64,000 nt of DNA from Brachyspira murdochii. Lineage in GTDB: Bacteria; Spirochaetota; JAAYUW01. Below are positions 1 through 64,000 of the stretch, one piece after another. The notes under the pieces were generated by a model, which was given only the letters and a program-made list of their open reading frames with translations, did not search any database and was not told where the DNA came from. Where the stretch lies: positions 54,242 to 118,241 of the forward strand of contig DYJT01000002.1 in assembly GCA_020722965.1 (NCBI GenBank), in the 5' to 3' direction. Every line of letters begins with the position of its first letter. The first letter of the stretch is position 1. The translations under genes and the position numbers were made by a program.

Positions 1-99
1 TTCTTATTATTATTTTTTATTATTAGTTCTTATTATTAATTCTTATTATTAATTCTTATTATTAAATTCTTATCTTTTTATTATTAATTCTTAAAATCT
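1..99. repeat. AT-rich 13-bp tandem repeat
   Basis: Three perfect head-to-tail copies of TTCTTATTATTAA lie at 27-39, 40-52 and 53-65. Degenerate copies flank them at 1-26 and 66-99. The array sits just downstream of the stop of the DUF190 gene and may extend left beyond the window. It looks like a simple-sequence array; no coding content is seen in it. Confidence 0.75.
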
Positions 100-122
100 T
101 TATTGTTATAATTAATTATCTT

Positions 123-455
123 TCAAGAGTGCCTATATTTTATAACCTTAACTTCTTCAATTGTTATAAGACCTTCTGTAACAACCTCATCTAAAAAAGG
201 AAATAATTTTTCAATGTTTTCCATGCTATCTACGATTTCAATTATTACAGGTAAATCTTCTGATAGATCTAGAAATTTTGCCCTATGCATTCTGCTATCG
301 GCCCCAAAACCTAAAATACCTCTTGTGACTGTCGCTCCAGCTAAATGTAATTCTCTAGCTTTTTTAACAATCGCTTCATATAAGGGATTCCCTTTATACT
401 TATCAGATTCTCCGATAAAAATTCTTAATAACATAGAGTTTTCGGATAGTTTCAT
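123..455 (-). CDS. DUF190 family protein
   Basis: A 110-residue cytoplasmic protein of the DUF190 family. It shows the typical LRIFIGE segment near the N-terminus, a glycine-rich ATVTRGILGFG segment in the middle and the DLPVIIEIVD strand. Family members are small ferredoxin-fold proteins of unknown biochemical role that are often encoded beside the fluoride channel gene crcB/fluC. That is the arrangement here: the gene lies 17 bp downstream of fluC on the same strand. The likely role is in fluoride resistance or its regulation, by context only. Confidence 0.85.
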   Translation of the reverse strand: MKLSENSMLLRIFIGESDKYKGNPLYEAIVKKARELHLAGATVTRGILGFGADSRMHRAKFLDLSEDLPVIIEIVDSMENIEKLFPFLDEVVTEGLITIEEVKVIKYRHS

Positions 456-472
456 TTTAAATTCCTTTTATG

Positions 473-859
473 TTATGGCCTTGTTAAAAACAATAACTTA
501 GCTACATAAATACCAATAATAATAAAAATTATTCCGGTTATATTGCTTAAAAAGATATTTAAAATTCCAAGAAAGATTTCTTTATCCCTAAAAAGATTGA
601 CTGTTTCCATCATATATGTAGAAAATGTTGTAAAAGCCCCTATTAAACCAATTGACAAAAAACCTCGAATTTCCGGGAAAATAGAAATTCTTTCAAATAT
701 TGTGTATAAAAGTCCAATAAAAAAACATCCAATAGAATTAACTATAAAGGTGCCCAAAGGGAAAGAGGAAATATCAAATGAACCTATAAATCTAGAAAGT
801 AAAAACCTTAAAATTGCACCTATAAAACCACCTATGGCTATTGATAATATGTTTACCAT
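473..859 (-). CDS. crcB: Fluoride channel FluC/CrcB
   Basis: A 128-residue membrane protein with four hydrophobic segments, the usual FluC length. FluC dimers export fluoride from the cytoplasm. Family signatures visible are GGFIGAILRF near residue 9, FPLGTFIVNSIGCF around residues 33-46 and GAFTTFSTY near residue 75, the last holding the conserved Thr/Phe/Ser pore positions. It is transcribed first, with the DUF190 gene 17 bp downstream, so the pair is probably one operon. No convincing fluoride riboswitch is seen upstream. The following block of DNA holds the tail of a CPBP gene on the same strand. Confidence 0.92.
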   Translation of the reverse strand: MVNILSIAIGGFIGAILRFLLSRFIGSFDISSFPLGTFIVNSIGCFFIGLLYTIFERISIFPEIRGFLSIGLIGAFTTFSTYMMETVNLFRDKEIFLGILNIFLSNITGIIFIIIGIYVAKLLFLTRP

Positions 860-939
860 AACAAAAAATCCTGAAAAATTGTTGTAAAATTAATTTTGGC
901 AAATTTATCACATGATAAAAATAAAACATCAAAATTTGA

Positions 940-1448
940 TTAAAATAAAATCAAGTTTGATAAACTATGAGCCATAAAAGACGGGAAAAGGTAATTTTCA
1001 ATTGAGTATAATAGATTTAGTAAAATACTACAGATAAAATAAAGAAAAAGTATATAGGTCGAAGAAAATGGTAAATGAGATAGAGAAAAAATTATACTGC
1101 CAAATATAATTTTAAAATTTTATTTGTTTTTCTTAAAAATAAGGTCATTAGAATATATCTGTAAAGTAATTCTTCGAATAATGGTATAAAAATGGGAATA
1201 AATATAAGATTATAGTAATTAAAATCATCATTTAATATAGAATTAGATAGAGCATTTATCTGTAAAAGAAGAATAATAAGCAAGATAGAAGTAAAAATTC
1301 CCTCAATTATATGCCTAAAAATTATTTTTGTATTTGTAAAGTTTAATCTATAGGAAAACTTATTTTTATAGATTAAAAATAAGCTAATAACATGGGCAAA
1401 AATAGCCGAATAACGATAAAAAACAAAAGAGTTTAAAAAATCATCCAT
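940..1448 (-). pseudogene. CPBP-family intramembrane protease, frameshifted
   Basis: The first frame (1448 to 1092) encodes 118 residues of a membrane protein with the CPBP (Abi) motif 1, PLFEELLYRY (EExxxR). It then stops. In the -1 frame the reading continues without a break to a stop at 940-942 and carries the other two family motifs, IFSLSHLPF (FxxxH) and FPSFMAHSLSN (HxxxN). Together the two frames make one complete protease of about 170 residues, which proves that this is one gene split by a frameshift. The frames can be joined exactly at T TTA AAA (minus strand, 1116-1110), a classic -1 slippery heptamer. So programmed frameshifting, a true indel and a sequencing error in the A/T runs are all possible. 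CPBP proteases cleave within membranes; the bacterial substrate is unknown here. Confidence 0.8.
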
Positions 1449-1790
1449 ATGAGAATTAAAAAATCGAATTAATAATGCAAAAATTCCTAATCTGATTATT
1501 TATTTTTGCCTGAGGTAATAATAAATTATTAAAAAAAAATTAAATTCCGAATAGCATAAAAATTATTTATTTTTAGTTTCAAATGTTAAAATTTCAAAAA
1601 TTAAAAAAAAAATTAAAAAATTGTAAAAATTTTCTTGCTATTTTATAAAATTTGATTATTATATTTGTGTAAGCGGAAAGTATTGGTTTAATGAAAGATT
1701 TTAATAAGTTTTGAAATCAATTATTTAATCGATCCTTATTCTCTAATATTTAAACTAATATGATCTGTAAGAATTTAAGGAGTTTTTTTT
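1449..1790. other. Intergenic region, leader of RRM gene
   Basis: This 342-bp stretch separates the divergent CPBP and RRM genes. It is very AT-rich with long A and T runs and no ORF. The right half (about 1670-1790) would be a 5' untranslated leader of roughly 120 nt for the RRM gene if the promoter at 1635-1662 is used. Confidence 0.6.
1635..1662 (+). promoter_or_regulatory. Candidate sigma-70 promoter of RRM gene
   Basis: TTGCTA (1635-1640) and TATTAT (1657-1662) are separated by 16 bp and point towards the RRM gene. The -10 matches consensus in 5 of 6 positions and the -35 in 4 of 6. In such AT-rich DNA this is only moderate evidence. Confidence 0.4.
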
Positions 1791-2081
1791 ATGTCTAAGA
1801 AGATTTATGTCGGTAATATGAATTACAAAACCGACGAAGAAACACTAAAAAAAGAATTTGAGGCTTTTGGTGAAGTAACATCTGCAAAAATCGTTGTTGA
1901 TCAAATGAGCAGACGCTCAAAAGGCTTTGCGTTTGTCGAAATGGCAAATGATTCCGAAGCTATGAATGCTATTAATGCCCTTAATGGCAAAGAAGTTGAT
2001 GGAAGACCTTTAAAGGTTAACGAAGCTATCGACAAAAACACACGCTTTAACCAAAGAGGATATCAAAGAAGAAGCTATTGA
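1791..2081 (+). CDS. RRM-domain RNA-binding protein
   Basis: A 96-residue protein made of a single RNA recognition motif. RNP2 is IYVGNM (residues 5-10) and RNP1 is KGFAFVEM (residues 44-51), with the aromatic residues that stack on RNA. A short basic tail rich in Arg, Tyr and Gln ends the protein. It resembles the small cold-inducible RNA-binding proteins of cyanobacteria and other bacteria, proposed RNA chaperones. The start has a good Shine-Dalgarno AAGGAG. A long leader and a strong terminator make it a single-gene transcript. Its codons are richer in G and C than most neighbours, which fits high expression. Confidence 0.93.
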   Translation: MSKKIYVGNMNYKTDEETLKKEFEAFGEVTSAKIVVDQMSRRSKGFAFVEMANDSEAMNAINALNGKEVDGRPLKVNEAIDKNTRFNQRGYQRRSY

Positions 2082-2098
2082 CATATAGGTAGCAAATT

Positions 2099-2129
2099 AA
2101 AAAGCTGTCAGTTAATCTGGCAGCTTTTT
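2099..2129 (+). terminator. Rho-independent terminator
   Basis: A 13-bp stem AAAAAGCTGTCAG / CTGGCAGCTTTTT with one T.G pair and a 5-nt loop TTAAT. The 3' arm ends in the T-tract. It lies 17 bp after the RRM stop codon. Confidence 0.9.
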
Positions 2130-2163
2130 ATTTAAATTAAGTAGTCTTATTTACATATCTTAA

Positions 2164-3474
2164 TTACTTACCGCTTATTATAACACCTTCAGATTTAATA
2201 TAAGGTATAAAAGAAAAACCATCATTTATATGTTCTTTAGAGATTCCATTTATAGATTTGAAAAGTGAAGAATAATTTCCACTTACCATAGTCTCTGTTA
2301 CAGGGTATAAGATCTGCCCATTCTTGATAATATAACTATTTTTAGCTATTCCAGAAAAATCGCCATTTGGCGTTACCTCTCCACCAGAAAATCTATCCAT
2401 TAAAATACCATTACTGGTAGACTTTATAAGATCTTGAAGGTTGTCATTCCCTTTGATTATAAAACCCTGACCATAATTTGGAGCTCTTGGTCTTCCTGTT
2501 TTTAATGATCCATAATATGATAGTAGAAGAGAGTTTAGTTTCCCATTGTCAATTAATTTTAAGGGTTTTGTTAAAAATCCATCTGAGGTAAAGAATGATT
2601 TTGAAACAAACTCATTACTTAATGGATCGGCAATTATAGTTAAAATATCGGATGCTATATTTTGTCCAACCATATCCTTATATATACTTGTTCCTTTAAT
2701 AATTGAGGAATCTCTAAGGCTATCAAGTAAAAATGAGAATAATTCCCATGCAGAAGAAGGTGTAAATATTATCGAACCTTCAAATTTGTTATTTATGTTT
2801 TTCGCATCCAGTTGTTCAATATTTTGTCTCAATAAAAATTCAAGATTTTCCCAATTTAAAATAGGTTTTTTCAAATCCTTTTTGGAACATGTAAAATAAT
2901 TAAAAGAAGAGACTTTATCTTCTTTTCTTGAAGAAAAAACTGTAGTAAAAGAATATTTTCTACTTTTGTCTAAAAAATGAGTTCCGTTTGAACTTATTAG
3001 ATGAAGATAACCTCTTTCGTAATCTAATAATCCTTCTTCAAGGTTTATTAAAGGGTATTTTCCCTTAACATTATCAATCAATTCTTCGAGTCTATATACC
3101 ATTTCTTCTTTGGAGAATTCAAAATTATCATCTGAAAATTCTTTAATAGCTTCAAAAGGAGCAAGTTCATTTGCGGAATCTTCTAATGATGATTCTATTA
3201 TATTTTTTAATTCTTCAAGATTTTTTTCAATTTCATTAATATTCAAAGTGTTTATAGCGACAGATCCTCTTTTATGCCCTATATATCCAGTAATACTTAT
3301 TGATTCTGTAAAAGTAGTTCTGAATAGATCTAATGTATTTGTATGTAAGTTTAACTCATAATTCTCATCTCTACCAACAAATATAAGTAATTTTTCAATC
3401 CCTATTTTTTTAGCTTTTTCAATGGTTTTTTCGCCGATAATCTTATCATTTTCAATATTATCAAAGATTGACAT
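2164..3474 (-). CDS. tldE: TldE/PmbA family metalloprotease subunit
   Basis: A 436-residue protein of the TldD/PmbA family. TldD and TldE form a heterodimeric zinc protease that trims small unfolded peptides, for example microcin B17 precursors and the CcdA antitoxin in E. coli. This subunit lacks the HExxxH zinc motif and keeps TldE-like regions such as GRPRAPNYGQGF and the C-terminal SFIPYIKSEGVIISG. It is the downstream gene of the pair. Its ATG overlaps the tldD stop by one base (TAATG) and its Shine-Dalgarno GGAGGA is inside tldD, so the two are translationally coupled. The spacing supports an obligate complex. Confidence 0.92.
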   Translation of the reverse strand: MSIFDNIENDKIIGEKTIEKAKKIGIEKLLIFVGRDENYELNLHTNTLDLFRTTFTESISITGYIGHKRGSVAINTLNINEIEKNLEELKNIIESSLEDSANELAPFEAIKEFSDDNFEFSKEEMVYRLEELIDNVKGKYPLINLEEGLLDYERGYLHLISSNGTHFLDKSRKYSFTTVFSSRKEDKVSSFNYFTCSKKDLKKPILNWENLEFLLRQNIEQLDAKNINNKFEGSIIFTPSSAWELFSFLLDSLRDSSIIKGTSIYKDMVGQNIASDILTIIADPLSNEFVSKSFFTSDGFLTKPLKLIDNGKLNSLLLSYYGSLKTGRPRAPNYGQGFIIKGNDNLQDLIKSTSNGILMDRFSGGEVTPNGDFSGIAKNSYIIKNGQILYPVTETMVSGNYSSLFKSINGISKEHINDGFSFIPYIKSEGVIISGK

Positions 3475-4859
3475 TATCTTCCTCCTATCATAATATCACA
3501 CCTAATTGCAGCACCTCCTAAAGCAACGGGTATTGGTTGTTTTTTGCCACAAAAACCAGAAGATTCCCAGTGAAAATCATTCGAAACCATATCCACACTT
3601 TTTAGCAATTCAAAAGCGATTCCAGATATTGTTGTATCTTTTATCGCTTTACCAAGTTTTCCATTTTTTATTTCATAGCCAAAAGTCACTGAAAACATAA
3701 ATTCTCCATTAGTATCAGCCTGCCCATTCGATGATTGGCAAAGATAATAGCCATCATCTATGGATGAGATCATCTGCTGAAGTGTTTCATTGCCAGGTAA
3801 AATAGCGGTATTTCTCATTCTTACTAATGGTTCATCATTGAATAGATATGCTCTTGCATTCCCGGTTAGGTTCATATTTAGTATCTGTGCTGTTTCTTTT
3901 GAATTCATGTAATTTACTAAAATACCATCTTTTATAATTGTTGCATCTTCACATAATGTCCCTTCGTCATCAATAAATACAGGAACAGGGCACAATTTCG
4001 AGAAGGCATGATGAGCAAAATCTGTCAGAGTAATTAAAGGAGATGCAACCTGTTTACCCAGATTATCTTTTGCTACTGAACCAGCGATAACCATATCTGC
4101 TTCTACCGTATGACCTATCGCTTCGTGAGCAAGCATTCCAGAAATTTTAGAATCTAAAATACATTTTTTTATTCCGGCTTCTGCAAATATCCCTTCGGCT
4201 TTTCTTTTTAAATTCTCATATAGTTTATCTATAAATGAAAAAAGGATATTGACAGAGGGGAAATTATGTGAAAATCTCCCAATATCACCATAAACATCCA
4301 TCAATTCTATTGGTTTGCCATCTTTTTCTATAGATAAAACAATATAAATATAACTTCGTGGGTACAAGATGCTGCTAAAACTTCCATCAGATGTTGCAAA
4401 TTCCTTTTTGAATACCTGTTGAGTAAAAATAAGGACTCTTGATAATAGATCTTTATATTTTGTTGCTATATAATTATCTATTTCTTTTAAAAAATTAATA
4501 TAAGCGCCTTGAGACTCGTTTAAATCTACAACATTGTATTCATCATAATTAAATGTGTGAGAAAATGGTTTAGATGGAAGTAGTTTTGAAGGTGATTTGA
4601 AAGAGATAAATTTTGCATTGTCTGTCGATTCCTGTATCAACTTAAAAGCAGTCTCTTTGCTGATATTAGGGCTTGATGAGAATCCCCATTTGCCATTATA
4701 ATAGCTTCGGGAAGAAATCCCACTAATTTTTGTTGAACTATTCTGCGTGATTTCTCCATTTAGCATAGATATTTTGATGTTATGTGTGTCAGAAACTCTT
4801 AATTCTGTATATTGTTTGCTTTTATTAACAATTTCTTTTAAATCAATTTGGGAAATCAT
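3474..4859 (-). CDS. tldD: TldD family zinc metalloprotease
   Basis: A 461-residue protein, the catalytic partner of TldE. The zinc motif HEAIGH is at residues 245-250, inside GMLAHEAIGHTVEADMV. Other family landmarks are DDEGT, GNARAY, MRNT, the segment SSNGQADTNGEFMFSV and the C-terminal GGAAIRCDIMIGG. It lies first in a two-gene operon with tldE. The start ATG has Shine-Dalgarno GGAGG 4 bp upstream. The family is cytosolic. Confidence 0.94.
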   Translation of the reverse strand: MISQIDLKEIVNKSKQYTELRVSDTHNIKISMLNGEITQNSSTKISGISSRSYYNGKWGFSSSPNISKETAFKLIQESTDNAKFISFKSPSKLLPSKPFSHTFNYDEYNVVDLNESQGAYINFLKEIDNYIATKYKDLLSRVLIFTQQVFKKEFATSDGSFSSILYPRSYIYIVLSIEKDGKPIELMDVYGDIGRFSHNFPSVNILFSFIDKLYENLKRKAEGIFAEAGIKKCILDSKISGMLAHEAIGHTVEADMVIAGSVAKDNLGKQVASPLITLTDFAHHAFSKLCPVPVFIDDEGTLCEDATIIKDGILVNYMNSKETAQILNMNLTGNARAYLFNDEPLVRMRNTAILPGNETLQQMISSIDDGYYLCQSSNGQADTNGEFMFSVTFGYEIKNGKLGKAIKDTTISGIAFELLKSVDMVSNDFHWESSGFCGKKQPIPVALGGAAIRCDIMIGGR

Positions 4860-5001
4860 ATTTCCTCCAAATGAAAGATAATGTGATATTATTATTTAAA
4901 AATTTTATTGCAATTAATTAAAATCCGACAATTTATATGATAACTGAAAATTCAGAATTTTACGCTTTTTGATTGTATTTAAATATGAATTTGAATATGA
5001 T

Positions 5002-7245
5002 ATGAATTTGAATATGAGAAGAATCTATCTTTTTATATTTTATTTTATTATATTTTTCATTTTGCAAATAAATTGTAACGCTCAACAGGTTTATCAATTC
5101 AATAGCTTTTTCAATGGTTATGGTTTTTTTTCTAATCCTGCATTTTATGCATTTTCTGATAATCTTTTTTCTTTTTCATTTAAATATTATTCTGAAGATT
5201 TCAATCTATTGAGCATAAATATTTTAAATAGTCTATTAATCTCTTTTTATCTCCCTAATACTTTTGATAACAGTTTTTTTATTGGTATTCCTTTTAATTT
5301 TAAAATACAAAACTTTCCAATCTCTTTTGGATTAATGCTAAGCAATATGTATGCGAGTATTGGATATTATGCGAGAGTTTTTGGCTTTATAGAAATCGGC
5401 TTATTGGTATATTTCCCTTACAAAGACCAGTACAAAGAAATATTTGAAAATAAGTTTGAAATGCTTTTGGGATTTAAGATTTCCAAAATGATAATAATCT
5501 CTTCAAATCTCTTTTTCAAACATTCAATCTTTTCAAATAATATAAATCAAGAAAATCTATTCGATTATTTAAATTGGAAGATTAATTTTATTATAGATAT
5601 AGATTATACAAAATTGTTTTCTATCTCTTATCTTTCCGAAAATATTCTAGAATTATACTTTTGTTTTTATGAAAAATATAATTCTTTTAATCTTTCTTTC
5701 TCATTAGATACCGAGAATAACACATATTCATTTGGCTTTAATATTTCGAATAATAGAAAATATCATGAAAATAAGACTAAGGGGAACCTTTATATAATTG
5801 ACTTTAATGAAACTAAACCGAATATAGATTTATTCTTAAAATTAAGAGAAAAATCAAGGATAAAAGGAAATGTTTTCTTGTTTTATTTTGGAGACAGGAT
5901 AAAAAGAATAACCGATTATGAAGATTTAATAGAAATAATAAATGAATTAAAAAAGAATAACTTGTGTATCGCATTCATTGAAAAGCCTGATATCTTGAAT
6001 ATCGCAATTGCAACTTCTTTTAATTACGCAATTTTTGATAAGATAAAATCTCTTGATTTTTCTAAAAGAATAATTGAAAAAGGGATTATTGAGGATATAA
6101 CAGCATTTTTGTCCAATTTTCTGACTTTTTCAAATATAGGCGATACTCAAAGAGAAAGAATAATAAAAAATCTTGAAAAAACTCTTTTTAATAATGATAA
6201 TTTTAAAAATATTGTGCAGCAGATTTTCGATTACTTTATAAATATAATAATAGAAAACATAAATATTGATAGGGATCTTTTAATTTCACTTAGTTTGAAA
6301 GAAAATATTGATGATTTAAAAGATTTAACTGAATATGGTTTGATTGATCTTTTTGCTACCAAAGTAGATATTATTAAAAAGGTAGAAGAACTTTCATCAA
6401 AAAACAATTACTCTATAAAAAATAAAGAATATCTTTTTTTTGAAAGTGTTAAGATCTATAAAGAAGAATGGGCAGTAGATAGAAAAATAGCGATAATTTA
6501 TCTTAATGGTATAATTCTGCCTGAAAGTTATGAAAATTCTGATTTGAATCTTGAGATAATTTCGTATCAAAAAATTGAAAAAATAGTAAAAAAGATAGAA
6601 AATGAAAGATATGTTTGTGCCCTTTTTTTATTTGAATGTTCTGGAGGAGATCTTTTCGAAGGGATAAATATATTAAATTTGATAAAGAATTTAGGTGAAA
6701 AACTTCCAGTTTTTATACTTCAAGGTAGCTTAATTTCATCAGGGTCATTTATAGCATCTCTTACAAAAAACAAGTTGTATGCTCATAAAAACTCAATTAT
6801 TTTACCAGAATTTTTTATTAGATATTTTTCTTTTGCCCAAATAGTCAATTCCGGGTTTTATCAATATCAGATTAAGTTAGATGAAGATAATTCGATTCTT
6901 TTTTTTGATGAAGATAGTAATGCCAAAATTATAATGGAAGATTTAATAAAAAGCAGTAAAAAATTAATTAACTCTATTATTCAAAAACAAAGGAATTTAA
7001 ATAAAAAACAAATTGATAGTATTAATGAATATTCAATATTTTCTGGGTTTGATTCGGTTGGTTTTAATTTATTAGATTTTGTTATGAATTTTAACTCTAT
7101 TTTAAATGCAATCATAAGGCAATTGGAACTAGATGAAGAAAATATAAAATATGAAATAATAGAACTTTCCACAAAAAAGGGGAAAGCAAATTTTTTTAGT
7201 TTTTTTTCTGACCTTTTAAGACAGATATTAGATTATTTTGCTTAG
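5002..7245 (+). CDS. Secreted SppA-like (S49) protein with outer-membrane-like N-terminus
   Basis: From the ATG at 5002 the product is 747 residues. A signal peptide ends near CNAQQ; an ATG at 5014 is also possible, and a TTG start at 4969 would add 11 residues that spoil the signal peptide. No good Shine-Dalgarno is seen. Residues of about 28-250 are aromatic-rich alternating segments like an outer-membrane beta-barrel. The rest resembles both halves of a 67-kDa-type signal peptide peptidase (S49). The first half has NLYIIDFN and NLCIAFIEKPD. The second has IAIIYLNGIILPESY, LFLFECSGGDLFEGINIL and ISSGSFIAS with Ser580 as the expected nucleophile. At the expected catalytic Lys of the first half (GxYKS in E. 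coli SppA) this protein reads GIIED, so no Lys is seen. It may be a degenerate or repurposed protease. The family call rests on my own pattern reading. Confidence 0.6.
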   Translation: MNLNMRRIYLFIFYFIIFFILQINCNAQQVYQFNSFFNGYGFFSNPAFYAFSDNLFSFSFKYYSEDFNLLSINILNSLLISFYLPNTFDNSFFIGIPFNFKIQNFPISFGLMLSNMYASIGYYARVFGFIEIGLLVYFPYKDQYKEIFENKFEMLLGFKISKMIIISSNLFFKHSIFSNNINQENLFDYLNWKINFIIDIDYTKLFSISYLSENILELYFCFYEKYNSFNLSFSLDTENNTYSFGFNISNNRKYHENKTKGNLYIIDFNETKPNIDLFLKLREKSRIKGNVFLFYFGDRIKRITDYEDLIEIINELKKNNLCIAFIEKPDILNIAIATSFNYAIFDKIKSLDFSKRIIEKGIIEDITAFLSNFLTFSNIGDTQRERIIKNLEKTLFNNDNFKNIVQQIFDYFINIIIENINIDRDLLISLSLKENIDDLKDLTEYGLIDLFATKVDIIKKVEELSSKNNYSIKNKEYLFFESVKIYKEEWAVDRKIAIIYLNGIILPESYENSDLNLEIISYQKIEKIVKKIENERYVCALFLFECSGGDLFEGINILNLIKNLGEKLPVFILQGSLISSGSFIASLTKNKLYAHKNSIILPEFFIRYFSFAQIVNSGFYQYQIKLDEDNSILFFDEDSNAKIIMEDLIKSSKKLINSIIQKQRNLNKKQIDSINEYSIFSGFDSVGFNLLDFVMNFNSILNAIIRQLELDEENIKYEIIELSTKKGKANFFSFFSDLLRQILDYFA

Positions 7246-7292
7246 AAATAATAATCAGTAGAGAAAATTTATAATAATTTTATTAATTAAAA

Positions 7293-8975
7293 ATGGAAAA
7301 TATAAATAAATCTTTTTTTTTAAAAAATATATCGGTTATTGCAGAAAAAATCCCCTATTTTGAGATAATGATCTCGAAATTTTATTTTAATTATGATTTG
7401 AATTTCTCGATTTCAAATAATAAGCTTGTGGATCAACTTTTTGAAAAAGTTTTAATAATTAAAAAGGGTTTTGAGATAAAGAAGATTGCAGATAAATTAT
7501 ATGTGCCTATTGAAAAAAATAGCAACAAAAAGATTCATTCAATATATAACCCTATTAGAGAATCATTAGATATTGAACAAAATATTAATTCTAATATATG
7601 TTATGAAATATATGGAATTGGTTTTCTATACAATTTGTATAATTTAAAGGCTATTGGTTTAAATGATAAAAAAAATAATAATTTTAATAATCAACCAATA
7701 TTTGTTTTAATAGACGAAAATCTTGATCTACTTTTACTAAGCTGTTGTTACATGAATATAGATGAAATTTTTAAAAACAACAGGATTTTCATTTATATTA
7801 AAGGAATTAAAGATGATTTTAAGTTGAAATCAATTGTTTTCTCATATCTTTTTGATGTTTTTAATCCCTTTTTTATAGATAAAATTTATATTAAAGAGAA
7901 CCAAAATTGTTTTTTAAAATATAATCTTTCTGACATAAAAGAAGAATGGGAAGGTTTTAGAAAAGAGCTTATTTTAAATATCAAAACATTTTTGATAAAT
8001 TTTAAATTTGAATTGAACAATATTATCAGAAATTTAAGTAATATTAAAAATTCAAATGAATTAAAATTAAAATTTGAAAATAAAAAAAATTTTGAAGATT
8101 TGAAATTTAACAACAAAAAAAAAGCAATTATAATTGGTGCTTCGCCATCTTTAGATAAAGAAGAAAATATAGAAGAAATTTTAAAATTTACCAAAGATAA
8201 AAGTAATTTAATAGCAACCGTAGACAATGGTCTGAATTTCTGTATTAATCATAATATTAAGCCAGATTTAATATTTCTTTTGGATAGCAGAAATATAGCA
8301 AAACTTATGTTTAATAAGCTTCCTTCAACATTTAAACAGATACCTATAATATTACCAATAAGCTGTGCAAATTTTATATTAAATAAATTGAATAATCTTT
8401 ATTTTTTTTCTTTGAATTACTTTTATGATATCTATTATTTTATAGAAAGTATTCAGAAAAAAAATTTGTTAAGAACAAATTTTAATCAAGAGGCTCTGAA
8501 TCTTTATAGGTCTATATTTGAAAATATCCCTTTTATAAATATTCCTACCAAAAATGTGGGTGCTTTTTCTTATCTATTTTTAAAATATTTGGGATATCAT
8601 GATATTAAAACATTTGGGATAGATTTTTCTTTCTTTCAAAAAAAGTATTATTACAAGGAATCATATTTTTATTATTTTTATAATTCCAGGCAAAATTACA
8701 CCAAAACTACGCAAAATTATAACCTATTTTCCGTATTAAGAAAAGGCGAAAAATATCTTTTTGAAAATTACATTTCTGAGTTTGAAAAAATAGATAGTAA
8801 AAAATTAGAATTTTTAAGTTTTAATTATTTTAGTTTTTTAAATTCTGATGAAATATTTAATAGATATCTTTTGAATCTTATGTCATATCATTATATAAAG
8901 TATACAGAAAGAGAAAAATCCGAATATTTAGGAAAGATTTTAATGGACAAATATGATAATCTTTTATTTTATTGA
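7293..8975 (+). CDS. DUF115/maf motility-associated glycosyltransferase-like protein
   Basis: A 560-residue protein without a signal peptide. The recognisable core is the DUF115 (MptE-like/maf) domain in the middle: KKAIIIGASPSLDKE, then LIATVDNGLNFCI, NIKPDLIFLLDSR and later NVGAFSYLFLKYLG and HDIKTFGIDFSF. Maf proteins add nonulosonic-acid sugars to flagellins in Campylobacter, Helicobacter and others, and spirochaetes carry DUF115 members. The N-terminal about 270 residues and the Tyr/Phe-rich tail are not recognised. It lies 72 bp before the sigma-28 promoter of fliS, which supports a flagellar role. No flagellin gene lies in the window. Confidence 0.8.
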   Translation: MENINKSFFLKNISVIAEKIPYFEIMISKFYFNYDLNFSISNNKLVDQLFEKVLIIKKGFEIKKIADKLYVPIEKNSNKKIHSIYNPIRESLDIEQNINSNICYEIYGIGFLYNLYNLKAIGLNDKKNNNFNNQPIFVLIDENLDLLLLSCCYMNIDEIFKNNRIFIYIKGIKDDFKLKSIVFSYLFDVFNPFFIDKIYIKENQNCFLKYNLSDIKEEWEGFRKELILNIKTFLINFKFELNNIIRNLSNIKNSNELKLKFENKKNFEDLKFNNKKKAIIIGASPSLDKEENIEEILKFTKDKSNLIATVDNGLNFCINHNIKPDLIFLLDSRNIAKLMFNKLPSTFKQIPIILPISCANFILNKLNNLYFFSLNYFYDIYYFIESIQKKNLLRTNFNQEALNLYRSIFENIPFINIPTKNVGAFSYLFLKYLGYHDIKTFGIDFSFFQKKYYYKESYFYYFYNSRQNYTKTTQNYNLFSVLRKGEKYLFENYISEFEKIDSKKLEFLSFNYFSFLNSDEIFNRYLLNLMSYHYIKYTEREKSEYLGKILMDKYDNLLFY

Positions 8976-9002
8976 AATATATTTTCTAATTGGTATTTTT
9001 TA

Positions 9003-9029
9003 TAAAATCATTTGAAAAGATGACGATAA
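9003..9029 (+). promoter_or_regulatory. Sigma-28 (FliA-type) promoter of fliS
   Basis: TAAA (9003-9006), exactly 15 bp, then GACGATAA (9022-9029). The flagellar sigma-28 consensus is TAAA-N15-GCCGATAA, so only one position of the -10 differs. It ends 30 bp before the fliS start. Late control of fliS by sigma-28 is known in other bacteria. Confidence 0.75.
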
Positions 9030-9059
9030 TACAATAAATGAGTAGGCTTGGGGGTTATT

Positions 9060-9500
9060 TTGTCAGATAATAAACAAATTCAAAGTTATCTTGAGATGAA
9101 GGTTAAAACTGCAAGCCCGATTCAGCTTGTGATTATGCTTTATGATAAAGCCATTGTATGCCTTAATACTGCTATTGAATATATAAATAAAAATTCAATA
9201 AAGTTTGATTTAATAAATAACAATATAATTAGAGCTCAGGATATTGTATCAGAATTAATGTTATCCCTTGATTTTGAACAGGGTGGTGATATTGCTCAAA
9301 ATCTCTTTGCAATCTATGATTATTGCATGAAAGAGATGATTGATGGAAATATAAAAAAGGATGCAAAAAAACTTTCTGATGTAGTTAAGATACTTTCTGA
9401 ATTAAGAAGTGCCTGGGCTGAACTGGGAAAAAAAGATACCTCCAAGAAAAATTTATCTAATGAAAGTCCTGAAGGTTCCTCTTTTAACTTTAAAATTTAA
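9060..9500 (+). CDS. fliS: Flagellar export chaperone FliS
   Basis: FliS binds flagellin C-termini in the cytoplasm, preventing polymerisation before export. The 146-residue product shows the family hallmark YLEMKVKTASPIQLVIMLYDKAI near the N-terminus (YxxxxxxTASPxxLxxMLYDxxI, split here over two helices). It also has the helical-bundle segment NIIRAQDIVSELMLSLDF and ends with a disordered Ser/Asn-rich tail. I prefer the TTG at 9060, which follows a G-run GGGGG (9050-9054); the TTG at 9048 would add four residues but has little room for a ribosome site. A sigma-28 promoter lies just upstream. The nfo gene follows 12 bp later and may be co-transcribed. Confidence 0.9.
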   Translation: MSDNKQIQSYLEMKVKTASPIQLVIMLYDKAIVCLNTAIEYINKNSIKFDLINNNIIRAQDIVSELMLSLDFEQGGDIAQNLFAIYDYCMKEMIDGNIKKDAKKLSDVVKILSELRSAWAELGKKDTSKKNLSNESPEGSSFNFKI

Positions 9501-9512
9501 TAAAAAAAAGAT

Positions 9513-10367
9513 ATGGAATTCGATAAAAGGTTTGGTTCTCATATTGGCATAAAAAATGGTCTGACTTCTGCTTTGATTACTGCCCAAAAACTTGGATTTC
9601 ATTCTCTTCAATTATTTACTAAAAATGCAACAAGATGGGTAGGAAAAGATCCCGTTCAGTCAGATATAGATAGTTTTAATAAACTAATAAAAGATAAATT
9701 CTTCTTTAAAGTTGTAGCCCATGCATCTTATTTAATAAATCCAGCATCAATTGATAAGGATGTTCTTGAAAAAAGTTTAAATTCTTTGCAGGATGAACTT
9801 AATAGATGCTCAAGGTATAATATAAATTTTTATGTAATTCATCCAGGCTCACATATGGGTTTTGGGCCGGGAAATGGATTAAAACAGGTAGTAAAATCCT
9901 TTGATTCTGTCGATATTCCTTCAAATGTGAAGATTCTTCTTGAAACAACATCAGGTCAGGGAACTAATCTTGGTTCAAAATTTGAAGATCTTGCATTTAT
10001 ACTTTCAAATGTAAAAAATAGCTCCTCATTTGACATTTGTTATGATACCTGCCATACTTTCTCTGCTGGTTATGACATACGAGATGAAAAATCTTTTGAA
10101 AATACTATGAATTTACTCGATAAAATCATAGGATTAAAACATGTGAAAGTAATTCATGTTAACGATTCTAAATTCCCTTTAAATTCTAAAAAAGATAGGC
10201 ATCAGCATTTAGGGCAGGGATATATTGGGTTAGATGCATTTAAATTTTTAGTAAATTTTAAGCCTTTTGAGGATGTACCATTTTTACTTGAAACAGAAAA
10301 GAGTGATGATTATCACGAAGATATAGAAAATTGTAGTAAATTACAGAGTCTTATCGGAATTCAATAA
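9513..10367 (+). CDS. nfo: Endonuclease IV (AP endonuclease)
   Basis: A 284-residue TIM-barrel endonuclease that cuts DNA 5' of abasic sites in base-excision repair. All metal-ligand segments are present in order: VAHASYLIN, VIHPGSHMG, LLETTSGQGTNLG, CYDTCHTFSAGYD, VIHVNDSK, DRHQHLGQGYIG and LLETEK. The length is normal for the family. It follows fliS by 12 bp on the same strand. Its last 27 bp overlap the 3' end of the convergent chemoreceptor gene. Confidence 0.95.
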   Translation: MEFDKRFGSHIGIKNGLTSALITAQKLGFHSLQLFTKNATRWVGKDPVQSDIDSFNKLIKDKFFFKVVAHASYLINPASIDKDVLEKSLNSLQDELNRCSRYNINFYVIHPGSHMGFGPGNGLKQVVKSFDSVDIPSNVKILLETTSGQGTNLGSKFEDLAFILSNVKNSSSFDICYDTCHTFSAGYDIRDEKSFENTMNLLDKIIGLKHVKVIHVNDSKFPLNSKKDRHQHLGQGYIGLDAFKFLVNFKPFEDVPFLLETEKSDDYHEDIENCSKLQSLIGIQ

Positions 10368-12122
10368 ATCAGTAGATTCAGGAAGTTTGAAAACATTTAT
10401 CATCTCGACCAGCTGGTCTATTAGGAATTTGTTTGTGTATTCTATTTCTATAAAACTACCGATCGATTTTTTAATAAGATTAATTTCTTCGTTTATATTC
10501 TTGATATAATTGTCATTTAAATCTATTTTGTCTTTAACTTCAAAAAGGTTGCTATTGATATTATCCAGATGTTTTGAGATTATATTACTAAAATTTGAAA
10601 AATTAGAAGTAAATTCAGTTAATTTATTTACTATTTCAATTACCTTTTCGCTATTCTTTGAAGTAGAATCGATTTGAGAGTTTATAAAATTCTGGAATTC
10701 ACTAAATGAGATAGTGGTCTGTAATATTGAACTTATTGTGTCTATATTTCCTTTAAGTGATTCATTGGCAGAGGCTACCTCATTTTGAATTTTTTCAAGA
10801 TTCGAGTTTATTTGAGAGATATTTTGCTCTTCTTGTTCGGATAGTTTTTTTACTTCATCGGCAACAACAGCAAAACCACTACCATACTCTTCTGCATGAG
10901 CAGCTTCGATTGCTGCATTCATCGCTAAAATAGATGTTTTTTCTATTGTTTTTTGCACCGATTGTATCATTTGGGAAATTTCATCAACTGAACTATTTAC
11001 AGATAAAATCCATCTTTTGAAATCATCAATTCCTTTTTCACCACTATTTATCATGCTTTTGATATTTGAAATTTCTTTTTGAGATTCAAGACTTTTTTCT
11101 TTAAGGTTGTAAATACTATCAGTAAGGTTTCTGGTAATATCTTTTACTTCGTTTGCTATTTTGTTTTGAATATTAATCTCATTTTTTATCTTTAATAAAA
11201 ATTGCTCAATATCTGAAATTTCCTCAGACATTCCTTTATAATTATTAGAAAGTTGCAATGAATTGTTTAATGTTTCTTTACTATCATCATAAATTTTATC
11301 TAAGGTTTTAGATGTTTCATTCGTTTTTTGATTTAAAATTTCAAAACTCTCGTTATTTTTGGATATCATTATTTTGATTTGGTTTAATACCGTAACAAGT
11401 TTAAAGATAAAATTATTATAAAATATTGCCAATTTTTGAGTTTCATCTTTCGATTTAATCTTAACAAAGTGGGATAGATCTCCATTCGAGCCAAGTTCAA
11501 ATGAATTAAGAAAAATATTTAAATTTGATATAAAATCATGAATAATTCTTTTAAAAAATAGAAAAACTATTAGAAAAATCAGTAATCCCAAAACCATTGT
11601 ATATCTTATCAATGATACTCTTTGCAAGGAAGAATCTTCCATAAGATTTGTGATTTTAGTTGTCTCAGAAATTAATTTTTCATTTTTATCTAATGCCGAG
11701 GTGAATAAACCTTCATCTTTTGTTTGAATATAATATTCCAAGATGCTTTTGTATTCATCCCATAATCTTATCAGTATTATCAATTGAGTAAAAACCTTTT
11801 TATCGCTTATTTTTTTGATTTTTGTAGTATTAGAAACAATTCCTCCATCTTTTAAAGCTTTGAAAGATGTATCAATGTATTGAATATCCTCTTTCAATAT
11901 TTGAGTATTACCATTACGATGTTTTATTGTTAAAAGATCTCTTTCTATTTTTTGAATATAAAGGCTTTGTTTACCAAGTAAATTTATAGTTGAACCATCA
12001 CTAGTTTGCTTGGTTAAAATAGCTATGATAATTAAAAAAATAATTAAAAAAACAGTAAATAAAAAGCTGTATGAAAAATTTAGTTTTTTGTGTAATGTAA
12101 AATAAAAAATCTTATCCTTCAT
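10341..12122 (-). CDS. Methyl-accepting chemotaxis protein
   Basis: A transmembrane chemoreceptor that signals to CheA/CheW. From the ATG at 12122 it has 593 residues; an ATG four codons upstream (12134) is possible, but GAGAG lies 5 bp before the one chosen. There is a membrane helix at about residues 14-36 and a periplasmic helical region starting LLGKQSLYIQKIERDL, reminiscent of the PilJ/type-IV-pili sensor domain. A second membrane helix is at about 170-190, followed by a HAMP-like linker and a long coiled coil. The signalling tip AMNAAIEAAHAEEYGSGF then VVADEVKKLSEQ lies near residue 400. There is no CheR-docking pentapeptide at the C-terminus. It overlaps nfo tail-to-tail by 27 bp. Confidence 0.92.
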   Translation of the reverse strand: MKDKIFYFTLHKKLNFSYSFLFTVFLIIFLIIIAILTKQTSDGSTINLLGKQSLYIQKIERDLLTIKHRNGNTQILKEDIQYIDTSFKALKDGGIVSNTTKIKKISDKKVFTQLIILIRLWDEYKSILEYYIQTKDEGLFTSALDKNEKLISETTKITNLMEDSSLQRVSLIRYTMVLGLLIFLIVFLFFKRIIHDFISNLNIFLNSFELGSNGDLSHFVKIKSKDETQKLAIFYNNFIFKLVTVLNQIKIMISKNNESFEILNQKTNETSKTLDKIYDDSKETLNNSLQLSNNYKGMSEEISDIEQFLLKIKNEINIQNKIANEVKDITRNLTDSIYNLKEKSLESQKEISNIKSMINSGEKGIDDFKRWILSVNSSVDEISQMIQSVQKTIEKTSILAMNAAIEAAHAEEYGSGFAVVADEVKKLSEQEEQNISQINSNLEKIQNEVASANESLKGNIDTISSILQTTISFSEFQNFINSQIDSTSKNSEKVIEIVNKLTEFTSNFSNFSNIISKHLDNINSNLFEVKDKIDLNDNYIKNINEEINLIKKSIGSFIEIEYTNKFLIDQLVEMINVFKLPESTDLLNSDKTL

Positions 12123-12212
12123 TTTTTCTCTCATTAATCGTTAGCAATAAAAAGCAATATAACTTTAGCAACCAAATTTTTTTGTAATAAATAGATGGAG
12201 GAATTGTAAAAT

Positions 12213-12917
12213 TTAAACTCCTAAATATGCTTCTTTTACTTTTGGATTATTGGCAATCTCGCTTGCGGGTCCATGAAAACTGATTAATCCAACCTCTAAA
12301 ACATATGCATAATCTGAAATCTCAAGAGCTTTTTTCGCGTTTTGTTCAACAAGTAATATTGTCGCTCCTTTTTTATTTATCTTCAGTATTGTGTTAAATA
12401 TTTCTTCAACTAGAACTGGAGACAATCCCATCGAGGGTTCATCAAACAAAACAAATGAACCACCTGTAACCAAAGCTCTTGCGACCGCAAGCATTTGCTG
12501 TTCACCCCCAGACAGAGTTCCACCTAACTGCTTTTTTCTTTCTTTCAATCTTGGAAATAGTTCAAACACCTCATCGAATTTTTTCTCTTTTTCTTTTTTA
12601 TTTTTTATAAGCCATGCTGCCATATCCAGATTTTCTTGAACAGTAAGCGTGGCAAATATCCTTCTACCTTCCGGGACATGAGATATACCTAATTCAACAA
12701 GCTTATGCGCTGGAAGATTAAAAATATCTTGATTCTTGAATAAAATTTTTCCTTTATTGGCCTTCATAAGTCCACTTAAAGTTCTAAGAGTGGTCGTTTT
12801 GCCGGCTCCATTGGCACCAATTAAAGTTACTATTTTTTTTTCTGGTACTTCAAAAGATATTCCTTTAATTGCCTTTATCTGACCATACAAAACTTCTAAA
12901 TTTTCAACTTTTAGCAT
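12213..12917 (-). CDS. livF: Branched-chain amino acid ABC transporter ATPase LivF
   Basis: The second ATPase of a LIV-type importer; it binds the membrane subunits on the cytoplasmic face. It shows Walker A GANGAGKTT, the Q-loop region, the LivF-type VPEGRRIFATLTVQENL segment, signature LSGGEQQ and Walker B FVLFDEPSMGLSP, with H-loop replaced by the family-typical LLVEQN. I chose the ATG at 12917 because AAGGAG lies 8 bp upstream, inside the end of livG. An upstream ATG would add six residues and overlap livG. It is the last gene of the operon. Confidence 0.94.
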   Translation of the reverse strand: MLKVENLEVLYGQIKAIKGISFEVPEKKIVTLIGANGAGKTTTLRTLSGLMKANKGKILFKNQDIFNLPAHKLVELGISHVPEGRRIFATLTVQENLDMAAWLIKNKKEKEKKFDEVFELFPRLKERKKQLGGTLSGGEQQMLAVARALVTGGSFVLFDEPSMGLSPVLVEEIFNTILKINKKGATILLVEQNAKKALEISDYAYVLEVGLISFHGPASEIANNPKVKEAYLGV

Positions 12918-12918
12918 G

Positions 12919-13740
12919 CTATTCTCCTTTACCAAGGTAAGCTTCTATGACCTTTTTATTGTTAGCAACTTCTTTAGGATTACCTTCGGCAATAGTTTCG
13001 CCAAAATCTATCACCTTAATAAATTCACAAATACCCATGACTACTTTCATATGATGTTCAATAAGCAATATAGTTAAGTTAAATTTATCCCTGATAAGGT
13101 GGATTAATTCCATAAGATTACCTACCTCCGCTGGGTTCATCCCGGCTGCTGGCTCATCAAGTAAAAGTAGTGATGGGTGGGTTGCTAAAGCACGAGCTAT
13201 TTCTAATTTTCTAAGCATACCATATGGAAGATTTTTTGCTGTGTCATACATAAATGCTTCAAGTTTAAATATTCTTAATAACTCGAATGCCTCTTCTTTA
13301 ATTTGATCTTCAACAGAATTGTAAGTGGATGTTCTAAAGAATGAATCAAATAAAGATGTTTTGGTGAAATGCTTTGTATGTTCTTCACTTCGTGTGAAGG
13401 TATGTTTAGAACTCTGAGTAGCATAATGTCTGGCAATTCTAATATTATCAAGAACCGAAAGAGTATTAAAAATTCTAAGATTTTGAAATGTCCTTGCAAT
13501 ACCCATATGAACTATTTGATATGGCTTTTTCCCGTTAATATTGTGAGTTAAAAAATCAATCTTACCTTCGGTAGGATTATAAACTCCTGTAATAAGATTA
13601 AAAATAGTAGTTTTACCCGCACCATTTGGGCCAATTAATCCCCAAAGAGCCGAAGGAGGTAAATCAATATTAAAATTTGATACAGCCTTTAAACCGCCAA
13701 AATAATGAGTTAATTTTTCTATTTTAAGAACACTATTCAT
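12919..13740 (-). CDS. livG: Branched-chain amino acid ABC transporter ATPase LivG
   Basis: A 273-residue LivG ATPase. Walker A GPNGAGKTT is followed by the LIV-specific GIARTFQNLRIF segment. The middle insert of about 40 residues after HYATQSSKH is usual for LivG. The signature is the degenerate LPYGMLRKLE, then Walker B LLLLDEPAAGMNP and H-loop LLIEHHM. Its ATG overlaps the livM stop by 8 bp and has Shine-Dalgarno GGAGG. The stop is 1 bp before the livF start. Confidence 0.95.
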   Translation of the reverse strand: MNSVLKIEKLTHYFGGLKAVSNFNIDLPPSALWGLIGPNGAGKTTIFNLITGVYNPTEGKIDFLTHNINGKKPYQIVHMGIARTFQNLRIFNTLSVLDNIRIARHYATQSSKHTFTRSEEHTKHFTKTSLFDSFFRTSTYNSVEDQIKEEAFELLRIFKLEAFMYDTAKNLPYGMLRKLEIARALATHPSLLLLDEPAAGMNPAEVGNLMELIHLIRDKFNLTILLIEHHMKVVMGICEFIKVIDFGETIAEGNPKEVANNKKVIEAYLGKGE

Positions 13741-14788
13741 GCATATCCTCCTCTTCAGGGATTAAGAATTTAAGCTCTTTCATTCCCATCAGACCCTCTG
13801 TCCTAAAAAGCATTATAAATATTAGTAAAAGAGAATAGATAACCATTCTCCATTGATCGCCAACAGGAACTTTTAAGATATCTGTTAATGATGCTAGGAC
13901 TATTCTGAGTCCTTCAGAAAGAAAAGTTAATACAAATGCAGCTATTACAGAACCGGAGATGCTACCCATACCTCCAGCATAGACCATTATTAAAACTAAT
14001 ATTGAATACATAAATCCAAATTGCGTAGGATGTGCTATCTGGATAAGATGAACGAGAAGACCCCCACCTATTCCTGCAAAAAAAGCTCCAATAACAAAGG
14101 CAAGAATCTTATAATTGGTTGTATTGATACCGACAAGTTCTGCCGCAACTTCATTTTCTCTGATGGATAATAATGCCCTTCCATGCGTTGAAAAAACAAG
14201 GTTTCTAATAAGAATGATTGTCAGAATTGCTGTTATATAAATTATCGGGAATGTCGAAAATTTTGGTATTCCAAGTAGACCTCTAGGACCGCCAACATAA
14301 TCAATATTGTTGAAAATTGTTCGAATTATCTCACCAAAACCAAGTGTCATAATAGCAAGATAGTCACCTTTAAGTCTAAGGGAAGGGAAACCTATTATAA
14401 AACCTACTACCGCAGCGAATAAACCTCCAATTAAAAGAGAAAGTATAAAAATAGCAAAATTTGGTATATTTATAGGGGTTATTTTTAATATAAGAGTTGT
14501 GATAGTAGCTGAAGTATAAGCCCCTACGGCAGCGAATCCCATATGTCCTATCGAAAATTGCCCGGTAAAACCATTGATTAAATTCAGTGAAACGGCAAGA
14601 ATTACATAAACCAGTGAGACATTAATTATCTGGATTATATATGCATTAAAAATATCAAACTTGTGAAGAAGCATTATTAAAAACATCAATAAAATCGAAA
14701 ATATAAAGAAGAGGACTATCCTTCTTTTGAAGAAACTAAAAAAACCATGGGAAATTGAGCTTTTATTCTCTGTTTTATCTTTTTTCAT
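13733..14788 (-). CDS. livM: Branched-chain amino acid ABC transporter permease LivM
   Basis: A 351-residue inner-membrane permease with a basic N-terminal tail and 8-10 hydrophobic helices. Family signatures include LNLINGFTGQFSIGHMGFAA, the EAA-like loop GFPSLRLKGDYLAIMTLGFG and GRALLSIRENEVAAELVGIN. It pairs with LivH to form the translocation path. Shine-Dalgarno AGGAG precedes the ATG, and livH ends 8 bp upstream. Confidence 0.95.
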   Translation of the reverse strand: MKKDKTENKSSISHGFFSFFKRRIVLFFIFSILLMFLIMLLHKFDIFNAYIIQIINVSLVYVILAVSLNLINGFTGQFSIGHMGFAAVGAYTSATITTLILKITPINIPNFAIFILSLLIGGLFAAVVGFIIGFPSLRLKGDYLAIMTLGFGEIIRTIFNNIDYVGGPRGLLGIPKFSTFPIIYITAILTIILIRNLVFSTHGRALLSIRENEVAAELVGINTTNYKILAFVIGAFFAGIGGGLLVHLIQIAHPTQFGFMYSILVLIMVYAGGMGSISGSVIAAFVLTFLSEGLRIVLASLTDILKVPVGDQWRMVIYSLLLIFIMLFRTEGLMGMKELKFLIPEEEDMHE

Positions 14789-14796
14789 ATATACTC

Positions 14797-15726
14797 CTAG
14801 ATCTTATCAGCGATCTTTTCACCAAGTAGACCCTGGGGTCTAAAAAGGAGAACTATTATTAGAATTGCAAATGCAATCCCTTCACCAATAAGAGAATTCA
14901 TCGCTGTTGCAAAAGTTTCGGCTATACCCATTATATAACTACCAAGCATTGCTCCAGGAATGTTTCCTATTCCTCCCAATACTGCAGCTATAAAAGCCTT
15001 TAATCCTGGTAAAATTCCCATGTATGGATAAATTCTTGGGTAAGTTAATCCAGCAAGGAGACCGGCGATTCCTGCGAAAGAACCTCCGATTAAAAATGTA
15101 ATACCTATGACACTTTCTATATTAATTCCCATGAGTTTTGCCGCATCTTTATCTTGAGAAACTGCTCTCATGGCTTTTCCGATTTTTGTATACTTTACTA
15201 ATATAGTCAAAAAAATCATTAAAAGGGCAGCAACGCCCAAATCCAGTAATACATAGTTTGAAACAATTGCCGGGCCAAAGTTGTATGTCTGTTTTTTAAT
15301 AAGTTCTGGAAATCCTCTATAAGAAGGGCCAATTGCAGGTAGTGCAGATAAAAAATATTCTAAAAACATCGAAACACCAATTGCTGTAATGAGTGAAGAA
15401 AGTCTTGGCTTATCTCTTAAGGGTTTATATGCAAATTGATTTGCCATTATAGCGATTATTCCACCACTGATCATACTTCCTAATAGAATAGCAAAGAATA
15501 AAACTAGTACAGCGATATTACCTGGTAGCGAAGATGAAATGATAGTGCCAAAAGCAAAAAATAGACCGTATGAAGCATAAGCTCCAATCATAAAAAAATC
15601 GCCGTGTGCGAAGTTTATTAATCTTACAATACCATATACCATAGTATATCCAAGGGCAATAAGGGCATAAATACTGCCTAACTGTAAACCATTAAAAATT
15701 TGTTGTAATACTGTGCTAATATTCAT
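14797..15726 (-). CDS. livH: Branched-chain amino acid ABC transporter permease LivH
   Basis: A 309-residue membrane permease. LivH signatures are LGYTMVYGIVRLINFAHGD near the N-terminus and GKAMRAVSQDKDAAKLMGI in the cytoplasmic loop. The ATG at 15726 is chosen because the run GGGGGA lies just before it. A TTG six codons upstream is also in frame but would begin next to the T-tract of the attenuator. The gene is separated from livK by the hairpin at 15743-15772, so its expression is probably below that of livK. Confidence 0.94.
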   Translation of the reverse strand: MNISTVLQQIFNGLQLGSIYALIALGYTMVYGIVRLINFAHGDFFMIGAYASYGLFFAFGTIISSSLPGNIAVLVLFFAILLGSMISGGIIAIMANQFAYKPLRDKPRLSSLITAIGVSMFLEYFLSALPAIGPSYRGFPELIKKQTYNFGPAIVSNYVLLDLGVAALLMIFLTILVKYTKIGKAMRAVSQDKDAAKLMGINIESVIGITFLIGGSFAGIAGLLAGLTYPRIYPYMGILPGLKAFIAAVLGGIGNIPGAMLGSYIMGIAETFATAMNSLIGEGIAFAILIIVLLFRPQGLLGEKIADKI

Positions 15727-15742
15727 TTGATCCCCCACAAAC

Positions 15743-15772
15743 AAAAAAGTCAGGGGGATAATTCCCCCCTGA
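15743..15772 (-). terminator. Attenuating terminator between livK and livH
   Basis: On the minus strand the RNA would read UCAGGGGG-loop-CCCCCUGA, an 8-bp GC-rich stem, followed by CUUUUUUG. It sits in the 57-bp gap between livK and livH. Such hairpins allow excess binding protein over the membrane subunits. Confidence 0.8.
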
Positions 15773-15783
15773 TTAAATATAAC

Positions 15784-16923
15784 TTAAGGATTGACTGTTG
15801 CCTGATAAACCTGTTGACCATCTTTGATAGCTATAATTACAGCTGACTTGATAGGATTTCTATTTTTATCGAATGTAATTAAACCAGAAACGACATTAAT
15901 ATTTGTTTCCATAAGAGCTTTTTTTATCTTTTCTGGATCTAATGAACCGGCTCTTTTAATTGCATCTAACATGATAATTGTGGCATCATAAGCTAAAGCA
16001 GCAAGTGCATCTGGTACTTTATTGTATTTTGCCTGATATTTTTTAACAAATTCTTGAACTATTGGTCTTGGATCATCCTTTGAGAAATGGTTAGTAAAAT
16101 ATCCATTTTCAATAGCTGTGCCAGCGATTTTGACTAGATCTGGTGAATCCCATCCATCACCTCCAACAAGTGGTCCATTAAAACCAAGTTCTCTGGCTTG
16201 TTTAGCAATTAAAGCTGTATCATTGTAATAGTCAGAAATATAGATAACATCAGGTTGAGCAGCTATAATTTTTGTTAATTGTGCTTTAAAATCTGTTGTG
16301 CCGGTTGGGTGAGCTTCAAAAGCTACAATTGTTCCACCAAGTTCTGTGAATTTATCTCTGAAAAACTCAGCTAAACCTTTTGTATAGTCATTTCCAACAT
16401 CAAAAATGCATGCTGCTTTTCTTGAATTTAAATTTTCATAAGCAAATTTAGCGCCAACAGTACCTTGGAATGGATCTATAAAACATGCTCGATAAATATA
16501 ATCGCCAACTTCGGTAACTTTTGGGTTTGTTGAAGTAGGACTGATCATAGGAACCTTATATTGCTGGCTTATAGGTGCACCGGCTAAGGAACATTTACTC
16601 ATAACTGTACCTACGATTGCTACTACTTTATCTTGAGTTATAAGTTTTGTCCACACAGTAGCGGCTTCGGTTGGGTCCCCTTTATCGTCCTGGAATATAA
16701 TCTTAATATTTTTCCCAAGAAGACCACCTGCAGCATTCCATTCTTCTACTGCTAATTCAGCACCTTCTTTTGTTGAAATACCAAAAGTAGCTGCCTCTCC
16801 AGTTATCGGACCTACACCTCCGATGACTACCTCTTTAGCTTCTTTCTTGCAACCAGAAAGAGCAAAGGTAACCAATAAAAGGATAAAAAGAGCAAGAAAT
16901 AGATAACGAAAATTTCGTTTCAT
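15784..16923 (-). CDS. livK: Branched-chain amino acid ABC transporter substrate-binding lipoprotein
   Basis: A 379-residue periplasmic binding protein of the LivJ/LivK type. It has a lipoprotein signal with lipobox LSGC (Cys25). The mature part starts with VVIGGVGPITGEAATFG, followed by the Leu/Ile/Val receptor-fold segments GAELAVEEWNAAGG and MISPTSTNPKVTE, and ends in ITFDKNRNPI. Substrate is likely branched-chain or related amino acids, though LIV-type receptors also bind amides and urea. It is the first gene of the operon, with Shine-Dalgarno AAAGGAG and a strong promoter at 16964-16992. Confidence 0.94.
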   Translation of the reverse strand: MKRNFRYLFLALFILLLVTFALSGCKKEAKEVVIGGVGPITGEAATFGISTKEGAELAVEEWNAAGGLLGKNIKIIFQDDKGDPTEAATVWTKLITQDKVVAIVGTVMSKCSLAGAPISQQYKVPMISPTSTNPKVTEVGDYIYRACFIDPFQGTVGAKFAYENLNSRKAACIFDVGNDYTKGLAEFFRDKFTELGGTIVAFEAHPTGTTDFKAQLTKIIAAQPDVIYISDYYNDTALIAKQARELGFNGPLVGGDGWDSPDLVKIAGTAIENGYFTNHFSKDDPRPIVQEFVKKYQAKYNKVPDALAALAYDATIIMLDAIKRAGSLDPEKIKKALMETNINVVSGLITFDKNRNPIKSAVIIAIKDGQQVYQATVNP

Positions 16924-16963
16924 AACAAACTCCTTTTAAAAAAAATTAAACATATTCCAACTT

Positions 16964-16992
16964 ATTCTAAAACCATTTACCGGATATGTCAA
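16964..16992 (-). promoter_or_regulatory. Sigma-70 promoter of liv operon
   Basis: On the minus strand TTGACA (16992-16987), 17 bp, TAGAAT (16969-16964). The -35 is a perfect match and the -10 matches 5 of 6. It ends 40 bp before the livK start. Confidence 0.8.
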
Positions 16993-17030
16993 GAATTTTA
17001 ACAAAAAAATTTTTAAATAATAAGATTTTG

Positions 17031-18464
17031 TTAACCTTTAACAACTGAAATTGGAAGGGTTCTTGCAACCTTTTTAGCAAGAGAATTTGATATCAAGATA
17101 TCGATGATCATTAAGATGTTTTTATAAGCTTGTGGTGCTTCTTCTTTGATTAAACTTGAATCTTGCGCCAATAAAAGAATCTTATTTTCTTTCATGATAT
17201 TTTGAACTTCGGAAATTTCGATCGATTTTCTTGCTTTATTTCTGCTCATTATTCTACCAGCTCCATGTGATACAGAACCAAAGCTATTTTTCATAGAAAT
17301 TTCGGTTCCAATAAGTATAAAAGATCCTCTTTGCATATCACCTGGAATTAAAACTGGTTGTCCAATATCGATAAATTTTTCAGGTATACCCTTGCTATTT
17401 GCGGGAAAAGATCTTGTTGCACCTTTTCTATGTACTAAAAGTTCCTTAGATTTACCATTTACGATATGTTTTTCGAATTTTGCGATATTATGACATACAT
17501 CATATAGTATATTTAAGCCAAGACTATCACTTGTTTTATTAAATATCTTTTGAAAGGAATCACGAATATAATATGTAATTAATTCTCTATTACAGTATGC
17601 ATAGTTTGCGGCAGATTTCATGGCGCTTATATATTGCAAAGATAGTTCATCTTTTATTGGGAGATAAACCAAATCTGGATCTTTCAATTTTAAGTTATAC
17701 TTAGCCATCCTTTGTCTCATCTTTTGAATATACTCTTTTGCTATCTGATGTCCATAGCCTCTAGAACCGCTATGAATCCATATAACTACTTGATCTTTAA
17801 ATAAGCCAAATCTCTTAGCTATAACATCATCATATATTTGATCAACATAATCGATTTCTAAAAAATGATTACCAGCTCCTAAGGTTCCTAATTCGGTTCT
17901 TCCTCTTGATAGTGCTTCATCGGAAATTATTGAAGAATCAGCCCCGCTTAAAAAGCCATTATCTTCTATATTTTCAGAATCAGATTCTTTAGCAAACCCT
18001 AGTTTTTCAAGATATTTTATTCCGCTTTCTGAGATTTTTCTTATCTCATTTTTATCGAATTTCTTAATTCCCTGAGATCCAACTCCTGAAGGAATATTGT
18101 TGAATAGTAAATATGAAAGTTTTTCTATGGTTTTTTCTATCTCCTTTGCGGTTAAGTTTGTTTTAATTAGCCTTACACCGCAATTTATATCGAATCCAAC
18201 ACCACCAGGGCAAACTATACCTTCATCTATATCAAAGGCAGCGACTCCACCGATAGGGAATCCAAAACCTTGATGTATATCAGGCATTGCTATAGCATAA
18301 TTTACTATTCCAGGAAGTTCTGAAACATTTATAGCTTGTTGTATAGAGTTATCTTCGGACAATCCTTTTATTATTTGTTCATTAGCATACAATATGACGG
18401 GGACATTCATGCTACCAGATTTTTGAATGATATATTTAAATTCATCTATTTTCTCAATCTTCAT
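17031..18464 (-). CDS. rtcB: RNA-splicing ligase RtcB
   Basis: A 477-residue GTP- and Mn-dependent RNA ligase. It joins RNA ends with 2',3'-cyclic phosphate (or 3'-phosphate) to 5'-OH ends. Metal and guanylation motifs are present: PDIHQGFGFPIGG, GVGFDINCGVR with Cys95, GAGNHFLEI, WIHSGSRGYGHQ, CHNIAKFE and SHGAGRIMSR with His400 as the guanylated residue. The length fits the long archaeal-type RtcB. No archease gene lies beside it. An unknown gene lies upstream on the same strand, and thpR, another 2',3'-cyclic phosphate enzyme, diverges from that. Confidence 0.95.
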   Translation of the reverse strand: MKIEKIDEFKYIIQKSGSMNVPVILYANEQIIKGLSEDNSIQQAINVSELPGIVNYAIAMPDIHQGFGFPIGGVAAFDIDEGIVCPGGVGFDINCGVRLIKTNLTAKEIEKTIEKLSYLLFNNIPSGVGSQGIKKFDKNEIRKISESGIKYLEKLGFAKESDSENIEDNGFLSGADSSIISDEALSRGRTELGTLGAGNHFLEIDYVDQIYDDVIAKRFGLFKDQVVIWIHSGSRGYGHQIAKEYIQKMRQRMAKYNLKLKDPDLVYLPIKDELSLQYISAMKSAANYAYCNRELITYYIRDSFQKIFNKTSDSLGLNILYDVCHNIAKFEKHIVNGKSKELLVHRKGATRSFPANSKGIPEKFIDIGQPVLIPGDMQRGSFILIGTEISMKNSFGSVSHGAGRIMSRNKARKSIEISEVQNIMKENKILLLAQDSSLIKEEAPQAYKNILMIIDILISNSLAKKVARTLPISVVKG

Positions 18465-18559
18465 AGTAAATTAAACTCTTTATATCAAATTTCTTTATAT
18501 TAAATTAACTTTTTTAATTGTTTTTTTTATTATTAATATTAATTAAAGTTTGTTTAAAA

Positions 18560-19063
18560 CTATATAAAATCCTTTTTATAATCTTTTTTTTCTATTGACA
18601 ATGAGCACATTGGGTTTGTGTATGGATTTGATGGAAGATTTTCAATCTTTTCGACATCGAAATCATCATTGATATAAATTAAAATTATATTTATTATACC
18701 AAACGATTCGGAATCTCTTATTATCATATTGATAGTATTATCTTCAAACTGAGTGATGTAAAGATAATGTTCAGAAGATTCCTGACTTATTTTTATTCTC
18801 ATTATATCAATAGCTGTTTCTTTAATAAAATTGAAATACTCTGATTCTCTATTTGAGAAAGCGTTTTTTATATCAAATTTATTAATCAATTCCTCGATTA
18901 TTTTCGCTTGTTCTATATAAAATATTTGCTGTCCATCTTTTGATGGGAAAAAAACCCTTGTGTGAACCTTTTGAGATTGTGATAAAGTCTCTTTGCAATA
19001 AGCCAAAGCATCTAAAAATAGATTATATCCTATGGGTGATAGTTTAACTTTATCTTTTATCAT
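18560..19063 (-). CDS. Hypothetical protein upstream of rtcB
   Basis: A 167-residue soluble protein that I do not recognise. The ATG at 19063 is chosen because AAGGA lies upstream and because the 31 extra residues of the longer frame would be a hydrophobic stretch of intergenic character. It has a helical N-terminus (KLSPIGYNLFLDALAYCKE), then alternating strands with two similar segments, YLYITQFEDNTINMIIRD and IINIILIYINDDFDVE. It lies 95 bp upstream of rtcB on the same strand, so a link to RNA repair is possible but unproven. Confidence 0.6.
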   Translation of the reverse strand: MIKDKVKLSPIGYNLFLDALAYCKETLSQSQKVHTRVFFPSKDGQQIFYIEQAKIIEELINKFDIKNAFSNRESEYFNFIKETAIDIMRIKISQESSEHYLYITQFEDNTINMIIRDSESFGIINIILIYINDDFDVEKIENLPSNPYTNPMCSLSIEKKDYKKDFI

Positions 19064-19382
19064 TTTCCATCCTTGCAAAAGAAAATATAATAAATTGCTA
19101 GACAATATAAATAATTTAAATTTAAATTTAACAATTATGAAATTATTATAACTCAAATAAAATCAAATTTCATCTTTTCAAATCATCTTTTCAAATTTTA
19201 AAATAACCTGCAATTTATTTTATATCAAAATTTATTATACTATACTACTTTCTCATCTGCTATCTGGATATTTATATCGACTAATTTATGTATTATCAAC
19301 ATTTATTATCTATCATTAAAAGTTGAATTAAATATAATTTATTAGTTGAAGAAATTCAAGAATATGTATCTATATTTTTTAT
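19064..19382. other. Divergent intergenic region
   Basis: A 319-bp AT-rich gap between the unknown gene (minus) and thpR (plus). It must hold both promoters. Many TATAAT-like sequences occur, none with a convincing -35 at the right spacing. No ORF or hairpin stands out. Confidence 0.4.
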
Positions 19383-19952
19383 ATGAGATTATTTTTAGCC
19401 TATTGTTTGGAAGACGAAATTTTACTAAAAATCGAAAATATTACGCAAATTTTAAAAAAAGAATTTTCTAACGCTAAAGAATTAAAATTAAATTATGTTG
19501 ATATATCATCCATTCATATAACTATCAAATTTTTTGAGAATCAAAAGGCAGATAAGATTATAAATTCATTAAATAGTTATAAATATAATTATTCATTAAT
19601 AGATAAAGAATTTTACCTTAGAGGATTAGATGCCTTTCCAAATAAAAAAGAACCAAAGGTAATAATATTGCCGATTGAAGACAATAATAATCTTTTACTT
19701 AAGAATTTTGAAGCTGTTGAAGCTATTTTGGAAAAGTCCGATATTAAAAAAGAGGATAGAAAATTTAAACCTCATCTTACAATTGCTAGAATAAAATATC
19801 AGAAATATGGCTATTTTGATGATTTTAAGTATTGGAATCAATTACCTGGGTTAAACATAGAAAAATTAGCTTTTAAAGGTAGTAAGCTTAAATTGTTTCA
19901 ATCAATAATTACGCCAGAAAAGCCAATATATAAAGAACTATATGAATTTTAA
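19383..19952 (+). CDS. thpR: RNA 2',3'-cyclic phosphodiesterase ThpR (LigT)
   Basis: A 189-residue 2H phosphoesterase. The enzyme opens RNA 2',3'-cyclic phosphate to a 2'-phosphate; older work called it 2'-5' RNA ligase. Both HxT motifs are present: HIT at residues 45-47 in SIHITIKF and HLT at 131-133 in KPHLTIAR. The N-terminal RLFLAYCLED replaces the usual RLFIAI. No clear Shine-Dalgarno precedes the ATG. The stop overlaps the next gene by 11 bp. It lies close to rtcB, which uses the same kind of RNA end. Confidence 0.9.
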   Translation: MRLFLAYCLEDEILLKIENITQILKKEFSNAKELKLNYVDISSIHITIKFFENQKADKIINSLNSYKYNYSLIDKEFYLRGLDAFPNKKEPKVIILPIEDNNNLLLKNFEAVEAILEKSDIKKEDRKFKPHLTIARIKYQKYGYFDDFKYWNQLPGLNIEKLAFKGSKLKLFQSIITPEKPIYKELYEF

Positions 19953-20649
19953 TATTAAAATAAAAAAAATATTTTTTCTTTATCTGATTTTCATAATTTA
20001 TATATCGATATTTTTTTCTGGTTGTTCTTCATCTTATAAATATTATAGAGATTATGAATATATAAAAAATTTTTATTCATTCAATATTTTTCAGAAACCT
20101 GAAGAAAATAAATCTTATGATCAAACTGAAATTACAGATTTAAGAAGAAAGATTGTTGAAATTGCTAATCAATCTTTAGGCATAACATCGTTCACTGTAA
20201 ATTCTCGATCCTTTTTATATGATTGTTCAGGATTTATTTTCTATATATATTATAAAGCAGGTATAGATTTAAAATCTTATATTGTTGATCAAAATAGTTT
20301 GGGTGGTGTTCATCAATTATATCTAATCGCAAGTAATTATTTTTCTACAAGTCAAATTACATTTAATTTAGCAGATATTATTATATTTGATAATACCTAT
20401 GATAGAAATAAAAATAATGTTGATGATGATCCTTTTTCTCATGTAGCTTTAATAGTAGAAATAAAAGATGATGGTACAATAGTTTTTATACATAAATCTA
20501 ACTCGGGTGTACAAAAAGGGTATATGAATCTACTAAAAAGTGATCTATATGCTATTAACGGTGAGGTTATAAATAGCTATTTGAAAGATTCTGGATCAAA
20601 AACACTGGCATCACAGCTATTTAATACATTCGCTACATTTTTTAGATAA
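19942..20649 (+). CDS. NlpC/P60-like cell-wall hydrolase lipoprotein
   Basis: A 235-residue protein with a lipoprotein signal, lipobox FSGC (Cys28). The second half is an NlpC/P60-like papain fold. The catalytic Cys95 is in YDCSGFIFYIYYKAGI and the His167 in FSHVALIVEI, with a third polar residue probably in IVFIHKS. Such enzymes cut peptide cross-links in peptidoglycan. The loop LADIIIFDNTYDRNKNNVDD is longer than usual and Asp/Asn-rich, as in calcium-binding loops. The start overlaps thpR by 11 bp, so they are probably co-transcribed. Confidence 0.75.
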   Translation: MNFNIKIKKIFFLYLIFIIYISIFFSGCSSSYKYYRDYEYIKNFYSFNIFQKPEENKSYDQTEITDLRRKIVEIANQSLGITSFTVNSRSFLYDCSGFIFYIYYKAGIDLKSYIVDQNSLGGVHQLYLIASNYFSTSQITFNLADIIIFDNTYDRNKNNVDDDPFSHVALIVEIKDDGTIVFIHKSNSGVQKGYMNLLKSDLYAINGEVINSYLKDSGSKTLASQLFNTFATFFR

Positions 20650-21068
20650 TTTTAATAATCGTATTAATTTAATCATTTTAATTCTTTGTATTTTAAATAA
20701 GCAAATATCAATATATAATTCTGTTTCAAAATTTATTTAATTAAATAATAAACATATTATCTTTGAAATTTTACTATCAATTTAATTTAAAAAGTTAAAC
20801 TAAAATATAAGTTGACTAAAAATCAGTTCGTTATATAATATTATAAATGTTAAACATAACACAAAAATTTATAAAAATAAATTAATAAAAACTTTTAATT
20901 ATTTTTAATTTTTCTTGTTTTATTATTTAAAAAAGAGATGATATAATAAAAATCAAGTAGGTGAAAGAAACTCCAGATATAATAAAATTAAATCAAAATA
21001 TCTAAAAATAGTTTAGGTAATAGGTTGAATTTTTTATTTGGGATAAAGATCCTGAGAAGGAGAATTTT
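20650..21068. other. Non-coding region before decayed alpha-2-macroglobulin gene
   Basis: A 419-bp AT-rich stretch without an ORF. It contains the promoter at 20812-20839 and a leader of about 220 nt that ends with GAGAAGGAG just before the pseudogene start. Confidence 0.55.
20812..20839 (+). promoter_or_regulatory. Sigma-70 promoter upstream of the decayed gene
   Basis: TTGACT (20812-20817), 16 bp, TATAAT (20834-20839). The -10 is perfect and the -35 matches 5 of 6. Confidence 0.65.
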
Positions 21069-21622
21069 ATGAAAAATTTATTGAAGAGTTTTTTTGTTTT
21101 TCTATCATTGTTATTTTAATCTTTTTAGTATTGAACTCATGCACAACGCCAAAGATAAATAAATTTGATCAAATTTATTATAATGAGAAAATTGCAAAGA
21201 TTGTTAATAGCGTTGCTAATGGAATAATTAATCCAGATTCAGATATTATCGTTAAGTTTCAAAAACCAGTAGTCACAAAAGATCAGGTAGGGAAAATTGT
21301 TAAGAACAATATTTTTATCTTTGAACCAGGAATAAAAGGTAAAATATCATGGGAATCTACAGATACACTCGTGTTTAAACCAGATTCAGGATTAAAAAAT
21401 AATATTTTATATCATGGTTCTATCGATCTGGGAAGAATTATAGAAAAAGAAGACGAAATTTTAAAATTTAATTTTATAGCGAAACAAATCAATATAAAAA
21501 ATTATTCATATGAATTTATATCAGGCAATGATTCGAATTCAAACAATGTTATTTTTCAGGCTAGATGAGAATTTTCCAGACCTATAGAAGCTTCCGAAAT
21601 AGAAAAATTCTTTGTATTAAAT
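21069..21622 (+). pseudogene. Bacterial alpha-2-macroglobulin lipoprotein, N-terminal remnant
   Basis: The ATG at 21069, behind GAGAAGGAG, starts a signal peptide that stops at 21117-21119. In the +2 frame the same signal peptide continues as IVILIFLVLNSCTTPK with lipobox LNSC. So there is a one-base shift in the T-rich run. The following about 145 residues resemble the start of bacterial alpha-2-macroglobulins (YfhM type): PDSDIIVKFQKPVV, FIFEPGIKGKISWEST and DTLVFKPDSGLKNNILY. An in-frame TGA at 21566-21568 interrupts it. The frame then stays open (EFSRPIEASEIEKFF) and runs straight into the PBP1C remnant. Only about a tenth of a normal 1,500-1,900-residue protein is left. Confidence 0.7.
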
Positions 21623-23503
21623 TTGAAACTATATTTAAACTTTGCTCCTTATGGTGGTAATATTTATGGTTATAAATCGGCTTCATTAAGATATTTTGGG
21701 AAAGACCCTAAAAACCTTACATGGGCTGAAGCTGCTACTATCGCTGTTCTACCTAATACGCCAGGAATTATTTCTCCTATGAAAGAGACAAGAACACTTG
21801 AAAATAAAAGGAATAAGCTATTAGAAAAATTATATAAAAGAGGAATAATCGATCAAACAATTTTTGAGATGTCATTAAAAGAAGAGATTCCTTCAAGAAA
21901 TAATACTTTTGAAACAGTAGCGCCACAGTTTTGTGAGTATGTTAAAAAGAACAGCGACATTAAATATGGAATCATTAAAACAACATTAAATCTAGATATT
22001 CAGAAGCTTGTTGAAAGGATAACTCAAAATCATTCCTTAATAAACTCTTTGATAGGAATTAATAATGCAAGTGTAGTGGTAATTGATGTAGAAACATCTG
22101 AAGTTAAGGCATGGATTGGCAGTCAGGATTTTTATGATATAAAAAATTCTGGTCAGGTTGATGGAGTAATATCTCCAAGATCAACAGGTTCTGTTTTAAA
22201 ACCTTTTCTTTATGCTCTAGGGATTGATAGAGGAATGGTTTTACCAGATACTTTGATACCAGATATTCCAACTAATTTTGGTTCTTATTCACCTTTAAAT
22301 TCAGATGGTAAATTTAATGGTATGGTAACTGTTAAAGATGCATTGACCCGCGCATTAAATGTTCCAGCAGTAAGATTACTATCTAAATTAGGTGTGGATA
22401 ATTTTTATAGATTTCTCAAAAATGCTGGTTTAAAAAATCTATTCAGGAATTCAGAGGAATATGGGTTAACATTAATCCTTGGAGGGGCAGAAGCATCTTT
22501 ATTTGAAATATCTTCATTATATTTAGGTCTTGCCAGGTACGGAGAATTTGTTACGCCAAAAGTAATAAAAGATAAAAAAAATAAGGTTGGTATTTCTAAA
22601 AGGTTATTATCTGAAGGGGCAAGTTTTCTAGTTCTTGAGATGCTAAAGGAAGTTAACAGACCAAATGATGAACAGTTATGGGAAGAATTTTCATCATTAA
22701 GTCCTATTGCCTGGAAAATAGGAACAAGTTATGGATATAAAGATGCATGGGCGATAGGTGTTTCACCTTCATATGTAGTTGGAGTCTGGTGTGGTAATTT
22801 TGATGGAACTCCAAATGTAATGCTTTCTGGTAGCAGAATTGCTGGATCTTTAATGCTTGATATATTTAGAGGGTTGCCAAAAAATTCTAAGAAAGTCTGG
22901 TTTACCCATCCTTATAAAAAACTTACAAATATTGAAATTTGTGCAAAAACCGGTTATACTGCAGGTCCATTTTGCAGCGAGAGGAAAATGGTAGAAGCAC
23001 CTGTTGACATGATTCCATTACCTGTTTGTCCATATCATACGGTAATCTATACGACTCTGGATGGTAAATATGAGGTATGTTCAGCTTGTTGGGAACCGGG
23101 TAAATATACAAAAAAATTTATCCTTAATTTTCCTGCCCAAATAAGTCAATTTATAAGAGATAACAGGTTATTGAATGAATTTAGACCCCCGCATAATCCA
23201 AATTGTAGTGGAAATAAAAAGACTGGAAATATCGATATAATATATCCAATCTCTGGTATTACTATAGTAGTTCCAAGGGATTTTGATGGAAATTATCAGA
23301 AAATTATTTTTAAATCGGCAACTGCAAATAAAAATACAATTTTGTTCTGGTACCTAAATGGTGTTTACATTACGCAGACTCAAGGTATAAATAATATAAA
23401 TTATCTACCACCACAAGGAGAAAATATTCTTACAATAGTTGATGGAGATTCTGGCGAAACAAAAGCAGTAAGATTTAATGTTATTTATGCATCAAATAAC
23501 TAA
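21623..23503 (+). pseudogene. pbpC: Penicillin-binding protein 1C, truncated and degenerate
   Basis: A 626-codon open frame matching PBP1C from the second half of the GT51 glycosyltransferase domain onwards: YLNFAPYGGNIYGYKSAS, YFGKDPKNLTWAEAAT. The first part with the catalytic Glu is gone. The transpeptidase domain follows, with SVLK (residues 190-193) as SxxK. The second motif reads ALN (244-246) instead of SxN, and the third KIG (365-367) instead of KTG. The C-terminal PBP1C BiPBP_C domain and its paired Cys are kept. In E. coli yfhM and pbpC are adjacent, so a deletion between such neighbours explains the junction near 21620. Loss of the glycosyltransferase site and of two penicillin-binding motifs argues for a pseudogene, although the frame is intact and could still be translated. 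Confidence 0.75.
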
Positions 23504-23651
23504 TGGCTCTTTTAAAAAAAGTTTAAAAACTTATACATTTTGATATTATTATAAAGTAAAGAATTTTTAAAAAAAAAGTTGATTATTCAATTTTTCTGAA
23601 TTTTATAACTGTTAATTTTAAATTGCAATTTTAATAAAATGGAGGATTAAG

Positions 23652-23912
23652 ATAAAAAAAATAATTTTTATTTTTATTACTTTAATTGTTTTTTTAATTG
23701 TACTAAGTTTTATGGATAATAATAAAATGGTATGGCAGAAAATGTATGGTAGAAGTAATGTTGAAGCTGCGCATTCTATCCAGCAAACTAGTGATGGAGG
23801 ATATATAGCTACCGGAAGTTCAAAGACAAATGAGATACCTGGAGTAAAAAATAATGGCTCTACTGATTATTATATCTTAAAACTAGATCAAAATGGTGAG
23901 TTAAAACAATAG
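23652..23912 (+). pseudogene. Remnant of secreted SBBP/propeller-type repeat protein
   Basis: Behind a good GGAGG (23641-23645) the frame reads ATA AAA AAA and encodes a signal-peptide-like helix, IIFIFITLIVFLIVLSF. One repeat follows: MVWQKMYGRSNVEAAHSIQQ, TSDGGYIATGSS, DYYILKLDQNGELKQ, then a stop. This matches a single unit of secreted multi-repeat proteins (WQKTYGGxxxDxAxSIQQTxDGGYIVAG), which normally carry many copies. The expected start codon is ATA rather than ATG, TTG or GTG, and the frame ends where the next repeat should start. An internal ATG at 23712 gives a 66-residue product without a signal peptide. Confidence 0.5.
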
Positions 23913-24230
23913 ATAAAAAATATTTTAATGATTAAATTATTATTAGATGTTTTTTTAAGAAAAAATTAAATAAATTTAACTTTTTGATTTTTGGGAATTA
24001 TTTTTTTTGTTTTGCATAATGTTTATAGAAAGTTATATATTTTCATTTATATAAAATAACTACAGTAAAAGAATATTTTCTGAGTAGAACAAGCAGCTTT
24101 GCTTTATGGTATGGTTTACTAATACAAAAATAAAGGTTTTTTGTTTTTGGAGTAATAAACTAATACATCATTAATTATCATTAGGTATTAGGCAATTTAA
24201 TTAAAATGGATTATTCCCAAAAGTTGCATT

Positions 24231-24257
24231 GGGGAGGGGGTCGGGGAAGAGGTTGGG
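24231..24257 (+). other. G-rich tract, possible G-quadruplex
   Basis: Four G-runs of 4, 5, 4 and 3 are separated by 1, 2 and 8 bases. That meets the loose pattern for an intramolecular G-quadruplex. It is exceptional in DNA this AT-rich. The 13-mer TTGGGGAGGGGGT at its left end recurs just before the fliF start codon. Confidence 0.5.
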
Positions 24258-24424
24258 ATAAGAAAGAGAAAAAGGCGAAATGACAAAAAACACGAGCAAG
24301 CAGATTCGTTTTTTGAGAGATTTGCTTAAATAATAATTTGTATTATTTGTTCAAAAAAATATTTTATTCTTATAGAATTACACTTAATTTTATTAGTTAT
24401 ATATACTTAATTTGGGAGGTTTAT

Positions 24425-24451
24425 ATGGAGCATTACTTTCTTAGTAGATAA
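24425..24451 (+). other. Possible 8-codon leader ORF
   Basis: ATG GAG CAT TAC TTT CTT AGT AGA TAA, preceded by GGGAGG at the ideal distance of 6 bp. It lies about 170 bp upstream of htrA. It could be a leader peptide or simply the start of a lost gene. Confidence 0.3.
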
Positions 24452-24514
24452 TTCACCAACTGAACATATTTCAACTTTTTGCACCTTTTTATTACAAGAT
24501 TAATATATTGCATC

Positions 24515-24543
24515 TTGACAATATCTTTGGTTAACCTAATTTT
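24515..24543 (+). promoter_or_regulatory. Candidate promoter of htrA
   Basis: A perfect TTGACA (24515-24520) points towards htrA about 80 bp upstream of its start. With 16-17 bp spacing the -10 would be TAATTT or AATTTT, a weak match. Confidence 0.35.
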
Positions 24544-24622
24544 TTATTGCCTTATCACATTTAATATTGTTATATTAATTATTGGTGATATCATTAGATA
24601 TGATATTGATTTGGAGGAATTT

Positions 24623-26119
24623 ATGAAATTAAAAAATTTTTTCTCTTTTGTTATTCTTTTTATTATTTTAACGGCATCAATTACGACAGCTTTATTTATA
24701 AAGGGTAAATTTTTTGATAAAACAGATTTTACAAATAATGTTATAATCGCACAGGATTCAACCCAAAATGATCAAAATAGCCAGAATAATTTAGTGAATA
24801 CAAATAGTTCTAATTATATAGCACTTCAACAACAGTTTAATAAAATTGCTAAAGATAATTTACCAGCGGTTGTACATATAACTTCATTGATTGAGCAAGA
24901 GGTACCAAATTTCCCATTTTACTTTCCATTTGGAGATCCTTTTTCCCAGGATCAAACACAAAAAAGGCAGGTAGAGGTTTTTGGCTCAGGTTTTATTATC
25001 TCAAAAGAAGGTCATATCTTGACAAATTACCATGTTGTAAATAATGTTAAAGATTTAAAAATTAAACTGATGGATGGATCAGAATATGAAGGTAAAGTTC
25101 TTGGGGTAGATCAAGACCTCGATGTAGCAGTCATAAAGATCAATGCAGAAGGCAAAATACTACCTGTTGCAAAGTTAGGAGACTCAGATTCTATTGAAAT
25201 TGGAGATATAATATTTGCTATCGGGAATCCTTTTGGCCTTGATGGAACCTTTACACAAGGAATTATCTCTGCTAAAGGTCGAACATCACTTGGAATAAAC
25301 CAATTTGAAAATTTTATTCAGATAGATGCGGCTATAAATCCAGGAAACTCTGGTGGTCCATTATTAAATATTAAAGGAGAAGTTATAGGAATAAATGATG
25401 CAATATATTCACAAACTGGTAATTATGCTGGGGTAGGATTTGCTATTCCAATCAATATAGTTAAAAAAAATTTAAATGAATTAATTTCCGGTAGACCTAT
25501 AGAATATGGTTACATCGGTGTTACTGTTTATCCAATGGATCAAAGTAAGGCAGAATACTTTGGTTTAAAAGAAATTTCAGGGGTAATTATAGCATCAATT
25601 GAACCAGGTTCACCTGCAGCTAAGGCTGGACTAAAAAATCTCGATGTAATTTTGTCATACAATGGTAAAAAAGTAACAAATCCGGGAGATCTTGCCTTTT
25701 TCGTTAAATCTACAAAACCAGGCGAAAAGGTAAATTTGCAAATCTTGAGAAAAGAAGCTAGTAAAATTAAAAATCTAACATTGACTATTATTATTGAAAA
25801 AAGACAGACAAAAACATCTTCATTAGACAAACCAAATAACTGGCTTGGAGTTATAGTTACCGCTTTAGATCCTGAAACAAAGGAAAAATATAAGGCTTAT
25901 GGTGTGAAAAATGGTGTTGTGGTCCTTGGTGTAGCAAAAAATTCTCCAGCCGCTCAACTTGGGATTTTAGAAGGTGATGTTATATATCAGATAAATGATT
26001 ATGGAATAACTGATCCTGAACAATTTTATCAGATTCTAGAAAAACTCAAAAATGCCAAAAAAATAATTATTCTAATTAATAGAAAAGGAATGAGTTTAAT
26101 GTTGTCTATTGGAAGATAG
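24623..26119 (+). CDS. degP: HtrA/DegP-type periplasmic serine protease
   Basis: A 498-residue envelope protease and chaperone that degrades misfolded exported proteins. The ATG at 24623 is chosen because TTGGAGG precedes it and a signal anchor (MKLKNFFSFVILFIIL) follows. The longer frame from 24479 adds 48 residues of intergenic character. The trypsin-like triad is His137 (TNYHVVNN), Asp167 (QDLDVAVIK) and Ser243 (NPGNSGGPLL). Two PDZ domains follow, beginning near YGYIGVTVYP and NWLGVIVTA. There is a Gln/Asn-rich linker after the anchor. The tRNA-Met gene follows 77 bp later. Confidence 0.95.
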   Translation: MKLKNFFSFVILFIILTASITTALFIKGKFFDKTDFTNNVIIAQDSTQNDQNSQNNLVNTNSSNYIALQQQFNKIAKDNLPAVVHITSLIEQEVPNFPFYFPFGDPFSQDQTQKRQVEVFGSGFIISKEGHILTNYHVVNNVKDLKIKLMDGSEYEGKVLGVDQDLDVAVIKINAEGKILPVAKLGDSDSIEIGDIIFAIGNPFGLDGTFTQGIISAKGRTSLGINQFENFIQIDAAINPGNSGGPLLNIKGEVIGINDAIYSQTGNYAGVGFAIPINIVKKNLNELISGRPIEYGYIGVTVYPMDQSKAEYFGLKEISGVIIASIEPGSPAAKAGLKNLDVILSYNGKKVTNPGDLAFFVKSTKPGEKVNLQILRKEASKIKNLTLTIIIEKRQTKTSSLDKPNNWLGVIVTALDPETKEKYKAYGVKNGVVVLGVAKNSPAAQLGILEGDVIYQINDYGITDPEQFYQILEKLKNAKKIIILINRKGMSLMLSIGR

Positions 26120-26146
26120 TGTAATAAAGATTGAAAGATAAAATAG

Positions 26147-26174
26147 TTGACTTTTATATCTAATATGTTAATTA
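26147..26174 (+). promoter_or_regulatory. Candidate promoter of tRNA-Met
   Basis: TTGACT (26147-26152) with TAATTA (26169-26174) 16 bp downstream, ending 22 bp before the tRNA. The -35 matches 5 of 6 and the -10 is weak. Confidence 0.35.
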
Positions 26175-26196
26175 TCTTTTTGTCCAACAAGATAAT

Positions 26197-26268
26197 GGCG
26201 GCGTAGCTCAGTGGTAGAGCACTCGGCTCATATCCGATTGGTCAGGGGTTCAAATCCCTTCGCCGCTA
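26197..26268 (+). tRNA. tRNA-Met (anticodon CAT)
   Basis: A 72-nt cloverleaf. The acceptor stem is GGCGGCG / CGCCGCT with a G.U first pair, the D-arm GCTCAGTGGTAGAGC, the anticodon loop CTCATAT with CAT, and the T-arm loop TTCAAAT. The discriminator base is A and CCA is not encoded. The D-arm and loop resemble elongator tRNA-Met. A CAT tRNA can also be the lysidine-modified tRNA-Ile2, so the amino-acid identity is not certain from sequence alone. Confidence 0.9.
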
Positions 26269-26351
26269 TTTTTATCTTTTCTAAATCTTGACATTAAATT
26301 TAATCATTGTAACTAATAGATGTTAATTGTTCGAATTTTAAGGAGTAAAAA

Positions 26352-27332
26352 ATGCCGGTAAACATGAAAGGAAGAAATTTTCTTCGTCTTATGGATTGCT
26401 CGCCATATGAATTAGAGATGCTTATAGATATGGCTATTGATCTTAAAAAACAAAAAAGATTGGGAATCTCTGGTAAAAATTTAGAAGGTAAAAATGTTGC
26501 CCTGATCTTTGAAAAAGCTTCAACAAGAACAAGATGTGCTTTTGTAGTAGCATGTTATGATGAGGGTGCACATCCTGAATATCTTGGTAAAGATGATATT
26601 CAGTTGGGTAAAAAAGAAACCGTAAAAGATACCGCAAGAGTTCTTGGAAGAATGTTTGATGGTATTCAATTCAGAGGATATAAACATGAAACTGTTGAAC
26701 AACTTGCAAAATATGCCGGTGTTCCAGTATGGAATGGTTTGACAGATAAATTTCATCCCACACAGGTACTTGCAGATTTTCAAACGGTAAAAGAAAAATT
26801 CGGGTATTTAAAAGGCATTAAATTCGCATATGTCGGTGATGGAAGAAACAATATGGCTAACTCATTGATGGAAGGTGCTGCCATGGTTGGTATGGATTAT
26901 AGAATTGTTGCACCAGCATCATTGCATCCAGAAAAAGAACTTTTAAATGAATGTGTAGAATATTCAAAAAAAACCGGAGCTAAAATTACAGTTACAGATA
27001 ACATAGATGAAGGTGTCAAAGGAGCCGATGTTATCTATACAGATGTATGGGCTTCTATGGGTGAAGAAGATAAAATCCCAGAGAGAATAAAACTTCTTAA
27101 ACCTTATCAGATTACAATGGATATGATTAAAAAGACTGGAAATCCTGAAGTTATCTTTTTACATTGCCTACCTTCTTTTCATAGCAATGAAACAGATTTA
27201 TCTAAAAAATTTCCAGATATCTGTGAAGTAACCGATGAAGTATTTGAATCAAAACACTCACTAGTATTTGATGAGGCTGAAAATAGAGTTCATACCATAA
27301 AAGCAATTATGATTGCTACAATGGGTAAGTAG
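26352..27332 (+). CDS. argF: Ornithine carbamoyltransferase
   Basis: A 326-residue cytosolic enzyme that joins carbamoyl phosphate and ornithine to citrulline, or runs in reverse in arginine breakdown. Carbamoyl-phosphate site STRTR is in [10 protein letters not shown]. Also present are [26 protein letters not shown], the ornithine loop DVWASMGEE (SMG motif) and FLHCLPSFH. No other arginine genes adjoin it, so biosynthetic (argF) and catabolic (arcB) use cannot be separated. Shine-Dalgarno AAGGAG lies 5 bp before the ATG. It ends in a strong terminator at 27408-27436. Confidence 0.94.
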
Positions 27333-27407
27333 AAACTTCGTAAGTCAATTTATAAATCAATGGAATTTTAGCATTAAATTAGAATTAAGTAAAATTTAAA
27401 TTAATCA

Positions 27408-27436
27408 AAAAAGGTTGGCAGTAAGCCAACCTTTTT
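27408..27436. terminator. Bidirectional rho-independent terminator
   Basis: A perfect 12-bp stem AAAAAGGTTGGC / GCCAACCTTTTT with a 5-nt loop AGTAA. It has A- and T-tracts on both sides. It lies between the convergent argF and phosphoglycerate dehydrogenase genes and can serve both. Confidence 0.92.
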
Positions 27437-27463
27437 ATTTATTAAAAAGATACGAAAAACCAG

Positions 27464-28393
27464 TTAAAACTTGTTTACCATAAATGTAGTATCATTATTA
27501 TTGAAAAAGTTGACAATCTGTCTGGCTGCGGCAATTCCAGAATTATTGTTGGCTTCAACCGTTTGTGCACCCATTTTTTTAGCGGTAAAAAAGACTCGTA
27601 GACCAAATTTATCTTCGAAAGTTTTCCTATTTTCAGGAGCTACATCGGCACAATATAATATATCTTCTCTTTCTTCCATTATCTTTAAAAGGTCATCTTC
27701 ATCTATTACTTCCGCTCTTGCAGTATTAACAATTGTTGCACCCTTTTTTAATAAGGTAAATAATTTATAGTTAATAGATTTTTTGGTCTGTGGCAAAAGT
27801 GGCAAATGAATAGAGATATAGTCTGAATTTTTATATAGATCTTCAAGATTTTTTACAGGTTCAACGCCATCTTTAATCATAGCTGATGAATCTACAAAAG
27901 GGTCATAAGCCAAAATATTCATACCAAAACCTTTTGCTATCTTTGCCACATATTTTCCAACATAACCATAAGCATGCAAACCTAAAGTTTTATTTCTTAA
28001 TTCAGTACCATCCTTACCTGTATAACCTTTTCTTGCAATATACAGCATCAATCCAAAGGCTAATTCTGCAACTGCATTAGAATTCTGTCCTGGGGTATTC
28101 ATTACTACAATTTTTTTGTTGGATGCAGCATTTAGATCTATATTATCATAACCAGCGCCTGCTCTAACGGCTATTTTTAAATTATCCGCATTTTCTATTA
28201 TATCCGAAGTTAATTTATCTGATCTCACAATTATTCCATCTACATCTTTTATCGCATTTTTTAAATCTTCTGGATTTTTATAGGATTCGAGAATAGATAG
28301 TTCAAAATTTGCTTCAGTAAAAATCTTTTTTATAGAATCAACGGCAGATTTTGCAAATGGTTTTTCTGTTGCAAGCAAAATCTTTTTACTCAT
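27464..28393 (-). CDS. serA: D-3-phosphoglycerate dehydrogenase, Lys-type
   Basis: A 309-residue 2-hydroxyacid dehydrogenase without the C-terminal ACT domain. It oxidises 3-phosphoglycerate in the first step of serine synthesis. NAD-fold segment GLHAYGYVGKYVAKIA has Ala in place of the first Gly of GxGxxG. Other conserved parts are VRAGAGYDNID, NTPGQNSNAVAELA, NTARAEVIDEDDL and CADVAPE. At the catalytic His position (usually TPHxGxxT) it reads TAKKMGAQT, with Lys272/273. That matches the Lys-type (type IIIK) enzymes known from Entamoeba and Bacteroidales. No serC or serB is nearby. Confidence 0.88.
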   Translation of the reverse strand: MSKKILLATEKPFAKSAVDSIKKIFTEANFELSILESYKNPEDLKNAIKDVDGIIVRSDKLTSDIIENADNLKIAVRAGAGYDNIDLNAASNKKIVVMNTPGQNSNAVAELAFGLMLYIARKGYTGKDGTELRNKTLGLHAYGYVGKYVAKIAKGFGMNILAYDPFVDSSAMIKDGVEPVKNLEDLYKNSDYISIHLPLLPQTKKSINYKLFTLLKKGATIVNTARAEVIDEDDLLKIMEEREDILYCADVAPENRKTFEDKFGLRVFFTAKKMGAQTVEANNNSGIAAARQIVNFFNNNDTTFMVNKF

Positions 28394-28532
28394 AGATTTC
28401 TCCTTATATTATTTAATTATTTAATCTGAGTCAATAAAATTGGATTTGTTACATAAATAATATAAATTATTATTAAAAAATTTCAATTAATTCTTAATAT
28501 TATTTTGTAAATTGATTGATTACTAAATTATG

Positions 28533-29573
28533 TTAAGTTATCAGACTATTTCTTTTCATCTCAACCATTCTGGATTTAGCATTTAACTGTAAAAAAGTAT
28601 CTATATTAAATTTATAATTTTCAAATAGGTGATAGCCCAAACCAGCTACCATAGCACCATTATCTGCACAAAGTTGAATAGGTGGGAAAATTACCTTAAT
28701 CCCTTCATTTTCGAGCAATTTAAAATTTTTTCTTATTTCGGAATTAGCTGCACTACCACCAGTAATTACCAGTGTTTTTAATCTAGTTTTTGTAATGGCG
28801 TACTTTGTTTTCAAAATCAGTGTTTTTGCAACTGCCAGCTGAAAAGATGCCAGTATATCTTCTAATTTTTCGTCATTATTATTTTTTTCGAATCGATATT
28901 TTTTCCTAAAGTGAATTACTGCTGTTTTTAAACCAGAAAATGAAAAATTCAAACCATATTTTTTAATATCAGATAAAGCGATAGGGAAATTATATGCAAA
29001 AGGATTTCCATTTTTTGATAATTTATCTATTATAGGACCGCCAGGGTAACCTAAATCAAAATTTTTTGCAATCTTATCGAAAGCCTCTCCACAAGAATCA
29101 TCTATTGTTTTACCAAGAATTTTATAATCTTCAAACGAATTAAAAAGAATTAAAGCTGTATGTCCACCTGAAATTAGTAACCCTAGAAAAGGGAAGGAAA
29201 TATCATTTTCAAAAAATGCCGAATAAAAATGTGCCATAATATGATTTATTGGAATTAGTGGTTTATTATATCTATAAGCCAAACCTTTGGCAAAATTTAC
29301 ACCAATTACAAGTGAACCAATTAATCCAGGATAAGTTGTCACTGCAATTGCATCAATTTTATTAATATCTATTTTAAAATTAGATAAAACATTTTTGGTT
29401 ACATTATATATCACTTTTAAGTGTTCCCTTGATGCAATCTCAGGAACAATTCCATTGAAAATTTTATGGGCATCATTTTGCGATAGGGTAAATAATGATA
29501 TTATCTTTTTACCATTCTCAACGATTGAGACAGATGTATCATCACATGAAGATTCTATTCCAAGAATATACAT
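28533..29573 (-). CDS. tsaD: tRNA threonylcarbamoyladenosine transferase TsaD
   Basis: A 346-residue ASKHA-fold protein that transfers threonylcarbamoyl to A37 of ANN-decoding tRNAs, with TsaB and TsaE. Conserved parts include LGIESSCDDTSVSIV, GIVPEIASREH, the metal-binding NHIMAHFYSA (HxxxH), LLISGGHTALI, DDSCGEAFDK, LGYPGGP and CADNGAMVAG. The length is standard. tsaB and tsaE are not in the window. The gene upstream on the same strand encodes a small protein ending in a terminator, so tsaD needs its own promoter. Confidence 0.96.
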   Translation of the reverse strand: MYILGIESSCDDTSVSIVENGKKIISLFTLSQNDAHKIFNGIVPEIASREHLKVIYNVTKNVLSNFKIDINKIDAIAVTTYPGLIGSLVIGVNFAKGLAYRYNKPLIPINHIMAHFYSAFFENDISFPFLGLLISGGHTALILFNSFEDYKILGKTIDDSCGEAFDKIAKNFDLGYPGGPIIDKLSKNGNPFAYNFPIALSDIKKYGLNFSFSGLKTAVIHFRKKYRFEKNNNDEKLEDILASFQLAVAKTLILKTKYAITKTRLKTLVITGGSAANSEIRKNFKLLENEGIKVIFPPIQLCADNGAMVAGLGYHLFENYKFNIDTFLQLNAKSRMVEMKRNSLIT

Positions 29574-29600
29574 AATATTTATATTAAAATATTTATATTA

Positions 29601-29632
29601 AAAAAAAGTAGCAGTTTAACATATACTGCTAC
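29601..29632 (-). terminator. Rho-independent terminator of small gene
   Basis: On the minus strand: GTAGCAGT / ACTGCTAC, 8 perfect pairs with a 9-nt loop, followed by seven T. It lies about 100 bp after the small 57-residue gene and before tsaD. Confidence 0.8.
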
Positions 29633-29733
29633 CTTAATAATAACAACAATTAATTAAATTGCAAGATATTTGTACCATTTTTCCCCCTTTAATGGTACTT
29701 TGATAAATTTTTTAAATTTATCGGTAATTTTAA

Positions 29734-29907
29734 TTAAACTACTTTTGTAAAAGTTGAATCAGTGCCCTGTGGGGGAGCTTTTACACTTTCTCGAATTACA
29801 GTTTGCTGCTCTTTTGTCACATCAAACATCTTTTTAAGGAAATAAATCTGAGCATTTAATATAATTCGAGAGTTTTGATAATCATTTACACCTTCCATGG
29901 TAATCAT
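29734..29907 (-). CDS. Small putative motility protein (YjfB-like)
   Basis: A 57-residue ORF with an ATG at 29905-29907 behind AAAGGAG at ideal spacing. The pattern N-AQIYFLKKMFDVTKEQQ followed by a Pro/Gly/Ser tail resembles the YjfB_motility family (a Q-rich helix ending in LKKxxDxxxxQ), which occurs in flagellated bacteria. The similarity is short, so the family call is tentative, but the ribosome site and the dedicated terminator at 29601-29632 support a real single-gene unit. It fills much of what would otherwise be a 550-bp gap. Confidence 0.65.
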   Translation of the reverse strand: MITMEGVNDYQNSRIILNAQIYFLKKMFDVTKEQQTVIRESVKAPPQGTDSTFTKVV

Positions 29908-30123
29908 ATCAAACTCCTTTTTCCTCTATCTATTATATCGTCTAAATAAACAAAAAATAATAATAAAAAAATTTCAATAATTGAATAAATTTTAAAATAA
30001 AATATTTTCAAAATGCTTATGTGTTATTATTAAATTTATAAAATTTTATTTACATAAATTAGTTGCAAAAATTTAAATAAATAGTAAAAAAGAGCATGTA
30101 AAGTATAATAAAAGGGGAAATTT

Positions 30124-30699
30124 ATGAACCAACTAATTTTAAGATATTTTAAAAAAATCAATTTCAAACAACAGATAATTAGCTATTTTTTAATAATATT
30201 TTATTCTTTGAGCTTAGCTATTAGTGCTAAAATCAAATTTTATCTTCCTTTTTCTATTGTGCCTTTCACCCTTCAAATGCTTGTTATTTTCTTAATAATA
30301 TTTTTTGAGGATAAAAAGATAGCCTTTTTTTCAATCTTAACTTATCTTTGCCTTGGGTTACTAAATTTGCCATTTTTTGCCAATGTTTCTGGAATTCAAG
30401 CAATATTAGGACCTACTGGTGGATATCTTCTTGGTTTTCTTTTTTCATCATTAGTTGCAAGCGATAAAAGAAAATCTTTAACTCAAGAAAATGTCAACTT
30501 TGTAAAACTTTTTACAAAAGGAGTTTTTGTAATATTAATAGTTTATCTTTTTGGATTTTTAGGTTTATTAAGATTTATAGATTTTAAAAAGGCATTTCTT
30601 ATAGGAGTTTTACCTTTTATTATTTTCGATTTCTATAAATTATTTATCGCATTATTTATTTACGCTAAATTAAATTATAAAGGGTTAAGGATCGGATAA
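30124..30699 (+). CDS. bioY: Biotin transporter BioY
   Basis: A 191-residue membrane protein, the substrate-binding S component of an ECF-type biotin importer. Five to six hydrophobic helices are seen. BioY signatures are LPFSIVPFTLQMLVIFL and the glycine-rich GIQAILGPTGGYLLGF, both in the expected order. The ATG has Shine-Dalgarno AGGGG. It is the first gene of a long colinear block; phoH follows 8 bp later. No BioMN or ECF energy-coupling genes are near, and no clear BirA operator is seen in the 216 bp upstream. Confidence 0.93.
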   Translation: MNQLILRYFKKINFKQQIISYFLIIFYSLSLAISAKIKFYLPFSIVPFTLQMLVIFLIIFFEDKKIAFFSILTYLCLGLLNLPFFANVSGIQAILGPTGGYLLGFLFSSLVASDKRKSLTQENVNFVKLFTKGVFVILIVYLFGFLGLLRFIDFKKAFLIGVLPFIIFDFYKLFIALFIYAKLNYKGLRIG

Positions 30700-30707
30700 T
30701 CTATTTA

Positions 30708-31703
30708 ATGAAAAAAAGCAATGCTGAAGAGAATTATTTTGGTTATTCTGAAGGCAAGATTCAGGTTTCAAACAATTTAATACCTATAATAAATGGAATT
30801 AATGATTCAATAATTAGATATTTAGAAAATCATTTTAACATAGATATTTATATTGGTGATGATGAATACATTATTCAAGCAAAATCTGAAATATTAAATA
30901 CAGTAACTTCAATATTTGAGAATATTATCTCTATAGCAAAAAAAAATGGGCATATACCTTTTGATGAAGTAAGACTTCTTGTCGAACAGGCGGAGCAGAA
31001 CAATCTATTAAGCTCGGATCATAGAGCAAAAAACTCAATAAAGCTTTCTAGAATTGGGAAAAAAATTGAGCCTAAAACAGAGAATCAAATACATTATTTT
31101 GAATCGATGACAAATTTTGATCTGACTATCTGTTTTGGTCCTGCTGGAACAGGAAAGACATATTTAGCGGTAGGTTTTGCTCTTCAACAACTTTTTATGA
31201 ATAACTATAAAAGAATTATATTAACAAGACCTGTTGTTGAAGCCGGAGAAAAGTTAGGATTTTTACCAGGTGATTTCATTGAAAAGATAAGTCCCTATTT
31301 GAAACCTTTATATGATTCTATTTTCGATATAGTTGGCTCTCAGACCTATGAATATCTTATCCATTCGGATATTATTGAAATAATTCCACTAGCTTACATG
31401 AGAGGAAGAACTTTAAATGATGCGATAATAATTCTTGATGAAGCTCAAAATGCCACCTATTCACAACTCAAGATGTTTTTATCAAGAATGGGATTTCATT
31501 CAAAAGTCATTGTTACGGGAGATATTACTCAAATTGATCTTGAAAGAAAAAATGATTCAGGTTTATCTTCTATAATTGAACTATTTAAAACTATAGAAGG
31601 GATCTCAATAATTGAGTTCGAAAAAAAAGATATAATTAGACATAGTTTAGTAAGAAAAATGCTTAGTGTTTTAGAAGAGTATGAACAAAAACTACAAAGA
31701 TAA
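30708..31703 (+). CDS. ybeZ: PhoH-family ATPase
   Basis: A 331-residue PhoH/YbeZ protein with an N-terminal KH-like region (about 1-90). The P-loop ATPase domain has Walker A GPAGTGKT, TRPVVEAGEKLGFLPGD, Walker B IIILDEAQNAT and VTGDITQID. YbeZ partners YbeY in ribosome and RNA maturation in other bacteria, and ybeY lies two genes downstream. Its 3' end overlaps the pgpH-like gene by 23 bp. Confidence 0.95.
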   Translation: MKKSNAEENYFGYSEGKIQVSNNLIPIINGINDSIIRYLENHFNIDIYIGDDEYIIQAKSEILNTVTSIFENIISIAKKNGHIPFDEVRLLVEQAEQNNLLSSDHRAKNSIKLSRIGKKIEPKTENQIHYFESMTNFDLTICFGPAGTGKTYLAVGFALQQLFMNNYKRIILTRPVVEAGEKLGFLPGDFIEKISPYLKPLYDSIFDIVGSQTYEYLIHSDIIEIIPLAYMRGRTLNDAIIILDEAQNATYSQLKMFLSRMGFHSKVIVTGDITQIDLERKNDSGLSSIIELFKTIEGISIIEFEKKDIIRHSLVRKMLSVLEEYEQKLQR

Positions 31704-33903
31704 TAATATGTTTTTTATAAATATAAAATCAAAAAAACAGATTCTTATCTTTTTTCTTTTATATTTAAGCTTTATCATTCTTTATGGTTCTTATCAAATA
31801 TTTAGCATTAATAATATATATTTGAAATCAAGTTTTTCTGATATTGCAAAAGAAGATATAATATTACAAAAAGATCTCCTCGTTATGGATGATTTGAAAA
31901 ATGAGGAAGAAAAAAAGATCTTTTTACAGGATATTCCCCCTGTTTATAATATCTATGATTCTGTTTTTTACAAGCAATGGAATTTTTTCGAAAAACTGTT
32001 TAATTTTATTTCAAATGAAAGACCAGTCCCCGAAATACTTGAAAAATATATCAATAATCAGACAGATTTAAAAGTTCATAACCCAAGATTATTAACTTTA
32101 TTAATTATTATTGCAGATAATACTTCTTTAATAAGAACTTTTAGATCATTGTTATACAATATTTATAGCAAAGGTGTTATTTTATCAAATTTAGAAGATA
32201 TTTTAACTAATTCCAAAAAGCTTGTAGTTGTAGATTGGTTCAGACAATTTGATACAGTTAGAAAAGAGGTATCTATTGATAATTTTATCACTTTGGATAA
32301 TCGGGATAATAAAATAACAGAAATTTATGATCAGGTTTTTAATGGATCCCTGTTTGATCAAAATTTACTTCCAGAAGAAAAACAACTATTATTAGATTTT
32401 GTAAAATTAAATTTAAAAGAAAATCTAGTATATGATCAACTTCAAAGTGATGAGTTAAAGAGGAAGATGCTTGAAAATTTTACCCCTAAAATGGTTGAAT
32501 TAAAAGCAGGAACGGTAATTATAAAGAAAGGGGAAATTATCGATAATGAAAAAAAAAGAATACTTTTTTTAATACAAAAAACATTAAAAAATAACCAGAT
32601 TCAGATTCTTTTCTCTTATTTTATTGCATTATTTATCGTTGGCTTGATGATTTCCTTTTATCTTTTTAATTACATAAACTCATTTAATCTTTATAAAAGG
32701 TATATTGTATACTTTTTCATCCTATTATATTTTTCATTGATTTTTTATATTCTTCTTGATTTAAAATATATTAAAATAATTACTGGATTTTATCATTTCC
32801 CTTTGTTGCTTTTTTATCTTTTAATCGAGTTTGCCTATTCAAAAAAAGATATGCCTATTATTTATTTTATTTTGCTTTTTATCATTTTTATTATGGCAAA
32901 TTATGACATCCCTCTATTATTTTATGGTCTGTTACTCTACACCTTTTTATCCCTATTTGCAGTTAAATTTCATAGTTTCAAAAAGGCAATATTTTTTAAA
33001 GGGATTATCTCTATCATAATGACATTATTCTATTCATTGATAGTAAATATAATTTTTCCAAAGACTTACAGAACATTGGATCTTTTAATTTCAGGTGTTT
33101 TAAATATTATAGTCTCAATAATTTTATATTTTGGCTTAATACCAATACTTGAAAATATTTTTAATTTTCCTACAATTTCTAAGTTAATGGAAATCTGTGA
33201 TCTTAACAGTCAATTTTTCTCTGAGTTTATGGTTAAGGCTCCTGGAACTTATCATCATTCCGTAATTGTTGCTAATCTAGCAGAGAATGCTGCGGCAAGT
33301 TGTGATGCAAATCCTTATATAACAAGAGCTGGTGGCTTATATCATGATATCGGCAAGATAAAATATTCTAAGTATTTTGTCGAAAACCAGCATGGAGAAA
33401 ATCCAACAGTCGAAGTTTTAAACCCCAATATGGCTGTAACCATTATTAAGAATCATGTAAAAGCAGGTATAAACGAGGCAAAAAAATTGCACTTGCCAAA
33501 AGAGGTAATAGATATTATAGAGCAACATCATGGGACATCTCTTATCAGTTTCTTTTATGTTAAAGCCTTAGAAAAAAAGATTGAAAAGATAGATAAATCC
33601 AATTTCTGTTATAATTATCCAAAACCTAAGACAAAAGAAGCGGCTATCATAATGATCGCAGACTCGATAGAAGCTGTTTCCCGAACTATAAAAAATACAG
33701 ATAAAAAAAGTTTAGAACAGTTAGTAGAAGAGGTTATAAACAATAAATCTAAGGATGGGCAACTTGAAGAATCTCCATTGACCCTAAGCGATATTAAAAA
33801 AATTAAAAATTCAATGGTAAATAATCTATATTCAATGTTTCATAACAGAATAATATACCCTGATGAAAAAAAAATAAAAAATTTGGAAAAAGAAAATAGA
33901 TAA
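31681..33903 (+). CDS. pgpH: 7TM-HD phosphohydrolase (PgpH-like, c-di-AMP phosphodiesterase family)
   Basis: A 740-residue membrane protein of the 7TMR-HD family. An N-terminal helix anchors a large extracytoplasmic 7TMR-HDED domain (about 45-300). About seven membrane helices follow (about 305-490). The cytoplasmic HD domain has MVKAPGTYHHSVIVANL with His525/526, GGLYHDIGKIKY with His555-Asp556, HVKAGI, EQHHGT and MIADSIEAVSRT, so the metal site is complete. In Listeria PgpH hydrolyses c-di-AMP; the substrate here is inferred. The start is inside phoH; an ATG at 31708 is also possible. The stop overlaps the ybeY ATG by one base (TAATG). Confidence 0.92.
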   Translation: MNKNYKDNNMFFINIKSKKQILIFFLLYLSFIILYGSYQIFSINNIYLKSSFSDIAKEDIILQKDLLVMDDLKNEEEKKIFLQDIPPVYNIYDSVFYKQWNFFEKLFNFISNERPVPEILEKYINNQTDLKVHNPRLLTLLIIIADNTSLIRTFRSLLYNIYSKGVILSNLEDILTNSKKLVVVDWFRQFDTVRKEVSIDNFITLDNRDNKITEIYDQVFNGSLFDQNLLPEEKQLLLDFVKLNLKENLVYDQLQSDELKRKMLENFTPKMVELKAGTVIIKKGEIIDNEKKRILFLIQKTLKNNQIQILFSYFIALFIVGLMISFYLFNYINSFNLYKRYIVYFFILLYFSLIFYILLDLKYIKIITGFYHFPLLLFYLLIEFAYSKKDMPIIYFILLFIIFIMANYDIPLLFYGLLLYTFLSLFAVKFHSFKKAIFFKGIISIIMTLFYSLIVNIIFPKTYRTLDLLISGVLNIIVSIILYFGLIPILENIFNFPTISKLMEICDLNSQFFSEFMVKAPGTYHHSVIVANLAENAAASCDANPYITRAGGLYHDIGKIKYSKYFVENQHGENPTVEVLNPNMAVTIIKNHVKAGINEAKKLHLPKEVIDIIEQHHGTSLISFFYVKALEKKIEKIDKSNFCYNYPKPKTKEAAIIMIADSIEAVSRTIKNTDKKSLEQLVEEVINNKSKDGQLEESPLTLSDIKKIKNSMVNNLYSMFHNRIIYPDEKKIKNLEKENR

Positions 33904-34355
33904 TGGAAATAACAGATTATTTAATATTTGATTTTGAAGATGAGCAATTAAAAATAGATATCTACGATATTATCAATGATCTTGATATTACCTTAAAAAA
34001 AGTAGAGAAAACAATAGATGATCTTTATAAATTAAAAAAAATAATATCGATATATTTTGTAAATCAAAAGACAATTACAGAATTAAATTTTAAGTATCGA
34101 GGCATAAATAACCCAACTGATGTTCTCTCTTTCTCTTATAATTACAGCCAGGATTATTTAGGTGAAATAGTCGTATATTTTGATAAAATAAGGCAAAGAG
34201 CAAAATTAGAGGAAGAAGATGTTAGAACAACCTTAGTATATATGGTTTTTCATTCGATATTACATCTATTGGGTTATACACATGAAGTCGAAGAAGATTA
34301 TAAGCAAATAGAAGAAAAGACCGAGGAATTAATGAGGAGGTTTAGCAGTCTATGA
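33903..34355 (+). CDS. ybeY: Endoribonuclease YbeY
   Basis: A 150-residue zinc-binding RNase/rRNA maturation factor. The zinc motif is HSILHLLGYTHE (HxxxHxxGxxH), and the family segment NNPTDVLSFSY precedes it. The start is translationally coupled to pgpH (TAATG) and the stop to corC (ATGA). The ATGA junction also shows that TGA is a stop codon here. YbeY acts in 16S rRNA 3' processing and 70S quality control together with YbeZ. Confidence 0.96.
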   Translation: MEITDYLIFDFEDEQLKIDIYDIINDLDITLKKVEKTIDDLYKLKKIISIYFVNQKTITELNFKYRGINNPTDVLSFSYNYSQDYLGEIVVYFDKIRQRAKLEEEDVRTTLVYMVFHSILHLLGYTHEVEEDYKQIEEKTEELMRRFSSL

Positions 34356-35152
34356 GTTTCTTTCACTCGATTTTTAGTAAAAAGAAGGAAAACAAATCAG
34401 ATGAAGATATTCCGGATCAGAGTAGCTTAAAAGATTTAAAAAAAGATCAGATTAAGATGATAAATGGGATTATTGCACTATCAGATACCCTGGCTCATGA
34501 AATTATGAAACCAAGGATAGATGTTGATTCCATAGATATAAATGATCCTTTAGATAGAATTTTCTCTAAAGTAATTGCCTGTGGTCATTCAAGAATACCC
34601 GCATATGATCAATCTATAGATAACATTGTTGGGGTATTATATGTAAAAGATTTGTTAAAATACTTAAGTCAAGATAATAAAAATGAAATAAATATTAAGA
34701 AAATTTTAAGGGAACCATTTTTTATCCCCGAAACTAAAAGAGTCACGGATTTATTAAAAGAATTTAAAGAAAAAAAAATTCATATAGCAATTGTTTTAGA
34801 TGAGTATGGTGGTTTTTCTGGTATTGTCTGTTTGGAAGATATCTTAGAGGAAATAGTAGGAGAGATTTTTGATGAATATGATACAATTGAAAAATTGATT
34901 GAAAAAATCTCTGACAACGAATATATTGTTCTATCCAAGATTTCCATATTTGACTTAAACGAAGAGTTAAATATTTTTTTACCAGAGGATGTAGCAGATA
35001 CACTTGGCGGTTTTATTATGGAAAATCTTGGCGATATACCTAAAAAAGGTGATAATTTCAATTATAAAAACTATGAATTTACCATTCAATCTATGATTGG
35101 CTATAAGATAGATAAAGTTCTTATAAAGATTAAAGAACCAGAAGATGAATAA
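34352..35152 (+). CDS. corC: CorC/HlyC-type CBS-domain protein
   Basis: A 266-residue soluble protein with two CBS domains (IMKPRIDVDSID to GVLYVKDLL, and FFIPETKRVTDLLKEF to IVLDEYGGFSGIVCLEDIL). A C-terminal CorC_HlyC domain ends in DTLGGFIMENLGDIPKKGD. It lacks membrane helices, like E. coli YbeX/CorC, which is linked to magnesium/cobalt homeostasis and to ribosome function. Gene order ybeZ-ybeY-ybeX is conserved in many bacteria. It overlaps ybeY by 4 bp and the next gene by 8 bp. Confidence 0.94.
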   Translation: MSFFHSIFSKKKENKSDEDIPDQSSLKDLKKDQIKMINGIIALSDTLAHEIMKPRIDVDSIDINDPLDRIFSKVIACGHSRIPAYDQSIDNIVGVLYVKDLLKYLSQDNKNEINIKKILREPFFIPETKRVTDLLKEFKEKKIHIAIVLDEYGGFSGIVCLEDILEEIVGEIFDEYDTIEKLIEKISDNEYIVLSKISIFDLNEELNIFLPEDVADTLGGFIMENLGDIPKKGDNFNYKNYEFTIQSMIGYKIDKVLIKIKEPEDE

Positions 35153-35918
35153 AGGTTTTGTTCTAGATGCAATTAATTTTGATATTAACAATAAATTGAT
35201 CTATATTTTTTCTGAAAACTCAATGATGGAAAAATATTTTATCTATCAGCCAAAAAATAATTTTGATTTGATAAACAAACATAATAGATTGGATTATATG
35301 ATGATTATTGAGTATGAATATCAAAATAAAGGTCAAAAATTTTTTTATGAGATAATCGATGATTTTGTAACTATTAAAAATAGTTTAAATAGTTTGTTAT
35401 TGGGTTCGATAATCTGTGATCTTATAAAAAATTCGATTCAAATAGAAGAGAAAACTATTTTTCAATATCAAAATATAGTAGATTTCATAAAATTAATATT
35501 TTTAAAAAATGATTTTAACAAAAATTTTATTTTTTCGTATATCATACTATTAATTTTTTATCTTTTATTAAACTCTGGAAGATTTATTTTACCTGAAAAA
35601 GATTCTATATTTTATGATACCCATAATTTAAAATTTGTTAGCGACAAAAATATGGTAAATTCTTATAAGATGAAAGAAAGTAATCAAATTTATATTAATA
35701 ATATTAATAATGATAGGTTTATAAGATGTCCAAAAGAACTATTTGTATTAAATGAGCTTGATATAAAAAATTGTATTTCTATTCAAAATTTGAATTTATT
35801 GGAGAATTTAAATAGTGATAAATTAAACAATCTTCTTTTCTTTTTATCAAATTTATTTAATCTTGCTTATCACAAAAAGAGAGTAAATTCATTAACCTTT
35901 ATTAAATATATTATATGA
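35145..35918 (+). CDS. recO: Putative diverged RecO
   Basis: A 257-residue protein. The N-terminus KGFVLDAINFDINNKLIYIFSE fits the RecO OB-fold start (AiVLxxxxyxExdxixxxfte). The middle helices (LLLGSIICDLIKNSIQ, TIFQYQNIVDFIKLIF) and the C-terminus (LAYHKKRVNSLTFIKYI, like RecO gxKxxkSxxfl) follow RecO order. The usual zinc-cysteine cluster is absent. RecO loads RecA with RecR in gap repair. Position after ybeY/corC also fits, since recO often lies in this neighbourhood. Conservation is low, so this is a tentative call. Confidence 0.5.
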   Translation: MNKGFVLDAINFDINNKLIYIFSENSMMEKYFIYQPKNNFDLINKHNRLDYMMIIEYEYQNKGQKFFYEIIDDFVTIKNSLNSLLLGSIICDLIKNSIQIEEKTIFQYQNIVDFIKLIFLKNDFNKNFIFSYIILLIFYLLLNSGRFILPEKDSIFYDTHNLKFVSDKNMVNSYKMKESNQIYINNINNDRFIRCPKELFVLNELDIKNCISIQNLNLLENLNSDKLNNLLFFLSNLFNLAYHKKRVNSLTFIKYII

Positions 35919-35970
35919 TCTTTTCTCTATCCTTTTTAAATAATTTTTCGAATAAGATTAAGGTCAAAAG

Positions 35971-38832
35971 ATGGTATTAAAAAACAAGATAAAATTACAG
36001 GATATTAAAATTGTAGGGGCAAGAGAACATAACTTAAAAAACATAAATGTGATCATACCGAGAAATTCATTTACGGTAATTACAGGAGTTTCGGGTTCTG
36101 GTAAATCTTCCTTAGCCTTTGATACGCTATATGCCGAAGGACAACGCAGATATGTTGAGAGTCTTTCCTCATACGCAAGGCAATTTTTAGGGCTCATGAA
36201 AAAGCCTGATGTGGATTACATAGAAGGTCTTTCCCCCGCAATATCTATTGAACAAAAAAAATTAAATAGAAATCCAAGATCAACCGTTGGAACAATAACA
36301 GAAATCTACGATTATCTCAGATTATTGTATGCCAATATTGGACAGGTTTATTGTTATAAATGTGGCACTAAACTTGAAAAACAGTCTATTGATCAGATAA
36401 TTAATTCCATCTTCAACATAAAAGAAAATACTAAGATATTGATATTATCTCCATTTGCCTTAAATAAAAAAGGAACTTTTAAAAATGATTTTGAAAATCT
36501 AAGAAAGATTGGTTTTTATAGGCTAATCGTCGATGGTACTGAATATACACTCGATAAAAATATAGAATTAAACAAGAATGAAAAGCACGATATCTACATT
36601 ATTGTCGATAGAATTAAGATTTCAAATGATAAAAAAAAGAGAATATTTGATTCGGTTGAACAGGCTATAAAATATGGGAATGATAAGGTTCTTATTCGTA
36701 TATTAAATGATGATAATACAACAAATGATATTTTATTTTCTACAAAATTAGCATGTCCTCATTGCGAAATATCATATCCGGATATTTCTCCAGCACTTTT
36801 TTCATTTAATTCCCCAGAAGGAGCCTGTAAAGAATGTCATGGCCTTGGTGTTAATCTGGACTTCGATGTTGATAGAATTATTGACCCTGAATTAACTATT
36901 AAAGAAGGTGCAATCATACCTTTTTCCTTTGATGAATCGAGCTGGTTCGGTTCTATTATCTCATCTGCCTGTAAAACTTACGATATCCCATTAGATCAAC
37001 CTTTAAAAAAGATACCAAAAGAGAAACTAGAATTGCTGCTTTATGGTAGTAATAAAGAGATAACAGTTGCATATAAATCTGCCAAAAGTGAATATATTGG
37101 TAAGAAGGTTTTTGAGGGAATAATCCCTTTACTTAAAAGAAGATATAGTGAGACAAATTCTGAAGATATAAGACAATGGCTTGAGCAATATATGAAAGAA
37201 AGTGTTTGTAATAGTTGTAATGGAAATAGATTAAACGATTATGCTTTATCTGTGAAGATAGATGAATACAATATTATTGAACTTACCAGGAATTCTGTAG
37301 ATAAATCTCTTGAGATTATTAAAAATTTAAAACTAAATGAGGTCCAAAAGGTAATTGTAAAAGATGTATTGAAAGAGATTACCGGTAGATTAAAATTTCT
37401 CGTCGATGTAGGACTTGGTTATATAACATTGGATAGAAGATCATATACTTTATCAGGTGGTGAAGCTCAAAGAATTCATTTAGCAACACAGATAGGAAGC
37501 CAACTTTCTGGTGTTATGTATGTTCTTGATGAACCAACAATCGGCTTACATCAAAAAGATAATGAAAAGCTTATAAATGCATTAAAAGAACTTCAAAGCA
37601 TTGGAAACACACTAATCATAGTAGAGCATGACAAACAGACCATGTTAAATTCTGATTATATAATCGATCTTGGTCCTAATGCAGGGATAAGTGGTGGAAA
37701 TGTCATGTTTGAAGGCACTGTCGAGCAATTACTTAAGGCAGATACTTTGACCAGTCAATATTTAACCGGTAAAAAAAAGATTCCAGCCCCAGAAAAAATC
37801 AGAAAAGGCAATGGTAACTATTTAAAGATAGAAAACGCAAGATTGCACAACTTAAAAAATATAGATGTTGAAATACCGCTTCAGACATTCACCGTAGTTA
37901 CTGGAGTTTCTGGATCTGGTAAATCAAGTTTGATTATAGATCTTCTTTATCCGGCTCTTTTCTTTGAAAAAACATATCGAAAAAAGAGCTCTGAAATAGA
38001 AGAATTTTACGATAACCTTAAAGGTGTTGAAAATATAAATGGTGTTTATCATATCGATCAATCACCGATAGGTAGGACTCCTAGATCAAATCCAGCGACA
38101 TATTCTAAAATATTTGACCATATTAGATCTCTTTATTCTTCATTACCCGAATCAAGGGCAAGAGGATATAATGCAGGTCGTTTTTCTTTCAATGTAAAAG
38201 GGGGTAGATGCGAACATTGTCAAGGTGAAGGAGAAACTACTATTCATATGCATTTTCTACCAGATATTTCCGTCACCTGTGAAGTTTGTAAAGGGAAAAG
38301 ATTTAATTCTCAGACTCTTGAGGTATTTTATCAGGGCAAAAACATAGCCGATGTATTAGATCTTTCGATTAATGAGGCTTATGATTTTTTCAAAACAATT
38401 CCACCAATATCAAATAGATTGAAACTTTTAATCGATGTAGGCTTAGGATACTTAAAACTTGGTCAACCAGCCACCACCTTATCCGGTGGAGAGGCTCAGA
38501 GATTAAAGTTGACTCGTGAACTTGGTAAAAACAGTAGAAATAACACATCGAATATCTATTTTCTAGATGAACCAACTACCGGGCTTCATTTCGATGATAT
38601 TGCCAAACTAATTGCAATTTTACAAAAGCTGGTAGATAATGGTAATACTGTTGTTGTTATAGAACATAATCTTGATCTTATTAAATCGGCTGATTATATT
38701 GTGGATCTAGGTCCGCAAGGGGGCAATGAAGGAGGGCAGGTAGTTTTTCAGGGTTTTATCGATAAATTTATCGAAAATGATAGATCTTATACGGCTAAAT
38801 ATCTAAGAGAAGAGTCTGGTAGTAAACCTTAA
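35971..38832 (+). CDS. uvrA: Excinuclease ABC subunit UvrA
   Basis: A 953-residue tandem ABC ATPase that scans DNA for bulky damage and loads UvrB. The first Walker A is GVSGSGKSS with the diagnostic AFDTLYAEGQRRYVES behind it, and the second GVSGSGKSS begins at residue 645. Both signatures LSGGEAQR are present. Zinc modules are CYKCG, CPHCE to CKECHG, and CEHCQGEGE to CEVCKG. The length is typical. It lies 52 bp after the recO-like gene; the SLH gene follows 14 bp later behind AAAGGAG. Confidence 0.97.
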   Translation: MVLKNKIKLQDIKIVGAREHNLKNINVIIPRNSFTVITGVSGSGKSSLAFDTLYAEGQRRYVESLSSYARQFLGLMKKPDVDYIEGLSPAISIEQKKLNRNPRSTVGTITEIYDYLRLLYANIGQVYCYKCGTKLEKQSIDQIINSIFNIKENTKILILSPFALNKKGTFKNDFENLRKIGFYRLIVDGTEYTLDKNIELNKNEKHDIYIIVDRIKISNDKKKRIFDSVEQAIKYGNDKVLIRILNDDNTTNDILFSTKLACPHCEISYPDISPALFSFNSPEGACKECHGLGVNLDFDVDRIIDPELTIKEGAIIPFSFDESSWFGSIISSACKTYDIPLDQPLKKIPKEKLELLLYGSNKEITVAYKSAKSEYIGKKVFEGIIPLLKRRYSETNSEDIRQWLEQYMKESVCNSCNGNRLNDYALSVKIDEYNIIELTRNSVDKSLEIIKNLKLNEVQKVIVKDVLKEITGRLKFLVDVGLGYITLDRRSYTLSGGEAQRIHLATQIGSQLSGVMYVLDEPTIGLHQKDNEKLINALKELQSIGNTLIIVEHDKQTMLNSDYIIDLGPNAGISGGNVMFEGTVEQLLKADTLTSQYLTGKKKIPAPEKIRKGNGNYLKIENARLHNLKNIDVEIPLQTFTVVTGVSGSGKSSLIIDLLYPALFFEKTYRKKSSEIEEFYDNLKGVENINGVYHIDQSPIGRTPRSNPATYSKIFDHIRSLYSSLPESRARGYNAGRFSFNVKGGRCEHCQGEGETTIHMHFLPDISVTCEVCKGKRFNSQTLEVFYQGKNIADVLDLSINEAYDFFKTIPPISNRLKLLIDVGLGYLKLGQPATTLSGGEAQRLKLTRELGKNSRNNTSNIYFLDEPTTGLHFDDIAKLIAILQKLVDNGNTVVVIEHNLDLIKSADYIVDLGPQGGNEGGQVVFQGFIDKFIENDRSYTAKYLREESGSKP

Positions 38833-38846
38833 TTAAAGGAGTTTGT

Positions 38847-39404
38847 ATGATGATGAAACATAAGATAGTTATTTCTATTGTCGCTCTTTTATTATTGGTT
38901 AATCTTTATTCAATTAATTGTTTTTCTCAGGTGGCTCCTTCATTGCCCCCAAACTTCTTTACCGATGTTCCTACAAGTCATTGGGCATATGAAGCATTAT
39001 TAAAACTTTATCAATTAGGCTTGATAACAGGTTATCCGGATGGTACTTATAAAGGCAATCAACCCATGAGTAGATATGAAATAGCTTTAGTAATTTATAA
39101 GCTTTTAATCTATCTTCAATCCGAAATAAAAAACACAGATGTTTCTACAACAAATATAACACCAGATAATTTTGATCAAATAATCAATGAGATCCTACAA
39201 AAATCTAAATTAACAGAAGAAGAGCTTAAAATAATAAAAGATCTTGTAAATGAATTTAAAAATGAGCTTTTATCGATGGAATCTCAATATAAATCATTAG
39301 AATCAAGAATTGCTGCTTTGGAAAAAAATCAGACTGCGCTCTATATATCGCTTGCTTCTTCTGTTGTTTCAATAATAGCTATTTTAATCGCAATTTTATT
39401 TTAA
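38847..39404 (+). CDS. SLH-domain protein with coiled coil and C-terminal membrane helix
   Basis: A 185-residue exported protein. A signal peptide ends near NCFSQ. One SLH domain spans about 36-85 (FTDVPTSHWAYEALLKLY, LGLITGYPDGTYKGNQPMSR, YEIALVIYKLL). Then come a polar linker, a coiled coil (about 118-160, ESQYKSLESRIAALEKNQ) and a C-terminal hydrophobic helix of about 22 residues. SLH domains bind cell-wall polymers, and in diderms OmpM/Slp proteins use an SLH domain to tie the outer membrane to the wall. Here a single helix takes the place of the beta-barrel. It lies 20 bp before the LptD-like gene. The function is inferred: envelope tethering. Confidence 0.8.
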   Translation: MMMKHKIVISIVALLLLVNLYSINCFSQVAPSLPPNFFTDVPTSHWAYEALLKLYQLGLITGYPDGTYKGNQPMSRYEIALVIYKLLIYLQSEIKNTDVSTTNITPDNFDQIINEILQKSKLTEEELKIIKDLVNEFKNELLSMESQYKSLESRIAALEKNQTALYISLASSVVSIIAILIAILF

Positions 39405-39424
39405 TCTATTAAAATTGGAAATAG

Positions 39425-41917
39425 ATGAAATATTTATTAAAAATTTTCTTTTTCTTTTTTATATTATATAGTTTATCCTCTTTTTTTTATCTTAAAGCCC
39501 AGGAAAATCAAGATGATCTATTTTTTGAATCAATATATAAGTATTTAACTGCCGAAGAAGCATTTTTCCTCATAAATTATTCCAGCCTGGAAGAGCTTAA
39601 AAAGATTGCGGACGCTCTAGGATTAACTTATTCGCCTGATGCCACATTGGAAGATTTAAAGAAGTTGCTATATGAGTTTTATGGCTTTACAGAAATGAAA
39701 AAGGGAAAGTCTGAAGAAGTAATCTATATAAAAACTACAGACTTTCTCAGGTACTCTGATGAAAATAAGATTATAGAATTAATTGGAAATAATTTAATAG
39801 TATATAAGGATTATCTTTTTAAAGCAGATAGATTTATATTTTATATTGATGACGAGATAATCTATGGTTATGGAAATATTAGTTTTCAAAACAAATCACT
39901 AAATTTGATAGCAGATAGTTTTGAATATTCTCTGACAAAAAAAAATGGCGTCTTTAAAAATGCTACAATCTATTCCAATAATTACATAATTTCAACTCCT
40001 TTAGCCTATATTTCAAATAATGATACGCTTATTACAGAAAAAGCAACTGTTACGCAATGCAATTATCAAAAACCTCATTATTATATAATTGTCGATAAGG
40101 TTTTATTTTCTGAGTCGTTGATTTTTTTTTACAATCTTCAATTTGTTATTGGTTCAGAAAAACTTTTTTATTTCCCTTTATATATCTCCTATGAAGAGGG
40201 ATATAATTATCCATTATTATTCGGGATGGATTATGGATATAGGGAAGGTTTCATGTTATTCAATACCCTAAAAAGGAAAAATTATTCAATCTATTTTGAT
40301 ATATATGAAAAATTAGGTTTATATTTGGGTTTTGAAACAAAAGGAGAAAATAAAAACATTAACTATACATTTTTAGGTGGGTTTGCGTTAAGTCCAGATC
40401 TATTTTATTATAGTACATCTTCTTTATGGTCAATAATTCCACCTGATGTAAAATTTACGATAAACAATTTGAATTTACGTGCTGGACTTAATGGAATGAT
40501 AAAATTTAATTTTCAAAATGGATTTTATATATCTTTAAAATATGCCTTTTTTACTGATCCCTATTTTAACTATGATTATTTCTTGAGAGAAAGATTTTTA
40601 AGATTTGATATTACTCAGTTTACAGAATTTGATTGGACTGATGACTATGATCTTTTCCCTTCAACAAATTTAACATTTAACGAAGAGATACAATCTGGTT
40701 TTAAGATAATGAATTTTAATGTAAATATATCTTCAAGTTTAAGCTTTACGGCTGAAAAAAACGAATCCTTAGATCAAGCATATTTACAATATTATCTTTA
40801 TTCCCCAAAATATTATCAATATTATTTAAGTTCAATTAAATGGTACAGTCTAAACTTAAGTGGAAATTTGTTTAGTATTTCAGAAGATTGGATAAACTTT
40901 AATATATCAAATTCCTATTATTCGAATTACCTTACATACTATAATTCTGATAAGGTTGTTCAAAAAGAATCTTTATCCGCATCTACCTCGATTACTCCAA
41001 CACTTTCAATTAGATTTAAATTCTTTTCATATTCTCTTTCTATGAGTAATAATATCTCTTATGTTAATACAACTACTGATAGTATTACCGAATCACTTAT
41101 ATACTATTCGACATTATCAAACTCTTTTGTTTTTCAGGTCCCAATTTTTAGGATAACATTGAATTTATCTCAAAGCTATAGAAATTCATTTTTAGAACCT
41201 ATAGATTTTGGATGGCTTTCGAATAGTGCGGGAATATCTATTAATATTTCTCCTTTTTCTTTTTTAAATTTTTCGGCAAACTTAAATTATAATTTTCTTG
41301 ATTCAACAAATTATAATCTCTGGGAATTTTCTGCTGAAAAATTTGAATCAATTAATTTGAATGGTAATTTTAATTATCAATTTATTTCAGCTAATTGGAA
41401 TAGCAAAATTAATTTACTAACTCAAGATTTTCTTTATCATCAATTTAATCTATCATTGACAATTCCTAAGATGAAGATATTATTTTTTTGGCTTAATATT
41501 TCAAACAATCTTTCAATTAAACTGGACAACCAAAACCCTTTTAATAGTTTTTTTGAGAATAACTTTTATCTTGTCTTTTCGATTGAAAAAGAGATTCAAA
41601 TAATATTTAATGTCTCATCATACAATCAGTTTTTATATAGATACTCTTCTTTAGAAGAAGTTATGCTGGATCTATTAGACTCCTTTAATTTTTTTGATTA
41701 TGAGGCAAGATTGAACTCTAATTTCGATCTAAGATCGTTATCTATTTCTTTAACAAGATATTTACATGATATAACAATTCAATTTAAGATAGGTGGATCA
41801 TTTGTATTATCTTCAGACAAGACACAATATAATTTTGTCTTATCTTATTCTGTATATATAATTTCAACATTTTTAACAGGTTATCAATTTTCAGAAGTAT
41901 GGGAGTCTATTTTTTAA
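39425..41917 (+). CDS. LptD/OstA-like outer-membrane protein
   Basis: An 830-residue exported protein: a signal peptide (to about residue 25, LKAQEN) and a short helical N-terminal region. An OstA-like repeat domain follows (about 90-215: NNLIVYKDYLFKADRFIFYI, GYGNISF, LIADSFEYSL, GVFKNATIYS). Then come the LptD-like segment VTQCNYQKPHYYI and LFYFPLYISYEEGYNYPL. The remaining about 580 residues are aromatic-rich amphipathic strands of a beta-barrel, ending in Phe as outer-membrane proteins do. LptD inserts lipopolysaccharide in the outer membrane; whether this organism makes LPS is not shown here. The stop is directly followed by the smc ATG. Confidence 0.75.
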   Translation: MKYLLKIFFFFFILYSLSSFFYLKAQENQDDLFFESIYKYLTAEEAFFLINYSSLEELKKIADALGLTYSPDATLEDLKKLLYEFYGFTEMKKGKSEEVIYIKTTDFLRYSDENKIIELIGNNLIVYKDYLFKADRFIFYIDDEIIYGYGNISFQNKSLNLIADSFEYSLTKKNGVFKNATIYSNNYIISTPLAYISNNDTLITEKATVTQCNYQKPHYYIIVDKVLFSESLIFFYNLQFVIGSEKLFYFPLYISYEEGYNYPLLFGMDYGYREGFMLFNTLKRKNYSIYFDIYEKLGLYLGFETKGENKNINYTFLGGFALSPDLFYYSTSSLWSIIPPDVKFTINNLNLRAGLNGMIKFNFQNGFYISLKYAFFTDPYFNYDYFLRERFLRFDITQFTEFDWTDDYDLFPSTNLTFNEEIQSGFKIMNFNVNISSSLSFTAEKNESLDQAYLQYYLYSPKYYQYYLSSIKWYSLNLSGNLFSISEDWINFNISNSYYSNYLTYYNSDKVVQKESLSASTSITPTLSIRFKFFSYSLSMSNNISYVNTTTDSITESLIYYSTLSNSFVFQVPIFRITLNLSQSYRNSFLEPIDFGWLSNSAGISINISPFSFLNFSANLNYNFLDSTNYNLWEFSAEKFESINLNGNFNYQFISANWNSKINLLTQDFLYHQFNLSLTIPKMKILFFWLNISNNLSIKLDNQNPFNSFFENNFYLVFSIEKEIQIIFNVSSYNQFLYRYSSLEEVMLDLLDSFNFFDYEARLNSNFDLRSLSISLTRYLHDITIQFKIGGSFVLSSDKTQYNFVLSYSVYIISTFLTGYQFSEVWESIF

Positions 41918-44731
41918 ATGAGGGTAAAATTAAGAAAACTTAATATTTATGGTTTTAAATCTTTTGCCGAAAAGACCCAATTTGTATTCGATAAAAATAT
42001 AACAGGAATTGTAGGACCCAATGGATGCGGGAAATCAAATATTGTCGATGCAATATTTTGGGTTTTTCAAAGTCATAGTTTAAAAACCTTAAGAGCAAAT
42101 GAAAAACAGGATTTGATATTCAAGGGGAATGATGTTAAATCTCCTGCTGGTTTTGCTGAGGTAGAGTTGATTTTTAATGTTTATGACTATCAGAATAATG
42201 ATAACTTTTCGATAGAGGATTATAAAGAAGAATTTTCTATAAAAAAAAGATTATATCCATCCGGTGAAACAGTCTACTATTTAAATAAAAAAGAGGCAAG
42301 ACCTAAAGAAATAACCGAATTACTTAAGAGTTATTCGATTACTTCGATCGATTATTCAATTATTGGACAGGGATCTGTAACCAAATTGATAGAAATGAAA
42401 CCAGAAGAAAGAGTAGAATTGATAGAATCGGCTGCAGGTATAAGAAACATTAAAATTGAAAGATCAAAAGCATTTTTAGAATTAGCTAAAACCGAAGAAA
42501 ATTTAAAATCTATCTCACTTTTTTCTGAGGAAATAGAAAATGAAGTCAATAAATTAAAGCAACAGGCGGAAAAAGCCAGAATATATAAAGATTCAAATGA
42601 TAATATTATTTTTGCCGAGCAAGGGCTTCAGATAATCAAATATAGAAAAATAATAGAGTCTATCGATAAATTACAGAAAGAATATGAACAAAGTAATGAA
42701 AATTTAATGAATTATGAAAAAAAAACGCGAATAATTGAAGAAAGTAAGAATAAAGTAAATGAAAGGATAAAAGAATTAGAAAAAGATATTGATGAGAAAA
42801 AGCAAAATATATTTAAAATTGAATCAGATATTGCGGTAATAGAAAGAACCATACTATTGTCTCAAAAAAGATTTGAAGAATTAGCAATAGAGAAAAGAAG
42901 GAAATTGGAAGATTTAAACTTTTTTAAAAACAGAATCAAAAAGATAGATGAGCTGCTTTCTTTTCCCTTTGATGAATTAAAGCAAGAATATGAGCTAGAA
43001 TTAGAAAAAAAAGAAGAATTGGAAGAAGATATAGGCAAACTAGATCAGAAAATTAAAGAATATAATTATAATATCGATAAAACAAGTTTAGAAATTAAAT
43101 CATTAGAAAAGAAACTCAAGAGTTTATATAGCCAGCAAGAAGAATTTTTGGATAAGGAGATCTCTACATTATTTTCAAATTTATATGTTGTAAGAATGAA
43201 ATTAATCAATTTCTTTTCCAATATAAAAAATATTAGCGATCTATCTTCTCAAGAAAAAACAAAACTAATTGGAATAAAGGCAAGAATTGAAGATTTAATT
43301 AAATTTAAAAATTCATCAAATGATCAAATAGTTTCTTATATAGTATCTATAAAAGATGAATTAGAGAAACTTATTTCAGTTTTAAATGAAATATTTATAA
43401 AGACAGATGGTATTTCCAAAGAGTCTTATGAATTTGAGAATTTATTATTTGGTAAAGATTCAATATATTCAAAGTTTCAAGAATCAAATTCATCAATTAA
43501 TGATGTAGATGAAAAGTTGGAACAGGAAAAAAATAATTTGAGCCATTTTCAGGAAGAATTTAATAATTTGATAGAGGCTCGAAACCTTATGAACAAAAGA
43601 CTTGATGAGACAAATCGCAGGATTTTTCAGATAGATGAAAAGCTTAAGAATTACCAGATAAATAAGACAAGATTCGAGAATGAAAAAGTAGAACTTAACT
43701 ATAATATAAAACAAAAAGACGAAGAGATATCGCAGCTTGAAAAAACTATGGAAAAAATAAAAAGCGAAGGGATTGAATTAATAGATGAGAAAGATAAAAT
43801 ATTTTCACAGAAAAAAGATATTGATTCAAAGATAAGAGAATTAGAAAAAGAGATAGATAAATGTAGAGAAGAATTGACAAAGTATTATATAGAAAATGAA
43901 AGTTTAATTAAAGAAAAAAATAATTTATTAAAATTAAGAGAAGAATATAATATTAATAAGGCAAAATTAGAGACTCAACTGGAATCTATAAGGATGAATT
44001 TCTATGAAAATTATAGAATTGTCCTGTCTAACGATTTTTTAAATGATATTAAATTTTCAAATTTAAAAGAATCAGAACTGAGAAATATAATCTATTCATC
44101 ACGAAAAGCAATCGAAGAGGTTGGTCAAGTAAATTTTTTGGCTACAACGCAGTATGATGAAACTTTAAAAAGATTTCAGTTTATTACAAAACAAAAGGAA
44201 GATATAATTTCAACAAAAGAAAAAATACTAGAAATTATAAAGACCTTAGATGAAAATTTAAAGGAAAAATTCCTAGATGCATTTAACAAGATAAATGAAA
44301 ACTTTAAAAATATTTTTTATGAGGTTTTTAAAGGAGGGAATGCATCTATGATTCTAACAAAACCAGATAATTTATTTGAAACAGGAATCGATATAATCAT
44401 CCAACCTCCTGGTAAGAATATTTCAAATATCTCTCTTTTATCGGGTGGTGAGACAGCTATGGCTTCAATCTCACTTCTTTTCGCATTTTTCTTATATTGT
44501 CCTTCACCATTTTGCATTATGGATGAAGTTGATGCGCCATTTGATGAAAATAATGTTAATCTTTATAAAAGGTTGATTAAAAGATTTTCTAGTGATACTC
44601 AGTTTTTCATTATTTCTCATAACAAGTTGACTTTAGAGATTGCTGATATTTTGTATGGCATCACAATGGAGGATTATGGAATAACAAAAGTTGTTTCGGT
44701 TAAGATAGAAGATATCAAAGATGCTGTATAA
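41918..44731 (+). CDS. smc: SMC-type chromosome segregation ATPase, short and hinge-less
   Basis: A 937-residue SMC protein. N-terminal head: LNIYGFKSFAEKT and Walker A GPNGCGKS (33-40). C-terminal head: LLSGGE (Ser842-Glu845) and Walker B with Asp869-Glu870 (CIMDEVDAPFDENN). Two coiled-coil arms lie at about 165-405 and 525-700. Typical bacterial Smc is about 1,150-1,190 residues, with a globular hinge carrying a glycine-rich dimer interface between the arms. Here the middle (about 407-525) is only helical, with no Gly-rich hinge motif. The ABC motifs rule out RecN or SbcC by sequence context. Its start follows the LptD-like stop with no gap. scpA and scpB are not in the window. Confidence 0.9.
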   Translation: MRVKLRKLNIYGFKSFAEKTQFVFDKNITGIVGPNGCGKSNIVDAIFWVFQSHSLKTLRANEKQDLIFKGNDVKSPAGFAEVELIFNVYDYQNNDNFSIEDYKEEFSIKKRLYPSGETVYYLNKKEARPKEITELLKSYSITSIDYSIIGQGSVTKLIEMKPEERVELIESAAGIRNIKIERSKAFLELAKTEENLKSISLFSEEIENEVNKLKQQAEKARIYKDSNDNIIFAEQGLQIIKYRKIIESIDKLQKEYEQSNENLMNYEKKTRIIEESKNKVNERIKELEKDIDEKKQNIFKIESDIAVIERTILLSQKRFEELAIEKRRKLEDLNFFKNRIKKIDELLSFPFDELKQEYELELEKKEELEEDIGKLDQKIKEYNYNIDKTSLEIKSLEKKLKSLYSQQEEFLDKEISTLFSNLYVVRMKLINFFSNIKNISDLSSQEKTKLIGIKARIEDLIKFKNSSNDQIVSYIVSIKDELEKLISVLNEIFIKTDGISKESYEFENLLFGKDSIYSKFQESNSSINDVDEKLEQEKNNLSHFQEEFNNLIEARNLMNKRLDETNRRIFQIDEKLKNYQINKTRFENEKVELNYNIKQKDEEISQLEKTMEKIKSEGIELIDEKDKIFSQKKDIDSKIRELEKEIDKCREELTKYYIENESLIKEKNNLLKLREEYNINKAKLETQLESIRMNFYENYRIVLSNDFLNDIKFSNLKESELRNIIYSSRKAIEEVGQVNFLATTQYDETLKRFQFITKQKEDIISTKEKILEIIKTLDENLKEKFLDAFNKINENFKNIFYEVFKGGNASMILTKPDNLFETGIDIIIQPPGKNISNISLLSGGETAMASISLLFAFFLYCPSPFCIMDEVDAPFDENNVNLYKRLIKRFSSDTQFFIISHNKLTLEIADILYGITMEDYGITKVVSVKIEDIKDAV

Positions 44732-44783
44732 CTTTTTGAAAATTCATTTATATTAGTTAAAAAAAGATTTATAATAAAAGAGA

Positions 44784-45161
44784 ATGAAAAAATTTGATAT
44801 TAAAAAAAGTCTTGATTTTCTTTTCCCTGATGATAGCTCAAAGATTATTGCAATTATAGTAATATTTATTGTTCTTATTTTATCCTTTGTTTTTACCTTT
44901 ATAATTGTTAAAAATATTAAAAATCAAGGGACATTTGAAGATAAAATAGAGAATAAAGAAGTAATAAAAATAGAACTACTTGAACCTAATATAGATTTTG
45001 TGGATAATACGCATAAAAATTTAAACTTCAATAATATACAAGAAATAGATAAGAAGGATTTTGAAAATTTATTTAAGTATAAAGAATTTGGAGATTTTAC
45101 AAATTTTATTTTTGAATTTGATTTTTATAAGAGACAGGTTGAAATATTTTTGAAAAATTAG
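44784..45161 (+). CDS. Hypothetical single-pass membrane protein
   Basis: A 125-residue protein that I do not recognise. A short basic cytoplasmic N-terminus is followed by one strong membrane helix (about 21-44, IIAIIVIFIVLILSFVFTFI) and an acidic, Asn-rich extracytoplasmic tail. It lies 52 bp after smc and 8 bp before a TPR protein gene, so it is likely part of the same operon. Confidence 0.6.
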   Translation: MKKFDIKKSLDFLFPDDSSKIIAIIVIFIVLILSFVFTFIIVKNIKNQGTFEDKIENKEVIKIELLEPNIDFVDNTHKNLNFNNIQEIDKKDFENLFKYKEFGDFTNFIFEFDFYKRQVEIFLKN

Positions 45162-45169
45162 GTTTTCCA

Positions 45170-46183
45170 ATGAAAAATAAAAAAGTGTATTTATTTTTAA
45201 TATTTAATCTAATTTATTTAATCAATATATTCCTTATAACATCCTATATTTTAGTTGCACAACAACAAGATTATAAAAAAGAAGTTTTATTGAACACTAT
45301 ATTTTATATTCAATTTGAAGGTAATACCTGGATTATACAATCTCTAGATAAGGAATATCTTACACTGGTTTCAAAAGATATTTCATACGACACAGTCTCT
45401 TTTCATTTCAAACCTAAAAAAATTGGGAAAACCACTATTGAATTTTATGATTTAACCAAAAAAGGAACTATAACTTATTATATTAACGTTCAGGAAAATA
45501 TTTCGATAAACCCAGGATTTGCTCAGAGTTTTATCGATAAAACAGATATTTCAAACAACCAAAACGATGTTTCTAATTTTGATATTGCCTTTTTTCTTTT
45601 TTCGAATGGAATATATCAGGATGCAATTAATTATTTTATTAAAGGAAAAGAGAATGAACCTCTTATCTACAATAAAATTGGAGCATCAAAAATCTCATAT
45701 TATTTAGGTGTATGTTATTTTAATTTGAAACAATATCCAACGGCATCTTCTTATTTTGCTATTTCAAAATTATCCAGCGATTATGAAATCAAGATCTATT
45801 CTTATTATTATATGGCAAAAACGCAGATAATGCTTAAGAATACAGATATTGCGATAGATAATTTATTCTATTTAATCTATAGATTAAATCCCCAAGATTC
45901 TCTTTATGATAACTCTTATTTTTTGATCTGTTCAATATATTTCGAATTAAAAGATTATGAACATATTATCTTGCTTGCATATCCCAAGATAGATATTCTT
46001 GATAATTCGGCTTACAAAGATTATTTTAACTATTATCTAGCGGTTGCATACTATGATGGTAGAAAGGATTTTTATATTGCATATAGTTTTTTAAAAAAAA
46101 TTACAAATAACTCTTTTGAGTTTTATCAAAATGTAGAGCAGATGATTAAAAATATAGAAACTAATTTTCTCGATTTTCATTAA
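45170..46183 (+). CDS. Exported TPR-repeat protein
   Basis: A 337-residue protein. A signal peptide ends near residue 30 (ILVAQQQ). It has an Ig-like beta domain at about 40-112 (FYIQFEGNTWIIQSL to GTITYYINVQE) and several TPR-like helix pairs at about 130-330 (DIAFFLFSNGIYQDAINYF, ISYYLGVCYFNLKQYPTAS, IYSYYYMAKTQIMLKNTDIA). TPR modules mediate protein contacts, so it is probably a periplasmic or outer-membrane-associated scaffold. It sits between the single-pass protein gene and ffh. No specific function is recognised. Confidence 0.7.
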   Translation: MKNKKVYLFLIFNLIYLINIFLITSYILVAQQQDYKKEVLLNTIFYIQFEGNTWIIQSLDKEYLTLVSKDISYDTVSFHFKPKKIGKTTIEFYDLTKKGTITYYINVQENISINPGFAQSFIDKTDISNNQNDVSNFDIAFFLFSNGIYQDAINYFIKGKENEPLIYNKIGASKISYYLGVCYFNLKQYPTASSYFAISKLSSDYEIKIYSYYYMAKTQIMLKNTDIAIDNLFYLIYRLNPQDSLYDNSYFLICSIYFELKDYEHIILLAYPKIDILDNSAYKDYFNYYLAVAYYDGRKDFYIAYSFLKKITNNSFEFYQNVEQMIKNIETNFLDFH

Positions 46184-46243
46184 TAATGAAAATTTTATTA
46201 AATTAAATTATATTATTAAATTAAATTTAATTTTAAGGAGCCG

Positions 46244-47602
46244 ATGATGCTTGATGCAATTGCAAAAGGTTTTGATAGTGCATTAACTTTTATTTTTAAA
46301 AAAGGATTAATAACAGAAGGGAAGATAAATGAGGCACTAGATGAATTAAAAAGAATAATGATTGATTCCGATGTTAATTATGATGTAGTCAATGAATTCT
46401 TGAAAAATGTAAAGGATAAAGCAATTGGGCAGCAAATAGTGAAAGGTTTGTCTGCCAGAGATAAATTTATAAAGATAGTTTATGATGAACTGGTTTATTT
46501 CCTTGGCGAAGGGAAAAAAGAGCTAAAAATAAAAAGTAAAGGGAATAGAAGCATAATATTGCTTGCCGGTCTACAGGGTAGTGGTAAAACTACTACAGCG
46601 GCAAAAATTGCCAGGATGTATAAAGGTCAGAAATTCCCTTTACTAATTGCGGGCGATATTTATAGACCCGCGGCGATTGAACAGTTAAAGATATTGGGAA
46701 GCCAGATTGGGGTAGAGGTCTTCAACCTACCCAAAAAAACACCTGATAAAATCGTTAAGGAAGGTATAAACTATGCTGATTCAAAGGGTTTAGATCTTGT
46801 AATAATCGATACTGCAGGAAGGTTGCAGATAGATAAAGATCTTATGGATGAATTAAAATTAATAAGCCAGATTGCTAAGCCCGATGAAAGTTTACTCGTA
46901 GTTGATTCTATGACAGGGCAGGTAGCAGCGGATGTGGCACTTGAATTTTCTAAATATATAAAGCTTACAGGTGTAATACTCTCGAAATTTGATTCTGATA
47001 CAAAAGGTGGAGCTGCCTTATCTGTAAAACATGTCTCAAAAGTTCCTATAGTTTTTGTTACTAATGGAGAACAACTGGATAAGATTGAGTATTTCTTTCC
47101 GGATCGTATCGCTCAAAGAATTATAGGCATGGGAGACATCTTATCTTTAGTTGAAAAGGCAGAAAAAGAATTTTCTATTGCAGAAGCAGAAAAACTGGCT
47201 AAAAAGATAGAAACAAATAAGTTTGATTATAATGATATGCTTACTCAAATAGAAGGCATAGCAAAAATGGGAGGTTTCGATCAGGTTCTTTCAATGCTGC
47301 CTGGTGCAGCTAAGATAAATCAAGATAAGATAGATAAACAGATAAAAAAGTTTTTTAATTATAAGGTTATAATTCAATCAATGACCAAAAAAGAAAGAGC
47401 TAATCCTCTTTTGTTAAATAATCCTTCAAGAAAAAGAAGAATTTCTAAAGGCTCAGGAACTAAGCTGATAGATATCATCCAGCTTCAAAGAGATTTTGAT
47501 AATATGAAAAAGATGATGAGTAAGATGAAGGGTGGAAAAATAAAGCCTGAAATGCTTGGACTAGACATGGAAGCACTCAAAAATTCTGGTCTACAATTTT
47601 GA
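46244..47602 (+). CDS. ffh: Signal recognition particle GTPase Ffh
   Basis: A 452-residue SRP54 homologue that, with 4.5S/SRP RNA, targets nascent membrane proteins. The N domain is followed by the G domain with G1 GLQGSGKTTTAAKIA, GDIYRPAAIEQL, IDTAGRLQID and LSKFDSDTKGGAALS. The M domain holds SMLPGAAK, MTKKERANPLLLNNPSRKRR and SGT, then a Met-rich end. Two ATG codons are adjacent; AAGGAG is 6 bp from the second (46247), which may be the real start. The SRP RNA gene was not found in the window. Confidence 0.96.
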   Translation: MMLDAIAKGFDSALTFIFKKGLITEGKINEALDELKRIMIDSDVNYDVVNEFLKNVKDKAIGQQIVKGLSARDKFIKIVYDELVYFLGEGKKELKIKSKGNRSIILLAGLQGSGKTTTAAKIARMYKGQKFPLLIAGDIYRPAAIEQLKILGSQIGVEVFNLPKKTPDKIVKEGINYADSKGLDLVIIDTAGRLQIDKDLMDELKLISQIAKPDESLLVVDSMTGQVAADVALEFSKYIKLTGVILSKFDSDTKGGAALSVKHVSKVPIVFVTNGEQLDKIEYFFPDRIAQRIIGMGDILSLVEKAEKEFSIAEAEKLAKKIETNKFDYNDMLTQIEGIAKMGGFDQVLSMLPGAAKINQDKIDKQIKKFFNYKVIIQSMTKKERANPLLLNNPSRKRRISKGSGTKLIDIIQLQRDFDNMKKMMSKMKGGKIKPEMLGLDMEALKNSGLQF

Positions 47603-47819
47603 TTTTATTCGTTTAATTAATTTAATGTGAATAAGATGTGAAAAAAATTTATAATTGAGTTGTTAATATTTATTGTTTAAGTTTTTATATTCCCTTTAAA
47701 TCCTTTTATATACAAGCATCTTAAATATTTGATTCTATTTTTTTAACAAAAGATAGAGCAAAAGTTCTTGAAAAGTATTTGTTATTAAATTGTGAATAAT
47801 ATGTTAGAAAGGAAAGAAG

Positions 47820-48803
47820 ATGGAAAATAGTAATAAAGAATTGTTAATAGAAAAAGAAAGATTTATTCTTCAAAGAAAAATGCAGATTGCGAAAATAAGA
47901 ATGAATTATTTGAAGACTATGCGCATATTTTTCGAAAATGAGGGATTTCTTGAGGTAGAAACACCTATAAGAATAAAATCACCTGCTCCTGAATCAAATA
48001 TTGAGACATTTAAATCCGAGGATTATTATTTAATAGCATCACCAGAGCTTCAGATGAAGCTTCTTGTAATGGCAGGTTATGATAAAATCTACCAAATTAC
48101 CCATTGTTTTAGAAAAGAAAATTGCTCTTCTTTGCATCAAACAGAATTCACAATGTGTGAGTGGTACAGGATTGGAAGCTCTATTGATGATCTTATGAAA
48201 GATTGTGAAATGATAGTTAAAATGGAAATAGATCAAATTTCCAACTTTCTATCTTTTAATAAATCAAATGAGATAGATATAAAAGCATGTGAATCTTTGT
48301 TTAATAGTATTTCTTTTCCTTTTGAAAGAATCGAAGTCCAAAATATATATAAAGAGATTGCAGGGTGGGATCCAATTGAAGAATGTGACCCATTAAGATT
48401 TGATGTAGATATGGTAACCAAAATTGAACCATATTTAAAGACCAGACCAGCAGTATTCCTTGTTGGTTACCCATATTATCAGGCATCTCTGGCAAGGCTT
48501 AGAAAAGATAATAAAAAGATTGCACAGAGATTTGAGCTGTATCTTAATGGAATAGAAATTGCAAATGGATTTGATGAATTAACGGATGCTGTTGAACAGG
48601 AAAAAAGATTTATAGAAGAACTTGAAGTTAGAAGATCAAAAGGAATGAATCAATATTCAATCGATAAAAGATTCATCGAGAATTTGAAAAAAGGTATGCC
48701 GCAAACTTCTGGTATAGCCTTAGGTACAGATAGATTATTGATGGTTTTGCTAGGTTTAAATAGTATAGAAAAGGTAATTTTATTTCCTCAAGGATCGTTT
48801 TAA
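47820..48803 (+). CDS. epmA: EF-P beta-lysylation ligase EpmA (GenX/PoxA)
   Basis: A 327-residue class II lysyl-tRNA-synthetase paralogue without an anticodon-binding domain. EpmA attaches beta-lysine to a Lys of elongation factor P, easing translation of polyproline. Class II motif 2 is in HCFRKENCSSLHQTEFTMCE and motif 3 is GIALGTDRLLMVLLG. Substrate-pocket segments are SPAPESNIETF and YLIASPELQMKLL. Neither the EF-P gene nor EpmB (lysine 2,3-aminomutase) is near. Shine-Dalgarno GAAAGGA precedes the ATG. Confidence 0.93.
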   Translation: MENSNKELLIEKERFILQRKMQIAKIRMNYLKTMRIFFENEGFLEVETPIRIKSPAPESNIETFKSEDYYLIASPELQMKLLVMAGYDKIYQITHCFRKENCSSLHQTEFTMCEWYRIGSSIDDLMKDCEMIVKMEIDQISNFLSFNKSNEIDIKACESLFNSISFPFERIEVQNIYKEIAGWDPIEECDPLRFDVDMVTKIEPYLKTRPAVFLVGYPYYQASLARLRKDNKKIAQRFELYLNGIEIANGFDELTDAVEQEKRFIEELEVRRSKGMNQYSIDKRFIENLKKGMPQTSGIALGTDRLLMVLLGLNSIEKVILFPQGSF

Positions 48804-48875
48804 TCAATATAGTTAGAGTTGAATAAATTTATCGAAAATTTCAAACTCTATCTTGGTATAATCAAATAAGGTTTT

Positions 48876-49901
48876 TTACCACAAGGCTCTTTGAATTTCT
48901 GTTACACCCCATGCGTTTTCAAATTGAAATTCGGTTTTATCATCGGTATAAAGTGAACCAGAAAAGGTTCCAAGATATTGCCTAAAATATATTTTTAAAA
49001 ATCCTAAGTTTAATTTTTGAACTCTTTTTTTTATCGGTATGAATTTTAAATTTACCTTTTTATCATCACTTATTATTTCCCATCTTTTGTCAGGATTATT
49101 TTCTTCAAAATTAAAAATTATCTGATTTATTTTAAAAATCTTATGATCTATCCAGTAAGCGTTTTCTGTTGTGTATGTCTCATTTATAAAGGATGCAAAA
49201 TTACCACCTAAGGTCATCTTTAGCCTCGGATCGGCAGCAGAAAAGGCAGCCCAATTCCAGTTAGTTAATCTTTTCATGTATCCACATGACCAATCATATA
49301 GCAAGGTTGTCTTTGAAAGATCTGGGTTTATCTGTTTATCATTTAATTTTAATTTCAATGATTTTGGTTCTATCCCCGTGCATTTCTCGGTGAAAGTCCA
49401 ACAGTTCACACCATTTGGAGAGCATATTCTTAATGGGTTATTTATCTTTGTTCCATAGGCAAAGTTACCTTCAATGTAGAAATTATGAGGAAAATCTGCA
49501 AATATGTTTAAAGTAGATAATGCCTTATTCTTTTCTATAATTAATTTTTCAGATTTAGTGTTATATTCAATCTTGAAATTTTCCGCATCTATAGGATATT
49601 TTAAATTAAATTCGAATGGTACTTTTTTTTCAATTTCAAGATAATCATTTGTCTTAAAGCAATATGAAAAAAGAAAAATATCTGAAATATATGTTAATCC
49701 AACTATTCCCAATCCCAGAAGATGAGTATCTGTAATTATCATTATAAAATTGAACTTATGAAACCTGAATTTCTGAATAATCTTTGGAAGATTTTTATCA
49801 AAAATCGATTTTAATTTATAATCCTGATAATTTATCACGATATGATCATCGATTTTGCCGTATAAGACTTCATTTGTATTTGGATTTATCAGTTTTTGCA
49901 T
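48876..49901 (-). CDS. DUF2804 family protein
   Basis: A 341-residue soluble protein of the DUF2804 family, which is common in spirochaetes and some Firmicutes. Typical segments are LLYDWSCGYMKRLTNWNWAA, LGGNFASFINETYTTENAYW and a C-terminal FRQYLGTFSGSLYTDDKTEF with AWGVTE. The biochemical role is unknown; the beta-rich fold resembles lipocalin-like carotenoid hydratases (CrtC). It is a single gene, convergent with epmA. Confidence 0.85.
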   Translation of the reverse strand: MQKLINPNTNEVLYGKIDDHIVINYQDYKLKSIFDKNLPKIIQKFRFHKFNFIMIITDTHLLGLGIVGLTYISDIFLFSYCFKTNDYLEIEKKVPFEFNLKYPIDAENFKIEYNTKSEKLIIEKNKALSTLNIFADFPHNFYIEGNFAYGTKINNPLRICSPNGVNCWTFTEKCTGIEPKSLKLKLNDKQINPDLSKTTLLYDWSCGYMKRLTNWNWAAFSAADPRLKMTLGGNFASFINETYTTENAYWIDHKIFKINQIIFNFEENNPDKRWEIISDDKKVNLKFIPIKKRVQKLNLGFLKIYFRQYLGTFSGSLYTDDKTEFQFENAWGVTEIQRALW

Positions 49902-50059
49902 TTTTATTCCTTAATATATAAATTTACTATTTAATTCAAATATCGGTTTTTAATTTGATTGATTTAATATCAGCTTTTTACTTTTCTATTGACATCAATA
50001 AAAATTAAAATATTTTTTACCAAATATATCAAATATTGAATTTATTATCTGAGGTATTT

Positions 50060-52507
50060 ATGGGTAGTTACAATCATATTGAAATTGAGCAAAAGTGGCA
50101 AAATTACTGGGAAATTAATAAATGTAATGAAGTAAAAGAAGATAATACCTTTCCAAAAGAGAAAAGAATATATATTCTTGATATGTTTCCATATCCATCT
50201 GGAGAAGGTTTGCATGTTGGTCATCCCGAAGGGTATACCGCCACAGATATTCTTTCAAGATACTATAGATTAAAAGGATATAATGTATTACATCCAATGG
50301 GATTTGATTCTTTTGGATTACCCGCTGAAAATTATGCCATCAAGACAAAAATTCATCCATCAATTACGACTGAAAAAAATATCAAGACTTTTACAAGACA
50401 GATAAAATCTCTTGGTTTTTCATATGACTGGTCAAGGTCTTTTAGCACGACTAATCCCGATTATTTTAAATGGACACAATGGATATTTTTAAAACTTTTT
50501 GAAAAAGGGCTTGCTTATAAGTCCAAGGCACCAATAAATTATTGTCCATCATGTAAAACAGGTGTTGCTAATGAAGAGGTTGTGGATGGTAAATGTGAAA
50601 GATGTGGCACTCCAGTTGAAAGAAGGATGATAGATCAATGGATACTTAAAATTACGGCTTATGCCGAACGATTGCTTAAAGATCTGGATCTTGTAGATTG
50701 GCCTGAAGATATTAAAACAATGCAAAGAAATTGGATTGGTAAATCAGAAGGTGCAATAATAAGATTCGAAGTTGAAGGAATATTTAAAGAGATTGAGGTT
50801 TTTACAACCAGAGCAGATACTTTATATGGTGCGACTTATCTTGTTTTAGCTCCAGAACATCCACTTGTTAATGAAATAACAACACCGAAGCAGAAAGACA
50901 TTGTAGAATCTTATATAAAAAGCGCAATTAATAAATCTGATTTAGAAAGAACCAGTTTAAATAAAGAAAAAACAGGTGCATTCACAGGAGCATATGCAAT
51001 ACATCCTTTAAATGGCAAGAAAATACCTATCTATATATCCGACTACATCCTTATACATTATGGTACAGGGGCAATTATGGCCGTACCTGGACATGATGAA
51101 AGGGATTTCGATTTTGCAAAAAAATTTGATCTTCCTATTATTCAAGTAGTTGCACCAGAACCAGGGAAAAAATTGGAATTAAATCAAGCCTTTGTAGAAG
51201 AAGGTTTCTCGATTAATAGTGCAGAGTTTTCTAACCTTCCAACTAAGGAATGTACGAAAAAAATCATAGAAAAACTTTCTAAGATTGGAAAGGGTAAATT
51301 TGCGGTTACTTATAAACTCAGAGACTGGATTTTTTCCAGACAAAGATATTGGGGAGAACCTATACCTATTATAAACTGTCCTCAATGTGGGCATGTCCCA
51401 TTAAAAGAAGATCAATTACCTCTTTTATTACCAGAGGTGGAATCTTATGAACCATCTGGTGATGGTAGTTCTCCATTATCCAAAGTCGATTCCTGGGTAA
51501 AAGTAAAGTGCCCGATTTGCAACTCAGATGCAGAAAGAGAAACCAATACGATGCCAAACTGGGCTGGAAGTTGTTGGTATTATCTAAGATATACAGATCC
51601 TCATAATGATAAAGAATTTACCTCAATAGAAAAACAAAATTATTGGATGCCGGTGGATATTTATGTTGGAGGTAAAGAACATGCTGTTTTGCATCTATTA
51701 TATTCGAGATTTTGGCATAAATTTCTTTTTGATCTTGGACTTGTTAACTCAGCAGAACCATTTATAAAGCTAAGAAATCAGGGAATTATTCTTGGAGAAG
51801 ATAATCAAAAGATGTCAAAATCAAGAGGGAATGTTATTAATCCCGATGATATTGTCAAAGAATTTGGATCCGATACCTTTAGGATGTATGAAATGTTCAT
51901 GGGACCTTTAGAGACTTCAAAACCTTGGAATAAAAATTCAATTGGGGGCATAAGAAGATTTCTTGAAAAAGTTTATAATTTCTTTTTAAATGTTTCATTA
52001 GATGCAGATAAGATCCCAGAAGATGTAGAAAAGATTTTGCATAAGACAATAAAAAAAGTTTCAGAAGATATAGAATCTATTTCGGCCTTTAATACTGCAA
52101 TATCTGCCCTGATGATATGCTTAAACGAATTAGTGAAATTAAGTTCGATTACCAAAAAGTCAGCACAGGATTACATCATCCTGCTTTCGGTTTTTGCTCC
52201 ACATTTAGCAGAGGAATTATGGGAAAAAGTAGGTGATGGAAAACCAATATTTTTACCTATCGGAACAAGACAAGCTTTATGGCCTGACTATGACAGCTCT
52301 AAGATTATTGATAAAATTGTGACATACGCAATAATGGTAAATGGTAAAAAAAGAGCTACGATAGATATGCCAGCTAATTCTAATAAAGATAATGTTACAG
52401 TAGAAAGTTTGAAATTGGCAAATATTCAAAAATATGTTAAAAAAGAAAAAATAGTTTCAATTGTTTTTGTTCAAGACAAAATCATAAATTTTATTGTTAA
52501 AGAATAA
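50060..52507 (+). CDS. leuS: Leucyl-tRNA synthetase
   Basis: An 815-residue class I synthetase. HIGH-type motif PYPSGEGLHVGHPEGYT, KMSKS in DNQKMSKSRGNVINPDD, the zinc module CPSCKTG to CERCG and the editing domain (TTRADTLYGATYLVLAPEHP, PGHDERDFDFAKKF) are all present. The anticodon-binding and C-terminal domains complete it. The ATG at 50060 has GAGG upstream; a TTG eight codons earlier is less likely. A terminator overlaps the stop. Confidence 0.97.
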   Translation: MGSYNHIEIEQKWQNYWEINKCNEVKEDNTFPKEKRIYILDMFPYPSGEGLHVGHPEGYTATDILSRYYRLKGYNVLHPMGFDSFGLPAENYAIKTKIHPSITTEKNIKTFTRQIKSLGFSYDWSRSFSTTNPDYFKWTQWIFLKLFEKGLAYKSKAPINYCPSCKTGVANEEVVDGKCERCGTPVERRMIDQWILKITAYAERLLKDLDLVDWPEDIKTMQRNWIGKSEGAIIRFEVEGIFKEIEVFTTRADTLYGATYLVLAPEHPLVNEITTPKQKDIVESYIKSAINKSDLERTSLNKEKTGAFTGAYAIHPLNGKKIPIYISDYILIHYGTGAIMAVPGHDERDFDFAKKFDLPIIQVVAPEPGKKLELNQAFVEEGFSINSAEFSNLPTKECTKKIIEKLSKIGKGKFAVTYKLRDWIFSRQRYWGEPIPIINCPQCGHVPLKEDQLPLLLPEVESYEPSGDGSSPLSKVDSWVKVKCPICNSDAERETNTMPNWAGSCWYYLRYTDPHNDKEFTSIEKQNYWMPVDIYVGGKEHAVLHLLYSRFWHKFLFDLGLVNSAEPFIKLRNQGIILGEDNQKMSKSRGNVINPDDIVKEFGSDTFRMYEMFMGPLETSKPWNKNSIGGIRRFLEKVYNFFLNVSLDADKIPEDVEKILHKTIKKVSEDIESISAFNTAISALMICLNELVKLSSITKKSAQDYIILLSVFAPHLAEELWEKVGDGKPIFLPIGTRQALWPDYDSSKIIDKIVTYAIMVNGKKRATIDMPANSNKDNVTVESLKLANIQKYVKKEKIVSIVFVQDKIINFIVKE

Positions 52508-52536
52508 AAAAACGCCCTTTTTTTAGGGCATTTTTT
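52507..52536. terminator. Bidirectional rho-independent terminator
   Basis: AAAAAACGCCCT / AGGGCATTTTTT with one mismatch and a 6-nt T loop. It has A- and T-tracts on both sides and lies between the convergent leuS and hydrogenase genes. Confidence 0.88.
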
Positions 52537-52544
52537 ATTAAATT

Positions 52545-54314
52545 TTATTCTCTCCACTTACCACCATGTTCACCTTTATATAATGGTCTTGGAATGTAGT
52601 GGGTATGCAAGTATTTTTTGGATTTAGTTGAAAGAGGTTTTTCAAGAAATTCTTCATATAATCTTTTAATAGAAGGGTTATTATGAGATTCTCTATGAGG
52701 TAATGATTTGTCCTCATTCAAAAGGGATTTAGCCCTAATCTCTCTTTTTTTTATTGTTGAACCAAAAGGTTGACCACCTCCACCGACACATCCACCAAAA
52801 CAAGCCATGACTTCTATAAAATGGTAAGGGTTTTCTAATTTGTTTTCTTTAGCATGTTTAACCTTTTTTAATATTTTTTCTACATTGGAAAGACCTGATG
52901 CAACAGCTATTCTAACTTTTTTACCTAAAACTTCTATTTCACCTTCCTTAACACCTTTAGTCCCCCTGACAAATGGGATATCGGGGTTTGGTAGTTCATG
53001 TGCTGTTAAGAAATAATAGGCAGTTCTTAATGCGGCTTCCATGACACCACCGGATGCTCCAAATATTGTTCCAGCACCAGAGTATTCTCCCAATGGATCA
53101 TCTGCATCGCTATCCTCTAAAGAAGGTAAATCAATACCTACCTGTTTAAGCATTCGAGCTAATTCTCTTGTAGTTATTGTCGCATCAACATCTTTATAAC
53201 CAGAAGCATACATATCTTCCATTCTATCTATTTCGTATTTTTTAGCAGTACATGGCATAACGGAAACTAAAAATATCTTCTCTGGTTTTATATTCATCTT
53301 TTGTGCCCAATATGTTTTTACCATCGTTCCCAACATTTGATGAGGAGACTTTGCAGTAGAGAAATGTGGAATTAAATCTGGAAAGAATTTTTCAAGATAA
53401 TCAACCCAGGAAGGACAGCAAGAAGTTATTAAAGGAAATTCATCGGGATTATTTTTAAAAATTTCTACAAACTCACTTGCTTCTTCCATGATAGTTAAAT
53501 CTGCTCCAAAATTGGTATCAAATATATAATTAAAACCAAGTTTTCTTAATGATGTGTACATCTTTTTTACAACATTAGTTCCAGTAGGAAGGCCAAATTC
53601 TTCACCAAGAGCTACTCTAACTGCTGGGGCTTCTTGTGCAATCAATACAAGATTAGGATTGTTTAATGCCTCCCATACCAGTGAAGTATCATCTTTTTCA
53701 ACAATTGCGCCAACAGGGCATACAGAAGAGCATTGGCCACATTTTACACATTCAGATTCATCGAGTAATCTTTCCATAGTTGGTCCAACAAATGAATTAA
53801 AACCCCTAAAACTTGTTTCAAGCGCGTGAACATTTTGAACATTTTGGCATACCTGCGTACATCTGCCGCATTGTATACAGTATGAAGGTCTTAAGATGAT
53901 TGAAGAGGAGGAATCATCAATTTTTGTAATTGTTCTTGGGATAGAATCATATGATATCTTTCTTATTCCCAAACTGGCAGCAATTTTTTGCAATTCGCAA
54001 ACCCCATTTTTGGGGCATTCAAGACAATCATTAGGATGATTTGAAAGTAAAAGTTCCACTACTGTTTTTCTTGCTCTTAATAAAGAAGGTGTTTTTGTAT
54101 AGATTTCCATCCCTTCACTAACGGGGGTTGAACATGATCTAACTGTCTTTCCTCCTTTTTGTTCGACAACACATATGCCACAATTTCCAGTAGGAGGAAG
54201 ATCTTCATGATAACAAAGAGTTGGAATATTAATTCCTAATTTTTGAGCAGCCTTTAATATTGTTGTGCCATTTTCGACTGTAACATCTTTTCCATCAATC
54301 TTTAAATTAACCAT
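52545..54314 (-). CDS. hydA: [FeFe]-hydrogenase catalytic subunit (HydA/HndD type)
   Basis: A 589-residue enzyme that reduces protons or oxidises H2. Domain order: a [2Fe-2S] ferredoxin domain (CYHEDLPPTGNCGICVV), the His-Cys3 cluster domain (HPNDCLECPKNGVCELQ), two [4Fe-4S] clusters (CIQCGRCTQVCQ, CVKCGQCSSVCPVG), then the H-cluster. Its motifs are TSCCPSW (Cys300), MPCTAKKYE (Cys355) and MACFGGCVGGGGQP (Cys505, Cys509). The layout is that of the HydA subunit of NAD(H)-linked, often electron-bifurcating, hydrogenases. HydB/HydC and maturases HydEFG are not in the window. The ATG at 54314 follows GAGAG; an ATG four codons earlier is possible. A C-terminal extension ends in HYIPRPLYKGEHGGKW. 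Confidence 0.95.
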   Translation of the reverse strand: MVNLKIDGKDVTVENGTTILKAAQKLGINIPTLCYHEDLPPTGNCGICVVEQKGGKTVRSCSTPVSEGMEIYTKTPSLLRARKTVVELLLSNHPNDCLECPKNGVCELQKIAASLGIRKISYDSIPRTITKIDDSSSSIILRPSYCIQCGRCTQVCQNVQNVHALETSFRGFNSFVGPTMERLLDESECVKCGQCSSVCPVGAIVEKDDTSLVWEALNNPNLVLIAQEAPAVRVALGEEFGLPTGTNVVKKMYTSLRKLGFNYIFDTNFGADLTIMEEASEFVEIFKNNPDEFPLITSCCPSWVDYLEKFFPDLIPHFSTAKSPHQMLGTMVKTYWAQKMNIKPEKIFLVSVMPCTAKKYEIDRMEDMYASGYKDVDATITTRELARMLKQVGIDLPSLEDSDADDPLGEYSGAGTIFGASGGVMEAALRTAYYFLTAHELPNPDIPFVRGTKGVKEGEIEVLGKKVRIAVASGLSNVEKILKKVKHAKENKLENPYHFIEVMACFGGCVGGGGQPFGSTIKKREIRAKSLLNEDKSLPHRESHNNPSIKRLYEEFLEKPLSTKSKKYLHTHYIPRPLYKGEHGGKWRE

Positions 54315-54392
54315 CTTTACTCTCATTTAATACGGTTAATCTACTTATATTTATTAAATCAAAAATTACAAGAAAAAATAAACTAAAATATA

Positions 54393-54421
54393 TTGACTTT
54401 TTAAATAAAAACGATTATTTA
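54393..54421 (+). promoter_or_regulatory. Candidate promoter of tmRNA gene
   Basis: TTGACT (54393-54398) with TATTTA (54416-54421) at 17 bp. The -35 is good and the -10 poor. It would give a 5' extension of about 30 nt to be removed by RNase P. Confidence 0.35.
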
Positions 54422-54460
54422 ATAGATAGAGATATAGAGTGATTTTTGATAACACCCTAT

Positions 54461-54803
54461 GGGGGTGAATCTGGTTTCGACTGCATGGTAGGGTAACAAA
54501 TTGCATGCAGACTTTCTGGAAGTCTTAAAACTTCAGAAAAAAACGAATTGACAACAATTCACTAGCTCTTGCTGCCTAATTAAGTGCAGCAGGGAAATCT
54601 GAAAATACTCCTGGTTTCAGATATTCCCCCGATTACAGGAGTAATCTTTCTTTTTCTTGTCTGGGGAAAAGGAAGGTATTTACAGACTGGTTTATTTTAA
54701 GTTTGAAATTTTTCTTGAAATAAACGAGAAAGAAAAATTTATAAGCATGTAGATATTGGTTACTGAGCCATGTAGGACGGGAGTTCGACTCTCCCCACCT
54801 CCA
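54461..54803 (+). ncRNA. ssrA: Transfer-messenger RNA (tmRNA)
   Basis: 343 nt. The 5' end GGGGGTGAATCTGGTTTCGA and the 3' end GTTCGACTCTCCCCACCTCC plus encoded A form the tRNA-like part; GGGGGTG pairs with CACCTCC, and CCA is encoded. Pseudoknot 1 is visible (GACT/AGTC with TTTCTG/CAGAAA at about 54510-54539). The tag frame ends in Leu-Ala-Leu-Ala-Ala at 54562-54576 with TAA at 54577-54579, in the loop of TGCTGC/GCAGCA. Placing the resume codon about 11 nt after pseudoknot 1, with A at -4, gives GAC at 54550 and tag DNNSLALAA. Further pseudoknots follow to the 3' end. It rescues stalled ribosomes with SmpB. Confidence 0.95.
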
Positions 54804-55141
54804 ATTCCAAATTACAATAAATTATAAACTATAGACTAACAACTAATGTAATTATCATAGTTTATATTATAACAATCATATTAATTATATTATTCGAAAT
54901 CTATATATTTAGAAAATTATATTATTAGAAAAAGAAAGTTTATCAAATCTTACTTATATTTACAAATAATTATTTATTCTGAAGATTGTCATTTATTTTC
55001 TAATTATAAACAATTTTGTAATCAATTACTACTTAATTTTCTTTTTTGCCTATATTTTTTATTTTTTTTATATTATTTATATTTAAAGAAATACTAAAAA
55101 TTTGAATTCTTTACTATTTATAAAAAATGTAAAATAAAAAA
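54804..55141. other. Intergenic region after tmRNA
   Basis: 338 bp of AT-rich DNA with no ORF. It holds an inverted repeat, ATAAACTAT (54824-54832) / ATAGTTTAT (54857-54865), which could end tmRNA transcription but lacks a clear T-tract. Nothing else is recognised. Confidence 0.5.
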
Positions 55142-55687
55142 TTATTTTAATAGATTTTCTTTTATGTATATTAATCCAATATCTGTCAGTGAATATTCTC
55201 CTCTTGTAGCATTTTTTATAAAATTTTTATTTTCAGAAGATATATATTTAAAATATTGATTTATATTTTTAAGCTCCGATTTTCCGGTTTTCATCCAATA
55301 ATTTAGTACATCTTTTGGAGAAAAGTACTTTATTTGCTTTTCATATAGCCAATAAATGATCAATAAAATGTTATCTATTATAGTATTTGCATTTTTAGAT
55401 TTTATCCAGTTATAAAATTCTGAATCATTTTCAATCGAGTTTTGATCAATTGCTATATTTTCTTTTGATTTTTTTTCTTTTATGATAAAAGAATTGTTCT
55501 TTTTTCTTTGTAATTTCCCGGCTGTTTTGCTTAAATCAACTTTATTTACCTTTTGAATATCTTTTTCTAAATTTAGCTCTGAAAAAATTTTGTCTAGATT
55601 TCTTTCAACAAAGTCTTTATCGCCCTCAATTTCGACTTCAATTTCTTTGAATCTAATATGAATCTTATAACTATTTTCATTCTCCAT
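55142..55687 (-). CDS. Hypothetical protein with winged-helix-like C-terminus
   Basis: A 181-residue cytosolic protein that I do not recognise. The N-terminal about 40 residues (YKIHIRFKEIEVEIEGDKDF then VERNLDKIFSEL) form an alpha/beta element like short domains that precede helices in phage-type and archaeal regulators. A Lys-rich linker follows. The C-terminal half is helical and ends in NATRGEYSLTDIGLIYIKE, which looks like the wing of a winged-helix fold. It may bind nucleic acid. It stands alone between tmRNA and psuK on the opposite strand to psuK. Confidence 0.55.
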   Translation of the reverse strand: MENENSYKIHIRFKEIEVEIEGDKDFVERNLDKIFSELNLEKDIQKVNKVDLSKTAGKLQRKKNNSFIIKEKKSKENIAIDQNSIENDSEFYNWIKSKNANTIIDNILLIIYWLYEKQIKYFSPKDVLNYWMKTGKSELKNINQYFKYISSENKNFIKNATRGEYSLTDIGLIYIKENLLK

Positions 55688-55816
55688 AAAACTTCCTTGA
55701 TATTACTTACAGTATATATAAATTAAAACTATCTATTGTCAATAGCAAAATAATTTTTATTGATTATAAACAAACTTAAATTATTTTATTTCAAATATTT
55801 AAATATAGCAAAGAAA

Positions 55817-56728
55817 ATGATAATTATTTTTGGTGGTATTTCTTTAGATTTCATTTTTACAAAGGATAAATTTATTAATTCTACATCAAACCCATCTATT
55901 TTTACTTATAGGGTTGGAGGAGTAGGATTTAATATCTTTAATCATTTAAATTGTAAAGACAAAATATTTGTTTCTGTCAGTGGGAATGACGAATTTTCAA
56001 ATATAATTAATAAAGAGCTTAATAAAAAAAATTACAAAGTGGTATTTGATAATGATAATTTAAGCTTTAATCTATTAGATAATACTACATCGGTTCTGTT
56101 ATATCGATCATCTATTTTTCCTACTTCAATATATAATGTTTTAATGGAAAAAGGCGAATGTTTGATTGCAACTTCAGATTTTAGAATAATAGAAAATGAA
56201 CTAAATTTTGAAAAAATAAAAAACTTATTAGATAAATTAAGCGAAAAAGACATATGTGTTCTCGATTCAAATATAAACCCTCAAGAGCTATATAAAGTAA
56301 TTAAAGAGTTAAAAACTAAAAATTGTAAAATTTTTTTTGAGACAATCTCAATCGAAAAGACAAAAAGATGCAAAGATCTAATAAACAATATTTTTTTAAC
56401 TACTCCAGATATTCTTGAATTTAATGAATTGATAGATGGCTATGATTCGGTTTATGAATTTATGGAAAAAAAGAAAATTGAATTTATATTAAAAACCGAA
56501 GGATCAAATGGATCTATTTTATATAAACGAAAGACTAAAGAAGAAAAAAGATTTTTACCAAAAAAAGTTTTGAAATTAAAAGATACAACAGGTGCAGGCG
56601 ATTTTCTATTTTCTAAGATTTTAGAATCTTTTTATAATGGTTTTAGTATTGAAAAAAGCATTGAAATTTCTATGGAAAAAGTTCTTGATTATCTTATTTT
56701 GATAAATGAAAAAATAGATTCTAGATAA
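55817..56728 (+). CDS. psuK: PfkB-family sugar kinase, probable pseudouridine kinase
   Basis: A 303-residue ribokinase-fold kinase. The N-terminal FGGISLDFIFTKD and YRVGGVGFNIFNHL (the GG substrate loop) and the C-terminal KDTTGAGDFLFSKIL (catalytic Asp in GAGD) are clear. The ATG at 55817 starts directly with the first strand; the frame open from 55760 adds 19 residues without homology. psuG follows 159 bp downstream, so the likely role is phosphorylating pseudouridine to pseudouridine 5'-phosphate. The sequence alone does not fix the substrate. Confidence 0.75.
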   Translation: MIIIFGGISLDFIFTKDKFINSTSNPSIFTYRVGGVGFNIFNHLNCKDKIFVSVSGNDEFSNIINKELNKKNYKVVFDNDNLSFNLLDNTTSVLLYRSSIFPTSIYNVLMEKGECLIATSDFRIIENELNFEKIKNLLDKLSEKDICVLDSNINPQELYKVIKELKTKNCKIFFETISIEKTKRCKDLINNIFLTTPDILEFNELIDGYDSVYEFMEKKKIEFILKTEGSNGSILYKRKTKEEKRFLPKKVLKLKDTTGAGDFLFSKILESFYNGFSIEKSIEISMEKVLDYLILINEKIDSR

Positions 56729-56887
56729 ATATTTCAATTTTGACTGGTTTAGTTTATAAAAATTTTTTTAATAAGATAAAAAGATAATAATTAAATAGAT
56801 AATAAATAAATATAACTAAATATAAGAAAAATAATTAAATTCAATTGATAAAGTCGTCATATGTATAAAAGATAAAAGGAGTGGAAA

Positions 56888-57820
56888 ATGAGAAAAGTAG
56901 ATTATCCAATAGAAATTTCAGATGAAATTTTAAATGCTATAAAAATGAATAAACCTATAGTAGCATTAGAATCTACCATTATAACTCATGGTTTACCATA
57001 TCCTGTAAATTTAGAAGTTGCACAAAGATGCCAAGAAATTGTCAGACAAAATGGTGCAATTCCAGCAACAATAGGGATAATAGCCGGTATTCCCAAAATC
57101 GGGCTTTTTGATGAAGAGATAAAGCTTCTTGCTGAAAATTCAAAATCTTGTTTCAAGTCATCGACCAAAGATATAAGTTATTGTTATACTAAAAAATTAA
57201 ATGCTGGGACCACTGTTGCCGCAACCCTTTTTTTATCTAATCTTGCCGGAATAGAATGTTTTGCGACAGGGGGGATTGGTGGAGTTCATAGAAATGTAGA
57301 GAAAACTTTTGATATTTCTGCTGATATCCATGCTCTTTCGAGTTTTTCGGGTGTGGTTGTCTGCGCAGGATGTAAATCTATTCTCGATATCCCAAAAACA
57401 ATTGAAATATTAGAAACAAATGAAATACCTGTATTGGGTTTTAAGACATACCAATTTCCGGCATTTTATTCGAGAAATTCTGGTTATGAAGTACAATTAA
57501 AAGTGGATAACGAAGAAGAAATAGCTTCTATTTATATTTTTAATAAAAAATTAGGTTTAAAAAGTTCAATTCTTGTCGTTAATCCTATCCCAAAAGAGGA
57601 TGAAATACCTTCTGAACAAATTTCGGTTTTAATAGATATGGCAATTAAAGAAGCAGAAGTAAAAAATATTTTTGGGAAAAATTTGACCCCATTTTTATTG
57701 GAAAAACTTTCAACTTTAAGCGAAGGAATTACGCTAAAAGCCAATAAAACTTTGATATTTAATAATGTTAATCTTGCTTCAAAAATCTCATTAAAGATTA
57801 AATTAAAAAATTTAAAATAA
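56888..57820 (+). CDS. psuG: Pseudouridine-5'-phosphate glycosidase PsuG
   Basis: A 310-residue enzyme that cleaves the C-C glycosidic bond of pseudouridine 5'-phosphate to uracil and ribose 5-phosphate. Family segments are ALESTIITHGLPYP, GAIPATIGIIAGIPKIG, CYTKKLNAGTTVAAT, FATGGIGGVHRNVEKTFDIS, VVVCAGCKSILDIPKT, FPAFYSRNSGYEV and NKIFGKNLTPFLLEKL-like end. Length is typical. It follows psuK and lies 59 bp before flgC. Shine-Dalgarno AAAGGAG precedes the ATG. Confidence 0.95.
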   Translation: MRKVDYPIEISDEILNAIKMNKPIVALESTIITHGLPYPVNLEVAQRCQEIVRQNGAIPATIGIIAGIPKIGLFDEEIKLLAENSKSCFKSSTKDISYCYTKKLNAGTTVAATLFLSNLAGIECFATGGIGGVHRNVEKTFDISADIHALSSFSGVVVCAGCKSILDIPKTIEILETNEIPVLGFKTYQFPAFYSRNSGYEVQLKVDNEEEIASIYIFNKKLGLKSSILVVNPIPKEDEIPSEQISVLIDMAIKEAEVKNIFGKNLTPFLLEKLSTLSEGITLKANKTLIFNNVNLASKISLKIKLKNLK

Positions 57821-57879
57821 TTATTATTAGAATTTAAATTAAACCGATACATATTAAAATTTAAATTAAAGGTTTAATT

Positions 57880-58329
57880 ATGTTAGGATCCTTTAATATC
57901 GCTTCTACTGGTTTATCCGCACAAAGATTGAGGATGGATGTTATTTCAAATAATATAGCTAACGCGAATACCACCAGAACACCTGAAGGTGGGGCATATC
58001 AACGAAAGATTGTTATTTTTAAAACTTATGATGAACAACCTCAATTTTTATCTCCTTTTACTCCACCAGGTTTTGAAGTCAAAGCAGGTAAAGGAGTTAA
58101 AGTCGTAAAAATAGAAGCAGATCAATCGCCATTTAGATTGGTCTGGGATCCAAATCATCCAGATGCAATTCAATCTGGACCAAAGAAAGGTTATGTTATG
58201 ATGCCTAATGTAAATATCGTTAAAGAAATGACTGATTTAATAAGTGCATCTAGAAGTTATGAGGCAAATAGCGTTGTTATTACAAATGCAAAACAATTAT
58301 ATATGAAAAGTATTGACTTATTAAAGTAA
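57880..58329 (+). CDS. flgC: Flagellar basal-body rod protein FlgC
   Basis: A 149-residue proximal rod protein, exported by the flagellar type III system. It begins FNIASTGLSAQRLRMDVISN with NIANANTTRTPEG, and has GVKVVKIEAD and the C-terminal helix VKEMTDLISASRSYEANSVV. It is the first flagellar gene of the operon; flgB, which normally precedes it, is absent and psuG stands there instead. The Shine-Dalgarno is weak (AAAGG). Confidence 0.96.
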   Translation: MLGSFNIASTGLSAQRLRMDVISNNIANANTTRTPEGGAYQRKIVIFKTYDEQPQFLSPFTPPGFEVKAGKGVKVVKIEADQSPFRLVWDPNHPDAIQSGPKKGYVMMPNVNIVKEMTDLISASRSYEANSVVITNAKQLYMKSIDLLK

Positions 58330-58426
58330 TGTTTTATAAATATATATGAAATTAGTTTAAAATTTATAATTAAATTTTTTATATATTTTAATTTTATGTA
58401 AATTGTACTGGAAAATTATTTATATT

Positions 58427-58437
58427 GGGGGGAGGGG
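58427..58437 (+). promoter_or_regulatory. G-rich ribosome-binding tract of fliE
   Basis: GGGGGGAGGGG abuts the fliE ATG with no spacer. A usable GGAGG core would lie only two bases from ATG, so the G6 run 5 bp upstream may do the pairing. A similar tract GGGGAGGGGG precedes fliF. Confidence 0.45.
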
Positions 58438-58809
58438 ATGCAACAGTTTTTTAATTCTATTTCTAATATTGTTAATCAGGTTTCTTCGGTTTCTTCAATC
58501 AATTCCATTCAGGCTAAAGGTTATCAAGTAAAAATGAACTCAACATCACCTAAGCATTTTAATTATATTGAAAAAACAGATAACAATTCTTCCACTTTTT
58601 TAAATTACTTAAAAAACTCAATTAGCCAAACCAACAATGCAATTGTAGAAGCCGAGTTGTTACAACAACAACTTGTTATGGATCCTGACAGCACAAATAT
58701 TGACGATGTTACAATAGCAGCTAAAGAAGCAGAAATAGCTTTAAATCTCACAAAAACAGTAATTAATAAGTTGATTACAGGCTATAAAGAACTTATAAAT
58801 ATTAGATAA
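58438..58809 (+). CDS. fliE: Flagellar hook-basal body protein FliE
   Basis: A 123-residue adaptor joining the MS ring to the rod. The C-terminal region fits FliE: NSISQTNNAIVEAELLQQQL, DPDSTNIDDVTIAAKEAEIA and LNLTKTVINKLITGYKEL, like the usual D-HdVmiAxexAxlalxltxxvRxKxxxaYxEI. The N-terminal half is Ser/Asn-rich and variable, as in the family. It lies between flgC and fliF, in the usual order. Confidence 0.9.
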   Translation: MQQFFNSISNIVNQVSSVSSINSIQAKGYQVKMNSTSPKHFNYIEKTDNNSSTFLNYLKNSISQTNNAIVEAELLQQQLVMDPDSTNIDDVTIAAKEAEIALNLTKTVINKLITGYKELINIR

Positions 58810-58926
58810 GAATTAATATGTTTGATTTTTTTATAAAAGGAATTATAATATTTACAAAGATAAAATGATTTAAAGGAGTATTATATAGATCAATAATTGA
58901 TTCCATCTGCTTTTTGGGGAGGGGGT

Positions 58927-60639
58927 ATGGGTGATTTTTTCAAAAAGGTTGGTCAATTTTTTTCATCTAGTTTTTCGAAGTTAAATCAAACGCAAAAGAT
59001 AATAATATTTTCAGTAATAGGTGTAATATTCATCGCCTTAATAGTAATAATAGGATTTTCATCTAAACCTGACAAAACCTTATTATTTCAAAAACCACTT
59101 TCACCTGAGGATTATGCAAAAGTAACTAAGGCTTTAAGCGATATGAATACTACATTTTCCACCAAGGATGATAAATATATAATAGTAAAAGATCAGAAGA
59201 CAGCTCAAACATTAAGGATGAAACTAGGACAACAGGGGATAATTCCTAATAATGTAACCGGTTGGGAACTTTTTGATACTCAAAAATGGACTACAACGGA
59301 TTTCGAAAGAGATGTTAATTTAAAAAGAGCCATAAAAGGCGAAATTGAAAGGCAATTAAAATTATTAGATGGTATTGAAGAATGTTACTTAAATATTGCA
59401 TGGCCAAAAGAAAGCCTTTTCTCTGCGACATCAGAACCTATTACTGCATCTTTGACAGTTATCCCAAAACCTTATTCTACAATTTTGGAAAACAGAAAGC
59501 AGATAGAAGGGATAAAAAAACTTGTAGCTTTTGGTATACCTGGTTTAAAAGAGGAAAATGTCGTCATAACAGACCCTTCAGGAAATATAATTTCGGATTT
59601 TTCATCCCAGGATGAAACAGCATATCTTGATATTGTTAAACAACAGTTACAGATAAAAGAAAGAGAAAGGGTTAAAATAGAACAGAGGATAAGAGAACAA
59701 CTTCAAAAAATTATTGGGAAAAACAAGATTGATATTCAACTAGATATTGATATTAGATTCGATCAGGTTAAAAGCGAGGCAGATAAGATAATTCCTATAA
59801 TAATTAAACCAGATAATCCAAACACGCCTTATGATGATTCTGTTGTTTCTTCAAATGTTACTATATCAGAACAGACAATACAAAAGGAATATAAAGGACC
59901 TCAGACTATTCCCGAAGGTCCTCCTGGAACTGAACCAAATGTTCCGCCTGGATATAAAGAACTTTTACCAAGTTCTGTAGTTGTAAATGAAAATCAACAA
60001 ACTAAAAATTATGAAGTTTCAAAAGAAAAAGTCATATCTTCTTTAACACCTTATCAGATAAATAAAATATCCTGTTCTGTAATGGTAGATGGAATATGGG
60101 AAGTTGAAATCGATAGTAAAGGTAATCTTGTCGTAGATAAGACAAAGCTTGGTTATAAAAGAAAATATTCTCCATTAAAAGAAGAAGATTTGAAAAAAAT
60201 AGAAGAGGTAGTCAAGGGTTCCATAGGGTTTGATAAGGCTAGAGGAGACATAGTAACGGTTCAAAATATACCGTTCAATCATGAAGCAGAATTTGCGGCT
60301 GAAGATGCAATAATCAAAAGAAAAGACCTTTTAAGAAAAGCATTAATAACTTCTTTTGTCTCAATACTAGTTTTTCTATTGATTATCGTACTATATCGAG
60401 TTATCTCTGCTGAACTGCAAAGAAGGAAAAAACTTAAAGAAGAAGAACTTCTTAGAAAACAACAGGAACTTAGAGAAAAGGCTCTTCGAGCAGCAGAAAA
60501 AGAGGGTATTGAAGTTGAACTTTCTATGGAAGAAAAAGCAAGATTGGAAATGCAAGAGAATGCTATTAATGTTGCCAGAGAACATCCAGAAGAAGTTGCA
60601 AAACTTATCAGAACCTGGTTAGCCGAGGATGTTACATAA
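58927..60639 (+). CDS. fliF: Flagellar MS-ring protein FliF
   Basis: A 570-residue protein forming the inner-membrane MS ring. The ATG at 58927 follows GGGGAGGGGG; a TTG at 58897 would add ten residues made by the ribosome-site region itself. Two membrane helices lie at about 25-46 and 470-492. Between them are the secretin-like ring domains (LAFQKPLSPEDYAKV-like start, QKWTTTDFERDVNLKRAIKG, ERQLKLLDGIEE, ASLTVIPKP). The Pro-rich loop GPQTIPEGPPGTEP lies in the periplasm. The C-terminal tail ARLEMQENAINVAREHPEEV then KLIRTWL binds FliG. Confidence 0.97.
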   Translation: MGDFFKKVGQFFSSSFSKLNQTQKIIIFSVIGVIFIALIVIIGFSSKPDKTLLFQKPLSPEDYAKVTKALSDMNTTFSTKDDKYIIVKDQKTAQTLRMKLGQQGIIPNNVTGWELFDTQKWTTTDFERDVNLKRAIKGEIERQLKLLDGIEECYLNIAWPKESLFSATSEPITASLTVIPKPYSTILENRKQIEGIKKLVAFGIPGLKEENVVITDPSGNIISDFSSQDETAYLDIVKQQLQIKERERVKIEQRIREQLQKIIGKNKIDIQLDIDIRFDQVKSEADKIIPIIIKPDNPNTPYDDSVVSSNVTISEQTIQKEYKGPQTIPEGPPGTEPNVPPGYKELLPSSVVVNENQQTKNYEVSKEKVISSLTPYQINKISCSVMVDGIWEVEIDSKGNLVVDKTKLGYKRKYSPLKEEDLKKIEEVVKGSIGFDKARGDIVTVQNIPFNHEAEFAAEDAIIKRKDLLRKALITSFVSILVFLLIIVLYRVISAELQRRKKLKEEELLRKQQELREKALRAAEKEGIEVELSMEEKARLEMQENAINVAREHPEEVAKLIRTWLAEDVT

Positions 60640-60745
60640 ATCTATAAAAATTTTTAATATAAATAATTTTATAATTTAATTTAAATATGAAAATTAAAAA
60701 GAGTTTTTATTTTGAAGATTAATAAATAATTAAAAGAGGTATAAG

Positions 60746-61777
60746 ATGGGAAAGGCTGCTCCTAAAACAAAAGAGAAAACTAAATTAACAGGGAAGAGAA
60801 AAGCAGCAATCTTTTTAGTAACTTTAGGTTCCGAAGTAGCTTCTCAAGTATTAAAATACCTTAAAGAAGAAGAAGTTGATTCTATTACCTATGAAATAGC
60901 AAGAATTGAAAAGGTAGATCCTGAAGAAAGAGATAAAGTCTTGATGGAATTTCAGGAATTGATGATGGCTCAAGACTTTATTACAACAGGTGGTTTGGAT
61001 TATGCGAAAGAATTACTGGAAAAGGCACTAGGATCTCAAAAGGCAGTAGATATTATAAATAGATTGACTACCACAATGGCAGTTAGACCCTTTGAATTTG
61101 CAAGAAGAACAGATCCTCAACATTTAATAAACTTTATTCAAAGTGAACATCCACAGACTATTGCTTTAATATTATCCTACCTTGATCAAAAAAAGGCAGC
61201 TACAATACTTCAGCAATTAAATCCAAATTTACAAGCAGATGTAACCCGCAGAATAGCAAAAATGGACAGAACTTCTCCTGAAATAGTTAGAGAGGTTGAA
61301 AGAATTCTTGAAAGGCAGATTTCGGCAATTGCATCTGAGGAATTCGCAAGTGTTGGTGGAGTTCCTGCAGCTGTTAATATACTTAACTCCTCTGATCAGA
61401 CAACCCAAAAAAATATTCTGGAAAAACTAGAAGAAGAAGATCCAGAACTCGCCGAAGAGATAAAGAAAAATATGTTTGTATTCGAAGATATCGTGCAGCT
61501 TGATGATCGTTCAGTAATGCGATTGCTTAGAGAAGTAGATACAAATGATCTTGCTAAAGCATTAAAAAATGTTGAAGCAGAAGTTCAGGATAAGATTTTT
61601 AGAAATATGTCAAAGCGTGGTGCAACTATGCTTAAAGAAGATATGCAGTTTATGGGACCTATTAGATTAAAGGATGTTGAAGAGTCTCAATCAAAAATAG
61701 TTTCAATAATAAGAAAACTCGAAGCAGCTGGGGAAGTTACAATTTCTCGTGGTAGTGAAGATGAAATTATTTATTAA
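60746..61777 (+). CDS. fliG: Flagellar motor switch protein FliG
   Basis: A 343-residue C-ring protein linking FliF to the stator. The N-terminal domain has TGKRKAAIFLVTLGSEVASQ. The middle domain holds the conserved EHPQTIALILSYL. The C-terminal armadillo/torque helix has DDRSVMRLLREVDTNDLAKA, with charged residues that meet MotA, and RNMSKRGATMLKEDMQFMGP. The length is standard. It lies 106 bp after fliF and 15 bp before fliH. Confidence 0.97.
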   Translation: MGKAAPKTKEKTKLTGKRKAAIFLVTLGSEVASQVLKYLKEEEVDSITYEIARIEKVDPEERDKVLMEFQELMMAQDFITTGGLDYAKELLEKALGSQKAVDIINRLTTTMAVRPFEFARRTDPQHLINFIQSEHPQTIALILSYLDQKKAATILQQLNPNLQADVTRRIAKMDRTSPEIVREVERILERQISAIASEEFASVGGVPAAVNILNSSDQTTQKNILEKLEEEDPELAEEIKKNMFVFEDIVQLDDRSVMRLLREVDTNDLAKALKNVEAEVQDKIFRNMSKRGATMLKEDMQFMGPIRLKDVEESQSKIVSIIRKLEAAGEVTISRGSEDEIIY

Positions 61778-61792
61778 AATTAGGAAATAAAA

Positions 61793-62728
61793 ATGTCTAA
61801 AAATGTACTTAAAGATTATGAAATAAAACAGATCGATAAAAAATATATAATTCCACCTCCTAAGATTAAATCGAAAGAAGAAACAGTAGAAGCTGGTCGG
61901 GAATCTGAATTTGAATTAGCAGGTCATAAAGGTCCTTCAGTTGAAGATGTAAAACTTGAAATTGATAAGCTTCGACAAGAATGGAAAATCGAATCAGAAA
62001 TGATGAAAAAAAAAGCAGAAGAAGAAGCGAAGCAGATAATACAAAAAGCCGAAGATCTTGCATTTGCTAAGATTAAAGAATCGAAGGCTCAGGTAAATAT
62101 CGAAGTCGAAAAAATAAAACAGGAGGCTCAAAAGGTTCTAGATGAGGCAAAATTAGAAGCTAAAGATATAATTGAAACAGCAGAAAGAAAAAGTTCAGAA
62201 ATAATAGAAGAAAACAAGAAAAAAGGTTATGACCAAGGATATGAAGATGGCTTTAATAAAGGCTCTGGGGAGGTAAGTCGTCTAATCGAAAGATTACATA
62301 AAATTATTTCTGAAGTTATTTCTAAAAGGCAAGAAATCATTGAAGGAACAGAGTATCAGATTGTATCAATAGTTCTATTAATTGTTAAAAAAATAATCAA
62401 AATTATTACCGAAAACCAAAAAACAGTTATTATAAACAATGTAGTTGAAGCACTAAAAAAAGTAAAAGGCTCTAAAAATGTTACTATCAGGGTAAACCTT
62501 GATGATATTGCTATGGCTACAAAACACAAAGAAGACTTTATTAGGATGATTGAAGGACTTGAAGGAATACAATTTCTCGAAGATTCTTCAATCGAAAGGG
62601 GTGGTTGTATAATTGAAACAGATTTTGGAGAGATCGATGCTAGAATTTCATTGCAGCTGAAAGAGATTGAAGATAAAATTCTTGAACTGATGCCAATCAA
62701 AAAAAGAATGATTGAGGAGTCAAAATAA
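61793..62728 (+). CDS. fliH: Flagellar assembly protein FliH
   Basis: A 311-residue regulator of the export ATPase FliI. It has a long Lys/Glu-rich coiled coil at about 55-150 and a GYDQGYEDGFNKG motif near 150. The C-terminal domain (IVSIVLLIVKKIIKIITENQ, NVTIRVNLDDI, ERGGCIIETDFGEIDARIS) is the conserved FliH/V-ATPase-E-like part. Shine-Dalgarno is weak (AGGAAA). fliI starts 2 bp after its stop. Confidence 0.93.
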   Translation: MSKNVLKDYEIKQIDKKYIIPPPKIKSKEETVEAGRESEFELAGHKGPSVEDVKLEIDKLRQEWKIESEMMKKKAEEEAKQIIQKAEDLAFAKIKESKAQVNIEVEKIKQEAQKVLDEAKLEAKDIIETAERKSSEIIEENKKKGYDQGYEDGFNKGSGEVSRLIERLHKIISEVISKRQEIIEGTEYQIVSIVLLIVKKIIKIITENQKTVIINNVVEALKKVKGSKNVTIRVNLDDIAMATKHKEDFIRMIEGLEGIQFLEDSSIERGGCIIETDFGEIDARISLQLKEIEDKILELMPIKKRMIEESK

Positions 62729-62730
62729 TA

Positions 62731-64000
62731 ATGTCGGTATATGATAAATATGAGCAAACTTTATTAACTATAGATCCAATTAAATATAGAGGAAAAGTAA
62801 AGGAAGTTAAGGGTTTTTTAATAAAAGGCAAAGGTCCTCATGCACAGGTTGGAGAAATTTGTAAGATATTTCAAAATAAAGAGAATCCTAATGATTTCGA
62901 GCATTATATATCTGCAGAGGTAGTTGGATTTAATGAAAAAGAGATGCTACTGATGCCACTTTCCGATATGGTTGGGATAGAACCTAATCAAATAATTATC
63001 GCTACCGGGGAGCCATTATCAATTCCAGTTTCTGATAAATTACTGGGTAGAGTTTTGAATGGTATGGGTATACCGATAGATAATCTTGGTGAAATATTTT
63101 CCCAAACAAGATATCCAATATTTAATAAAGCGCCATCATCTCTTCAGAGAAGTAGAATAAACTCAAGACTATCTACTGGTGTTAAGGCAATTGATATACC
63201 CTTAACTCTTGGTAAAGGTCAAAGGATTGGTATTTTCGCAGGTTCAGGGGTCGGTAAATCGACACTTTTGGGCATGATAGCACATTACACAGAGGCTGAT
63301 GTAAATGTCATATGTCTAATTGGGGAAAGAGGTAGAGAAGTTAAAGAATTTATAGAAGATATATTACAAAAAGAAGGTCTTGAAAGATCGGTAGTTGTCG
63401 TAGCTACTTCTGATGCATCTCCTCTCGAAAGGATACGATCAATTTATGTCGCACAGACAATAGCAGAATATTTTCGAGATCAAGGAAAAGATGTCTTATT
63501 GATGGTAGATAGTATCACAAGGTTTGCCTGGGCTCAAAGAGAGATTGGCCTATCTATAGGAGAACCACCTGCAACAAGAGGTTATCCAACCTCCGTCTTT
63601 ACACTTTTACCTAAAATATTTGAAAGGGCTGGTTGTTCTGATAGGGGGAGTATAACAGGAATTTATACCGTTTTGGTAGAAGGGGATGATGTAAATGAAC
63701 CAATCTCGGATACAGTTAGAGGTGTTTTAGATGGTCATATTGTTCTCTCTAGAAATATAGCTGAAAAGGGGCAATATCCCTCAATCGATATACTTAAATC
63801 TATTTCAAGGTTATTTAATGCTATATCATCGAAAGAGCAAAAAGAACTTGTAAAAAAATTAAGACAGATTTTATCAACTTATTTTGAAAATGAAGATCTA
63901 ATTTCAATTGGAGCATATCAAAGAGGTTCAAATCCAGATATCGACTATGCAATAGATAAAATCAAACAAATCCAATCTTTTCTTGCACAAGAAATTACAG
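62731..64000 (+). CDS. fliI: Flagellum-specific ATP synthase FliI (partial)
   Basis: The 5' 423 codons of fliI; the gene runs off the right edge and about 20-40 residues are missing. FliI is the hexameric ATPase of the flagellar type III exporter. Walker A GSGVGKST is at residues 171-178, Walker B LLMVDSITRFAWAQREIG and the family segment GEPPATRGYPTSVFTLLP follow. Also seen are LGRVLNGMGIPID and LIGERGREVKEFIED. The ATG is 2 bp after the fliH stop, which suggests coupling. Confidence 0.96.
   Translation, partial: MSVYDKYEQTLLTIDPIKYRGKVKEVKGFLIKGKGPHAQVGEICKIFQNKENPNDFEHYISAEVVGFNEKEMLLMPLSDMVGIEPNQIIIATGEPLSIPVSDKLLGRVLNGMGIPIDNLGEIFSQTRYPIFNKAPSSLQRSRINSRLSTGVKAIDIPLTLGKGQRIGIFAGSGVGKSTLLGMIAHYTEADVNVICLIGERGREVKEFIEDILQKEGLERSVVVVATSDASPLERIRSIYVAQTIAEYFRDQGKDVLLMVDSITRFAWAQREIGLSIGEPPATRGYPTSVFTLLPKIFERAGCSDRGSITGIYTVLVEGDDVNEPISDTVRGVLDGHIVLSRNIAEKGQYPSIDILKSISRLFNAISSKEQKELVKKLRQILSTYFENEDLISIGAYQRGSNPDIDYAIDKIKQIQSFLAQEIT

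Follow-up and report, generated by a model that had tools for sequence, protein, structure and literature searches.

How does an SMC protein hold its arms together if the hinge is missing? The hinge joins SMC pairs, is treated as a defining part of these proteins and has long been thought universal. The question is raised by the smc gene at 41918-44731 (+) of the window, by which we mean the whole 64,000-nucleotide stretch of Brachyspira murdochii DNA analysed here, and which a preliminary description had presented as coding for an Smc without a recognisable hinge.

The smc gene and its product

The gene opens with an ATG codon and encodes a protein of 937 residues, the family assignment of which is firm. 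The product matches the NCBIfam model TIGR02168 (SMC_prok_B) with 645.9 bits, against a curated cut-off of 567.35, residues 435-930 corresponding to model positions 687-1181, and solved (PDB) Smc heads match both halves of its head. Family model and solved structures thus agree in identifying it as the bacterial Smc of this spirochaete. The protein falls about 245 residues under the 1181 positions of the model, within the 220-250 first estimated for its shortfall against canonical Smc, and a genome-wide search for a second SMC, canonical or otherwise, found none in the 2.07-Mb genome. The partners of a bacterial condensin were looked for and found: scpA and an adjoining 186-residue open reading frame (ORF) lie on another contig, the latter being taken to be the putative scpB (a single match to the ScpB family occurs in the genome), and parB is present as well. 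In the vicinity of smc, ffh lies about 1.5 kb downstream, and an 830-residue ORF without any Pfam match (39425-41917, +), which by appearance might be an LptD-like outer-membrane beta-barrel, is located directly upstream, while 38847-39404 (+) encodes a small protein with S-layer homology (SLH) and a hydrophobic segment at its C-terminal end.

The ATPase head comprises an N-terminal half (residues 1-175; 41918-42442, +) and a C-terminal half (residues 736-937; 44123-44728, +), both of them delimited by matches to Smc heads and by invariant columns. The former contains the Walker A motif GPNGCGKS at residues 33-40, together with R59 and Q151, and the latter contains LSGGE at 841, DEVDA at 869 and H901; R59, Q151 and H901 are invariant across 44 spirochaete SMCs. 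The suggestion that the ABC head motifs are intact holds in this respect, as both Walker motifs (B with its catalytic glutamate), Q151, the LSGGE signature and the H-loop residue H901 are in place, but it does not extend to the near-invariant D-T-G-x-G-K loop that lies just before the Q-loop, which is replaced in this protein (residues 134-156; 42317-42385). A replacement (e.g. SITSIDYS) is seen in all four sampled SMCs from the order to which the window belongs (the window protein, L038, L039 and L040).

Absence of the hinge

The Pfam hinge domain (PF06470) has no match in the 937-residue protein, even at E<=1, and none anywhere in the genome, whereas the same search was positive in 10 of 14 control genomes. 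Because these genome searches came back empty, neither another canonical smc nor a hinge supplied from a different locus can make up for the missing domain. The composition of residues 407-525 agrees with their initial portrayal as rich in serine and lysine and devoid of a glycine-rich interface: serine and lysine account for 26% of the segment, against 20% of the whole protein, and only 3 of its 119 residues are glycine, against approximately 9% in canonical hinges. A zinc hook at the apex can also be discarded, because no CXXC motif is present and the cysteines of the protein are restricted to positions 37, 649, 861 and 866, leaving none at the apex. AlphaFold2 was run as the check for a hinge fold at residues 400-530 and returned helix only, so that both Pfam and structure prediction bear out the description of an Smc without a recognisable hinge.

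A home-made hinge HMM was less decisive. It recovers the 52 canonical SMCs used to build the profile and scores no spirochaete SMC above 5.5 bits, but 3 of 10 divergent hinges score below 15 bits when held out. Given this limited sensitivity, the claim for the absence of a hinge rests also on protein length, on Pfam and on structure prediction. The protein is, in short, Smc by descent but lacks the defining PF06470 domain, and is therefore a hinge-less variant.

A conserved helical module at the apex

The place of the hinge is not occupied by featureless coil. Conservation profiles and AlphaFold2 agree on a conserved helical module, best bounded at residues 403-520 (43124-43477, +) and composed of a conserved helix, a variable helical tip and a C-side motif. 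The N-side helix follows the pattern [IV]-[TI]-[ED]-x-[IL]-V-x-x-[LI]-D. The C-side motif (residues 506-521; 43433-43480, +) reads FENLLFGKDSIYSKFQ in the window protein and is defined by column frequencies in 63 spirochaete sequences, with the phylum consensus F-x-x-x-[FL]-L-x-P-E-G-I-x-T-K-K-R, which belongs to a conserved stretch F-x-x-x-[FL]-[LF]-x-P-E-G-I-x-T-K-K-R-x-I-D, and the wider pattern F-x-x-x-[FL]-[LF]-x-x-x-[GS]-I, as well as by a break of the helix in the two models described below. Much of the apex sequence is variable, and so is its length, about 85-113 residues across the 63 SMCs against some 164 in canonical hinges. The C-side motif cannot be read as the closing segment of a canonical hinge: its distance from the head is some 98 residues too small, and it does not occur in canonical arms at an equal distance.

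Modelled as a single chain, residues 330-590 yield a mean pLDDT of 90.5 and nothing but helix, and the same region of a named Spirochaetales SMC (pLDDT 95.9, pTM 0.75) is likewise devoid of strands. After the N-arm helix and a break, the latter model has one helix of 33 and one of 35 residues; a further, short one leads to a Pro-Glu-Gly loop and the C-arm helix. The best Foldseek matches for both models are fragments of Smc arms, joined in the Spirochaetales case by the MukB elbow, all of them with low TM-scores, and no hinge structure appears among the matches listed for either. Large hydrophobic residues average 0.32 in the apex against 0.27-0.28 in the arms, and 0.42 against 0.31-0.32 in the window SMC, an excess that would fit extra packing at the apex, as far as composition can tell.

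Arms of fixed and reduced length

The N-terminal arm (residues 176-402; 42443-43123, +) and the C-terminal arm (residues 521-735; 43478-44122, +) are held to nearly constant lengths across the phylum. Measured to kinks that correspond to residues 410 and 515, which conservation served to locate to within a few residues, the N-arm spans 238 residues in 59 of the 63 spirochaete SMCs and 235 in the remaining four, one of them the window protein, and the C-arm spans 219-221 residues in 54 of the 63. The four proteins with the N-arm shorter by three residues are the same four in which the head loop is replaced. The corresponding values in 39 canonical SMCs are 335 residues for the N-arm, with hardly any exception, about 320 for the C-arm and about 164 for the hinge, so that each spirochaete arm is some 97-100 residues shorter and the deficit is even on both arms. 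Consistently, the distance from Walker A to LSGGE is 775-820 residues in 63 spirochaete SMCs, as compared with mostly 1017-1141, and once 1220, in hinge-bearing SMCs.

A deficit of about 98 residues amounts roughly to one superhelical period of the coiled coil. Resizing of the Bacillus subtilis Smc arm has revealed a 91-residue period, not far from the superhelical value of about 99, and arms of 253-267 residues make up a short mode that is functional (PMC5344682); a natural shortening by about one such period would back the periodic arm-length rule deduced from that engineered protein. It must be noted that the survey in the same work chose its proteins by homology to dimerisation domains, so that hinge-less spirochaete SMCs could hardly have been included. 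So exact a constancy of the arms suggests, in turn, that the position of the apex matters.

Distribution across the Spirochaetota and beyond

To place the trait, 296 Spirochaetota genomes were searched by profile and by SMC query. The SMC query matches in 280 of them, which is a better figure than the 295 obtained with TIGR02168, some of the latter being chance coiled-coil matches, and ScpA and ScpB are detected in 244 and 246 genomes, respectively (about 83%). In sharp contrast, PF06470 exceeds its cut-off in a single genome (G115), where the match (L002) sits in a JetC-like (Wadjet type) ORF of about 1080 residues and not in the SMC of that genome; matches below the cut-off occur in three genomes of family f36, in ORFs of 562-563 residues. 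When SMCs were scanned one by one at E<=0.01, PF06470 was found in none of 44 spirochaete proteins but in 34 of 37 from other phyla, the three others marking the rate at which the profile misses canonical SMCs. The absence of the hinge is a trait of essentially the whole phylum and not the quirk of one gene, and the phylum survey likewise disposes of an accident of assembly or annotation. As a whole, then, the earlier interpretation was right in its recognisable heads, missing hinge and lack of a second SMC, but it overlooked both the phylum-wide spread and the conserved module.

In a tree of head sequences, the named Spirochaetota records L099, L117 and L118 (one of them from Treponema) fall within the spirochaete SMC group, which is what ties that group to the phylum, and spirochaete SMCs need one label change with respect to other hinge-less groups (support 79/86, hinge-bearing rows left out). 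A single loss of the hinge in spirochaetes is therefore likely, with several deep forks of the tree open. Hinge-less SMCs with longer arms, separating Walker A from LSGGE by 930-932 residues and displaying a related apex motif, were observed in families f15, f25 and f33 (L073, L081 and L087) and probably f34 (L182). No convincing SMC match was obtained in G133, G179, G241 and G243 (f36), G148, G237 and G265 (f44), G277 (f53) and G011 (f12); each of the SMC-negative genomes is given as at least 93% complete, so that SMC itself may have disappeared from part of the phylum.

Outside the Spirochaetota, PF06470 is missing from two SMCs of the Pelagibacteraceae (L100 and L101, with 858 and 819 residues) and from one of the Kiritimatiellaceae (L144, 999 residues, in a sequence with ambiguous bases), and no hinge was found in the three genomes that encode them. 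The tree groups the two Pelagibacteraceae proteins with hinge-bearing Pseudomonadota (98/96) and puts the Kiritimatiellaceae protein next to a hinge-bearing Pontiellaceae SMC (100/99). Since their neighbours in the tree carry hinges, these look like independent events, and we regard them as two further probable losses. In the Omnitrophota, an SMC of 1115 residues (L132) also lacks the Pfam hinge and carries a short mid-protein insert that looks unlike coiled coil.

The case of Borrelia

Family f36 probably corresponds to the Borreliaceae. Its SMCs have about 820 residues, with 461-466 between head anchors against 561 in the window SMC; they carry no hinge, and genomes of the family are without a ScpB match. 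Hi-C analysis of Borrelia burgdorferi has reported chromosome arms that are unaligned in spite of the presence of Smc, for which the missing ScpB was offered as a possible cause with no mention of the hinge (PMC10406323). The missing hinge is a second candidate cause, beside the missing ScpB. The unaligned arms (PMC10406323) also count against the mechanism proposed below, though ScpB is missing there as well.

A proposed mechanism and its alternatives

It seems reasonable to propose, and we consider it somewhat better than an even call, that the protein is an Smc operating with ScpA, ScpB and ParB that has lost the hinge and some 98 hinge-proximal residues on each side, and in which the helical apex closes the arms and dimerises. 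Two apex modules would pack as a homodimeric helical bundle and hold the SMC dimer, and the resulting ring would still load DNA and extrude loops by means of its head-proximal core, as a natural core-only SMC-ScpAB. Without a hinge gate, single-stranded nucleic acid would not be expected to pass through the hinge, and large obstacles would have to be avoided or handled otherwise. The wider proposition, on which we are evenly divided, is that an early, phylum-wide loss of the hinge, an unrelated all-helical dimerisation module and arms shortened by one superhelical period have together produced a gateless, core-only loop extruder, with at least two further independent losses elsewhere.

The alternative that survives best, although we deem it unlikely, dispenses with apical dimerisation altogether: SMCs would be joined only at their heads via ATP and ScpAB, and the tip would merely close each arm. 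Such a role would accommodate a tip varying between about 85 and 113 residues, but it leaves unexplained the conserved motifs and extra hydrophobic residues of the apex and an arm length held to the residue. It also sits uneasily with the JetABC core, which needs a link between its arms and is inactive once the dimer link is cut (PMC12647877), a result from which it follows that a weak apex would not suffice. More doubtful still is a partner protein that would bind the apex and bridge the dimer in trans; a docking site might look like the C-side motif, with its short, conserved sequence that is basic (K-K-R) in most relatives, but no hinge domain is encoded elsewhere in the genome and no candidate partner was identified. 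That a canonical hinge is there and has diverged past recognition appears very improbable. The three of ten held-out hinges that the home-made profile scored below 15 bits and the three of 37 canonical SMCs missed by PF06470 speak for it, but a segment of 85-113 residues instead of about 164, the lack of strands in two confident models, low glycine, apex-specific conserved motifs and best structural matches to pieces of Smc arms all argue against it. Just as improbable is a truncation, a misassembly or a gene that has ceased to code for a condensin. The loss of the conserved head loop in the window's order can be adduced in favour of this, but the same architecture recurs in hundreds of genomes with uniform lengths and an open frame, and scpA, scpB and parB are kept.

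Under the preferred reading, in which the apex dimerises, DNA-loop machines that lack a supposedly universal component may be at work throughout a phylum. The hinge has been proposed as a gate for passing obstacles that is dispensable for extrusion itself (PMC12647877), and a hinge-less phylum constitutes a natural test of this proposal in a group that includes organisms with genetics and Hi-C data. The bearing on loop-extrusion models anticipated in the preliminary description is thus real, but it had been foreshadowed in part by Rad50-hook swaps (PMC5344682) and by the JetABC core (PMC12647877).

Comparison with known systems

A hinge-less SMC as such is already known, from a 2025 ocean-metagenome study that described one cluster, tentatively assigned to the Actinobacteria, and left spirochaetes unmentioned (PMC12153180). 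Full-text literature on spirochaetes, Borrelia or Treponema in connection with the SMC hinge, with subscription journals mostly outside its scope, does not state the trait. What appears to be new in the searchable literature is the extension of the trait to a phylum, the conserved module in the place of the hinge and the two probable further losses. The ocean cluster resembles the spirochaete SMCs in having head and arms with neither hinge nor CXXC hook, but it is set apart by its description, which includes no substitute apex module (PMC12153180).

With bacterial Smc of the B. subtilis type the spirochaete protein shares the ABC heads, the antiparallel arrangement of its coiled-coil arms, orthology by model score and a genome that encodes scpA, scpB and parB; it differs in lacking the hinge, in having each arm about 97-100 residues shorter and in possessing a conserved helical apex of its own. 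Precedents for exchanging the dimerisation domain exist, as a Rad50 zinc hook in place of the B. subtilis Smc hinge allows normal growth (PMC5344682) and the MukB hinge can stand in for the hook in Rad50 (PMC6969161). The B. subtilis mini-Smc and zinc-hook Smc (PMC5344682) come close to the spirochaete design, with an arm about one superhelical period shorter and a dimerisation domain of another fold, but they are laboratory constructs and the spirochaete apex is without cysteine. Rad50/SbcC also presents SMC-like arms without a hinge; the spirochaete protein differs in the absence of CXXC and in a head whose matches to Smc are far stronger than those to Rad50. MukB, Wadjet-II/III JetC and Acetobacter Smc have no hinge channel and are likewise not expected to perform hinge-gated bypass (PMC12647877), but they keep the hinge and, mostly, longer arms, whereas the spirochaete proteins have lost the fold and have shorter arms. 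In the JetABC core the elbow-to-hinge portion is replaced by nine residues; with crosslinked elbows it still cuts plasmid DNA, which its authors read as an indication of loop extrusion, but it does not pass obstacles (PMC12647877). Both lack the elbow-to-hinge portion and keep the head-proximal part (PMC12647877); the JetABC core is a laboratory construct with an engineered disulphide link, whereas the spirochaete SMC carries a conserved apex of its own.
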